The notes beneath the pieces were generated by a model, which worked only from the letters and a program-made list of their open reading frames with translations, made no database searches and was not told the origin of the DNA. From positions 18,389,645 to 18,453,644 of the forward strand of contig OV121088.1 in assembly GCA_921293015.1 (NCBI GenBank): DNA of 64,000 nt, given 5' to 3'. Numbering within the stretch: the stretch's first letter is position 1; each line of letters opens with the position of its first letter. The position numbers were made by a program, and so were the translations under genes. The stretch is from Phorcus lineatus. Its lineage: Eukaryota; Mollusca; Gastropoda; Trochida; Trochidae. Positions 1 to 64,000 of this stretch are shown here, one piece after another.

Positions 1-1309
1 AGGCCAAATAGGCTTCATGTCGTGACTGTCAAAATTAATCAAACAGATGGTTTAACATTTAACAGTCGTTTTTAGTTAACTCGTGAATCATTTGGTTTTA
101 AACTCGCTATCCCTCTTTTTGTAGCAATGAAATCTTTTACTTGTTAATTGAAAATAGCACAGTTGGTCCCGAAGACTATTGACAGTCATTTGTGTAGAGA
201 GAAGTTTGGGGAGCATGCATCACTACCCGAAAAGGCACCTTGTCAGCAGAATGGGACTGTCCCCGATTAGGGGCACCTTGTCCAGCCAACTGCATATACC
301 AGCATAGATTAGCTCTCTACATGACGTTTTGACCAATCTGTTTTTTGAAATATAAAGAGATAAAGAAAGAATTATGTATTGTTTAAAACAAGTAAGTCTA
401 AATTACACGCCACTTATAATGTTCCAAAGTTTAAGGCTTTCCATTTTTATTGTTCTTCTGACGTCGCAGATGGCCACAAGGACTGTTCTTAACACATGAG
501 ACATGGCGGAACATCCTGTGTTTGAAACAGGCCCGCGTTTACTCATCTACCAACAACATGAAAGCTTCGTCAAATTAATTTTATTTAGTTATGGATTACC
601 CTGACATTTCCCAATAGTCACCAAAAAAAGAAAGAAGGAAAACTGATCTTAGGTATTAAGGAACTGATAGATGATCTTGATAATGAACATGTTTTGGCTT
701 ACCATAGAGAGTGAATATATTTTGTGGATTAGCCGTTATTCTTTTTATCTTGAAGAAAACTTGTAATGCATCATGCCATCTTTCCGACATTTCATTGATT
801 AAATTAGCTATTTTGATATCTGTAAAGTATGATTTTATGTGTCGTCATAAAACATCTTCAAGAAGTATATTGTTCTAAACCTTAAACTTCATAGATTAAC
901 GAGTGTTTCTGGCTTTAGGTTGTATTAATATTCACTGACAAAATACCCCCTGGCCATTATTGTGACATAAACTGATTTAATCTTCCTCAAAATGTTCTTT
1001 TACCTTTTTTGAGACAGCGCAATAATTACAAATATTAACCGTTGTGATTTTGTTCATCAACAACTAACGCCAGCAATTTGTGTCTATAAACGCAGGTGTT
1101 TGGTAAACTTAATTACACAAAGCCAAAAAAGCGATTCATTTTCTTCTTTTTTTTTACACTGTAATGCAATAGAAATCGAAATCTGGATGAACTGACGCAA
1201 TTTTTTTAGTCATCTTTCATTAGTCTAATTAGTTATAACAACTGAAGCATGTGACTACATATTTATATACCAATATGGAGAAATTTTGAAAAACAATTTT
1301 AATGGACAG
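1..1309. other. No supported feature
   Basis: AT-rich sequence with frequent stops on both strands. I see no repeat structure, RNA gene or recognisable coding block. Confidence 0.5.
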
Positions 1310-1788
1310 TGGGGAAACTTACAGTCTGAATAAAATCGACCGTGTTCCGAGGAATAAAAGTTTCAAAATATTGACTCTATCGAGATTCGAACTCTTTCTG
1401 TCTAGGCTATTCTCTCCACTAGGTCTGACCGCATCCTACTGTAGCGCACGTTCTTACGTAAACTAAGCTAACCAATCACAATGCGTGCGGCAAAAGCATT
1501 CGGTATCAGTAGCTAGGGGCAAGTAACTCCCATTTACCATTCGTTAACCTTGTTCGCCGCTATCTTTATTTTAAACGCGATAACATCGATGTTGTGATTG
1601 GTTCGCTATTGACTAGGTTTTGTCTGCGCTAAACTGGTGTCGGCACGTGCGAGCAGTGAGGCTGCCTTCAGACCGATGTGGAGAGGATAGCCTAGACAGA
1701 AAGAGTTCGAATCTTGATAGAGTCAATGTTTTGAAACTTTTATTCCTCGGAACACGGTCGATTTTAATCAGACTGGGGAAACTTACAG
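1310..1788. mobile_element. Foldback (MITE-like) element with long inverted ends and 15-bp target duplication
   Basis: A 448-bp element (1325-1772) whose first ~110 bp (1325-1434) are repeated in inverted orientation at 1662-1772. Both ends start TCTGA(A/T)TAAAATCGACCG when read inward. The inverted pairing continues inside: AACCAATCACA near 1470 mirrors TGTGATTGGTT near 1593. It is flanked on both sides by the same 15-bp direct repeat, TGGGGAAACTTACAG (1310-1324 and 1774-1788). One extra C lies between the right end and the right copy. There is no transposase inside, so the element is non-autonomous. The short open frame on the minus strand here runs through the inverted end and is not a gene. 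Long TIRs are typical of DNA transposons, but a 15-bp duplication is longer than most superfamilies make, so the class is open. Confidence 0.85.
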
Positions 1789-2985
1789 CCAGGTTATAAA
1801 CCTTTTGCATTGAATTCGTGCTAAGTAGAAGTCTTTCACAGCAACAATCAATGGAGTTTATTTTCTGTAAATGTATCAGTCAGACAAAACACGCTTTTGG
1901 CACACCAGGAATTATTCTCTTTAATTTCAGGCAACAAATGACATATTTACATGTAGCTAGAGGGAACCTTTTCAGATTGACGTTTGTCTTTATCTACATG
2001 CACAGACATGAACAGCCTGTTTCACGCACTAGTACATCAGAAACTTTCCTTTGAAAATTGCTATTCGTACTAAGATAACAGTCATCAATAAAGCAAGCTC
2101 AACTGTGAGAATATGTTTTCTCTTACGAAACCGATAAAGAAACGTTTTCATGGCAGTCTATGGAATAGCAGTTGATTTGAGCGTAAAGATGACATCGTCA
2201 TTGGTTAACGGATAGTCGCGTGCCAAGTCATATTTTGCAGGAATCGTCGAGATTGGTTAAATCGTAATTACTGAATAAACTGTAGTATTCATTTGGGTTC
2301 TTAGAATTACACTCAATATTTGTTACCAGCGAATCATTGTTTAAAACTCATTGTTAGAGCTAGGAATTCATAACATTTATATACTCGTACCCACTCGGTT
2401 ATCATTCCCAAAAGGCGAGAATATATTTGGGCTACACTCGACCCTTTCTCGTTCAAACTAACTGTAATGTTTATCGATCTGAATTCTGTCATTACACCAA
2501 TATCGCAAGGCCAAACATCGGCCAAGTTTAAAAGATCTCGCTGAACTGACTTGGCGAGTCACTCTAATGTTTTTGGCCGTTCTGGTCGGCTACGAGGTAA
2601 AACCGTATGTTAAGATATCTCCCGGTCAATAGCGAGAAGATATGGTGGCAGTATTAACTCAATGAATATATAAGTAGCGCGTAATCATGTTTGTCAAAAT
2701 GTCCCTGTGATTGAGGCTTTGTAACATTTTTTTTTTAGATATTCCTTCACGTTTCATAAGTTTTCGACACGGGGAACGGTAGCTCTTACGAAACCCAACA
2801 GAGACATCTCACATATCAGATAGTTCGCTACGTCATTAGATTGCAAACGCTGTCGGTTTGTTGTAACTTAAGGACAGTACCTGGCCACAGGTCACCGGAA
2901 AACCCAAAGCTGAATGCCCGAAATCTAAATGAAAATTATATAGCAAGGTATATTAATAAAATAGAGCTCACCAGGCTATCTATCA
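1789..2985. other. No supported feature
   Basis: Only short open frames are present, and none resembles a known domain. I see no obvious repeats. Confidence 0.45.
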
Positions 2986-3135
2986 TTTATTGTACAAATC
3001 TTCACAGGGTCAGCATTTAGGGGGGCCCATACTCACAAACTCTATAAATCATAATCCCCGTCAGCTAAGACGACTGAACTCAAGGTTTCAGCTTACTAGA
3101 ACACGTAGAAAACACGTGGAAAAGATTTCTTGATA
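2986..3135 (+). repeat. Fragment of a dispersed repeat also present at 4.5-4.9, 49.9 and 51.2 kb
   Basis: The run AATCCCCGTCAGCTAAG followed by CAAGGTTTCAGCTTACTAG matches the block at 4615-4665 (AATCTCCATCAGCTAAGG, then GGCTTCAGCTTTCTAG). It also matches the reverse complement of 49960-50000. This is an old, partial copy with no coding content. Confidence 0.6.
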
Positions 3136-4159
3136 ATTGTTTCGCCATATTAAAGGTATCGGATGAAATTCTGCAAAAATTTCACAGCATTCTAAACTTT
3201 CCAGATCCTTTTCTTTCATAACCATGGAAAAAAGTTAATGTGAACTGAATTTCCTGGATGTAAAAGTCAAACTAAATTCTGAAGGCAATATACACGGATA
3301 TATCTTACAACAGTATTGATACCATCAAATATTTGGATTTAAGATCATGCCATCTCAGACACACAAAGTGCAATATCCCATACTCCTTAGCTAGAAGAAT
3401 TTGCATTATTGTTTCGGAAAAAGACATTAAAGAACGGCGTCTTTATGAATTAAAACTTTTTTTAATTAATCAAAACTATATTGTAGAGTTTATTAATAAT
3501 GGTGTAACTAGGGCACTTAGTCTTGATAGAAAAACCTCAGGGAATCAGCCAGTGATAGTACACGTAAGCCCTCTTCCTGAACAGGTATTAACGCAAACGT
3601 TTCTATCTTAGGAACCAGTCAAATTGAACATGCAGATATATAAGAGTTGCCTCCCATTAATTACAACGTTTATACAAAATCACAATAATGCGCAACCTGT
3701 AAAATTGTGATTGAAATGTTTTCTGTGAAAAGAAGTATGTAAGTTAAATGATTTCATGTCATAGATGACAGGAAAGATATATCGGGAAAACAGAGCTAAC
3801 GTTAAAAAGAAGAATGAATCTTCATCGTTCACAAATTAAACAAAAGCATAATCGCATAATCCCTCTAAGTGCATATGTAGAAACATATGGAAAAAATAAC
3901 AGAAAAATACAGAAATCTAATATATGTAATAACATGCGCTGGTTGTTGCGAAGAGTATATTGGTCAAAGGGGGGATACATTAAGGGCGAGAATCCGAGCG
4001 CATAAACAACAGATTAAAACACCAAACAAAGATGTATACCCCTTAGCGCACATATAGATGAATGCGCAAAGAATTGCAATCCCCAGTTCACAATATATAT
4101 TTATGTGTGTGAGTGTGTGTGTGCGTATATATGAAATTAATTTTTCATGGTTTATGTGT
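3136..4159. other. No supported feature; short TG-rich microsatellite
   Basis: The 92-codon frame at 3333-3611 has no recognisable motif. A TG-rich simple repeat lies at about 4101-4127. Confidence 0.4.
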
Positions 4160-4290
4160 AAAATATTCTTAATAATAAAAGATCGAAGATGAATCTTTGC
4201 ATATAAGTTCATTACCGACCGGTTGCACACAAATGTGAACATCAGGGTAGTATACATGTTGTTGCAAAGTATGTAGCGTTAATAATGGAA
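4160..4290 (-). ncRNA. Dispersed repeat carrying a degenerate type-I hammerhead-ribozyme-like motif (copy 1)
   Basis: On the minus strand, CTGATGT (4239-4245) resembles the hammerhead core box CUGANGA. It is followed by a possible stem II (TCAC...GTG). GCA then stands where GAA is expected (4224-4226), then ACC/GGT (4218-4223), a C at the expected cleavage position (4217), then GGTAAT (4211-4216). GGTAAT can pair with ACTACC just upstream of the core (4246-4251) to make stem I. The damaged core boxes (GAT and GCA) suggest it is inactive. A related copy lies at 34808-34932. Hammerheads of this layout are known from Penelope-like elements and animal retrozymes. The family assignment is inferred. 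Confidence 0.5.
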
Positions 4291-4359
4291 AGGGACGCAA
4301 TTCATGTTATTTGCATACCACTTTAACATAAACAGTACATGCGACGTCAAAGTGTCACT

Positions 4360-5810
4360 GTTTTAGCCATGTTTCCATCCATTTATCATTCATTTTCAGG
4401 TCTAACCCTTAAAAGGCACATTTGATAATCATGACTGAATATGTGTATGAAGTTTCGTAAAGCTAGCATGTTTAGTTTAGGAGAAATGCTCCGCACAAAG
4501 TTCTGAGGGTCAGGCGGACGGAAAGTCAGAGAGAGGGGTGTAAATATAGATTTTAGGGCATGGCATCACTGACCTGTACTAGGGGTCACTTGGTCACCAA
4601 ATCTGTAAATTAGAATCTCCATCAGCTAAGGAGTATGTACACGAGGCTTCAGCTTTCTAGTCCCTTGCTACTGGAGAAGAAGATTAAAATAGGTTTTAGG
4701 GCGTTGCCCTTGTGGCCTTTTTTGGAGTCACAGACTGACCAAATCTATAAATTAAGAAACTCTTTAGTCAAGGAGTCTTTGCACAAGATTTCCGATTTGC
4801 TGAGGTTTACAGACGGATGGACAGACGGACGCCGGCAGAATGACATGCCATAAGCCCATTGGGCCTTTCAGGCCAGATAAGATATTTTTAACTAATTCTA
4901 CATGCTGTTTTAATGAGATTAGCGGGCTATTATTAACCGAAAATTGGTGACACAACTGAAAACAGACTATCGTGTGAATTATGATTGTTTATTATCTTTT
5001 ACTGTTTCCATTGGGTGGTTATCATGTATAGTATAAGGGATATGTTCGAGACGACATAACATCCTTAAAGTAATTATGTAAGTCATGTTTTCACTGAAAC
5101 CACACAAAACTTCATTCTTTGTTTTCATTCTCAAAAGTAACTGAAGGGGATGGCGTTTGATGTGTGTCAAGTTTGGTGTAGATGTCTCGTGCAGTTTGAG
5201 TTTGATATGCTCCAACCAAATGTCTCTGTCATGTTGTCTCTCTTCTAGCCACGTTTCAATGGAGAGCCCAAAAGATGAAAGTCAAATATAAATCGTACCC
5301 TTAAAAGGCGTCTGGTTTAAAGGGGATTGTGGTTGACAAATGTGTTGAGTTTGATGTAGCTCTCATATACAGTAAAAGAGATATGCTCCATATATAATGA
5401 CTTTCATAGAAAAATAATAAAGTTCATGTGTAAGCCTAACACTTCAAAAGCACATTTAGGGATCGTGGTTAATATGTGTATCAACACTCATGTAAAGTTT
5501 TGGAAATATACTCCAGACAAATGATTCTGCCATATAGTAAATGTTTCATTCATGTTTCCATGGAAACATCAAAACTTAGAATTCATTTGCAGGTCTTACC
5601 CTTATAAAGCACAACATGACATGATAAGGGACCGCTAAAAGTAAAATTTATTTGCAGGTCTAACTCTCAAAAGGCACGTCTTGGGATCATGACTGATATA
5701 TGTGTAGTATAAGTTTGGTGAAGCTAGTATGTATAGTTAAGGAGAAATGCTCCGGACAAAGTTTTAGCGTCAGTTCACACATACGGGTCAGTTTGATGTC
5801 ATTCACATTA
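4360..5810 (+). repeat. Degenerate tandem-repeat-cored element (pearl/Helentron-like)
   Basis: Recurring blocks 125-180 bp apart contain CCCTTAAAAGGC (about 4409, 5300; variants at 5441, 5598, 5667), then AAGTTT(C/G)GT(A/G)AAGCTAG, then GA(A/T)ATGCTCC (about 4486, 5204, 5381, 5505, 5743). Several blocks contain or flank a TTTCCATGGAAA-type palindrome (5547, and variants near 4370 and 5255). The same palindrome sits in the 152-bp repeats at 60.6 kb. The layout of tandem central units carrying 'AGTTTGGTGAAGCTAG' text resembles non-autonomous pearl/Helentron elements of molluscs. There are no protein-coding domains. The class is inferred. Confidence 0.5.
4495..4885 (+). repeat. Dispersed repeat, two ~143-bp units, ending in GGACGG-rich motif
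   Basis: Two tandem units begin at about 4549 (GATTTTAGGGCATGGC) and 4692 (GTTTTAGGGCGTTGCC). Each continues with TCAC..., ACCAAATCT(G/A)TAAATTA, then an AAGGAGT(A/C)T...CA..AAG.TTC(A/C)G stretch. The block ends with GACGGATGGACAGACGGACG and GCCCATTGGGCCTTTCAGGCC. Related pieces occur at 2986-3135 (plus), 49878-50010 (minus) and 51145-51270 (minus, the GGACGG end only). It lies inside the larger degenerate array and may be part of it or nested in it. Confidence 0.55.
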
Positions 5811-7390
5811 ATTTTGGCATTTCGGGATGGATATGTGAGATGTTATGAATGAAAGCCACCATCATTGGTGTTCTGACACGTATTAAAGTCAATTAAAATA
5901 CAATGGAAATCATGTTTTGTTGCTTTTAAAAATGTATGGAAAATCATCAATTCGATATGAAAATGAAAGGGATTTTCATGAATCATAGATTTATTGTTTC
6001 TTTTAACAAATGAAACTGCATGTATATGTTTGACACATATCCTACTCTAAAGACATAAATATAACAGCCCTATAACGTATGAACATACGTAATGTGATCA
6101 AATAATTTCATCATCTGAAGAGATAGAATAGAATATCCTAGAACATTCAGTACCGATGTCACACTTCCAAAGCCTTGTGTAATTTGACAGTGATTTAACA
6201 TTACCAACATAAACGGAGAAACACAATGAGTAATTTAGATTTGTTTGATATCACGTCAGTTGGTTAGAGCATTTCAAAACTGGATGGTGAACAGTATCAA
6301 TAAAGACAAGTCTCTGGGTTCTGCTACAAGTTCCTCTGCACTTTAAACCATCAATTTCTGTTTGTTTTCTGTTCTGTTTGAGAGACAGGCCATTTCATCA
6401 AATTATTTAACATCTGCGAAATTTCAATAAACTACCGTAATAAATTTAAAACCAACAAACAAATATTAGGTCTTTGTTAATTTTCAGCGAAAATATGTAT
6501 TGACATCAACATTTCTATTATTTCAAATCACCATATTGTCTTTTCCCAAATTGGAATTTTTGAAATTGATAAATGATCCTTGTTCTTAAACTTGACGAGG
6601 TGGAAAATGATTGAATTATGAAATTCTGCCTTTACTGATTTCGTCAGTTATGGATATCTATTAATTGGGAAAGCTATGCGATATTAAGCTGTCACCAGCT
6701 GTATCTGTTTTCTCATTCTTCATTATTTTCATTACATGATCAATCAAACATATTACATGAGACGGGTCATTCAGACCTAGCTCGAGCTAGTATCTTGTCT
6801 GACCTTTTCGCATGGACCTCGAAGTACACGTACATTTACTCTATAGGCAATCATCAAAGTTGTGTTATTTATCAAAACTAGTCTAATAAACATCTGTCAT
6901 CATATGCGTAAAGTGCTGCAACATCCAGTGATGCATTTCATCTTAATTGTGTATCACTTACAGCGTGACACAAAAAGCTTAGATATATTTATAAAAATAG
7001 CATTAAATAACTTCCATATGTAATTCAGTGTGCGTTCATTCCCGTATTTCTTGCATCGGGCCCTATATTTTGTGCTTTACGTGCCAGCTCTTGAATGCAG
7101 CTCTCAGCTTCAAGGCGCTCTCCTCTCTGCCGGAAATGGACAATCACTTAAGCTCCATTATCGGAAATTTAACTTTTGTTTTAAGTGTTACAATTACCGG
7201 ATTCAGTCGCATTGTAGCACTTCCTATTTTTAAAGATATTTTAACTTTAAAGTAATTTATTGTATTCCATTTCATGCCGTTAAGAATTAATATGTCATTT
7301 ACGTAACGTGAACATTCCGTTGCTCTTTAAATATTGATCCATATATTTTAAGTTTTGAATGGTAAGTAGTGCAGTTGGCAAGTAGATTCA
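5811..7390. other. No supported feature
   Basis: The two overlapping frames near 7028-7255 show no known motif and no good start context. I see no repeats. Confidence 0.45.
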
Positions 7391-8911
7391 CAGGATGATG
7401 TACAGGTTGATGTACAGGTTGATGTACCGGACGATGTACAAGATGATGTTCAAGAGAATGTAAAGGTTGATGTACAGGATGATTTACAAGATAATGTAAA
7501 CGTTTATGTACAGGATGATGTACATGAGGCTGAGCGGGATGATGTACAGGATGATGTACAGAATAGTGTACAGGATGATGTACAGAATAGTGTACAGGAT
7601 AATGTACAGGATGGTATACAGGATAATGTGCAGGATGATGTACAAGAGAATATACAGTTTGATGTACAGAATGATATACAGGTTGATAAACGGGTTGATG
7701 TACAGGATGATGTACAGGATGATGTACGGGATGATGTTCAAGAGAATGTACAGGATGGTGTATAGGTTGATGTACAGGATGATGTACATGATGATATACA
7801 GGATGATGTACAAAATAGTGTACAGGAGGATGTTCAGGATGATGTACAAAGGATGTACAATATAATGTAAAGGTTGATGTACAGGAAGATGAACAGATTG
7901 ATGTACAGGTTGATGTACAAGAGAATGTAAAGGTTGATGTACAAGAGGATCTAAAAGAGCATATTGTACAGGACGATGTACAGAATAGTGCACAGGATGA
8001 TGTTCATAAAAATGTAAAGGTTGATGAACGGGATGATTTACAAAAGAATGTAAAGCGTTGATGTACAGAATGAAGTACAAGAAGGTGTACAAGACGATGT
8101 AGAAGAGGATGGGCAGGATAGTGTACAGGATGATGTACAAGAGAATGTACAGGAAGATGTACAGGTTGATGTACAGGATGATATACAGTTTGATGTACAT
8201 GATGATGTACAAGAGGATGTACAGGAAGATGTACAGGTTGATGTACAGGAGGATGTACAGGAGGATGTACAGGAAGATGTACAAGTTGATGTACAGGAAG
8301 ATGTACAGGATGATGTACAGGTTGATTTACAGGATGATGTACAGGATGATATACATGATCATGTAAATGATTATGTACAGAATAGTGATGATGAACAGGA
8401 TGATGTTCAAGAGGATGTAAAGGTTGATGTACAGGAAGATGAACAGATTGATGTACTGGATGATATTCAAAAGGATGTACAATTTGATGTATAAGAGAAT
8501 TTAAAGGTTGATGTACAGGTTGATGTACAAGAGGATGTAAAGGTTGATGTATCGGATGATGTTCAAGAGGATGTACATGTTGATGTACAAGAGAATGTAG
8601 AGGTTGATGTACAGTATGATTTAAAAAAGGATTTAAAGGTTGATGTACAGGATAATGTACAGGATGATGTACAGAATAGTGCAAAGGAGGATGAAAAGGT
8701 TGATATACAGGATGATGTACAAGAGGATGTACAGGTCGATGTACAAGAGGCTAGACAGGATAGTGTACAGAAAGATGTACATGATGATGTACAAGAGGAT
8801 GTACAGGATGGTGTACAAGAGATTGTACAGGATGATGTACAGGTTGATTTACAGGATGATATACAGGATTGTGTACAGAATAGTGTACAGGATGATGTAC
8901 AAGAGAATGTG
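7391..8911. repeat. Minisatellite: about 127 copies of a 12-bp unit (GATGTACAGGWK)
   Basis: The array is built of GATGTACAGG followed by AT, TT, AA or AG, with variants such as GATGTTCAAGAG and AATGTAAAGGTT. Because 12 is a multiple of three, most frames stay open on both strands. This produces artefact 'proteins' of 266, 226, 119 and 117 residues with MYRM, LYII, VHHP or CTSS repeats. A few units are 11 or 13 bp long and break frames (for example near 7848). A 35-bp variant string starting AGGTTGATGTACAGGAAG occurs at 7871 and again at 8421, hinting at a ~550-bp duplication inside the array. No flanking exon, signal peptide or splice evidence supports a gene. Confidence 0.95.
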
Positions 8912-10300
8912 ATCATTGGTAATACGATATTGCCAAAATGCTAAGTATGATTGGTTGAAAGTTCCTTTGAAAATTCCAAGTGTAATATAGAGAGAAGTCC
9001 AACTGTTAAGATGGTTGAAGGCTTTGGCCTCCAACCAATGATAAGCAGGGAAGTCGGGTTGAAAGTTTACCTAAAATTGCAGTTGCGAAGTCCCCATTGA
9101 AAATATATTTTTTAAACTCAAATATGTGTTTTTCGCAAAAAAGACATCCAACAAATCACAGTTTCACGTTTTACACACATTAAAATTAAGCACAAGGAAA
9201 CATATTTCATTATATTTTGAATTCACTTTTTACACATAGTTAACCAATTTGGTTTCTCGGAGATAAATAACCGAAACTGATTTAGTTTTGCTTGAAAGAC
9301 GTGTTTTTTCTTCTCCAAGAGAGCTGTAGCATCTAACTTAAATGGATTGCAAATAGAATTCGGCATAAAAATTACATCAGTCTCACATTCATTTACATTT
9401 GATCGAGGGCAATTTTACTCAAACTGAATCAAAATGTAAAGATTTATTTAGTGATAAGATACCTTTCAATGTAAATGTAAATCTTAAAAGAGTTTGGCAA
9501 GTAAGATAAGGTAAAGTATAGGAAGATCAGCCCTAGAAGGATCCTAGATAACAACCTTTTAGTTAATTGTAAAGCTCGATTCTGCATTGTAGTGGCAATT
9601 GTAACAACCTAGACTAGGACTCCAACTATTCAACCATGATTAGTGTTTGTAATTCAGCGAATGATTATGCAATACAAATGATGTTTTAGCTTGTCAATGC
9701 TCATTTACAAAATATATATAATGAATCAAAGACTTCTTAAATGTTACCTTTGATATGTGGTTCAATAGTCATATGTTTTTTGTCTTGTGAATATGACAAA
9801 CCAAACGCAGACTTAGATTCTGATAACCTTTGATATTGATATGACGTGCAAGCAAAACGTATGAGGCTTGGGATACAACTCTGTCAAGTTAGTAAGCGTC
9901 TAATACGTAATAGTTCGGATTGTTTACAGTGGATACCATTTCTAAATGAACATTCATGTAGACCTCCGACATTATCTGTGAAAGACGTAAACTATTAATA
10001 CAAGAAAGTAGCTTAATCATAAGGATATCGCACATTTGAGGTCATTTGCCGCTTTTTGCTGCCATATTTTGAAGAAACAATCATGTAATATTATTAAAAA
10101 CATTGTGTTGCATAACAGCATTGAACTCGCATTTCTTTGTTCACAGTACACATTCGGGAGTTGATCTAATAATGCTTTAACGTAGACATTTTACTACAAT
10201 GCATAATGTCATGTTCTTGTCAGTACTAGGTGTCAGGTTTGTAGTATTTGTAGTAATAATAGCACGAGTCGAAAATAGTAATTTACATTGTGCTATCAAA
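8912..10300. other. No supported feature
   Basis: AT-rich sequence with dense stops. I see no repeat or motif apart from dispersed A/T runs. Confidence 0.45.
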
Positions 10301-10370
10301 GTAGACGTAGTGCCACTGACTTAGTCGAAGTCGACTCAGTACCACTAAGTATCATTAATTCAGTCAACAG
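10301..10370 (+). repeat. Flank motif shared with 15.6 kb (GTCRAAGTYGACTCAGTA)
   Basis: GTCGAAGTCGACTCAGTACC followed by TATCATTAATTCAGTCAAC precedes the 62-bp satellite. A similar string, GTCAAAGTTGACTCAGTATC followed by TACAATTATGGTTCAATTAA, follows the second satellite at about 15632-15690 in the same orientation. This suggests the two arrays belong to one repeat landscape. Confidence 0.45.
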
Positions 10371-11345
10371 ACTTTAATTAACATCAACCACAACTGCAAG
10401 AATACTACAATTGTTTTCTTTTTATAGCAATCACTTCAATCAATATCTATCACAACTGCAAGTATATTACGTAAATCTTCTTTGTATAGCACTCACATTA
10501 ATCAACATCAAACACAACTGCAAGTATTTTACAATTGTCTTCTTTGTAGACCAATCACTTTATTTAACATTAATCACAACTGCAAGTATATTACAATTGT
10601 CTTCCTTGTAGAGCAATCACTTTAATTAACATCAATCACAACTGCAAGTATATTACGTAAATCTTCTTTGTAAAACACTCACTTTAATCAGCATCAAACA
10701 CAACTGCAAGTATATTACAATTGTCTTCTTTGTAGACCAATCACTTTAATTAACATCAATCACAACTGCAAGTATATTACGTTAATCTTCTTTGTAAAAC
10801 ACTCACTTTAATCAACATCAAACACAACTGCAAGTATATTACAATTGACTTCTTTGTAGACCAATCACTTTAATTAACATCAATTACAACTGCAAGTATA
10901 TTACAATTGTCTTATTTGTAAATTCAATCTCTTTGATTAACATCAATCACAACTGCAAGTATATTACGTAAATCTTCTTTGTAAAACACTCACTTTAATT
11001 AACATTAATCACAACTGCAAGTGTAATACGTGAGTTTGCTTTGTATACCAATCAAAGTAATTATCATCAATCAACACTTCAAGAATTTTACGTGAATTTG
11101 CTTTGTAAAACAGTCAATTTAATCAACACCATCGTAAATCTACTTTGGAAAGGAATCTTTAAATGAACATCAATCACAACTGAAAGTATATGTGAATCTT
11201 GTATAAAAATCACTTTATTTAACATCACTAAAAACTTTGCTTTGCATAACAATTAATTCCATCATCACCAATTAAAACAACACATGTATTACGTGAATCT
11301 GCTATTTGTAACAATCACTTTACGTAACACCATTCACAAATTCAA
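10371..11345 (+). repeat. 62-bp satellite, about 15 units of two alternating subtypes
   Basis: Each unit reads roughly ACTTTAATTAACATCAATCA, then CAACTGCAAGTATATTAC, then a subtype-specific segment. Subtype A has AATTGTCTTCTTTGTAGACC and subtype B has GTAAATCTTCTTTGTAAAAC. The first ten units run A-B-A-A-B-A-B-A-A-B, which is two copies of a five-unit block. Units decay towards the right end, with the last recognisable one near 11340. A single unit piece with CACAACTGCAAGTATACTAC reappears at about 14836, beside the second array. It is not CRISPR-like because there are no unique spacers. Confidence 0.93.
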
Positions 11346-12055
11346 GCACGCACGTGCAGGATACTAAACTATCCTCTGAAAAATGATTTTATTAAACGAG
11401 TTTAAGATTTCGAATACAAGGAGTGAATTCGAGTTTGATACCACATCATTCATGAGTTTATAAAAAGAATATAATTAAATGAAAGGAAGTTTAGTTTTGT
11501 TTTAGTTCTCACTCATTCGAATTAAGCATAATTGCCAACAGTATGCCGAAACGCGGAATGACTACAATTGTGACGGCGTGCTTTTATTTTGATGTTACAA
11601 TTACACACTACATGCGTGCAGTAGTAATACACTTGTGTTTTCCTGCCATGTTAATATAACCGGGCAGTATCATTTCTTTATTTCGGTACAAAGGTGTGGG
11701 CCATCGGCCCTAAGTACAACATGGTACATACATAGTAATGATGATATATACTTTCACAAGCAGTTTAATAGCTATTTCACAATTGTTTTAAGGCGTAAAT
11801 TAGACGCGTGGTAAAGGTAACAGGCCAGATTTCTAATAACAGATTCTTGATGTGAAGACATAAGCATGGTAAACGTCGACAGTGACGGGTACACGTAATA
11901 CTTAGAGGAGATATTTAATTTGTGTCACCCAGCTTTGTTTCCCATTCTTCGACAACAGAAAAAGCAAATCGTAACTCTTTCTAGGCAAACGATAATTTGG
12001 CATTTTATTCAATTTTAACCAGAATTTAACACAGCTAATATAAAATGTAATATAG
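11346..12055. other. No supported feature
   Basis: Unique-looking sequence between the satellite and the LINE, with no coding motif. Confidence 0.45.
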
Positions 12056-12059
12056 AGAG

Positions 12060-14470
12060 GTTACCTGCCACATTCACCTCGCACGACCTCGTTAGACGTA
12101 GATGACTTTACACCCATGCTAGAACATGCACCGTTTCAATGGCTTTACAAGCCTGCGATAGTCCCCATATTTCAGCACCATACAGCTAAATTGGAAGAAC
12201 CTTTGATTCGAAAACATTGAAAAATAATCTTAAGGGCAATGGTTTGATATGGGAAAAAGAACGTTGGATACCAAAAAGAGCCCTTTTTGCTTGCAAAACG
12301 ATATTATCAATCTGTCTTGTCCAAGATAAAGTTTTGGAAAATACTACACCTAGATACTTATAGGAAGAAATACATTGCAGCTGGACACCCTTATAAAACC
12401 ACTTCTCGTGTTTTGATTGACCACCACCACCTTTAAATGTAACAACTTTTGTTTTATCCATATTTCCAAAGAATAATTAACACAATATTCCTCAAGAATA
12501 TCTATGCGCTTTTGGAGTCCGAATATAGTATCAGAAATAAGAACAACATCATCTGCAAACAAGAGTAGAAATACTTGAATTATATCAGGGTGGAGCTGAA
12601 TTCCATAATCACATTCCGCCTCAATAGCTACAGCCAAATCATTAATGAATAAATTAAAGAGTAATGGACTTAAAATACATCCCTGTTTAAATCCAAGACC
12701 AGACCAGAATTTCTTTGCAAAATTATTATCCAATTTTACACAAGCGTAGACATACTTATGAATAGATTGAAAAAAAGTATACATTTTGGGAGATATACCA
12801 TTTGCATTTAAAACTGCCAGCAAATTTTGCCTATCTGTAGAATCAAAAGCCTTAGAGAAGTCCACAAACAGGGCATAGATTTTACCTCCTTTCTTAGATA
12901 AATAATGCTCAATAATAGACGTAGGACAAATATATTATCCACTGTGGAATATCCACGTCTGAATCCAGCCTGAGACCCACTAACCTTGTCATACGCATCT
13001 GACCAGAATTGCAACCTAACATTTAAACCAGATTTTACAGTTTACTGAAAACACTTAATATTGAAATAACCCTATAGTTATCCGGGTTGTTAACATCACC
13101 TTTCTTATAGACTGGGACGATATGGCCTACTGACCAGGAGCTAGGGAAGTATGCTGAATCAAACATGGCATTAAACAATGCAGTTAGAAATGGTACAATT
13201 AAGTCACTTGCACATTTAAACATTTCTGCAATTAGATGATCATCACCTGCTGTTCTATTGTTCTTTAGTCTATTGATAGCATTTACTATCTCTTCTTCGG
13301 TAGAAGGAGAGTCAAGAATATTCTGAGTAGAGTCATCAAAATCATTGTAATACACATGATCATCACTAGCAACATCAGTAGAAAAAACATTTCTGAAGTG
13401 CGAAAACCGGCTTTGATTTTTTATGTTGTCCTGACAATTTTTTTAACATTGGACCAGAATAGTTTAGAATTGTTCATGTTTTTGGAAATACATTCAATAA
13501 TGTCATCATGGTAGCACTTTTTCTTGTATTTTATTGCATTGGCATAAATGTTCCCAGCAAGGATATAATCGTCTAACTGTTCTTTCTGATTGTTTGTACG
13601 AAACACTTTAAGAAGACGTTTTTCAGAGCGAAGAAATTGGAATTCTTTGTCGAACCAAGGTTGACGTATGTCAGCAGAATGACATTTTTGCTTCATAGAG
13701 TCAGCAGCGGTGCAGAACATGTCAGTGAACATGGATAATGCACTATCAAAATCTTCCGAGATAACTGAGTCCAGACAGTCGTCAAGTTTGTCGACCGTAG
13801 ATTGAGACATGAGCACGTCTCTAAATAACGCCGCGTCGTCTTCCTTCCAAACCCTACGGTGGCCGGGCGTTGTTTCACGTGCACCACGCTTGCTATCGAC
13901 ACCAGTCAAACCACGTGACTGAAATGAACAAGATAGTGGAATGTGATCCGAGTCTGACCTTGATATTATGTCAAACGAGGAGCAGTTTGTAAACAAATCC
14001 AGAGACATGATGATATAGTCCACAACACTGATGCCTGTATGGCTGATAAATGTTAAGTCACCCTTGTTGGTATCAGAGCCGCAGCGGCCATTACAGATAT
14101 GCAGGTCTAGTGTTCTACACATGTTCAATAGTGATCTACCGAAAGAATTAATGATTGCATCACAAGAGATACGGGCACATGATTTTCATCAGTACAATTA
14201 TCATTGATTTCTAATCTTTCTGATAAGTCACATACCAACTCATCCGTTTCTGAACCCGTTCTGGAGTTGAAATCACCCCCTAATATTATGTCACAGTCAC
14301 CATATACAAAAGGCTAATACCTGATTTAGAATGTTGGTTTTGATACGACGTTGACCATTCTGGGTTGATATAAACACATGCTATAATCACATCTTTGTTT
14401 CTTTTGAAATGAGATTTATCAATGATAAGATCGACAGTATTCAGGGATGTAACATGGCCCTATACGGGCG
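12060..14470 (-). mobile_element. Decayed LINE: endonuclease C-terminal part plus reverse transcriptase (minus strand)
   Basis: Reading the minus strand from 14470, an APE-type endonuclease remnant shows DVIIACVYINPEW (about 14400), GGDFNSRTGSETDEL (about 14270) and SDSDHIPLSCSF (about 13930). The SDHxP box is the catalytic His/Asp motif. A linker follows, then the reverse transcriptase: NRTAGDDHLIAEM, then SSWSVGHIVPVYKKGD and DNYRVIS (13250-13080), AGFRRGYSTVDNIFVL (about 12960), DFSKAFDS (about 12860), GFKQGCILSPLLFNLFINDL (about 12690) and FADDVVLIS (about 12550, the catalytic YADD-type box). The thumb region is SSYKYLGVVFSKTLSW (about 12360), and the last trace is LYGAEIWG (about 12170). 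Several frameshifts break it. Both ends are truncated: there is no endonuclease N-terminus, no C-terminal knuckle and no 3' tail. It is a dead copy of the clade seen at 15.8, 19.3, 55, 56.5 and 61.3 kb. I do not assign the clade further. Confidence 0.9.
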
Positions 14471-14802
14471 AGTAATAAATTGCGTATTTGCTTAGTATAG
14501 CTATACATACCATTCACACCCATCAAAAGTCCATGTTTTTAATGTACAACTTCTTTATAAAACATTCCTATTCATTAAAAGCGATCACAACTCAAGGTAT
14601 TTTAATTATTAAACAGTATACATTTCAAGTGAAGGAATACAAAAAAAAGTGTCTGAATCACATATGTACTTTTACCAAACCATATAAATAAAATTAATTT
14701 GATTTCGTTACTTTCTTTTTTTATTTGGCACATAAGATATTAAAATCCTAATGACTGCACATCTCTTGTATACCACCGTATGGTCTCGCTACGTGTGCCA
14801 GT
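14471..14802. other. No supported feature
   Basis: AT-rich spacer. The 67-codon frame at 14488-14691 has no recognisable motif. Confidence 0.4.
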
Positions 14803-15570
14803 GTCCCGGTATAAATTCGCCCCAGTATAAATCTCCCAACATCACAACTGCAAGTATACTACGATTGTCGTCTTTGACCCCTCTTAGTATCAACATCAAA
14901 CCCAGTATAGATTCGCCCCCTCTAAGCACTTACATCAACCCTAGTATAGATTCACCCCCTCCAAGCATTTGCATCAAACCCAGTATAGATTCGCTCACTA
15001 AAAGGTATTTAAGTATATTCATCCAATCCAGTATAGAGTCTCCTCTAAGCATTTACATCAAACACAGAATAGATTCGCCCCTCTATGCATTTACATCAAA
15101 CCTAGTATAGATTCACCCTCTCCAAGCATTTACATCAAACCCAGTATAGATTCGCTCACTAAAATGTATCTAAGTATGTTCATCCAATCCGGTATAGATT
15201 CGCCTTCTCTAGGCATTTACATCAAACCCAGTATAGCTTCACACCCTCTTCGTATTAACATCAAACCCAGTATAGATTCTTCCCTCTCCAAACATTTACA
15301 TCAACCCCAGCATAGATTCACCCCTCCAAGCTTTTACATCAAACCTAGTATATATTCGCCAACTAAAATGTATCTAAGTATGTTCATCCAACCCAGTATA
15401 GAGTCGCCCCCTCTAGCTAAGCATTTACATCAAACTCAGTATAGATTCGCCAATGTATCTTAACATGTTCATCCAATCCAGTAGAGAATCGCCCCTTCTA
15501 AGTATGTTCATCCAAACCAGTAGAGAATCACCCCTTCTAAGTATGTTCATCCAAACCAGTATAGAATCTA
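14803..15570 (+). repeat. 39/48-bp satellite (CCAGTATAGATTCGCCCC)
   Basis: The core CAGTATAGATTCGCC is followed by CCTCTAAGCATTTACATCAA in 39-bp units. In longer 48-bp units it is followed by ACTAAAATGTATCTAAGTATG then TTCATCCAA. AGTATAG boxes at 14904, 14943, 14982 and 15030 show the 39, 39 and 48-bp spacing. Because 39 and 48 are multiples of three, open frames of 119 and 99 codons with IKPSIDSP repeats arise by chance. A piece of the 62-bp satellite unit is embedded at about 14834-14873. Confidence 0.92.
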
Positions 15571-15780
15571 TTATATTTCTATATATAAAAGTACCATCAT
15601 TATTCTGTTAAAGTCAACTCAATACCATATAGACTCAGTCAAAGTTGACTCAGTATCGATTACTACAATTATGGTTCAATTAAATCAGTGAACGTTGGCT
15701 TAGTACCATTGATCTTTGAACTGATTAAAACTTCAGTCACTATAAAAGCGGTTCTAGTATAGATCAATATAAAATCGTCA
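15571..15780 (+). repeat. Post-satellite flank with GTTGACTCAGTA motif
   Basis: It contains AGTCAAAGTTGACTCAGTAT and related GTTGGCTTAGTACCATTGAT text, similar to the sequence just before the 62-bp array at 10.3 kb. It is noncoding. Confidence 0.4.
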
Positions 15781-15782
15781 GA

Positions 15783-16320
15783 TGTGATTGTTAAATCAAA
15801 TGGTCCTGATTGTTTATGATCTAAATTTTTTCCCAAACAATTTCATGCTAAATTTAACAGACGTAAAAAGACAAATAATGATGTGCCATTGGCTTATTTT
15901 CATGCCTATTTCAAAGAGCTTGCTGGAGACTCTGATAATACCCAGTCAAATAAAGCTGGTTTGTTTGAGGACATTGTTGTACCCGAACTGGATAAGGAGA
16001 TTACCACAGCTGAGATTAGTTTTTCAAAGCGTGATAAATCATACGGTCCTGATTGTATGATAAATGAATATTTCATTGAATTTGATGAATATTTTACGCC
16101 TCTTATACACAGAATTTTTAACTGTATTTTATCAACATTTTTTTCCCTTCAAGTTGGTCATTTGCGGTCGTAATACCAGTTTTCAAGAAAGGAGATAGCA
16201 GAATTCCAGGAAATTATCGTCTCATTAGTTGTTTTGGGAAGCTCTTAACGAGAAACAGGAAATTACAAAAGTTCACCAGTAACCTGAAGTTGGTGCCAAT
16301 CAACGCCGAATTGTATTGTA
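15783..16320 (+). mobile_element. LINE B, 5' fragment: start of reverse transcriptase
   Basis: Translation shows MPLAYFHAYFKELAGDSDN, then DKEITTAEISFSKRDKSYGP with DCMINEYFIEF. After a frameshift near 16140 come SSWSFAVVIPVFKKGDSRI and PGNYRLISCFGKLL (16155-16245). These are the fingers boxes of LINE reverse transcriptases, ahead of the catalytic palm. A further trace, LQKFTSNLKLVPIN, runs to about 16310. The rest of the same element resumes at 19318 after LINE A. About 70-80 bp of the expected sequence between the two pieces is not visible. It is a dead copy with frameshifts. Confidence 0.8.
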
Positions 16321-16324
16321 GTGG

Positions 16325-19317
16325 ACCTTCTATTACATTTCAGGCCTATGATGGGGTCCTACGTCAATAGTAGATTATATCCTTTTGTCTGATGATATTG
16401 CAGCCCTCACTGAATCAGCATGCGTACTCGATGATAACCCTCTAAACGTTTCTGATCACCATCCAGTCATATCCAAGATTTTGTTGAGTACAAATAAGTA
16501 CTCTAACACTGAAGATCCTGTTATCCAAGTTCTGCTGGGATAAGGCTGTACAAGACAACTCGATTTCTAACTACACATTTGCAGTTTCTCATCTACTGTG
16601 GGAGGTCAAAGTTCCAGAAGTTGGATGTCCTGATTCTGATATTGAATCATTCTACAGACAAATTATCGACGCCTTACTGGAAGCAAGCAATATTAACTTA
16701 CAGAAACGTAAATTCAGGAAACACATCAAGCCATATTGGAAGGGAGCAGTGAAGGGGTGCCACAAAGCCATGTTAGAACGGCGTTCTGAATGGATCATTG
16801 AGGGTCAACCTAGAGGCGCAGAATACGAAACCTATAGGGCATACAAAGAAGCTAAGGATGATTTTAGGTACAAGATCCGATAGGCTTCGTCACTATACGA
16901 AGCAGAGTACTTCAACCACATCGACAGTGCTGGAGATATTGACCAGAAAACGTTTTGGTCACTCATTCGTCGAAACAAGAAACAACAAATAGTATCTCTT
17001 GAAGTTGGACATCGGAAATACGGGATGACGTAGAGCTCTGTGAAGCTATGTCAGAACATATGCAACAAGTCTTAGCAGACAACAATGAGACCCACTTTGA
17101 TGCAGAGTTTCGACAGGATATCGAGGAACGTGTCCACGGGATTCGTCTCAACTTAAAGCAATCCGAGGAATCAATGAACGTCAATCTCACAACACAAAAG
17201 GAAATAGACTCTCTGTGCAGGAACCTTAAAAACAACAAAGCTTGTGGTCTGGACAACATCTTCTATGAACATCTTAAACATGGTGGAAGGTTCTTATACC
17301 ATATGCTCTCCAGTCTGTTTAATCTCATTCTCAACACTGGATACATCCCTCTGCAATGGAAGAAAGGCGTGATAGTGCCAATATATAAGGGTGGAAAGAA
17401 AGCTCGTACTTCTCCAGACTCTTATCGTGGTGTGTCTTTACTGCCTGTGATCTACAAGGTGTTCGAAATGGTTCTCAGCAAAAGGATGCCTCAACTCACT
17501 GACAGCAAGATGTTCCCATCCAATCAACAGTGCGGCTTTATGAAGGGCCTATCCTCTTGTGACACATCGTTCATGGTGCAAGAGACTAAAAACCATTATA
17601 TGGAGAGATATGATGTGTTCTTGGACAGCGCAAAAGCCTTTGACACTGTTTGGCATGCAGGTCTGATGTACAAACTGCATCAAATAGAAATCCCTGCCCC
17701 ACTCTGGAAACTATTTGACAACATATATAGCTCAGTTGAGAGTTGTGTATTTGTTAATAACAAAGTGTCCTCATGGTTTCAACTGTACAAGGGTGTTCGA
17801 CAAGGCAGTGTGCTCTCGGCTAAACTCTACCTCCTGTACATAAATGAACTTCTCGAGCAGCTCTCATCAAGTAACAAAGGTGCGATCGTCCTTGACCTGC
17901 AGATAACGTCTCCAACTCAAGCAGATGCAATGGTATCATGAGCCCAGTCTCCACCTGTGTGCAGGATATGCTGTCAATATGTGAGAAATACAGCGCAAGA
18001 TGGCGATTTACTTTCTCGCCTACCAAAAGCAAACTGATGAAGTTCTCCAAAAAAAATGAAATCAACAGACTTTCGACTCTACGGCAAAGTTATCCCTACC
18101 ACCTCGGATATCAGACATGTAGGGATCATCTTTGAAGCATCTTCAAATACATGGGAGAGAACTCTTGATGCAGTCTCCAAACATAGTGCTTCCTCTACTG
18201 CTTTGATAAGCTCCGGTCTTCACGCTAAAGCTCTGAGCCCAATAACTAGTTCCAAACTGATACAGTCTGTCTGCATTCCAAAAGCCCTCTTTGGCTGTGA
18301 ACTCTGGTCGAAATTGTCCTCACATGAACTAGTTGCTCTTGAAAGAGCTCAACGGTTTGCTCTAAAGCAAGCCCAAGGCCTTCCTCGACGCACTAGAACA
18401 GACATTGCTAACTCACTCCTGGGATGGTCTCCAATAGAAGCTAGCATAGAGATCAGAAAACTCTTTTTCCTAGGACATCTATGTCACTGTGGAAATCATC
18501 TCCTTCCAAAGAAACTGTTTTTGACAAGACTCTCTCTTCATCGATATAATTGTGCACCATCAATTGTAGGCTTTGTTCAAGACATTTACAGGGTACTTTC
18601 CAAATACAGACTGGTTGATCATCTTGAGAGGTTTATTGCGTCCGGCTCATTCTTGACACAAGAGTTATGGAAAAGGAAAGTGAAGGAGACAGTACGAATA
18701 CACGAACTGGAAGCGTGGAAACAAAGGATAGCTGGGGATCCGGACACACGTCACTTCCTGGAAATTCACCCTGAAGTCACCCCTCACATGGCCTGGAAAG
18801 TTGCAAAGATGGGTCCCTCCCTGAAGACTGCTGCCAGATTTGTGGTGAACCTGTGTGCTGCCTGGAGACCTGGAGCTGCTTGTGGACAGTGTGAGTTGTG
18901 TGGTCAAGTGTACGGTGACCTCCTTACCCATAGGATATGTCACTGTACCTCCCTGCAGGACCCTCGAGAAGAGCTATGGTGCCACATCATATGTGTGTCA
19001 CCTATAGACTGCAGTGTTACATTACATGCAAAAGCAGAATATGATCTCACAACCAGTTTGCTATCATGTAAGCCTCCCATAGAGTTGGACTCTGAGACAA
19101 TCATGGACTATGCCAAAGTGACAGTGAGAGGACTGTATGCCCTGAATGCTCCTCCACAGAACCATAGACTCTAAACTCGGTACTATCGCATTTTTCGCAT
19201 TTCCAAAACTGTCGCATTTATCGCATTCCATCATTCACTGTTTTCATAATTTAATGTAACTCCTACAGCATTTCTGTACTCTCTTCAAGAGGAATAAAAG
19301 TTTATATATAGTTAGCC
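16325..19317 (+). mobile_element. LINE A: near-3'-complete retrotransposon (endonuclease end, reverse transcriptase, C-terminal knuckle), interrupting LINE B
   Basis: The 5' end starts inside the endonuclease: VDYILLSDDIAALTESACVL, then NVSDHHPVISKILL (SDHxP box, about 16460). A linker follows (HIKPYWKGAVKGCHKAMLER). The reverse transcriptase frame at 17048-17941 holds NNKACGLDNIFYEHL, WKKGVIVPIYKGGKK, SYRGVSLLPVIYKVFE, NQQCGFMKGLSSCDT, SAKAFDTVWHAG, KGVRQGSVLSAKLYLLYINE and PTQADAMVS. The usual second catalytic aspartate (ADD) reads ADA, next to a frameshift at about 17938. WRFTFSPTKSKLMKFSKK follows, then a second frameshift near 18056. The last long frame (18056-19174) carries the thumb (SDIRHVGIIFEASSNTWERT) and the C-terminal Cys/His segment CELCGQVYGDLLTHRICHC. 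A noncoding 3' tail with TCGCATTTTTCGCATTT repeats ends at AATAAAAGTTTATATATAG. Two frameshifts, stops in the linker and a damaged active site make it inactive. It looks younger than its host, LINE B. Confidence 0.9.
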
Positions 19318-20702
19318 TCGGTCTTAATAACAATAAACATGTGTATTGTGCCTTTGTGGATTTTAAGCGCGCATTTGATTCTATAGATAGATAGAAGATG
19401 TGGTTTAAGTTGTCGAATCTTGGTATGAATGGGAAGTTGCTGTCAGTTATTTATTCGTTGTATTTGAATGTTAGATCATGTGTAAGTGTTGGAGGTTTCG
19501 TTGGAGATGAATATTTCAAGAATAGTATTGGCTTACTGCAAGGTGAAGATCTATCTCCAATTTTATTTTCATTTTATCTCAGTGATTTTGAGGTCTCGTT
19601 TTGGGAAGATAATTGTAAGCCCTATAAGTATAAAGCTCTCAGTATGTTTTTTTGTGATGTATGCAGATGATTTAGTTTTAATTTCAGAATCAATTGAAGG
19701 ATTGCAGTCGCATTTAGATTCGTTGTCCAGTTACTCTAATCGGTGGGGACTAGAGGTTAATGTTGCTAAGACGAAAATAGTTTGTTTCAGAAAAGGTGGC
19801 AAACGTAGATTATCGGAACATTGGTGTTTTAATAATTGTGCACTTGAGGTTGTCGACAGTTTTACATATTTGGAAGTTGTCTTTAATTATAATAACAAGT
19901 TTACAAAGGCTCAATTACAACTTGCAAATCAAGGCAGGAAGGCACTATTTTCACTTTATAATAATATACGGTCACAGGTTTATGTGAGGAAGCGGAGGCT
20001 CGTGGCTTGAATAATTGGGCGTATCAGCTGATGGCAATATTGATTAGCATTGGTTTTAATGAAATTTGGTTGAGGCAAGAACTGTCGTTTACAGAATTAC
20101 TTGTTGTAAAACAACGATTATTAGATCACAAAATCACAAAATATTTTTTAGGACTTTAGCTACTTCTTCAAAATGTGTCATTTATAGAAATATTATTGAT
20201 AGCTGTACACTGCAATATAATCTTTGTAAGTCAGTCCCCTACTTATATAGAAAGTATTTAGCGAAATTTCGACTAAGCTCACACAATCTTGCAATTGAAA
20301 CTTTCAGATACTACAATGTAAACATTAATGAAAGAAAATGTACATTTTGTAAAGATACTGTTGAAGATGAATTCCATTTTATATTATTATGTCCATATTA
20401 TATTTATTTTAGACAAGTTTATATCAAACCTTATTATTATCGACGTCCTTCCGTATTTAAGCTTATCCAATTATTAAGTGTTAAAAATGTTAAAGAATTC
20501 TGTAACATAGGCAAATATTTGTATAAAGCTAGTTGTTTAAGGAATGAATTGATTGTTAGCGATTAGTGATTTTTTGTACATTCTCCCCAACATAACCTAT
20601 TATTATCATTGTATAGTCATTATCCACCTGTACCAATCTCCGTCTTTATTATGAACTGATTATCTGTAAAGATAAAAGTGATAAAGAATCTGAATCTGAA
20701 TC
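19318..20702 (+). mobile_element. LINE B, 3' fragment: palm, thumb and C-terminal knuckle, with (GAATCT) tail
   Basis: Directly after LINE A the frame HVYCAFVDFKRAFDSI appears (about 19337). Next come LLQGEDLSPILFSFYLSDFE (about 19530), then after a frameshift YADDLVLISESIEGLQ (about 19664) and WGLEVNVAKTKIVCFRKGG. The thumb is DSFTYLEVVFNYNNKFTKAQ. The last open frame (20066-20566) carries RKYLAKFRLSSHNLAIETFR and ERKCTFCKDTVEDEFHFILL with CPYY. This CxxC...H...C knuckle is typical of LINE C-termini. The 3' end is GATAAAGAATCTGAATCTGA, a short tandem tail usual for this kind of LINE. It is broken by several frameshifts. Confidence 0.88.
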
Positions 20703-21270
20703 ATTTGTAGAAGTTATCATGATGTTTATTCTAATGTTAAATCAGGCACATGGAAATACGCAATGTAATTATCTTTGATGAACGTAATCAATATTCAATA
20801 TTTTGACTACATGACTCTTTTAAGGAAAGGGTTGAGTAAGCATCAACATCCAATTATTATGCATTTGTTGATGTTGCCAGGGCTCTCAATTAAATCTAAA
20901 CAAGGTATGAATTCGCTCATTATTAAGTAAATTTATAACAATGTATAGTTAAAGTATATTTGATTTATATATTAGATTTGGACTACGACAAATATTTAAA
21001 AAAAGATATCTGTTCTTGTGGTGTCCTTGTCCTATCAACTTCGCATGGACAATTAATTCAAATATCCTCATAAAAGTTTTGTTCTATTAGTGCACCTAGT
21101 AAATACAAACGAGTTTATTTGTTTAATTATAAACCGTTCGACGAAATTAGACCTTATTTTCTGTATTAGAATGATCTTTTTCAAAGTAATTGTTTTTGGC
21201 TTGTAATTAACACGTTAGAAAATACACTTGAAAATTAAATATCAAATGAACATTGAATAAGGCATTTTAA
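20703..21270. other. No supported feature
   Basis: AT-rich sequence after the LINE tail, with no motif. Confidence 0.4.
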
Positions 21271-21272
21271 AT

Positions 21273-21506
21273 GAGCTTGATGAATATATTGGCGAATCTA
21301 TGGATATCGTACGAAGAAGCAAAATACAAGAAATGTTTCTATCCTAGACTGATTTGATTTCTCTTATATCTACACAAGCTTCGCTTGTTGAGAGTCTATT
21401 TGAAACAGATGGGAATCATAAACAGGTTAGATTATTATTGTATCTGGAACGTAATGGACGATCTTATATTGTGAAAGTAGATAAAAAGCTTCATAATGAC
21501 TACTAA
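21273..21506 (+). pseudogene. Unidentified coding remnant, block 1
   Basis: One frame stays open for about 78 codons apart from a single TAG near 21345. It starts ELDEYIGESMDIVRRSKIQE, continues DLISLISTQASLVESLFETD and ends LLLYLERNGRSYIVKVDKK. The composition looks protein-like (heptad-like leucines, mixed charge) in an AT-rich background full of stops. I do not recognise the family. It may belong with block 2 at 21604-21941, as an exon or as a piece of an unknown transposon. Confidence 0.3.
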
Positions 21507-21603
21507 CAACGCTTATTAGTGTGCGGCATACAATGTTTGGATTATAGACCCATTAATAAAGACTAATCACTTTAGCAAATGTCCTTTTGCCGAAAGTAGC
21601 AAC

Positions 21604-21941
21604 ACCGCACAGTATGATATGTGAGGACTGTCAATGTTAATAAAAGATGCATTTGTTGTAATGACTCCTCAGTACCCTTCAACAATGTCTGTTCACATGT
21701 TCGTCTGGGTCATCACGGAACGGAGAATCATTATTTCTGTGTTCTTTCATGGGATAGTTTTGGTTATCTCGTTTTTTGGAAGAAAATGAGTATATGTAAG
21801 AAACTCATTAACATTCTTGATAAGATACCATGTTCCTATAGCCTAGTACACTTACATGTACAATGGTTATCCGAAGATAATAAAGACATCGCTATCTTTA
21901 TAATCGATATGTCAACTATTTTTCCATGTAAAGATGTATAA
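21604..21941 (+). pseudogene. Unidentified open frame with one C2H2-type zinc finger
   Basis: A 106-codon frame (first ATG at 21621). Near its start is the exact spacing of a C2H2 finger, C-x2-C-x12-H-x4-H: CICC, twelve residues, then HVRLGH (residues about 11-32). The rest (YFCVLSWDSFGYLVFWKK, then DKIPCSYSLVHLHVQWLSED) is not recognised. It could be an exon of a host gene, a remnant of a DNA transposon that uses a zinc finger, or chance. No splice context was convincingly identified, and a stop-rich gap of ~100 bp separates it from block 1. Confidence 0.3.
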
Positions 21942-21944
21942 TGT

Positions 21945-24109
21945 TATCTAAATTTAAAAATCATGTACATAAACAATCTTTAATTAGTTTAGTCATAGAC
22001 AGTTTGATACAGTCTAACCTATAGGTATGTATTATTACGACCTTTTAAAACCCTAATAGAATCTACAAAGACCGTGTTGCCGCCGATTTCATGGACGGCT
22101 GTACCTTCTGCATCACATAAAACAAACTGTGCAACATTTATATAGGGGTAGGACAATGTTATTTTCACTGATCGTATTCTTTCTGTTTTGGATAATACAT
22201 GAAGAGGGGACCAGTTTAATATATGTTTTACTCACTTGCTAATTCGAGTGCACTATCCACGTCTGACGTCACGAAACTCACAATTCGGAAATGGTTATTT
22301 GGAAATATACGAGGTTTCTATAACTTAGTACACGATTTACTTATATTATAATTTTCGGTTCCCAACCATCGGATAAGCTGCTATGGCTTTTTTAACCATT
22401 ATTCTACCAAAAGTTACACATTGTTGAGAGGGTTACGTGAAAATATATAAAGATATATAGTTACAAGTCCCATCAATATGTATGAGAGTTCTAAAAATGT
22501 TCGTTAATATGCTCTAAGTCAAAGACCATAGCTTGAGAAAAATACATTGCGAACATCTCAAATTCAAAAATGCGCATCACTGATGTTCCAATTTGCAGAA
22601 AGATTGTGTAATGAGCAAAAACATGTACAAGATTTCGCAAGACAAGTTACCCTATTTGGGACGGACGTTCAGAAGGACAAGGCCAAAACTCAAATTTCTT
22701 TATTACTTAATAAAAATTAGCATTTGGAAGATATTAATTTAGCCACATAACGTAGCATATACTCAAACATTTGCAAATATCACCAAACTTGCCGAAGTAA
22801 CGCCAGTGATGTATTCAATTAATAGTTTATTTGAAAACGAAGAAAATCTAAATTTTATTAGATAAAAAATTTAGAGAACTGCCAATAAAGTATTTTATTA
22901 ATGAATGTTGACAAATCATTATTTCGAAACATGATAATTTTACTTAAAAACATTTGTAAGTTTTGTTCAGCAGCTGTACAGGACTTTTCAAACTTTGCCA
23001 AATCAATTCTGCAACTGTCACGGAGCTACAGCACTCAACTTTAAGGTGACGGTCAAACGGGAAGTGGGATGAATAAGAATAAAAGCCAACAAAATGTAAA
23101 GAGCATATAAGTGAGTGACTAACAGTGTTCAGTATAAGTCTATTTTAAGCACCTATGAGACCACGGGTGTTAACTTCACCGCGAATACATAGCAGGGATA
23201 TATGCTGATTAATGCAATTGAAAAATGTTTTGGAATGGCTTTCGATATTATAGTGATTTTAGGGAAATCGGTATGTTCATATTTTCTTTGTTTTTTCTGT
23301 AGGTGAAGAAACTTTCAAAGAGTTTAAACTATTAATATACCAGTAAAGAAGATGCTACCAGACAGGCGAGAAACTGGTAATCGTCGAGTACGTAAGGAGT
23401 ATACAGTTCACTAAGATCACAGGGCATTAGCACGGGGTGTTAGTATAATGTAGTAAAGAAAACTGTGATAGGACTGACATATTCTTCTACTTCCTTCGTA
23501 CTGTAAACTTCAACGTAATGGACGAACTTTAAATTGACAGAATACATAAAAAGCCTCTAATGTCTTCTCTAATATCTGCATTGATGAGTGGCATGCGATG
23601 TTCGCATTAATACAATGCTAAGTACATTTGTCAATTTCCTTGAGTAGCAAAATTATAGCCAGGCATTTAAGAAATGACAGTATAAATTAAGTGTTTAATG
23701 CATATCTCCTCCATATGTCATACTGTCTGTAACCCTTCCACATGATCTCGTAAGCAATTTGTCTTCGTTACTCCTGAGAATTAATCGTTGTCGCTGTGAT
23801 GTATTACACTGACATTGCCGATAGTGACCAAATGATAATTGTAGATAACCACCTCAATGTTTCAAGAACATCCAAGCAGAAAAAAAATTGAATAGATTTT
23901 AATTTGAAATGATATCAGAATCATTTAGATATTCAGGTCTAAGAAGAAGAGAAACAACTTTGCGTCTTCTAATCTAGCTCATCTTTCCGTCAGCAGTCAC
24001 CCGGTTAGCAGCCCATGAGAGAGGTTTTAATTCGTAACAGTTTGTTTAGAAGTACAACACGAGCCTGTAAATACCTCTCAAGGTAACCATCTATAATCCT
24101 GTGTTGTCT
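21945..24109. other. No supported feature
   Basis: AT-rich sequence. I see no open frame worth annotating, no RNA gene and no repeat pair within the window. Confidence 0.4.
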
Positions 24110-24440
24110 TTGATTATGTTGGCCACTACCTCGTTGTATAGACATCAGGATATTTCAAACTTGGTTTGAGAATGTTATCTTTTGATTGTTGTCTATTGCA
24201 TTATTGTACAGGTATCGGGGTGTTTACTTCACACATATTAGCCATTGCCTCGTTGTAAGCCGGGATTTCGGCGTGTTTACTTCATATATGTTGGCCACTG
24301 ACTCATTATGCGATATCAGGGTATTTTCTTAACATATGTTGGCCACTGACTCATTTACGATATCAGGGTATTTTTTTTACATATGATACCGATTGCTCTA
24401 TTATAAAGATATCGAAGTATTGTCATTCAGGAGTCCTCCA
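24110..24440 (+). repeat. Short tandem array, ~50-bp unit (TTGGCCACTGACTCATT)
   Basis: The motif TTGGCCACT(A/G)(A/C)CTC(A/G)TT, followed by GATATCAGGGTATTT or similar and then CATATG, occurs at about 24119, 24238 (variant), 24290 and 24340. The last two units are nearly identical and about 50 bp apart. The outer units are more diverged. Confidence 0.75.
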
Positions 24441-27400
24441 TTAATTGAAAACGTTATTAATAGTCTATAGTGCACATTAATCAATAAAACAATGACTATG
24501 GTAACAGTTCATTTACCGCAATTAAGATTGTTTTCAGATTTTTTATGCTTAAAGAGAAATAAATAAAATGGATATATATTCATATATAATATCTTGGGAA
24601 TACAATTTCTTAGATAGAAGGGCAATAAATTTCCATGTAGTACTTCAATTACCATAAATTATGGTAAAATTTATTTTAATATATTCCCAACTTTGCATGT
24701 ATCCATGAATGATTAGTCAATGTATGCAAATTGCAAAAATATGCACTAAAAAAACGTTAATGACTAGACGTTTGGGTTAGTCATCATTAAAACATATTCG
24801 AATTAATGCTTTCCTATGGCAAGTTCGCGATAAACGTTTAGAAACGTCAATGATCTCTTATGCAAGATTCGTAATTTCAAGAACAGACCGTCAAAAAAAT
24901 AAATACGGTGGAAATTTCATGGAAGGAAAAAGATTGTTTCCAAATATCAATTATTAGATTCAACTTTTTATTATCTAAAAGTTAAAAAAATTGGTTTTAC
25001 CTCGTTACCTGACGGCTGTTTGAGTGATTATACTTTATCAACGAGGAAATGCAGTTGGACCAAAACACGTCATATTGAATGGTCTAGGGTACAACAGGTC
25101 TAGACAATAACGTTTGTGTGACAGGGACTGAAAGATTATCTTTCCCAAGTTATTTACATTGTTATTTCTACCATTTCAATTAATATAACGAGGGAAAGAT
25201 AATATGCCATTCTCCGTCACAGGTTGGCCATTGTTTATATTACCCTCCCTATGTTTTCAAAATGTTAAAACACGAATATGATTTAAATAAAAGTTCATCT
25301 CGAAATTCATAAGCGCGTGCTGTGGACTTACTTCCCATTTTCCAAGCACGTTTACAAATTAAAGTTAACTGTTGCTACATCAGCAAAACATCAGCAACGC
25401 CCTATTGTTACAATACAAGTCGCCTCAAACTGAATTTCTTGTGACATAGCCGTTGAAACTTTGACTTCATACACACTCGTGTCTGTAAGGTCATTTCAAT
25501 AGAACGAACGAGTTTCGTAAAAGTCATATGACACACTTCCGAGGATAATAATTTCTTTATTACCGATTCTACTCCATTTCAAAGGCATGGAAATATTCAG
25601 AAAACGGCATCCTTCCCTTCCGACGGCCCGCTACAGTGACGTCACGAACAATGATTTTATGACGTCACAGACGACGAAATACGGTAACTCGCGCTAAGAC
25701 AATCGTTGCTAGGCAAAAGTTATATGTGCACATGTGCTCATATTGAAAATATGTCACCACTTATGATCAGCCATATGGGTAATAAACCTAAGTTTATCTG
25801 CCCAATGAGGAGTCGATCGCGAATTGCAATTGTTCCCTTGTATAATGTTTCTCTGGTGCATGTGTTCAGATCATTACTATACCTATGCCTGTCGTCGTCA
25901 ATGATGTCAGTAAGGGAGGTTTTGCCATGCATGGTCTAATACAAGCGGATGTGATCCGTCATGTAGCAGCGGGAGGATATTTTTTGTTTTGTTTTAGTTT
26001 AATATCTTTCAAACTCATCTGTATAAATAAGACATTTTGGCATGATCAAATAGACAGACGGGGTCCTATTTTCGAATTTCCATTTTCCTTAAATTTCGAT
26101 CAAAATGTACATGTTCTATTTCGACACTGAGAAAAAATCAGCGAAATCATTTTGACTTACTACAAACGAACAAACGACTTGTGTTCAAATGTGTTGATCA
26201 CTTATAAAAGAATTTATGGAGAAAAATAAAAATGACTGTTTTTGAAATTTTGACCCCTGGTCACTTCAGTAACCTGCCGAAAACTATATAAGTTAACTAT
26301 TGACGATGGCATACAATTGCGTTATGGTGCAATGGATTTTCACTTCTGTATCGAAAATTCTAAATTATTCGTTTCTTTTTCGCAATACTGCGATGCCCCA
26401 AAGGCATGCCAACATACATGATATTTGCACTAGAATATTCATGTATGTGAACAAACGTTTTGTTATGCAGCTGTAGATGTCTATTTACACAAAAGTAACG
26501 TACGTATACATTACTCAAAAGCAGTACCAATGAGACTCTTCGCCTCGCATCTTTGCACCAGTTGCAAGGAGACGTGTTTTCATTTGTCATCAATTTTGGA
26601 ATTGTAGGTGATGCACGAGGTTAGAAAATTTCCAGGTAATCTTTCAATAAACAAACTTTAATTTCAGTCGATATAAAATCAATTTAAACTGCTATTTATC
26701 TCGGTGCGTTTAAAAGGTTTATTGCCCCCTTTCATCCGAAGACATTCGTCAGAGGATGAAGCATTACGGATATAAATTAGTGGAGTCGTCTCGTCCACAT
26801 TCACTCAAAATACTTATATCAGCCCTCAGCCTGGAACTACTTGACGCTCGAATAAAAAACAATCTTTCAAGGTTTCTTTTTCTCATTTCGTAAAACTTAT
26901 GGAAAGTTTTTACAAGAGGATAAAAGCCATAGGTTAATACATTGGACTTGGTTAATGAATCGATGATGGAGGGACGAATACATTGAAGTCACTTTCTCCA
27001 GCGTAGGCTAATACAACAAAGGGATTTGATCTAGTTGTACGCGTAAATATTTGTATTTTCATTGTCGTGTGTTGTGCACCACGGACTCATTGAGACTAGA
27101 AACATAGCAGTAATCCAATTGGAGAAAACCTTGATGCCATCTAGTATGAACTCTTCTGAGGCTAAATGTGCGATTAATACCAGAATCAAGGCAAGTCTTG
27201 AGGGCTTGCTAAACCAGTTGGCTACACAGCTCATTCCATTCAGGAATGGTCTATTGATATAAAATATGTCTATGAGGTATGAGCTTGAGTACATCAGATG
27301 ACGTCAAATTACAAAGTAAATTCAAGTAATCTCATTGGCTGTATTTCAATCTTTATCGTATTTTGCTGACAAGAAATTTGTAGCCTGACGTGCTGAACTG

Positions 27401-27893
27401 TAAAAGTGATGCAGATATACACAGTTTGAAGGCTGTGGTGTAAATGTCATATATGCCAAAAAGCAATTCATGATCAAAATGTATGTATTTAATTATACTA
27501 CGCAATTACATATATGTCGAAAATATCTTACGAACTTAACTTGGAATTCTTCTAAATCAAGACGTGGACGAGTTCTATCCCAGCTTCGCTTGCTATGAAA
27601 ATCTCCCGATCGCACAAAGTCCCATCAAAGAATGAAGGCCGCTGACGAATTTGTGAGGCCGACAGGGGGTCTGAAAAGGCCACAATGGGCCTATTTTCTA
27701 TGGTCACGTGATAATAAACAACTCCTCTGTAACCTTTTTCCAGATGAAGTTCACTTACCACTTACACGGCAACACTACTAATCTGCAGAATCACATTCGG
27801 CTTCAACACAAGGCAATAGACATTGAGGTCAAACAAGTACCAGAAGAAATCTGTGACTCTACGTAGGATAAAGGTATCCACATGGCAAGCCGT
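24441..27893. other. No supported feature
   Basis: Mostly unique AT-rich sequence. A few 60-90 codon frames (25706, 25885, 26360, 27031, 27552) lack recognisable motifs and several are mutual shadows. The stretch 25600-25700 is richer in CG and contains two TGACGTCA-like motifs (near 25637 and 25660), but I cannot call a promoter. Confidence 0.4.
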
Positions 27894-28236
27894 CTCAACT
27901 ATTTGGGGGGCGGGATAGCGCAGTGGTTAGCGCGTTCGGCTTCGGATCAGGAGGTCCGTGGTTCGAATCCCGCCAGGGGCTCGGCAACTTTGTCTGCAGT
28001 AGAGAACTGCTCTACACGCAGTCAGGTTTGGGTGCAATGCTACATTAAAAATTCAGCGCAGTACCACCCATGGTTCGCTAGTTCCAGCCTATGCTCGCAG
28101 GTTTCACTGCAACGCATACCCACAATGGTGTTGCGGGCTTTCTCCCTGCACTAATACTAGCAGCAGCGATATAAGTGAAATAATCTTGAAAGCGGCGTTA
28201 AACACCAACTCACCTCACCTCACCTCAACTATTTGG
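27894..28236 (+). mobile_element. Full-length tRNA-derived SINE with 13-bp target duplication
   Basis: The SINE body is about 27907-28223. The tRNA-like head has an A box, TAGCGCAGTGG (27916-27926), and a B box, GGTTCGAATCC (27960-27970), which form an internal RNA polymerase III promoter. A ~200-bp body follows, ending CTTGAAAGCGGCGTTAAAC, with a tail of short CACCT repeats. It is flanked by a perfect 13-bp direct repeat, CTCAACTATTTGG (27894-27906 and 28224-28236). The intact boxes and undamaged duplication point to a recent insertion. Such elements are copied by a partner LINE. Older copies of the same family are at 42859-43140 and 59120-59315, both inverted. Confidence 0.93.
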
Positions 28237-28955
28237 AGATGTGTTTGTGTTGGGAGTTGAACCAGGCAAAATGACAACAAAACTTCACTTGCACAGGCCA
28301 GTCTTATACCAGAGAACCAGCTGTGAAGCTAGATGAAGGTGGTGGCAGTATCATGACTTGCACCTACTTACCTATGATTTAATAGTTTCCTTAACCTTTT
28401 TTGTGCATACCAGCTACCTCAGTCCCATGTGAGAGTTTTTATATTTGAGGTGATTTATGCACAGAGGGCTGTTATAACTTGAATAATGTTGATAAAACGA
28501 TTTTCCTTAACAAATGAGATTTTAAGTGAATTCCTTTTACTTTCAATCGGGTTTATTGTTATTGCTGCTTTTCTGATGATTACCACATTGAACACCCGTG
28601 TTTCTCTGTTTGGGATATCTGGGACATGTACTATATGTATATAATGGAAATAAGTTACATATTCTACTTAAAGAGAGACTCCTCACTGCCATATATGTAA
28701 AATTGAATTTTGAAAATTTCACATATTTATCCTCTTTACATTTTTTATTACATATATGACAAGTTCTACGTTCTGAATGAAATCGAAACACAGCCTTATA
28801 TCTTTTCAAGCGCCGGCATCACACATCCAGTTAAAAAAACATTATCAACTACTAACTGTTCTTTTTTCTCTTTCATCTAAGCTTCCTCAATTATGTTTGT
28901 ATAATTGACAGGCGCTCTTGTCTAGTTTTCTATCAAAATCGTATTTATGATCAGT
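28237..28955. other. No supported feature
   Basis: No motif. The minus-strand frame at 28543-28809 contains CHICNKKC, but no further support. Confidence 0.35.
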
Positions 28956-29440
28956 ATTCTCAAAAACTGTTGTCTTTTGCTTTAAAACTATTACAATTAA
29001 ACGATTATTTTCATATCTACTTTGCTGCGTTCAATTGAAAATAAAAGGATACTGATTCCAAGAAGTTTTACGTGATTGATCTCACATCTTGTCAGTCAAC
29101 GCGAGAACAAGTTAAAAAGGCAAACCACTCGGACTGTTTTCTCTCGACGAGATTTAATCAATTAGTTTTTATTTTGTAGATTATCTTTTATGATATCATT
29201 AATGTTTGATGCTTATTATTGATTACCAATTAGGAAATGTAAATAATGTTGTTACAAGTCACAACCTTAAATACGTGTTCAAACGTTTCTTCTACACAGG
29301 AAGCATAAAGACATTTACTGCTAATCCATGCCTGCAATTATTGTATCAAAATTGAGAAGGGTAACTACTTTTGTTAAAACTTGGAAGAGGTTGTATTTGG
29401 CATGTAAATGTCAACATCAGAGTTTAAAGAGATTTTGGAA
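28956..29440 (+). repeat. Old duplication, copy 1 (partner at 37.42-37.80 kb)
   Basis: Shared text in the same order and orientation: ATCTCACATCT...TGTCAG, then ACAAGTTAAA.AAGGCAAACCA, then TTATTGATTAC..ATTAGGAAA and TTGAGAAGG/GTCGAGAAGG. The spacing is conserved over roughly 350-400 bp. No coding frame is conserved. This is either a local duplication or two copies of an unknown dispersed repeat. Confidence 0.55.
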
Positions 29441-29804
29441 GATTGATATCCAAAAATCTTCTTTTCGTGTCTAGTGATTTGAACATCCACGTAGAATACC
29501 ATCGAAGCATATATGCTGCATTCCTATGCTTTTGGAGATGGTACCCAGATATCAATATCAATATGTTATTAGGATAACATTTTGCGACGGCATTTTATCG
29601 TGGTTAATGACTATTTAAATATTTGCCAAAATATGAGACGTACACTGAGGCCCAAAGCTTCAATTTATCGTAACATCTTTCTAACGGTAATTTTACTACG
29701 TGCCGTGCCGTCACACCTTAACTTCAAATGATCAAAACGGCCGTTTAGGTATTTTTTAATGACGCCATTATGACGAAAAACTTTCGGTGACCCCTTAGTA
29801 TTTT

Positions 29805-29990
29805 ATCCCCGCTACGACGTGGTCGTTTTATATAGCACCCCGCCTGTCCGTCCATGCCTCTGAGATCGTTTCCGGAGCAATACTTGAAAACTTAATGACT
29901 AGGAAACTTCAAATTTGGCATGTGTATACCGAAGGAGTGCGGAAGTGCCTTTCAGGGTAAAAACTCTCTACTCTCTATAGTGACACTCAG
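29805..29990 (+). repeat. Fragment of a CCGTCC-bearing dispersed repeat
   Basis: CGACGTGGTCGTTTTATATAG, CCTGTCCGTCCATG and TTTCCGGAGCAATACTTGAA are followed by GAAACTTCAAATTTGGCATGTG. The order resembles the 60.55-60.7 kb element (CCGTCC run, TTTCCGGAGCACAACTCCAA, GAAACTTGGTATGTG), so this is probably a relative of that pearl-like family. Confidence 0.45.
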
Positions 29991-32900
29991 CAGTATACCT
30001 TGTGAGTAGGTGTTACGCACATTCATTTGTATTGTTACATTTGATACATTTGTATCATCATCATAATTATCCCCATCATCGAAATCGAACAAGCACTGTT
30101 TTCTGTTAACTCAATATTTTCCATTTGAGAGGTTTCCATAGTAAAATTCTCTCATAAATTTATGCATGTTGTATTTATTTCGCAATAAGACTATTATTGT
30201 AATGTTATTGCCTACAATTACACTTCAAAATCGCAAAACCTTAAACAGTATTACTGTTCCTGCGCTCACCCTTTAACCAATGAAAGTGTAAACTCCTGGG
30301 TCATACCAAGCAGTAAACCCTTGCTTCATGTCCAAATTTGTCATTATTGTCATTATACATTTCAGTATGTTTAAGGTACCATTTCAGTTGAAGGCGATCA
30401 CAAAAATGGCATTACAACTGGAAACACAGTAGACATAAATTATATCCCTTTCGCATACAGGCTATAAATTATGATTACCATACTGACATCATGTTTACAC
30501 AGAAATACTGTTAATCATAATATAAGTATCATGCTTGTAAATTGACCAGAAAGAATATATCGAACTTAAGATAATTATATATTGATAAATTTAAATGTTT
30601 TCTAATACATGCTTATCGTTGTTTTAGATTAAACTACAACTTTATAGTACAATAAACACTGTATTATACAATTTGATTGGGAAAATATTATAATCATAAA
30701 TGACACGCTAAGGTAACAATAAATAACCACTGTATTGCATTTGATGATATTTGTTGTTTAGCTTCATAGATAACAAGTAACGACGACAATTAAAAATCCA
30801 CATCCTGTACAGTGTTTCCCCCATGACTACAGCTATCGGTATCAAGATATCATATTTACGAAGTAGCATGTAGGAGTTTAACATGTCTTCTGCGTGTAGA
30901 AGGACGCAGTGTTATCTTCTTGTTAGTATCACCCAGAGAGGGATATTTTAAAAATAAGCGGCCAGGCAATGCAGAAATGATAGAAAATAGATGTTACGTA
31001 TATGCTAAACATTACAAGTCTGATTATCAATACTGTTTATTGCTTCAGGTTATACAGATTGCTGTCCATACTTACGCTTGTCGCACAACGGAACCCGTCC
31101 TCGTGTGTAATCAAGTAAACACTTGACTTTGTTAAAGTAGCAACTCGTCTAAATTGTATTTACAGTTTTGTCTATTCAATTCAATTTCCAAAAATATCCT
31201 AAGGGGCGTGACTGAAAGAAGGAAACAGAGAGGTTTTTACCAAGCTGCAAGACGGTTTTCCTGGGGTCATCAGACAAAAGATTTTCAGGAAGGTGTATTT
31301 ACCTTAACATGAGACTTGGAACGTGTTTTGGACTGCTGGATGGCAATATCATAAAGTGTATCTGTTGCAAGTTGGCAAACAGGAGACTTGTTTGCTTGTT
31401 GATAAGCTTAAATTGGGCCACTGTTTTACTTGCTAAGTGTCTTTTTACAGACGAGCCTGTTGCAGTAGCATGTATGATAATCAGAAAAATGTAGGGATCT
31501 TAATTTAGAATGATAAAAACTACGCAAATCCTTACTTAAAACATATCGCGGACATGTGCATAAACCAAATGAACAGTTACTGGTTTAGAAACGGCAAAAA
31601 TAGGTTGATATAATGATTTCTCTTTTACCAAAATAAATCCTTACGGAAAAGGTTACCTAATCAAAAACGTGCGTACGTCGATGAATTACTGTGACACTTA
31701 ACCAGTCCGTTTAGTCGTAAGATACTTTTTTAAAAACACTAAAAATTTAGATAACAATTAACTACTATTCGATTCAGAAAACAAGTCCTCGGGTTTGATA
31801 GCACGGAGACTGCCTCTTCTGGCGAGGTGAGTATCATGTTTCTTAATGCAACAGAAGCGGAGGTGTATTGTCGAATCATCCGACAAACATGTACCATTTA
31901 CACCAAAATATCACACCGTTATTTGATGTCACACACAACTGTTGTGACACATAAGACCCCTAAAACGGGGAAAATGTTACTTGTCACTGGGAATGGGGAA
32001 ATTATTTCCATGGATAGTTTTAAAATCTCAACATTTTTATTACAGTATATTGAACCGTAAATTTTGATATGGTTTCCTATGCCGGTTAATTTGATATGAC
32101 GAGATGGAATACAATATACAGATGTTAAACAGTAACTAAAGTAGGGGATAATTGTTTTAATCAATTGCAGGAATTAAGCAAATATATTTCATAATAAAAT
32201 AGATTTTAGGCTTGTTGAGTTCTGTCTTTATTCGGTTTTAATAAATGAAATCATCTCGTTTTAGTCAATGGCCCCCTTATAAAAGTTATATAATGACTCT
32301 GTTAAGGGTCAGCTTGCATCTTTCTGTCTCCTCTCCGTCCTTTACTCTCGTTTGTTTTCATGGTTCACTTTCTCCTGGCACGAATTTGTCGTTGCATTGC
32401 TCTAGGGATACCAACACTCCTTTAGGATATCCATTATTCCACAAATTCATAAAAAGCATTGTCTATCAAGCATTTCTTAAACGAAAACCTGATATCGATT
32501 GCCATCGATAGCCACTTGTATTCTCCTTTACTGCAGTATAAAATGAATAGCTCCATGTCTGTGCATAAATAAAAGTTATCAGCGGGAACGTGACATCGTC
32601 TGTATCAGCGCTTATATCCCTTTTGTAGATCATATGCCCGACTTTCCTTGTGTAAAGCCATTGAAGGAGAACGCTGTCTCTATCTTCATCGATTTAACTA
32701 TAAATGGCTAAATATGTATAAATTAAAGAGACTGTTATGCACACACAAATGTCAGAAATCAAAACCTGTTTTAATATTTAGTAAAATAAATGATAAACTA
32801 AAATTGCTGTGTTGTTGACATCACCATTCTTGTCTGTTTATGTTATAAATGTATATTAGTATTGTCTTGTACCATCATGAGTGGTTTTCGAGAGTGGTCA

Positions 32901-33568
32901 AACATTGATTGGTTGATTGATTGATTGTACAAATATTATGTCATGTATAAATGCTGGTTTTCGGAAGGAGCCACCATGCCGGAAGAGCTATTTTGCGAGT
33001 GACGTCAGATAGAAAAATCATCATGTAGTGTTGAAATTAAAATATCACACACTTTGAATAATTGCTTTCACAACAGTTTGTTATTTAGGGTTAAAGATCA
33101 GAATTACCTTACAATGGAAGTTGAAGATCAATGTTTGTTGCTGTAATTTGAATCGTCAGAAATTTCCAAGTGAAGTGGTAACACTTTAACTGTTTAGCAA
33201 GAGCACTGTATGTGAGCCCTGAAAACCTCAAAATTATGAATCATTCAAATCAGTCATTATGAATGGTAATGACTTATCTAAAGCGAGAAGAAGTGCTTGG
33301 TAAACAAATTGAACTCAAAGAATTCACATATTTCAAGATTGCGGGACTCACTTATTTTTGTACAAAGGACTGAAAGTTCAATGTAACGGAAGAGCGTCGA
33401 TTGCTGTTTTCTTGTTTTTAGCATATGTTATCACAGTGGAGCAGAGTGGTGTAGTGGTTAGCTTGATGGTTTGAATCCAGATGGTGATACATAATGTACA
33501 AATACGAACTCGAATAGGGTATCTAAATGGTCGCTTTGTAGCTACCTTGAAAGCAAAATTTCCCTTAA

Positions 33569-33569
<1 letters not shown>
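29991..33569. other. No supported feature; small (GATT)n patch
   Basis: AT-rich sequence with only short unrecognised frames (30920, 31309, 31827, 32245). A GATTGATTGGTTGATTGATT simple repeat lies at about 32906-32930. Nothing else stands out. Confidence 0.4.
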
Positions 33570-33601
<32 letters not shown>

Positions 33602-33655
33602 TAATTTCTATAGCGCCTCAGTTCCAGGAATCCTGCTCACCGGCGCTTCACATGG
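33570..33655 (+). repeat. (TAA)n microsatellite abutting a TAGCGCC...GGCGCTT dispersed repeat end
   Basis: About ten TAA units (33570-33603) run into TTCTATAGCGCCTCAGTTCC, ending CACCGGCGCTTCACATGG. The GCGCC and GGCGC boxes can pair as a small stem. This looks like the 3' end of a retroelement next to its simple-repeat tail, but I cannot name it. Confidence 0.5.
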
Positions 33656-34807
33656 TAGTTCTATAGTTCATTTTTGAACAAATGGGTCTTCAACAGGGTC
33701 TTAAAAGAAGACAATGAGTCTGCGCATTTGATGTTCTGTGTATAATGTATGTAACACCGCCAATGAGCTGTCCTGGAATGGATATTAGACGTTATAATTA
33801 TTATCATAACTAGCAGGTTCCTTCTGGATTAACTATATGGTAACCGATTTTGTCATATCACCCATATTCGCACATAAGTATGAAAGATTTTTTTCACACC
33901 CGTCAGTTCTTGTGGCCAGGTTCTTGAAGCCGCTTTTCACTGTTTTCTGTCCGTATCCTCTTTCAGTCTCATGAGAAAAAAGACATTTTGTATTGCACAG
34001 GCTTTGATCAGAAATCGGTTTTGTGCCTTGTGAGTTTTATTTGCCTTACGAGAATAAAGAATTTTAATTGTAACTGAATTGCTGCATGTGGTTTTTATAT
34101 TCATTTCAATTCTTTGTGAACCTTTAGGTTACAGCTAATCAGCGGTTATATGATAGAGTGGTACATGAACTGGGCAATTAAAGAAAATGTATGTAATAAA
34201 AATGGCATCTACTGTGCTGAGGTTTGGTTGAAAGCCAAACCGAGCATCTGAAAGAGAAGAATTTAATCGCTCCTGACATTATAACAATCAATTAGTTTGT
34301 GCATTGCCTGTGTCCTTAGAATACCCATTACAACGAGTAGGGTTGGTTTAACTCACCATACCTTTACCTACTTTATCGTAATTGGTTAGTTTAATCACCA
34401 GTGGGCAGTAGCTAAAAAGCCGCATGCGCGGGCGTTAAGGAAAAAAAGCCCCAATTTTTAAGGCAATAGCGCTAATGCTTGCCAACATCTGGTAATAATA
34501 CATGATTTCCTTCGCCATGGCATCAACGCTAATACAGAGTTTTCACTATTCCCGCTAACACACAAACAAACACATTACAGCAACAACATCACTCATACCA
34601 TTCGTCATGCATTGTCAAACCACGTCCTAATATGAAATTGCGCTTGCTTGAGTTGCTATATAGAGAGTTAGTTAAAGCGAGAGGCCCCGCAAAGTTTCGA
34701 TGTAATAACAACGACGACTTAAAGAATGATCTTATCTTACTGCTACTTCACGTATATTCTACCCGTGTTCTTATGTATACAGTCACGAATATTCACAGAA
34801 ATTAGAT
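33656..34807. other. No supported feature
   Basis: No coding motif or repeat pair seen. Confidence 0.4.
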
Positions 34808-34932
34808 CTTTCTTCTTAAAAATAAAAGACTGAAGATAAATCTTTACATATCAGTTCATTACCAACCGGTTTCACACAAACGTGATCATCAGGGAATTAA
34901 ACACGTTGTTGCAATATGTAGTGTTAAGTATG
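34808..34932 (-). ncRNA. Dispersed repeat with hammerhead-ribozyme-like motif (copy 2)
   Basis: On the minus strand, CTGATGA (34886-34892) is followed by a possible short stem II (TCAC...GTGT), then GAAA (34870-34873), the ACC/GGT junction (34865-34870), T at the expected cleavage position (34864), then GGTAAT (34858-34863). Both core boxes, CUGAUGA and GAAA, match the hammerhead consensus, unlike copy 1. The upstream stem I strand (AATTCC) pairs less well with GGTAAT than in copy 1. The surrounding ~110 bp match 4165-4275 in the same orientation (for example TTCATTACC.ACCGGTT..CAC). Whether it folds and cleaves is unproven. Confidence 0.55.
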
Positions 34933-35688
34933 TTGATATAAATTTAGATAGTGATGATTTTCAATCTCCTGTGGTACTCCTCAAGTCATTAGTGATTTAT
35001 GTTAATAAAACACACAACTTTGTTCAAATTAACCCTTCACACTGAGCTCTGTGCACCAGGCAGCCTTTAACTGAAGTGAATCTAGAATATTTCAGACATC
35101 TTGAAGCTTATTGAGATACAATGGTTTGGTAAATTTAGGAACAGGGCGATCTTTGAAAATTATCTAATATTGGGAATTTAATGACGGAAAAGAATCGTTT
35201 GAATAGCGTGGAGAAAACAATCTTCGATTTTTGAGGAACATACATCGAGGATCATACCACTTCTATGATCTTGTCTTGAAGATTGATGTTTGAAAACCAT
35301 ACGCACTTCCTCAGATACTGTACTTTATTCATGCGATTTTATCCCCTATCACTCACGTTCTGTGAACAGTAATTACTTTCGAAGAGGCAATAAAATGGTT
35401 TAAGTGTTCAGAATGATTGGCTTCATCAGTGACTTGCTGTTTTGATAGCTGTTTTGCGTTTTGCACGTTCGGCTATAGTGTGAATTCAGATATTAACAGG
35501 GCTTTTTTTATTGTTCGTATTTCAATCTTCAAAACGTTCTGTGGATCACCCCATTTGGCTTAACCATTGTTTACTGGGGCTATATGGTTCATTTTAGCAT
35601 GAAAATAAGTTCTTTAGTAAGCCACGGCTTATTGTTTGCCTGGATCCTTATTTCTTTCACAGGCACAAGATTGTCGACACAGAAGGTT
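34933..35688. other. No supported feature
   Basis: No motif seen apart from the mariner 3' flank beginning near 35690. Confidence 0.4.
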
Positions 35689-35689
35689 T

Positions 35690-36265
35690 TTCAGACAGGC
35701 TGAGTGTCCAAGCTTGCACAATTATACTTTATTCAAAGCTTGCAAGGAAAGCCTTTCCCATCTTCTCACTTGTTTGTATGATTCTTCTTGACGTTTGCTA
35801 GACTGTCGATATTTCTTTGTGGTAGAAGTCTTCTGACCGGTTCCTCAGCCACGCCTTCAAATTGTGAAACAGATAGAAGTCGCTTGGGGGCAGATCTGGA
35901 CTGATGATTAAGTTGTTCAAAGCCACATTGTTGAAGTGCAGCCTGTACAATTCGGCTCTTGTCCACCATAACTCCAACAGTGAACATGCAGCGCCTCCTC
36001 TTCTTGATCGCCGCTCTAAATTGCTTCAACGAGTCAGCAGAGTAGGCTCTTGTTATTGTAGTTATAGGTGATTTATAGTCTATTGGTATCACGCCCCTCG
36101 AATCCCAGAAACTGGTCGCCATGATCTTGCCGGCAGGGACTGAGTTCTAAACTTCTTGGGTGCAGGAGAGTGCTTATGCTTCTAATGCATAGATTCTTGC
36201 TTGGTGTCAGGACCCAAGTGATGAATCGACTGGATTCGACTCTCTGGTGTCGATATTATGCATTT
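35690..36265 (-). mobile_element. mariner-type transposase fossil (C-terminal half)
   Basis: Minus-strand translation gives KHKHSPAPKKFRTQSLPAGK and IMATSFWDSRGVIPIDY (36180-36070), the conserved mariner segment around the first catalytic aspartate after KKFR. Next come VMVDKSRIVQAALQQCGFEQ (around the second aspartate, about 35960) and, in the neighbouring frame, SPDLPPSDFYLFHNLKAW (about 35905-35850). This last is the mariner signature with the third aspartate. A frameshift near 35910 separates the last two. C-terminal traces FYHKEI and SEKMGKAFLASFE follow. The N-terminal helix-turn-helix region and the terminal repeats were not found. It is a dead, truncated copy. The DD34D-type family is inferred from the motifs. 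Confidence 0.88.
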
Positions 36266-37419
36266 AAGTTTCGTGGCAGCTGACCATTTTCTAACAGTAG
36301 AATATTAAGGGGCTTCTTTCCAGTACATATCGGTCAATCGTTTATGTATTTCGGTTGCATTCACTCTTTCTCTCGTGAACTTCAAAATCAGTTGATCGTT
36401 GTTCAGCTCCCGGACATTAAATATTGAAAAATATGAGGTTAGAAATAAAAACAATCCATTCAAATAGCCATTAAAAATTAGTGTTTTTACTAAATATGTA
36501 TATACTTTAAATAACCCCAGTGCGTAAAAACTCTTATATAATTCCTTAAATTTGAGCTAATTATCACCTCAAATTAAGAAATTTTCCTCAAAACAAAACA
36601 TGTTTTTAACAAACATCATGGTTTTATTGTTGTATCCAAAAAAGACGATTATTCCATTTCATGCAGTAAAATCAATCATTCAGGTTACTCGCTGGCATGT
36701 TATTGTCTGTGACGTCAGGCAAATTTACACTGAATACAAAATAAGTGAAATAGGCCGTGAATTCAAAACCGACCACATTTATTCGGTATACGTGTCACTG
36801 GTAGTTTTTCTCGACACCAATGTCTTCAAAGATTGTACATTTTGTGGTTGTCCTGTGAAAACTCGAAGTCAAAGAAACGTCTGCATGGGAAATCAGGAAG
36901 GAAAATTGTGTTTCCAATGATGAACAAAAAGGTTACCCTCCAGTCTTGATTGACAATTTCACAGTTAATGTCTGGTTATATTACCACATTGACACATTCT
37001 GAAATAGGTTAAGATTCTAGGTTAATGTTGTAATCACAGCTGCACCTGCTCGTGTTGAAACTATACCCTAAGGATCATGCAACAATAAAACTCAACGAAC
37101 AAAAACAGAATCACCACAATAATATGAGTCTCCGACTTACATTCAGTTTGTTGAATTAAACATTCTGCATGATGAATATAATGTATTTGGCACCACTTAA
37201 CCTTCTTACAAACATTTAACTAGCAAACCTAGGTTCAAACCTAAAAATCATGACAAAGAGGGCAACATCGAAAATAAATAAATGCATTTGTTGTTGTTAT
37301 GCCTGTGGATGTATGGTATGTGATCATGAATGTAAGCTAGTAATTAAAACTTGATATTCCTATTGTTTTATATGGTAATTTTAATTCAAATGCTTTAGTG
37401 AAATCCCAAACACAACAAA
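36266..37419. other. No supported feature
   Basis: The 106-codon frame at 36600-36920 is open but has no motif I recognise, and its composition is not clearly protein-like. Otherwise empty. Confidence 0.35.
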
Positions 37420-37800
37420 AGCTATCAATTGTGTCAGTTCTTCCAAGATTAACTTCGTTTAATTGAAAAGAAAAGCACATTTATTCAAATAACTATAATG
37501 TGTTTCATCTCACATCTATTTTGTCAGCAAAAACAAGTTAAACAAGGCAAACCATTAGGAATGTCATCTGCCGACAAGCAGTTTATCAATTAATCTCTTT
37601 TTTTGGACAGATTATTTTGAATACGTTTGATGTGTATTATTGATTACTGATTAGGAAATCTAAATCATCTCGTTAACCAAGAGATATGATCTAACGTTCA
37701 ACGATCTAAGAGATTTATTAAGAAACTCCACAGCTGTAAATATTTTATTAAAGTCGAGAAGGATATATTACTTTGTAGTAGAGATGAAGCGTTTTTTTTT
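37420..37800 (+). repeat. Old duplication, copy 2 (partner at 28.96-29.44 kb)
   Basis: It carries the same ordered blocks as copy 1, including AACAAGTTAAACAAGGCAAA, ATTATTGATTACTGATTAG and GTCGAGAAGGATA. It lies immediately outside the 3.47-kb inverted-repeat element. Confidence 0.55.
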
Positions 37801-38189
37801 CGGTTTGATAATGACGCACTAGCTTGGTGTATATACTTAGAAATATTATCTTAGAACACTACCAAACTACCACGTTCTATAGTATTTGGGTTGTTTTTAC
37901 TTTATGATGTGTTAATATCTTTGTAACAGTTTTGATGTATTGTGATAACCTAAACTTATTCACGGCAAGACCATATTTAGGCCAGTAGAAATCATGAAAA
38001 ACCCGGACATTTTCGATATCAGACAAATTTTGTTTTTAAATGGTCCCTTTAGCAGTGCTGATGAACCATGAAAGACCCAACCAAAATCAACCATGGGCAA
38101 CATGTATTTTTGGGGCAAAAACCTTAAAAAAATAAGGGAAATTAAGAATTATTTATTTAAAAATATATGTATTGCAGGAAAAACTTTTG

Positions 38190-38640
38190 AATTGGCTAGA
38201 ATGATAGATGATGCAACATTACATGATTTCCAAGTTCATTTCTGTTGTAGATTTAACGCCATGTCTGTTTTGGTGTGAAAAAGCATAAAAAATGAAAGAA
38301 AATTGGAATATTTTATGAGAAGTATTCATGTTGAAAAATAAAATGTTGTAGTGATTAGAATGATAGATCATGCAATATTACATACTCTTAAAGGTCATTT
38401 ATGCTCATGGTTTAACATCATGTCTTTTTTCTTCGGTAAAAAAATATGAAACATCAAAGAAAATTGGAACATTTATTAAACATTTATTTATTGAACAAAA
38501 CACTTATGTGCAATTACCATTTAAGATCTAGCAACAGGACATAATTCTAAAGGCTATTATTACTATTGACTGAATAACATGTCTTTTTTAGAGGGGTTAA
38601 TATAGAAAATGGGAATCTTTTTAAGAAAAATATACATGTA
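38190..38640 (+). repeat. Degenerate ~150-bp direct repeats inside the TIR element
   Basis: AGAATGATAGATGATGCAAC (38198) and AGAATGATAGATCATGCAAT (38358) each precede TTACAT and a CATGTCT...TTT stretch. A weaker third copy follows near 38510-38590 (ACATGTCTTTTTTAG). No coding potential. Confidence 0.65.
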
Positions 38641-39032
38641 TTTGTTGAAAAATATACTCTTTATTGACATTTCTAGATTACTTTGCATCAGAAATAAGTA
38701 TTCTGGAATTCACTGCCCCTGATTGATCTTCAAAAATGTCTGAATTTCAGATTTATATGAGTCAATTTTCACAATCTCTAGGTATCTCTTATCAAATATT
38801 TTTTTAACTTTCAAAATGGAATTAAAGCTCCTTATATGCACATTTTATATTGAGGCACTGATAAATGTGATTATCCTTCTAAACCCACCAGCATGACAGT
38901 TTTCCGGTTCAGATTTCTAAGGCTTTTCCTGAACTTGAATCTGTAAACTATTCTCAGATATTGTAAATAACTGATGATAAGTATATAGCAATATAGAAAT
39001 ACTTGCTATCTACTCCTTGCTACAAATAGAGA

Positions 39033-39156
39033 ATCTCACCCAGGTGTCTTCTGATATCAAATATATCAACACGATTCTATAAAAGTTGCCTCGGATATTT
39101 TGACTTTTATAGACTCGTGTTGATATATTTGATATCAGAAGACACGGGGGTGAGAT
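39033..39156. ncRNA. Long near-perfect hairpin (54-bp arms, 16-nt loop)
   Basis: The left arm 39033-39086 (ATCTCACCCAGGTGTCTTCT onward) and right arm 39103-39156 are reverse complements at 51 of 54 positions by eye. The core string is GATATCAAATATATCAACAC. The loop is 39087-39102. A transcript from either strand would form a strong duplex of precursor-like size. It may equally be a small foldback transposon inserted in the larger element. No flanking target duplication was found. Function is unknown. Confidence 0.85.
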
Positions 39157-39387
39157 TATGTTTATCATCCAAAATCATTTTTCATTTCGATTCCGTGTAA
39201 AATGTATATTTCTGAACACTGCACCCCTCTTAGACTCTTAGTGCGGTGAAGTCATATCACTGACGTCGTCATGCTTATGACATCATAGCATTGTCATGTC
39301 ATTACTTGATGATGTAAAAAACTTGTGATGTCATGAATTTGACTGTAACAGGGCTTTGTTCAAAATCTACTGTCAAAACAATATCTA

Positions 39388-39428
39388 CTAGGAGATATCC
39401 CTTGATCTTCAATGAGGATATCTCCTGT
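39388..39428. repeat. Small hairpin (AGGAGATATCC / GGATATCTCCT)
   Basis: Perfect 11-bp arms (39390-39400 and 39416-39426) separated by 15 nt, extendable outward by CTA/TAG with a bulge. It lies inside the TIR element, and no role is evident. Confidence 0.7.
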
Positions 39429-41447
39429 AGAACACAGTTTTGGGATGATAAAATACAGTTTTTGACAGAGGGTACATTATCACTTGTCTTTCACAAAGCA
39501 TACAGTTTCATCAGATACAGATTATTCATTATTCTAACAGGGTTAATAACATTGCACTTGTGATAATGTTTTCGAAGACATTGATGATTGTCCAGAATCT
39601 GCAGAGAATCATGTGCTTAAAGGTACTATAGCACGCTTTTTCGCTTCAAATTGGCTCTTTAAAGGCATATGATTATATAGGCACTTATTTATGCTTTCAA
39701 TCGATGCAGTAAAATCCTTATTTTTCTTTACAACTGACCTGTAATCAACAATGAAAACATTTAAGACAGCTGAAGTCGGCTTAGAGATATTTGAATCTAT
39801 GGTCAGCTGTGCACTAAAAAATATGAACAGTTGAACAGCTGAAAACGGCTAAACTAGTAATGTGTGTAGCTTTTGAAATCACCTAAACTCTGAACTGAGA
39901 ATAAGGGATGAAATATTGTATATTAAAGCAATCTTATAACATAATTAATTTAAAACATTTATCTGTGCATTTGTTGTTTATACGAAACATTGGTGTACAC
40001 TTATGCCTTTAATACTCCATTAGATGCGAAGCACTGAGCACTGAGCACTGAGCACTGAGAGAATATCTCCCTGTTTGTTAGATTTACAAATGATGCTGAG
40101 AGACGTACGCATTTCACAGGATTAACAAATTATCAGTTTCTCTAAACTATTATACCTTTCAAATTATTTGAGTGATACTCAGTCAACCATGCATGCTTTG
40201 AGTTAAAAAAAATTTGAGTTCAGCTGTAAGTTCTCATTTAATGATAAATGGGGTTGAAAGACGCTTTGAGATTCATGGTTCAGAAAAAAGCAATTAAAAT
40301 TTAACATTTGATATGCGGAAAATTATTGACATTTTTGTAGTTTTATTAATCTAAGTAATATGTTCAACATAGAATATTTAATCGTAAATTATTAGTGTTA
40401 GATAAATACTGATAGCATTTTTATTATATGTCAGAGCTGATTTGTGCATTTATTAGCAGATCCTAATTAACTTTTGAGATGAGGAAGGCCCTGGGCCCAT
40501 GAGTTATGAAATTAGTGGGACATTAAATTTTGTCAATGTAGGTTGGTCATTATAAAATACAAGCCTAGGGAGATAAATTTACAGTTTACAGAAAATCATT
40601 AAATTTCTGTTTATATATTAATATACATTTTTTTTTTTAACTTTGCATGAATAACCCAAATTGGTATTGTGAAAAGCCGAAATTAACTGACAGAAATATC
40701 TATAGTTATAACTTATTTATTCTCTAGTTACTATTTTTAGCATTGGAAAGATTAATAAATTCAGTATAATATTCAAATTTGACTTGATGTTAACTTCAAA
40801 TGATCGTAAAAAAGTATCAATCAACAGACGCTTCTTCATAAGAAATAAGTCAGCGAGAAAGTATTATCAGTAGGATGGCATGCTTAGCCTTTTTAGAGGT
40901 GTGTGAACTTTCCCCCAATTTATCTATTCAATGTTTCAAAGGAAATTGAATAGATAAATCATATGCTTTAACTTTTTTCTTATAATTACATTAGTAGTTC
41001 ATAATAATTTCTCGTAGAAAAGGCTTTTATGAAGATGAAGTAGTCAATTTACAAAGTTAAAATATAGATAATTCAAGCACGAAAAATATGATTATTTGAT
41101 GGTATCTGCATAGACAAAAGCATTTAGCTAATTGTCAAAATACTTTTCCATTTTAAAAGTAAAAAAATACCGCTTCTAAACTTTTGTTGTCAACAACAAT
41201 GTCGGCCATTTTGGCAGTTGCCATGAAGGGAGATAACTCTGGCGATACTAGTCACACAACTTATCTTTTATGGAGAGGCTTTTAGGTACATTTTCAAGTG
41301 GCCATAACTATTTTTGCCCATGGTTGATTTTGGTTGGGGTTTTTTCAGAGGGTAAGGGACATGTAATCTTTCATTTTTTTCAAGTCATTTGTCTGTTATC
41401 GAAAATGTCCTGGTTCACTTAAATTTTGAGAAATTTCGACTGGCCTA

Positions 41448-42846
41448 ATTTAAAAGATTTAAACAACAAAACTAGCAAGTCTATTGTTTCGGCGTCGATC
41501 ATTTATATGGAAACGGCGTCGTTTTCAATTATGCATTTGAATACATCAAATCATCTTCATTAGATTAATGCCATGGCAATTCAGAATGCTCTGGAGATGG
41601 TTGAATACTTTATTGACATTGTTTTATACCAAAGTTTCTCACTATGTATTCCACATTCGGTAAAGGGAATAAGTTGAGCATACAAAATACATGATTTTCA
41701 TCTAGGTCCCGTGCATAACAATAAATGTTTTATGATGCCAAAAGCCTATTGATAAACAAAGCTGAAGATCGTTTAGCTAAAACAAGATCATTACATACAG
41801 TGCTCGTGAATCTTGCAATGCTAGAATTATTTAAGAAAATATGTCAGTTTGTATTTATATGGTAATACTGTAAATATTAAAAACGTTGAATATGTCTTCA
41901 TATAACATGCACATATCTTCCGTGAGTGAGTTTGGATTTAACGTGTTTTGAAAAAAACTTTCAGTTATTTAACATGTGGATGAAAATCAACCAAAAGAAA
42001 ATAAACAGATCAGGGAGAAAAGGTATCAAAAGGATGAGGGAAAAGACGGAAAGAAGACAAAGTGAGGGATAGAGAGCAGATAACGTATATGGTGTTTGAT
42101 CGACTATTGTAACGTTTCAAGTTATTTATCCGAGAAAAAGGATAATATCTCACAAATAGGAAAGAAACATACATGCAATAAATAATAATCAAATATTACC
42201 AAAGATATTTAACTGTATTTTAGTGCCGATTATACTGTTTTTCAGCACCATTTTCAAATGGTATTCAAAGACTAACAGATATCATCAAGTGACTATTTCT
42301 TAAGTTAAACGAATGTCTTTACAAATGAACGGAGGTACAATGTAATGCGAATTTTATTACTTTTCTGACATAATCATTAAGATCATTTTTGTTCTTTTTG
42401 AATCTTTACTAGCAATGAGTAAATGCACGACAATACGTTATGCATGCTCGATAATACAATATACAGGGAACAAATGGGACGGGACTAAATAGGGATGAAT
42501 AAACAACAAGTACACAGTACATTAAACAATCCCTAATCACTACTTGAGTGACTAAATAAATAAGGCTACCAGTTAGGTATAGTAGAACTTATGGGAGTGA
42601 AGGTAAGGTTAACGAAAACTGTAAGTCTTTAAAGGAAGTGATCACATAATCCAAAAAAGGTACAGAGAAATAAAGGAATATTAACCTCACCATTCCAACT
42701 TCCAACGTCTCAAAGTTAAGTTCCGCCGCGTTCTACCCCGAGCAGGGCAGAAAGTCCTCTCCAAGATAAGTCCAGTTCGTAACTCACGTAAGTCGGTCGC
42801 CCCACCTTTTATAGGGGCAGTCCCGACGTCGGAGAGAAGACCCTAT
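41448..42846. other. Mostly empty; possible SINE-tail fragment near 41.92 kb
   Basis: GTGAGTGAGTTTGGATTTAA followed by CGTG at about 41923-41946 resembles the inverted tail of mollusc SINEs ((GTGA)n...TTTAACGC). The stretch 42705-42845 is relatively GC-rich (GTTCCGCCGCGTTCTACCCC, GGTCGCCCCACC) and looks like part of another dispersed element that I cannot name. No genes. Confidence 0.35.
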
Positions 42847-43152
42847 AGCACTATTGGAGGTAAGAAGAGTTGGTGTTTAACGCCGCTTTCAAGATTATTT
42901 CACTTATATCGCGGCTGCTAGTATTATTGCAGGGAGAAAGCCTGCAACACCATAGTGGCTATGCATTGCGGTGAAACCTGCGAGCATCGGCTGGACCTAG
43001 CGAACTATGGGTGGTACTGCGCTGATATTCAGTGTGGCATTGCACCCAAACCTGACTGCCTGTAGAACAGTTCTCTACTGCAGACAAAGTTGCCGTGTCC
43101 CTGACCGGTTTCGAACCACGGACTTCTTGATCCGAAGCCGAGCACTATTGGA
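42847..43152 (-). mobile_element. 5'-truncated tRNA-SINE with 12-bp target duplication
   Basis: Same family as 27907-28223 but on the minus strand: TTAACGCCGCTTTCAAGATT at 42877, and the B-box region as TTTCGAACCACGGA (43108). The copy stops inside the head after CCGAAGCCGA, so the A box is missing and it cannot start its own transcription. It is flanked by AGCACTATTGGA at 42847-42858 and 43141-43152. Truncation with an intact duplication fits incomplete reverse transcription on insertion. Confidence 0.88.
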
Positions 43153-44388
43153 AGATGATGGCTTATCTTATTATCTTATCTTATATCACGAAGTTGTGTT
43201 TCTATACTATACTAAAATAGCCCTATCACCATAAATATTTGGGTTACGGTGCCATACAATGGCTTATTATAAAGGGTACAAAGTCCTCTATAAGTAGATA
43301 TAAATATATATAACATGAGCATTGACATTGAAATGCTACATGCAAAAAGGCTGGTAAATGGAGCATGAAAATGACATTTGAACACTTAAAAGTAGCCACA
43401 TTCGGCGAATAAAGTACATGAATGATGAAAATAGGTACAAGGATGTAAAGTACATGGTTTAAAGTACGGAACATGTACTTTCAATATATACAATAATTGG
43501 TGACATTTCATAAAAGTGCATTAGATGGGAGGCGGGAAAAAGGACGCACGCTCGAACCGCGTGACACTCACTCATTTGCGCAGGAGAGTGTTCTCAATGA
43601 TGCCACGGCCGTTCTTCTCTGCATTTGTGGTGCCTTTGAAGAACTAGATTTCTACCCTCTGGACATGACATAAGGTTGCCAACAGGATGACGGATCCAAC
43701 ACAACCCGCTAATGATACCATGGCATTGTATTTGCAGGGTTAAGTGCCGTATCGGGACACGTAAGCGGCAACACAAAAGTTTGACAATTAACGAACTCAT
43801 GTAAGAGAGAAAGAAATGTGGGGCTGCACGTTCATTTAATGTCCTCTAATGAACGTGCAACTGTGTTTTTATGTGTTTTACCGAGTGTGATTTTTACAAC
43901 TTATTGTGCATTGTTGACTTTTACAAAATGTGCATGTCATTTAATAGAAACGTTTCCTTGATCCCAATCAAATAATATAAGTAGTATCCCACAGTCTATT
44001 CATCAACTGAAATGTGATTATAATTACTTTTGATAATGTTTCTTCTGTACAAAGCTAGTGTATAATTACATAAATGGAGCTAAAGCCTCAAAGCTTTATC
44101 TTCTTAACTACAAAGAAACATCCTTCAAGGAAATACCTAAAATTACAGTTCGGGACCGCGGCGTAAATGAGTTAGTGTATTACGCTGACAGGCTCTTTGA
44201 TAAACAAAAGAACGTATTTTCTTATTAATAAACGTAAGGGGAAAATCCAAGGCTTTTTGACCTTTAAAATTGAATGATGAACAACAGAATAGTTTAAGTA
44301 AAAAGAAACAAACATGACGTATTGATAGAGCCATCTTTGGCACGCGTGTTAAATGACACATCCCCGTTAGCAATCTTATTTACATTCA
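43153..44388. other. No supported feature
   Basis: Short unrecognised frames only. Confidence 0.4.
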
Positions 44389-44675
44389 CAGGGTGGAAAT
44401 ACCCTGAATCCGTTTGCCGGATCCCCTGCCGGATCCTCCGGATCCTCTCAACAATGGTATACTGGGATCCGTCGCCGGATCCCTCACCGGATCCGGGATC
44501 CGGGCGGACACCGCCGGATCCCTTGCCGGATCCCCAGTAGATCAGAATACAGGGATCCGGCGCCGGATCCCTCACCGGATCCGGGATCCGGACGGACACC
44601 ACCGGATCCCCTTCCGGATTCTTAGTAGATAAGAATACTGGGATCCGGAGACGGATACCCTACCGGATCCTCTCC
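44389..44675 (+). repeat. GGATCC-palindrome element, copy 1
   Basis: A 287-bp block with 16 GGATCC hexamers, many within longer palindromes (CCGGATCCGG). The left end is a small hairpin, CAGGGT-GGAAAT-ACCCTG (44389-44406). An 88-bp tandem subunit is visible from GGGATCC boxes at 44464, 44552 and 44640. Each subunit holds GCCGGATCCCTCACCGGATC, then CGGACACC and an AGTAGAT(C/A)AGAATAC spacer. A nearly identical inverted copy is at 48574-48854. The PDP/GSG-rich frames across it are repeat artefacts: it is open on both strands and has no conserved start. It is far richer in G+C than its surroundings. No target duplication was found and the class is unknown. Confidence 0.92.
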
Positions 44676-45715
44676 AAGTTGTAAGAGTAGGCAAGAATGT
44701 AAAAAAGGTTTATCATCTCATGATCAATATTCTTAGAACCTTCAAGAATTTGCACGTATGAAGATTTTCCTAAAAAAAAGTATCATACTAGTATCTTTGA
44801 TACCTTCTACTATCATATTCCTGAAATGATATTGTCAACTAGTAACATTATTATATAAATGACTATTAAGTGTTTGTTTTAACCTATAGCTTTTAAAATA
44901 TTTGTTTGTGTAAGTGTGTTACCCTGAGTGGTCAGGATTAACAGAAACTTATTGCTTGAAAACAACTTCTCTAAACTAAAACTATTGAGTCTTAACTTTT
45001 CTTTTCAGTAGACATTAGAATTTAAATTCTTAGAAAGTCAATATTACCCAGCGATACCACTTTAAAAACTTTTTCTTTGAAGTTTCATTAACGATAAGAT
45101 TTCATCGCAACATCCAAATGGTATTTTACTTTAATTACAATAAGAAAGAAATTTTCTCAACAGGCTACTTTAATTTTATCGAAGCACGGTTCAATATTCT
45201 ACACTGTAACGCTTGAACGCACACACTTGATCAATACACCTGTCAGCGTATACACATTCACCTAGACTCATTTGTGTCTTATTGCTGCAACAGGTGAAAG
45301 TGCAAGTAATTATGCGGTAAGTGGGTATGCTTTAACCGACAAGACGGCGCATCATAACTTATGATTAATGAAAGTTATTCTTAGTATTGAATAATATATG
45401 AATAGTAAAAAATAACAAACACATATGTACATTGTTAAACATGTATTCATTTCATCATGATGTACATCAAGATCAATCCATTGTAACAAGATATCAAAAG
45501 AATAACATTTATGTAAATAAATAAATATCATCTCATTGAAATAAATTCAAAATTTAATTTTGTATTGGAGCGGCATTAATATAAGCTTCCAGCTTATTTG
45601 CCAATCCATTTCATTGAAATATATAACATATGTTTAAACACACATAAAAGGTACATCTGTTACCTATAACAACATAATTACATTGGTACTAACTGTTTCC
45701 TTCTCAACTGCTCTA
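44676..45715. other. No supported feature
   Basis: AT-rich. Only the first ~25 bp (AGTTGTAAGAGTAGG) weakly resemble the flank of the other GGATCC copy. Confidence 0.4.
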
Positions 45716-45719
45716 CTAT

Positions 45720-46300
45720 TTCGACAAAAGAGTTGTCATGGGATATCCATATAAATTCTATGATCAAGAAAGTTAGCCCTCTGATAAGAAGCCTTAAATA
45801 TCGTTTCCACGGAAAAGTTTGTAAATTATTTATAATTCCTTCATCTTACCAAGGAACACTGCAGTTTACTGGAAAAATTTAATCTAGACGCTTTAAGATC
45901 AATATGAGGAGCAGTTTGCGGTACAAGCCATAACCTATTATATGAAAAAAATAATCAAAAACCACTATCTGAACGTGAATATGTTTCTAAACTAACACGT
46001 TTATACAAAATGAAGAATAATTAGCGCCTCAGTTATATCTCTGCAACCTCCTTCCTAGAATACCTAGTACAAATGATTACAATCTCAGAGATCATTCATC
46101 TGTGCGAACAGTACAATGCAGAACGGCGACATATGTCAAGTCTTTTTTACCAGATACAATAAAACTGTGGAATTCATTAACTCTCGACATTCAAACCATC
46201 GATTCGTTAACTGGCTTCAAACATTCCTCTTACTTTTTTCCCGATCACCCATTTCAACGTAGACCATCAGGTCACGTTCTCATTGTTGCAATCATCTAAA
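45720..46300 (+). mobile_element. LINE 3' coding remnant (C-terminal region of reverse transcriptase protein)
   Basis: In one frame: LEKFNLDALRSI, stop, GAVCGTSHNLLYEKNNQKPL, then SEREYVSKLTRLYKMKNN (45873-46020). After a frameshift come NDYNLRDHSSVRTVQCRTAT and FLPDTIKLWNSLTLDIQTID (46075-46205). The 'FLPxTIxLWNSL' ending is the common C-terminus of many animal LINE polyproteins. The RT catalytic part is absent and there is no intact frame. It belongs to a clade distinct from the knuckle-ending LINEs elsewhere in the window. Confidence 0.8.
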
Positions 46301-47404
46301 AAGTACTGGATGTTGTAACATCAATGAGCATAAATAATTTAGCTACAGTACAGCCGCATGAAATCGGTATTTCTATTGAAGGGAACAACAAATTAAACTA
46401 ATTCGTTTTTCTATTTGATAAAGCAATCAGACTAATAATACAATTTTAGCAAAGTACTTCACTTATAGATTGTTTCATGTTCAACGATCACGAGTATGAA
46501 TTGCAGGAATGAATATAAATGATATATATGATATGTGTTTAACTCATTTTAGTTACAGTATAGAAATATTTTCAAATAATAAAGTTCTTAAATTAATCTT
46601 ATGTTTTACAGTGTAAGGTAAGTCTAATTCTTCGCCCAAATCATTATGTTGGATGTTTGCGGATGTGTATTCGTACTCCACCAAAGGGTTAGATACCTCC
46701 GGTGGTTAGTCAATACACAGTGTCATGTATATAAGGAATGTCTATACCAGTAAGTATTTTACGTGTGTATGTGCCTTCAATTTAATCCGATGACTTCAAG
46801 TAGTCCCGCGTAATTATACTCCTTTTGTTAGTTCCCCGCCTATAAGCATTTTGGGGTCATAAAACACCTGCATACAATTACAGGCAATCAGACAAGAGAC
46901 AGGTAGACGAGCTCAACGAACCGTAGCAAGAGAGACGGTGGAGAGGTGGGGGGGGGGGGGGGTGGGGGGTTAATTCATTACTATCCAAATGAATGTAACA
47001 TTTTCATTTATCATTAAATATTGTAATAGCACTAATTGTAACCCATACACGTGAAATATACTGTTTATAATAAGTTCTTTCTTTGAAATAATAATGCCGT
47101 TCAATGACAAGATATATTATGAATCTTGAAGACCTACCAATTTCAAAATGATGTTGTAGATATGATGCAAACTACCTTTTAAAAAACCTGTCATCCAGAA
47201 ATCAAAGGACAAATTATTAAAGGAGCTTTCCTGAATCTAGAATATGTTGTCAAATCTAGTTGCAAGAAATTTTTTCATAACAACTTTTAAGAACCATAAT
47301 TATAATCATGTCTTAAACAATCAAACTGAACATATTTCATCACTAGGCAACTTTTGGTTCATGCATCCACAGCCAGTACCCTAAATGAAGATTACCGTAT
47401 ATAA
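46301..47404. other. No gene; G-run at 46945-46969
   Basis: A run of Gs broken by single Ts occupies about 46945-46969 and could form a quadruplex. The rest is AT-rich and without motifs. Confidence 0.5.
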
Positions 47405-47820
47405 CAATGTATAAGGTGACCACGTGTGTAAGGTGCCCCCCCCAATTGTGCTTCGGTTCGAGGTTATTATTTCTTAGAAAACAATTTATTTCCATAATTA
47501 ATATGTAATATTTATAAAAGTAATTTCATGACGTTTTTTTGCCGATGAATTGACATCAAGGCGTCTCTCTCGGCTGGAGGATCGTCACCTAACCTCAGAA
47601 TGTTTAGGCCTGAAACATAGACCTATGTGTATAAGCCGCCGCCCCCCCTCTCCCCTTCAATAACGTATATAGCTAGGCTCCAGGCTGGCAGGTCGACATG
47701 ATTACGGACCGTAAACATAAACCTCGTATATAAGGTGACCCCCCTCCTTGACCCCTCAATTTCTGGTATAAAAAACTCGCCTGATACGCTGTAAGATACG
47801 GTCATAATTTCACTCACAGA
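47405..47820 (+). repeat. C-rich dispersed repeat with TATAAGGTGACCCCC-type motif
   Basis: GTATAAGGTGACCACGTGTG with TAAGGTGCCCCCCCC (47410-47447), TGTATAAGCCGCCGCCCCCC (about 47628) and TATATAAGGTGACCCCCCTC (about 47728) share one motif. The last two sit about 100 bp apart in parallel contexts (GGCTGG, then ACAT(A/T), ACCT, then the C-run). The element class is unknown. Confidence 0.6.
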
Positions 47821-48573
47821 ATGGGTTTAATAAATTTCTGAAATCTGACAATGTTGCAATTACCTTTGTTCAGGTGTATACTTGGTTTTGTATAATTATG
47901 TTTAAATAAAATCACACTTGAAACACTACCCTCAGGTGCATACAGATTTATAGATATATATGTTTATACGATTTTTTTTATATATTTAAGTGTGTGTGCG
48001 TTTGTAAATAAATGTTTGAAATCATTGAATAGAATTATTTTTTATTTAATTTGTATACTAAAGTTTTGCATATCTATAAGTGATCTATGGTATATTATCT
48101 AAGCGAATTCATTTACAATATTAACCCTAATGTAACACCCTAATTATGCAAGTTGATATGGGTACTGACCAACAGGTGTGATGAGCGTGCATTCAAGCGT
48201 GACAATTGGTGCTGAATAGTATACGTTACCATGGTTATTTCAGAAAGTATTTTGAATAAATTTTGATAAGAAATAACCCCTTAAATTCTGATTCCGAATA
48301 AATAGTGTTTTTCTGAAGATTGTGTTTCAATTTGAATCGAATCATCAAAACATTATCATTTAAACTTGACTTTGTCAGCTTTGGCTAACAATCTTTCACA
48401 AAGACATATCAACACTTATTTTTTCTTTATAAATGCAAACGGCCTTTATATGACAATATCATGTAAAGAATATGTAAAAGCTGTCAAAGATGTATGGTGT
48501 ATTGTTGTGACAAAACCTTTCCTAACTTTAAAAAACTTCATTTTTCTAAACTACATTCCTACTTTCGCTACAA
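47821..48573. other. No supported feature
   Basis: AT-rich, no motif. The 101-codon frame at 48366-48671 runs into the GGATCC element and is not convincing. Confidence 0.4.
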
Positions 48574-48854
48574 GGAGAGGATCCGGTAGGATCTCCGGAT
48601 CCCAGTATTCTTATCTACTAAGAATCCGGAAGAGGATCCGGTGGTGTCCGTCCGGATCCCGGATCCGGTGAGGGATCCGGCGCCGGATCCCTGTATTCTG
48701 ATCTACTGGGGATCCGGCAAGGGATCCGGCGGTGTCCGCCCGGATCCCGGATCCGGTGAGGGATCCGGCGACGGATCCCAGTATACCATTGTTGAGAGGA
48801 TCCGGAGGATCCGGCAGGGGATCCGGCTAACGGATTCAGGGTATTTCCACCCTG
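48574..48854 (-). repeat. GGATCC-palindrome element, copy 2 (inverted)
   Basis: Reverse complement of 44389-44675 with few differences: again 16 GGATCC hexamers, the same two 88-bp subunits, and the end hairpin at 48837-48854 (CAGGGT...ACCCTG). The main differences are a short deletion near 48587-48592 and scattered substitutions (AGAGG for AGGGG-type). The two hairpin ends face outward, so the pair brackets 4.47 kb (44389-48854). Confidence 0.92.
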
Positions 48855-49877
48855 TGATTATATATATAAATGACTTACATTCATTACATACACATGTTTA
48901 TTACATTTTGTTTTCCGTAGATAAAGTCTTGGTGTCATTATTTGTCATGCGCAGCATGTCAAAGCTTAGAGACTCATGAAAATACAAAGATTTTCATTTA
49001 GTGTAAGCATTTGTAGAAGACGCCCATCCCACAGCATCTGCTTTAGAGACTGTTACAACAATTCCTGCAGTTTTCATAAGATTGGTTTCCTACCTTTCTA
49101 CCGAAGCTTTGGTCACTGGCTTGTGGGATTTAAAATAACTTAAATAGAGAATAGTTCTGTCTCCAACTACTGTTGTACAATCAATATAAACATTTTAACA
49201 TGGATTTACACAAAGATTGGATTACTCTGAATAAAATTTTACTACAAATTAGTGAGGTTATGAACCTGGTTTTGGATTCGTGTATGCCTAGTCAAATATC
49301 AACAACAACAAAACCTGTCGCTCTTGTAAGTCAACTAATGATCAGCAAGATGACTAGCGGAAGATTGATAGATAAATTGGGAAGCATACAGATCTGTATC
49401 CTTGGGCCCTATCAGATTTCCTTGTGGGAAAAATTGTGATTTGAAATCCTGTTGATGAGTCCCCATAATTAAGTTGCTACCAATCTGACTCTAAATTCTC
49501 CTTTTGGGAGTGGCAATGAATGTTTAATGCTATCCTCTAGATATGACAGAAGTCCCAGATCTTCGCCAACTAGACTAGAAAGCAAGAGCGTTGGCTCATA
49601 AATTTCTTGAGTCAATTCACGAGTTGTGGATGCAATTTGCATTTGAAGATATGCAAAAATGATAATGAATAATGTAATCATTACCCTCACTAGACAGAAA
49701 GTTTATAATACAAAGAAACCAGTCTTTGAATTTTGGTCAATTGACAATGCAGAACCTTTTGAATTTCATGATGATATTTGTCACTTTAATTTGTATCACT
49801 TATTTGAACCCAAGAGTTCAGGTTCTGACTGGAAGCAGCCTGGGTGGTGGGGATTCTAATTTTTATATTTGTTGACC
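48855..49877. other. No supported feature
   Basis: Frames at 49173-49439 and 49659-49859 are open but unrecognised. The second (KKPVFEFWSIDNAEPFEFHD) looks mildly protein-like, but I cannot place it. Confidence 0.35.
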
Positions 49878-50010
49878 CTGTGATACCCAATAAGGGCCAA
49901 GGGGCCCGCCCTAAAAACCTATTTCATCTTTTTTTCCAGACGTAAAAGGCCTAACAAGTAGAAACCTTGTGTACAGACTCCTTAGCTGATGGAGGTTCTA
50001 ACATATTCTG
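49878..50010 (-). repeat. Inverted copy of the 4.6-kb dispersed repeat
   Basis: GGGCCCGCCCTAAAAACCTA, AACAAGTAGAAACCTTGTGT and CAGACTCCTTAGCTGATGGA form the reverse complement of the block near 4615-4700. Confidence 0.65.
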
Positions 50011-51144
50011 ACATATTAGGTGTTAGAGATCACATAGACATTATACATAGAACCAGCTACCCGTGTCAAAGAGATTTTACCACAAACATTGTTTTTAATT
50101 TCGTATGGGATAATATGTAACGTAAAATGTTTTATATATGGTTTGTTTTACTATTTTGTTCATTTAGGATCGTCTTGCTTAATTTATGATCCACAAACAT
50201 GTAATGAATTGCATAGAACAAGGACGCTGTTTTCGACATTTCAGTTGTTGAAAATGAAGTAGATACACCCGTCAGACACGTCTCCTCTCCGTTACTTATA
50301 CATGATGCCTACTTACCATTAAAGCCGCATTGAAAATATAAACCACATGCATCATTGTTTTATGAAATGATGATCTTATAATTACTGTCACGGTGTAAAG
50401 AAATCTAATCTTAGACGAGACCCGTTTATCCGGCAGAAAGATAAAACAATATGATAGTCAAGCCAGCAAAAGTAAGAGAGAAGCAGTGAGTAAATAGAGT
50501 GGTTTATTTTCACAACTAAACATAGGCAGTTCGGCATTCTAATGCGCATCTCCTACTGTCAGATAAACCTTGATCTTGATGACGTCAACTAATGATATGC
50601 AATACTCTCCAACACGTGGATATGTGCTTTTCAATTTAGAGTAGAAAAACTGAAATCGTTAACAGTAACTTAAAAGAAAGGACAACATGAATTTTCATTT
50701 TTAACTTTTCGCCTTGAATCATGTTTTGCTTCTTTTAATCTTAAGGAAAAGTCAGACTAATCAGGGTCAATTGCCAACAGTTATTTCCCTCTAACCGATC
50801 TCGTAGCCGATAACCTAGATTGAAGAGAACATTCACGGCCTACATGTTCAATATGGGTTATTCTTTGTTCTTACTTGATTTAGATGATGTCTTAGGATAC
50901 AGCACGGATAATAACTTCACCTCTGCTGCGAATAGTTGACATAATGAGCAGATTACCCTTCAAGAAGATCACAAGGTAGTTGATAACCAAGCAGCAATGA
51001 AACTCAGTAAGGGACAATATCAACTGATTCGTCTGAAAGCACTGGTGTTTGTAGTTTTGCTGTCCACATAATTTTCAATTACAGTGACAAGCAACGTGAA
51101 TGATTTCATTAATTTGAATTTTTTCTTTAAATAAAACTTTATCA
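50011..51144. other. No supported feature
   Basis: No coding motif and no repeat within the window. Confidence 0.4.
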
Positions 51145-51270
51145 CTGCAATAATCTCTGATACACTGTTCAAGGGGATTTAAACTAATATGGCCTAAAAG
51201 TCTCATGGCCTGGAATGTCGCCCTGCATTCTTCCGTCCATCGGTACGTCCATCTGGCCGTTCGTTCATTA
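51145..51270 (-). repeat. Dispersed repeat end with CCGTCCATC motif (inverted)
   Basis: ATGGCCTAAAAGTCTCATGG, CTGCATTCTTCCGTCCATCG and TACGTCCATCTGGCCGTTCG match the reverse complement of the 3' part of the 4.5-4.9 kb repeat in layout (GGACGG cluster, GCAGAATG or GCAGGGCGACA, GGCC...GGCC). Confidence 0.5.
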
Positions 51271-51644
51271 CCTTTCCGCATTTTTGATCTGTGAAAATTC
51301 ACGTTGAATCGTGCTATTGAATGATTTTGATTTTTGTTCTGTTACACATCAAACACTCATTCATTGTAAGCTTGTTTTTGAAAATATTATATATTACATT
51401 AATGAGGAAAGTGTTCTCATTTCACGAAAGTTGTGTTTCCCTTTTCTGTATCAAATACATCTATAGATAAATAGACCATATATATGACCAAACTTTTCAA
51501 AGCCTGTCCATCGGTTTATATGTATTTTTTCATGGTATTCATTCGGTGTAGCATGATCGTTCAAACGTTTGATCTTTAATACCCACAAGTTATTCAAATC
51601 CGGGTAAATGTAACTACGAAATCTTCAAAATCACTGCTTCCCCT

Positions 51645-52340
51645 TAGGTTTTGTGGAGGAGGATTCCTTCTTGTGCCCGGCGGCCCATGATATCCCAAAC
51701 ATTTTCGATTGAGTTCATATCAGGTGACATTGCAAGCCATGGAATACGTGTCACAGCATTATTTGTTTTATGTTGGATTAACAGCACGTGAACGATGAAT
51801 TGCATTGTCGTCCACGAACAAGGGCGTTGTGGCAGTTCTGTGGTCATCGAAATGATCAACAATTACATGCTCCAAGACCTCCTGAGTGTAGAAGCGCCTG
51901 TGAATGAAACTTTTAAAGTCACCAAATCCAGTCTACAGTCCTAGGAGAAGCCTCCCACATTACGGGTCCCCCGCCAAATGGTACTCTTGGCAAAATGGTC
52001 CTGGGGGAAGAAAATGCATTCCTTAGTCCTCCATATGCTGTCTTTCCAATCAACAGCATGCAGGAGGAAACGACTTCCTTTCGTCGGTCCAGTGTATTCT
52101 CCTACATGATTGTAGGTTCCACCTCGTCCTGCACCATAACCTATGCTGATATGTGATAATTTGTGAGCTGTGGACACTTGATGACCTTTCTTGTTCTTAA
52201 TCCAGCAGCTTTTCCAGGCCTCATGTAGAAGGATGCTTGAAGCAAAAGGCTGGCGTAAAACATGCTGTAACATAGCTCTATCCTCCTGGGGCGTGGTAGC
52301 TTGTGGTCTTCAAGAACAGGGCAGGTCCTTTACATCATTT
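51645..52340 (-). mobile_element. Tc1-like transposase fossil
   Basis: Minus-strand translation in shifting frames gives VVATTPQEDRAM (about 52300), RIHWTDERKSFPPAC (about 52100, the first catalytic aspartate box), RTGFGDFKSFIHRRFYTQEV with LEHVIVDHF (about 51930-51860), TPLFVDDNAIHRSRAV (about 51815, second aspartate) and IPWLAMSPDMNSIENVWDIM with GRRAQEG (51760-51670, third acidic residue in the NSIENVWD box). The order and motifs are those of Tc1-family DD34E transposases. At least three frameshifts break it, and terminal repeats were not identified. Confidence 0.88.
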
Positions 52341-54955
52341 ATTTGCGCATAGTCCTCACCAGATGGCTTAACATGTGTAATGAGACTTGATTCTTCTTGC
52401 AATTTCCTTTTCAAAAAGTACTGCCCAATGAAATACAGTGATCTGCCATATGGGGGGGGGGGGAAGGACCAAAAGTATTTTAGTGTCATCAGCATGTATC
52501 AGCATAATAATAATAAACTAAACTATGACATGCTCATAGCGCATACAAGAGTCATGGATCATTATTACCCTGGTCTAACCAAGGCTGCCGATTAAGCGCT
52601 TAAAGGTCGCCTCCAACATAATCTACACCAGGTACCCAATTAGTACTGCTGGGTGAACAGAAGCACATTTGAATAAAATCCCATGCTTAAGGAGACACCA
52701 CATGTTTCTCGTGTCTCGGTGTGGGGCAGGGAATAACCCTTGAACTCTCAGTTAATACAGCAACGATCGAGTAACCCACCCATCCGGCGAGCTACGTACA
52801 GGACCATGTGCCACCACATCAGACATCCAAGGATTTCAGCTACGAAGAGAGTGAGATATGGTGATGTCGGGTCACCTTGCATGCAGCTGCAGCCCCTTTA
52901 TTATGAACTAAATATTACGTTCAAAATATTTATTAAGTTTATTGGTCTTTGATTCTTTGATAAGGTCATGTGTTTATTGGCTATAGAGATACAAGATATA
53001 ACTCCTCTATTCATAGTAAGAAACATTTTGATTCTTAAAACATATTTTATAAATCTACAAATCCAAATCATAAATTCTTCAAGATTCCTTTGGACTGTTG
53101 GACTGATTTTCCATCGGTAGTCTACTCATTCGTTTTAGTAATAATTATATTTAACTTGCTATTTTCTTTCTCAAAACTATGTTGTTGCCTTTTCTCTTGC
53201 CCTTATCTCTTCTTAATTTGTTGATATTCAAATTTCAATTTTGTGAAGTCACATAGTAGATTTTCATTAATATTTCTTTAATTTCTAATATGGTCTTCAC
53301 ATTCTTTTATTTTAATTTCTAATTCATTTGTCTAATCTTTACTTATCTTCTTAGGGAATGATGAAAAACAAGTCTACCTTAACTTTCACTTCCATTAGAA
53401 ATGTGTCTGAGAATAAGCTGCCATACATGTAGAACTCAACTTCAACATAATGAACATCTTAAGAATGGTTTCAGTCTTCGGGTATTCTTCAGTTTTATTT
53501 TGCAATATTGATCTGACTTAATCAGAATCATCTGTATGTAAGAGTAAAGAAGTATTAAACTTGGCTAATTATGTTTGAAAAAAGAAAACTAATAGCTGAA
53601 TGGTGTGTTTAAAGCCAGGTACAAAGTTAGCATCAAGCGAAATATTGACCAATTGTAGTGAAATTGAAAATGTCAAATCTAAATTTGTGTGTAGGCCTTC
53701 TCCTCCATGTACATTTTCTTAAATCCGTATTTAATTCTCTCCAGTTATCAAAAGGCCAATTCAAGTAATTCAAGTTTGTATAAAAAAATATTTCTTACTT
53801 GAGGATTGTTTAAGTGTTATTGTGTTCAATGACTCTGGAGAGATCAGATTCCAATCTCCATCAATACCTCATTATCACAATTGCAAATAGGTTTATATAG
53901 AAATTTGGATCATCTTTATCGGATCCATAAAGGATTGTAAGGGTTAACTTCTGACACTTGTTTAGTGCATTAGAGGACCAAGCACAAAGCTTTTATAAGA
54001 AAAATTACAGCAATCAAATTGAATGAATGATTCACAGGGGTAGCTTGACCCTAATTACTGACATTGAAGATTTTTGTCTTTGTGATCGGCTAGCTGAGAT
54101 TACGTCAGAAAAAACGTACTACACTTTAATGCGTGCAGGACATGGTAATTCATGGTGGTAAAAGCATCTGAGGCATAACAAAGGATAATCGACCCAAACA
54201 TCATATATAAGTTTCATTTGATCAGAAGCTACTTTTGGTGCGTGTAATAAATGTTTAGTGTTCCCATAATTTGGTTTCGTTTGGTTGCAGAAGATACTTC
54301 GCAGCGTTTCCTCAGAGGCTTGTATAGTTTGCATGGCTTTGTCAACTGCATTAACAGCTTCATTTACCTCATGGGTCTTGTTTGTTAGGTTTCAGCTTCA
54401 TTATAACTTTGTGCTCTGAAGTGCTCTTTCGTTCCTTTCTGTAAGTTAAGGGATCGGTTTACTAGTGAAATATATAAATCCTATTCTTCGAGCATAACCC
54501 TTACCCTTATAATTTCCTTCGTAAAGTGTTTTGGAGTTAAAGACTTATCATTTTCTTTATTTCTTGTCATCTCCCCTCCTTTGTGATCATTATTCTATTT
54601 TTTTCTTCATTGTCTACCTTAAATTAGAATAATCGTGACACCACTCATCCATTGTCAATATAAGAATGTTTCGGTTTAGAGTGTCTCCTCCACAGTTTGA
54701 TAACCCAGGCATAGTTCACTGGCTATCAACATTGGATGGTATATCAGATTGTCTATTTCCTAAGATTCATTAGGACCACCAGCTGCTTCATCAATAGTCT
54801 GTCATCCTGTCCCTATGGCAACATATTAAAGGAGCCCTCTTAAGTCTAGAAATGTTGGTTTAAGAATTCTACAGGACTCCTTTTTTTATATTATTTCATA
54901 TCAATGTTGAAAAACAAAACTTTGGTGAAATATTTTGTTCCGGTACTATATGTTA
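52341..54955. other. No gene; distinct block at 52590-52880
   Basis: The stretch 52590-52880 (CACCAGGTACCCAATTAGTA, CTGCTGGGTGAACAGAAGCA) has higher G+C and looks like a dispersed repeat, but I cannot assign it. An eleven-G run lies at about 52452. The rest is AT-rich without motifs. Confidence 0.35.
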
Positions 54956-54959
54956 GTCT

Positions 54960-55391
54960 ACTTCGTCATCAAAATGATCAGGACTGTCCATTTTATTGAG
55001 AAAAGATTTTCAAATAATATACATATCAGACACGGCCTGCCGCTTCTTTCTTGGTGTGGCCAATAAGACTGGTAATCTTGCAGTTCGGGGTGAAATGGAT
55101 GACAACAAATTGAAATTATCCGCTTTTGGAGGAAATTTGATATGTCTGAACCATCAAGTCTGTTGTATTAAAACCTGGTCGTTAAAGTTTAGAAAGTCCT
55201 GGGATAATTCAGTTCTAAGTTTCATCAGACAAGTTGATTCTCATAATGTGTTTTCTGTTACCCATAAGGAGTTTCTCACAATTAAGGAGAAGGTAAATAG
55301 CATAGATAAGGAAAACTGGTTACGTGGCCTATGGAATGATAATAGAAACACAAATGGTAATAAGCTTAGAACATCTAGACTACCTTCGTGA
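54960..55391 (+). mobile_element. LINE fragment: region after the reverse transcriptase
   Basis: The frame reads FIEKRF..., ACRFFLGVANKTGNLAVRGE, then TWSLKFRKSWDNSVLSFIRQ and GNKLRTSRL (54990-55380). 'ACRFxLGV...AVxGEM' and 'GNKLRTYR' are recurrent in the linker between thumb and C-terminal knuckle of the LINE clade seen at 12-14 kb. It is internally deleted, with no RT core or knuckle here. Confidence 0.72.
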
Positions 55392-56465
55392 AGGTGAGTT
55401 GCAAGTAAACTCGGTCATTATATTCATGCGCGACGAACAACAATAACGTCATGGCGCAGTTAAATTTAGTCTCAGGAATTCATTACATGTTTGTGGATCA
55501 TTAATTAAGCAAGACAATGAACGAAAATGTAAAAAAAAACACATAAAACAATCTACGTTTCATGTTAATCCATACGAAATTATTAACAATGTTTGTATTG
55601 AAGTCTCTTTTACACGTGAACGCTAGACTCACACACGAACGAATGGAAACAATTCTGTCAGCCAATCAGATCTCGAGTTATGTTCAGAAAAACTGCAATG
55701 CCAATGACCATTATGAAAACTTTAATACCTGTTATATTTGTGCCCGCTTGAATGCAAGTACGCAGTGTGACACTTACATAAAATATTCTTCTTCTTCTTC
55801 TATCACAAAAGGTTGAACTAAGCTCATTAACTCAATCTATTATATCAACTCAGGGGGATTTAGATTGGCTTTTGACGTATTCAAACTTTACCATTGTACA
55901 AGACATAAGTTGGACAATGGTAAAGAAAACAACTGTTTAATGTTACAGTTACGAAATATTGTCTATGGTTAATCTATTTATTTGAGCATCTCTTTATTCA
56001 GCAATCAAATAGATCACAGATTTTTGTGAACTTATTGTTCTTTTATACACAAATCAGAATTTAACAATGAAAAAATTGCCATAGAATATCATCTGAAAAA
56101 GTATAGTATATAATATGAAATACAGGGTTCTCTTATTTGATCAACGTAGACAAATTGAATACGATTTGTGACTTTCCCCATCATGACATTGGTAGATGAC
56201 ATTTGTTGATTATATTCTGTTGAATCTGATACCCAATATCTTCAATGTCTAAAATGATCAAAAGGTTAATTTACAAATGAAATTGATATTTGTGTACATT
56301 AGTCATGACATTACAATTTCTCATATCACAGTGAAAGTATGTGTCATTTTGATAAACTGTTAATACTTCCTTTTAGCTTTATTTTGCTAAATGTGGTTAT
56401 TGTACCACGGACATTTATTCATTTTAGCCATTTATTCACATTCCGCTCAATGTAACACAATGTAA
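55392..56465. other. No supported feature
   Basis: The 84-codon frame at 55562-55816 is not recognised. A short TTC repeat lies at about 55787-55802. Confidence 0.4.
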
Positions 56466-56469
56466 CGGT

Positions 56470-57455
56470 CAATGCACTCAATTCTTGTGGATTACGTCAA
56501 GGCTGTTTGCTTTCGCCGTTACTTTTTAACTTGCACACTTGCCACACTGATTGCTTTGGAAGTCGGGGTTATGGTTGAAAAAAGTGAATCAGTATCATGG
56601 CCTACGCAGACGATATTGTCTTACATGTACTTGCAGAAAATGAAAAATATTTAGATATTCTTTTAAATAAGCTAAATACCCGTGTGTTTTTAATAAGATG
56701 ACGGTCAACCCCAACAAATCAAAAACCGTGCATTTTTTAAGGAAATTTGTGGAGAAAACTAATGTTATATTTTATTGTGGAGACCTGAATCTTGACGTGG
56801 TAGAAAGCTATATTTATATGGGACTGTTGATAACGGAACATTTGGATTATATACGGATAGGAAAGGCAGTTGCAAGTTCAGCAAGTATAGAGCCCTTGGA
56901 TTGCTAATATGAAAATACAAAGTGATCGGTGGTATGAGATTTATGACCTTTACTAAACTTTATGACGCCATGGTATGGGCCACCATCGACTACGGAGCTG
57001 CTATATGAGGGGACTTTTAGTATTCCTGCAATCAACACAGAGCCGTGTAAAAGAGTCTGTTTTGATTGTGTTGACTCTGTTGAAGATGAATGCCATGTTT
57101 TATTTTCCTGCCCATAGATATACAGACCTAAGACAAGAGCTTTTGTATCAGAGTAACGGTATATGTCCAGATTTTATGTCTTTTAATAATATTGAAAAAT
57201 CTAAATTTACGATGTCACGTCCAGAGGTTGTATTTGTTTTTACAAAACCTGCAGACTTATTTTAGAAAGACGGAAATCTCTTTTATGTAAAAATTTATTT
57301 ATTTTATGATCCTTTGTATTTAATTAATCACGTACATTGTATTTATGGTCTCTCATAACCCTAAACGGGTCGCTCTTAACCATGTTTTAAATTGTATATA
57401 TATCTGTATTTTAAAGAGGTGAGACTTTAATAAAATATCTGTCTGTCAGGGTGTT
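56470..57455 (+). mobile_element. Decayed LINE: palm, thumb and knuckle with deletions
   Basis: NSCGLRQGCLLSPLLFNLH (about 56490), SIMAYADDIVLHVLAE (about 56595, catalytic box), MTVNPNKSKTVHFLRKF (56698), DVVESYIYMGLLITEHLDY (about 56800), VWATIDYGAAI (about 56975) and RVCFDCVDSVEDECHVLFSC (about 57045) follow LINE order. The last is a C...C...H...C knuckle. The linker between IDYGAAI and the knuckle is mostly deleted. The 3' end is TTTAATAAAATATCTGTCTG (57428). Several frameshifts are present. Confidence 0.85.
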
Positions 57456-57822
57456 TTTCAGCTTCCCCCTCGTTTGGTCCCCCTCCGCCCTCGCCTTTCA
57501 ATCTTTGCCTCTTTAATCCAATATTATCCTCTGTTGTATACCTATTAAAACCTCATTATATTGGTGAGTCGGACGGCATTATGATTTAAAAAGAAGGAAA
57601 TATTGTTAACGTCAACCATCGTTAGTTGAATCAATGCCGCTCAAATAGAATAGTGGAAGCTTGATGACTTTACGTATGGAAAGAAGCCCATACAAAACTA
57701 TATTCTAATTCTTGCATTCTCATTTATGAGACGAAATTCCCTCAACAAAGGTGATATAGTTTAATAATTCATTTTAAAGTTTCCCCCAAATTCTACAGAT
57801 AACAATATATTCTTTATTTCCT

Positions 57823-58190
57823 CTATTTTGAAGATACAAATTTATACAGGCATAAATCACATGTACAGTTATATGTCAGAAAATTAATGGTTCTATTTAT
57901 GCACTTGAACCAACAATTCATACCAAGATTCTCGATTTCTTCATTCGGCGTAGCGCGTAGTAATAACATAAGAAATAAATCATCATCATCCGATATACTG
58001 GCAATGGTGTTGACATCTAGGGTAGCGATAAGGTAATGTAATAGTTTATCGCGTGTGCTTTGGTTTTGGGGGCAAAATAGAAGTACATGCTTTACAATAC
58101 CATATGATATGCATATGTATAACAAATACTCATAAAGTCCAAAATACATTTTTAAAAATGCGCCGTCAAGGTGACATCGCGAGAAAATTC
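57823..58190 (-). mobile_element. Probable LINE C-terminal fragment
   Basis: The minus-strand frame contains VKHVLLFCPQNQSTRDKLLH and DDDDLFLMLLLRATPNEEIE. The 'EHxLLxCP...R..LL' segment is the usual end of a LINE knuckle. No RT motifs are nearby, so this is a 3' scrap. The assignment rests on this one motif. Confidence 0.5.
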
Positions 58191-59119
58191 CATTTCAACA
58201 AAGATGAAATATTGACCAGTTCTTAGAGAAAACAGGACATGTCTCTGTGATTAAACTTAATATTCACTTTTTATTGATTCTGTTTTCACAATAAGCTTCG
58301 GTTCACCACATTCTCAATTTAGGATAATGAAGGCATAAACACATCCTAAATCCTTGCTCTACGAACCTGCGATTTATGACGCTGTCATTGTAGTGTTCAT
58401 TGAACGACATTCTGACATTCTGACATTATGAGGATAAGCCGTGTATTATTGACCTGTCCCCTCTGATTGCTCCTGGCCTGTCACGCCTTCATCTCTTCTG
58501 TCACCAGATAATGCACCAGCCTAAACTGTAGCAACGGCTAAAAGACGCAACTCTCATAAACTCAATTTGAATCGTACTGTTCCGATTATAATTGCATCGT
58601 CTCGTTATGCAAAATGATGTTTCGTTATGAAGACGTCACTTCTTTGTGTTAAAAGTTGAAATTCCCTTCCAAGAATCTGCTGCTCATTGACGGTCTAACA
58701 AAACATGCGATTTTGATCAATACCCACTATTCTTAACCAGCGGCGACTGCATTCCTAGCTTACCAAGCAGCCTTTGTCATATTTGGACCATTCTCTGATA
58801 CAACGGTTGCACCTATCTTGAAATAATGCGTTCTTAAAGCTTGCATCCGGTTTCATCATATATGTTCCATGGAGAAATGGGCAGAGCCCCTTTATCTGTG
58901 CGAATACCAAAATGAAAGATCCCATATTGGCGTAGAATAGCAAGCAGTGACGGAGTCAAAGTCTAATAACTTAAGTTTTGTATTCATTCATATCCTTTAC
59001 GATATCGATATTAACCAATGGATATTATCTCCAAAATCTCTCTTAGATTTATAACTGTCGTATTTTTATGTCTAATTTTAACGGTTCCATAACACCAATA
59101 TCGCATTATGCAAGATGGA
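58191..59119. other. No supported feature
   Basis: No recognisable motif. Confidence 0.4.
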
Positions 59120-59315
59120 GGTGATTCAGGGTTTAACGCCTCTTTCAAGAGTATTTCTCTTTCATCACTACTGCTAGTTTTATTGCAGGGTGAAGGCCCG
59201 CAACACTATTGTGTCTATAGATGCATTTCGGTAAAACCTGCCAGGCAGTGGTGGTACTGCACTGCAATTCAGTGTAACCTTGCAACAGAACCTTACTGCA
59301 GGATGAACAGTTGAG
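59120..59315 (-). mobile_element. Old, 5'-truncated copy of the tRNA-SINE
   Basis: GGTTTAACGCCTCTTTCAAG, TTTTATTGCAGGGTGAAGGC, then CCGCAACACTATTGTG and GTGGTACTGC match the body of the SINE at 27.9 kb in reverse complement. The tRNA head with its A and B boxes is missing. It is more diverged than the copies at 27.9 and 42.9 kb. Confidence 0.78.
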
Positions 59316-60518
59316 AGTGAATCGACTTTTAAAAAGGTTTTACAATGTTGTTTATTGTGTTGGTATTTCTAGAAGTACGATTTAAAATGTCGGCGTCATT
59401 AAAATTCATTCTCGAGAATATTAATATTTTGACTCTTAACCACAATATTGGGGTATTGGCAAAAGGAGATGGGTAAAGCCCTGGAAGTTAACAAGCTCAA
59501 CAAACTTGGACTGCGTAAAACGGAAGGCCGTTCATAGATACATTTCTGAGACTGCTAACTAGAGCTGAAACAATGACATTCTAAAGGCTGTAGACGAGCA
59601 GATCTTTATTACGTAACTTGTAACACTGATGGAAGCGTTTAAAAGCTGCAGGACTTTATTTAGCCACCCATTGAGTATTGTTGTGATGCCACATTTAGCT
59701 TGTCACAACATCTACTTTGACCAAGCTGTTAAATGTACTGCATGGTACTGACGTTAAAAGTATGGATAGTAGTAAACGTGCAAAAGATAACATCATTCCA
59801 AGACTCCCCGTTGCCAACATCCACGGAGACTACCGCTATAAACACATAAACTAAGAATGCGTACATGTATATACATATGAATGAAGATAAAATACTCCAG
59901 ACGCCTGATATGAACTTAATACTTGATATTTCGACTTCAAATATAATGTAGGGTATTATCGATGCAATTAAGCTTTCGGATAATCTTTGTATCTAAATTT
60001 TCTGTTAGAGCGAGTATTCGTTAACACAGTCCAGCTGGCTAGATCAACCATGCATTCATATTTATCAATACCTTAGTTATCGATTCATTGTCAAATTTGT
60101 TCAAATAAGCAAGTGTTTTCAACATCAACATGCAGCAAATATCCGAAACAACCCCACCTTCGCAAGCAATCGCCGTTGAGTGGATACCGACAATCTCATG
60201 ACAATGCAGCTTTTTATTAAGAATGAGTTAGAGTTACTTCCCCTGTTTAGTGACGTTGGCAAGTCTTTCACAGGCATTTAGAATTATTAACGAACCATAA
60301 ATTAACCTAAATAGTTGCTTATGAACTTATGGTTTATGGAAAACTAGGAAGATTCCCACTTTATATCTACGCCTCTATAAATGCAGTCAAATATTGGTTG
60401 AAACTTTTAGCTACATGTATGTCTCATAAAAGAATACCAAAAAATGTTATAATATGATGTTATTGTATGACAAGAATGGACAAAGAAATTGGGTATCCCA
60501 GGTTAGAAACTTTTTATC
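59316..60518. other. No supported feature
   Basis: No gene, RNA or repeat seen. Confidence 0.4.
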
Positions 60519-61225
60519 ATCCCCCGCCCCAACGTAGTTGGCGGGGGATATTGAAATGGTCTCCGTCCGTCCGTTCGTCCGTTCGTCCGTTCGTCCCGAT
60601 AATGTTTCAACTTCTTTGCATTTTTATTTTTACCCGTTTCCATGGAAACGTAACATAGGATTTTGTTTCCGGAGCACAACTCCAAAACGGTGAGACCTAT
60701 CTCGACGAAACTTGCTATGTGCAACGGGCATCATGCGGAGATGTGCCTTTTGGGGTTTTCAACTTCTTTGCATTTTTATTTTTACCCGTTTCCATGGAAA
60801 CGTAACATAGGATTTTGTTTCCGGAGCACAACTCCAAAATGGTGAGACCTATCTCGACGAAACTTGGTATGTGCAACGGGCATCATGCGGAGACGTGCCT
60901 TTTGGGGTTTTCAACTTCTTTGCATTTTTATTTTTACCCGTTTCCATGGAAACGTAACATAGGATTTCGTTTCCGGATCACAACTCCAAAACTGTGAGAC
61001 CTATCTCGACGAAACTTGGTATGTGCAACGGGCATCATGCGGAGATGTGCCTTTTGGGGTTTTCAACTTCTTTGCATTTTTATTTTTACCCGTTTCCATG
61101 GAAACGTAACATAGGATTTCTTAAAGGTTGTTTGTAGAAAAACAACATGATCACTGTTCAATATTCCACAACTAGTATCCTTAACTACCCTTTCCCTTTG
61201 GCGGGGGATATAGCTGACTCTGTCT
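60519..61225 (+). mobile_element. Pearl/Helentron-like element with 152-bp tandem core
   Basis: The left end is a hairpin with perfect 10-bp arms, ATCCCCCGCC / GGCGGGGGAT (60519-60528 and 60540-60549), followed by a CCGTTCGTCCGT patch. The core has 3.4 copies of a 152-bp unit starting at 60605, 60757, 60909 and 61061 (partial, to about 61117). Units are nearly identical and each carries the 16-bp palindrome CGTTTCCATGGAAACG and CGACGAAACTTGGTATGTGC. The right arm repeats GGCGGGGGATATAG (61201-61214). Open frames spaced exactly 152 bp apart are repeat artefacts. Short terminal arms plus a tandem core match the design of non-autonomous pearl/Helentron elements. Near-identity of the units suggests recent expansion. 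Confidence 0.75.
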
Positions 61226-61850
61226 GCTTGTTTGCTTTTGGCTTTGGAAACATTTGGAATGATCAATATTTTGAATTTCAATCAGTATTCATTAATTCCC
61301 TAACTGTTCGACTTAAAGACATTTATCTTTAAACATGGTGTGATAAAAATCATTTGTCAAGTAAATGTTTTTACTATTCACAATTTAAAAACGACTTATT
61401 CAAAGAAACCTACTTGTCATGTATTGATATAAAAAAAATTAGGCGATCACTAGCACGCTTTCGACGCTCTTCATACGATTTATTACTCGAAACTGGTAGA
61501 TATAGAAATGTTAAAAAGGAAGACCGAATAAATACACTTTGTACTTTAAATGAAATAGAAGACGAATACCATTTTCTTTTTATTTGTCATGTATATAATG
61601 CATTGCGATGTAAGTATATTAAACCGTACTACTATATCCATCCAAGTATTATAAAATTCTGTAATCTAATGAACAGTAAAAATAATATTACACTACAAAC
61701 ACTGGCTATGAACATCTACAATGCAATGAAGTACAGAACATATATAGTGCAAAATGTTAAGTTATGTAAATCCCAATTACTTCTGTATATGTACTATAGG
61801 CCTGAGGCCTCTTCAGTACCGAAATAAAGATTGAAGTGACCCTTATGAAC
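61226..61850 (+). mobile_element. LINE 3' end: linker and C-terminal knuckle region
   Basis: One frame runs NIWNDQYFEFQSVFINSLTV, RLKDIYL, a single in-frame TAA (61330), then ARFRRSSYDLLLETGRYRNV, NTLCTLNEIEDEYHFLFICH and YIKPYYYIHPSIIKFCN up to 61827. It is closely related to the end of LINE B at 20066-20566 (AKFRLSSHNLAIETFRYYNV, YIKPYYYRRPSVFKL). The first Cys of the knuckle is kept (C...H...C), but the usual CxxC reads CTL. The 3' end is GTACCGAAATAAAGATTGAA. It abuts the pearl-like element, which may have inserted into it. Confidence 0.83.
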
Positions 61851-64000
61851 TTGAAATATGGTATGGAATGTTAAGATAATTTTAATCTAATTTTGAAAAA
61901 TATTTCATGAAGGAATATTTCAAGGAAGTGTCATAACCATATACTGCAAAATCTAGGTAAAAACTGTTAATATTAAGGAACCAGATTTGTTTTACAAATC
62001 CTTTTTTCATTAAATGATATTATATGAGAAAGAGATTATTAATTGCGCGTGTCTCTGTATCATTTATATCATATATTAAGAGTAAAATATATGTAGTATG
62101 CTCGCCACAGGTTTTCATAATAACAAATTTAATTCCATATAGGGCTTTATGATATTAATTAATTACATATCTTTTCAATATCTAACAATACAAAAGGTAA
62201 CAACATAAATAAAAGTTATAAAAGTTAAAACAAAGTTCATAACCCGAAGATAGTTGATCAACTCCCATGTATTAAATGTTGAAAACTACGAAGTTAGACG
62301 TAAAAACGATCCGTTTCAATGGCTGGCGCTTTCCGTTCACAGAGTCACCATAGGACATACATACAACGATGAAATGCGTTTACAATTTGACATCATTTCA
62401 TTCTTACGTCAAAGGATAAACGAGACAATATGTTCTAGAATTTAACCTTGGTTGAAACATTTCGAGAAACTTGTTTAGTTTTGTTTCTGTTATTATGACA
62501 AAACTTTTATTATTCGGATGAATTATCTGGAATCTGTGTAAGTCTTAGTTTTTCCAATGTATTTTTCATTGCAACAAGAGCATTTGATGACATAAACAAC
62601 ATTTTTGTTAATGCAATCAAGATTTAGTGATGGGTCCCGTTAACTTTGGTTCATGTTTCAACCTGTTATCTGCCCAAATTGTTTTACCTGTTGTTACTTA
62701 GCCTTTTGAAAGACATTTCGAAAACTCCTATATATTTCACCATGTCAGATCTTGAGAAGTGATTGCTTCATGAATATAAGTTCTGTCGAGACAGGATGTA
62801 TAGACGACGGGCAATGTTACTGTATCACTTCAGGTACTACGAGCTGGCTATCAGCAGATAAAGCAAGGGAGATTGGATCCTTTTTTGACTTACAATGCTT
62901 TCTTGTGCATTTTAACCTTGTAGCCAGGTTAATCTAGTCGCCTACGTTATTGGTTAAGACTTATACTTACTTCTTACCAGACATCCCAATGAAATATGTA
63001 TGACCTTACGTGTAAAGTTCCTTTTCCTGTGTAGTCGAGCTTGTGAAAGACAAAATCGTTTCTGCCATCAGAAAGTGAGTAATTTGATTCAACTGCTAAC
63101 GTAGAGAAATAACAATTATCCAACCTTTGTATTTCTTTTACAGTAATCTGTCCTACTCGGTGAGAGATAAGAATATTCAGTTACTTCAAATGAACACCAC
63201 AGTGCCTACTTAACATTTCAAATCAATCGTATCGCTGACCTTTCATAAAACATGAAACAGTACTGATGCCTTAACGGAACAACGAGTCTTTTCTCATCAG
63301 CTGTTCTTTTCTCAAGACAGAAAATTAATGTATGAAGGCAACTGTTACACATTTGCATTATTATAAAACGAAATATACGTTAATAAAACAAGGAACGTGT
63401 GAAAGTTATTGTTAACTGCACCTTCCAGGTTGCAGTAAAAATGAAAATAGAACAAATGATTTCCAAAATAAGATGTAACGTAATTCGTTATTGTGGATTT
63501 GACATATTCTAGATCCCAACAGCGTACCTTGTTTGAAAGTTTTTTAAACACTTTGATAGTGGACATATAAGTTGAGTCAGAAAGCAGACACGTAAAACAA
63601 GACGAGCAGCTCAAACTTCAGAAAATTATAATAATGTTAAGAGGTACTCTAAGCTCCCATGAAGCCCAATGTGTTGCTTAACTTACGTATGTGATCTATT
63701 TTAGTGCTTTTGATAACGTTTGTATCTGAGGCTACATATGACTTTGTCAAATGGGTCAGGCGTAGGTAAGAACATTTATTGTGAACATCGTTTAAATCCG
63801 TGCTCTCCTCACATAGTCAAATTTGATCAAGCCATATCCTTTTGTGATTATCTCTGGCACGTTTTATTGCACATAGTTTAAAAACACTACTTTAGATGAA
63901 CTCATTCTCTCACTAAATCATATAATAAAAACAGTTTTATACCTTGTAAGACTATAAGTGAAAAGTACAAAACTACTTTATGACATGATTTCAAATGAAG
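61851..64000. other. No supported feature
   Basis: AT-rich sequence with short unrecognised frames (62254, 62752, 63345 minus). No repeats detected. Confidence 0.4.

Follow-up and report, generated by a model that had tools for sequence, protein, structure and literature searches.

We consider it likely that the GGATCC-rich stretch at positions 44389-44675 of the window (the whole 64-kb stretch of DNA that was analysed) forms the left TIR of a cut-and-paste transposon that is non-autonomous and belongs most likely to the EnSpm/CACTA type (CMC group). Paired inverted ends, 3-bp target-site duplications and many near-identical copies were observed, together with an empty site. The sequence-only reading had taken the stretch for an element in its own right and of undescribed design. 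Instead, a DNA transposon with many copies has this stretch as its long TIR, and near-terminal arrays of short direct and inverted motifs that can form stem-loops are described for CACTA transposons in the available part of PMC2613891. A striking pattern is thus resolved, with an ordinary explanation as the end of a multi-copy transposon.

Borders and parts of the element

The 44389-44675 stretch belongs to the left TIR of a 4,470-bp DNA transposon at 44387-48856. An inverted partner of the 287-bp stretch lies about 4 kb away and the pair frames the element; what had been read as two separate copies in the window proves to be a single element's pair of inverted ends. Its termini are CACAGGGTGGAAATACCCTG ... 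CAGGGTATTTCCACCCTGTG, in the arrangement ATT / CACAGGG...CCCTGTG / ATT. The end pattern of the family is CACAGGGTG[AG]AAATACCCTG, and the ends are GGATCC-rich. The parts of the window element are as follows.

44384-44386, no strand: left target-site duplication, ATT, 3 bp
44387-44675, plus strand: left TIR, 289 bp, 16 GGATCC; 99-100% identity to the 40 scored (best-scoring) of 666 candidate places
44389-44406, plus strand: terminal hairpin
44459-44634, plus strand: two full 88-bp subunits, 78/88 bases alike; a partial third runs to about 44670
44676-48573, no strand: AT-rich interior, no transposase frame found; short frames, no EnSpm match
45561-46224, plus strand: three old LINE fragments (reverse-transcriptase side), matching a LINE in locus L018 at 72-78% DNA identity
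47574-47580, plus strand: empty site CTGGAGG, occupied elsewhere in the family by a 1,107-bp MULE-like insert
48574-48856, minus strand: right TIR, 16 GGATCC; matches the left TIR at about 97% identity
48857-48859, no strand: right target-site duplication, ATT, 3 bp

The LINE that gives the matches to the fragments at 45561-46224 is an insertion in locus L018. We take the LINE frames to be reverse transcriptase; a 270-aa LINE piece had no match in Pfam. No Rfam match was obtained at gathering score over 43800-49400, and a comparison of the element with a phage collection gave no match.

Other features were seen elsewhere in the window. A 12-bp tandem array with 126 copies of ACAGGATGATGT is present at 7390-8901, where long open frames occur on both strands. 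An 8-bp array of TCCGTTCG, followed by a 152-bp unit (3.4 copies at 97%), is located at 60562-61119. Several open frames at 12350-20566 presumably resemble pieces of LINE reverse transcriptase and endonuclease.

The left TIR as an array of directional words

Counting bore out the claim of sixteen GGATCC hexamers within 44389-44675, a number far above the mean of 1.4 and the maximum of 6 in 2,000 dinucleotide-preserving shuffles of the 289-bp stretch. Across the 64-kb window 38 are present, with a mean of 7.04 and a largest value of 15 in 100 shuffles. The 88-bp internal tandem subunits were likewise real (2.4 copies with 88% matches; the full units, compared pairwise, have 78/88 bases equal), and so was the end hairpin. 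This hairpin, CAGGGT-GGAAAT-ACCCTG at 44389-44406, lies within the outermost 20 bp of the TIR. The true outer end of the left TIR is at 44387, two bases outside the hairpin, and reads CACAGGGT.

The description of the stretch as nested GGATCC-centred palindromes was right as to the general design and needs correction as to the nesting. Since only two of the 16 GGATCC reach the longer palindrome CCGGATCCGG, most of the sites are directional CCGGATCCC-type words, not long nested palindromes. The CCGGATCC words of the left TIR occur in both directions, at spacings mostly of 7, 12, 20 and 25 bp. The TIR is a GC-rich island, with a GC content of 0.61 against 0.33 in the interior of the element. Its predicted folding is strong (z -9.1). 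This is no demonstration of a cruciform, because an array of self-complementary words is expected to fold.

The number of GGATCC per end was 16 in 31 of 36 ends, 15 in four and 10 in one damaged end. Conservation of the hairpin end, which had been proposed as a check, was found at 36/36 ends, all of them keeping CACAGGGT and ACCCTG; these ends were picked for their similarity to the window end. The mismatch rate among copies was 1.2% inside GGATCC and 2.0% outside, a difference reached by 15 of 288 circular shifts. The lower rate is suggestive only; as the copies are young and non-independent, the deficit is weak evidence.

Copies in the genome

The genome searched comprises 958 Mb in 74 contigs, with the window on contig C13. 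The 287-bp query gave 666 candidate TIR places in its own genome, so the earlier proviso that only two copies might exist no longer applies. The best 40 of these 666 were scored: 38 span bases 1-287 and two span 1-286, at 99-100% identity, and the 41st match is partial. For end pairing, 20 stretches around listed TIR places were fetched, and both ends were inside the stretch in 16 of them. In the copies the outer end-to-end distance is 3.6-5.7 kb. L024 and L025, where the stretch edge truncates the second end, and L018 and L027, where the second end was not found, were excluded from the duplication count. A private repeat was ruled out by the 16 two-ended copies.

A search with an older TIR as query gave 519 candidates; the 40 that were scored, apart from the query itself, were 77-90% identical to it. 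Therefore, the family also has older members. It has apparently been moving recently. As its exact borders are known, it can be masked and named.

Target-site duplications and a natural empty site

Alignment of the edges for target duplications, another check that had been suggested, was carried out with the true ends placed two bases outside the hairpin. CACAGGG..(CCCTGTG) was present at both ends in all 16 two-ended copies, and an exact 3-bp duplication flanks 14 of them. Lengths of 2, 4, 5 and 8 bp fit 0/16 copies; with no match at the lengths counted from 4 bp upward, the 3-bp match in 14/16 leaves no room for 6, 7, 9, 10 or 11 bp. As a control, the left flank of one copy was paired with the right flank of another, and 8/240 such pairings agreed. 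Shifting the frame outward by 1-6 bases gave matches in 0, 0, 0, 2, 0 and 0 of the 16 copies.

The two copies that miss the duplication are neighbours on C2, L019 and L020 (C2:7452379-7465675). Their elements [E] are 99.9% alike and flank a 2.3-kb piece in the order ATA[E]TTA - 2.3 kb - TTA[E]ATA. The duplications are exchanged, with ATA outside and TTA inside, as if the whole composite had been mobilised as a single unit or alternative-end transposition had taken place.

A natural empty site is provided by L028, which is inserted within an older TIR of the family. When the element and one TAA are removed, the flanks align to the TIR consensus and the junction is gap-free; other gaps in this alignment reflect bases lost from the older TIR.

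The tandem 88-bp units and the strong predicted folding could be taken to speak for a free-standing palindromic or satellite-like element that has nothing to do with transposition and serves as a cruciform or an array bound by host proteins. Its copies, however, are inverted pairs at the ends of elements with 3-bp duplications, the interiors of all 16 two-ended copies contain no GGATCC, and L028 supplies the empty site. We regard such an element as scarcely credible against the left TIR of a transposon.

The duplications also bear on two other types of transposon, which the counts do not fit. hAT has an 8-bp duplication (5-7 bp in subgroups, according to the available text of PMC12730594), against 0/16 copies here at 5 or 8 bp. 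Chapaev3 resembles the window family in its CAC..GTG ends and 3-bp duplication and differs in that every one examined duplicates TWA, as stated in the part of PMC4079192 that was available. Only 2 of the 14 exact duplications of the window family fit TWA (TAA), and the other 12 read otherwise, for example CGG, ACC, CCA and AGA.

The MULE-like frame in a nested insert

The longer copies contain a 166-aa frame, which we take to recall MULE/FLYWCH proteins and for which no Pfam match was obtained. Relatives with frames of up to 496 aa are present in the genome. A Mutator-like (MULE) transposon, with the 166-aa frame as a remnant of its own transposase, could be considered on these grounds. The frame lies, however, within a 1,107-bp segment that has its own 7-bp flanking repeat and for which other copies show empty sites. 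Eleven of the 16 two-ended copies contain this segment wholly or for the most part. In L012 (L012:4649-5755) it carries CTGGAGG on each side; the window copy, L010 and L021 are without it and have a single CTGGAGG, and in L028 it is missing as part of a larger gap. DNA of the segment was also seen, with the same starting border, at three of four further loci that have no GGATCC TIRs in the stretches examined. In view of its own 7-bp repeats, the empty sites and these TIR-less loci, the segment is a passenger, nested and independently repeated, and its frame was rejected as the transposase of the element. Mutator (MULE) duplications measure 8-11 bp and those of IS256/MuDR taken together 4-10 bp; no copy of the 16 fits 4, 5 or 8 bp. 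That the family is Mutator-like is very improbable and is contradicted by the empty sites.

Two further observations concern the segment. Among its first 50 listed places, 22 lie no more than 8 kb from a TIR on the list. In L013, two CTGGAGG enclose only 12 bases of the insert, a pattern suggestive of an almost complete loss or of an excision footprint.

Search for a transposase or an autonomous partner

EnSpm transposases are present in the genome. PF02992 was found at 10 places, with frames of up to 920 aa; 67 stretches match an 840-aa relative, and a second, divergent EnSpm group that is supported by Pfam has 40 matches. Three EnSpm transposases of this genome gave no profile match when compared with the elements; tblastn found nothing in the window copy, and its lone line against the elements covers 20 aa at E 0.94, in L018. 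The interior frames are short in the window copy and in the other copies. Lacking a match to these transposases and having short frames only, the family is non-autonomous.

The proximity of TIRs to EnSpm places was compared for 80 of the several hundred candidate ends. None of these 80 listed TIR places lies less than 20 kb from the 32 EnSpm places of the PF02992 and 840-aa-relative sets, and none lies within 20 kb of the 40 matches to the divergent group, the nearest being 296 kb away. L043, L044 and L048 were rejected as direct partners, with no CACAGGG ends and no GGATCC array in the stretches examined; the same negative result was obtained for L047, L049 and L050, in about 3.3 kb each. As neither a transposase of the family nor an autonomous partner was found, we only infer the EnSpm superfamily.

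CACTAC-ended EnSpm copies of the same genome

L044-L046 form an EnSpm group with an 861-aa frame and encode a Transposase_21 protein. At their CACTAC end, the similarity of two copies stops directly behind TTTTTGTAGTG (one more base is common), and the third has lost its last bases; neither a second end nor a target duplication was seen. Tandem units of about 80 bp adjoin this end, with GGAAACC/GGTTTCC in both directions. These copies are like the window family in having a CAC-type end (seen at one end only), tandem units and a bidirectional word; they are unlike it in the word, GGAAACC, and in encoding Transposase_21. The sole notable DNA match between the two is 61 bp in the upstream flank, far from the CACTAC end.

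Three EnSpm loci were read on their 3' side. A mixed-direction array was seen in C16 only, AT-rich tandem units in C25 and a 167-bp unit in C37. Because the GGAAACC array of C16 stands beside a CACTAC end, an EnSpm end in this genome can share the layout of the window ends with a different word. The GGATCC and GGAAACC arrays, the latter beside CACTAC, offer within one genome a comparison for the joint divergence of transposase and end array in animals. In L054 (C37:83825-85736), an 840-aa EnSpm transposase frame is followed downstream by about 11 tandem 167-bp units, which run to the stretch edge.

Class of the family and possible role of the array

The window family has the CAC..GTG termini, the 3-bp duplication of no fixed sequence and the subterminal array of direct and inverted motifs that characterise EnSpm/CACTA. 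Such termini together with 3-bp duplications are consistent with EnSpm, as far as the available text of Kojima 2025 (PMC12730594) goes. The non-autonomous element might instead owe its movement not to EnSpm but to a transposase of the AcademX type or to another that makes 3-bp duplications. AcademX duplications are given as 3-4 bp in the available part of PMC10045372, a range that includes the 3 bp (and 3 bp only) seen here. Academ is abundant in bivalves in the text available of PMC10294476, a point that is relevant only if the host is a bivalve. Against this, a 4-bp duplication was found in none of the 16 copies, the combination of CAC..GTG with a 3-bp duplication agrees with EnSpm in the same part of PMC12730594, and EnSpm genes are present in the genome, one group of them with a similar array. 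We therefore consider an AcademX-type or other such transposase unlikely and retain the EnSpm/CACTA assignment.

In an EnSpm/CACTA-type element, a transposase of EnSpm type encoded elsewhere in the genome would cut at the CAC/GTG ends. The transposase or a partner protein would bind the repeated CCGGATCC words in both directions, and this binding would bring both ends of the element together. The terminal hairpin would belong to the end that gets cut. By analogy with CACTA subterminal repeats, the GGATCC array is most likely a putative transposase-binding region, which makes the protein-binding array of the sequence-only reading the likeliest role. CACTA transposons carry bidirectional arrays of short motifs near their ends; an element-encoded protein binds these arrays, which are cis-determinants of excision (PMC2613891, available part). 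In position and composition the GGATCC array corresponds to them, with bidirectional words in 88-bp units at both ends.

Comparison with known systems

The window transposon family is probably new and of a known kind, as judged without a comparison to a repeat library (Repbase/Dfam). No GGATCC-array transposon is named in the titles and abstract openings that were surveyed, the word GGATCC having been used in a small part of this survey. It is conceivable, if doubtful, that an animal EnSpm-type lineage took the whole accessory-protein array into a long, homogenised TIR of palindromic words. This would imply an undescribed second DNA-binding protein of animals in the role that TNPA has in maize, with its own word in each transposon lineage of this genome (GGATCC in the window family, GGAAACC in the CACTAC-ended copies).

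SmTRC1 and the other animal CACTA relatives consulted are, like the window family, transposons with inverted ends and are animal members of the CACTA superfamily. As published in the available part of PMC1636069, they differ in having CCC ends and 2-bp duplications, and the TIR of SmTRC1 is 54 bp. These CCC ends and 2-bp duplications count against the EnSpm class, as does the length of the 289-bp TIR compared with the 54 bp of SmTRC1 and the 13 bp of Tgmt*.

From EnSpm/CACTA the window family departs in its CACAGGG rather than CACTA ends, in the palindrome-cored word CCGGATCC and in that no transposase was found; defective (non-autonomous) relatives are described among EnSpm/CACTA in the same available part of PMC2613891 that treats Tgmt*. 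At each end of the window family the array forms part of a 289-bp TIR that is nearly perfect, whereas Tgmt* of soybean has 13-bp TIRs and asymmetric arrays. Tgmt* and En/Spm, as presented in that part of PMC2613891, share with the window family the CAC..GTG ends, the 3-bp duplication and the bidirectional arrays able to form stem-loops, and the arrays of Tgmt* can fold into palindromes.
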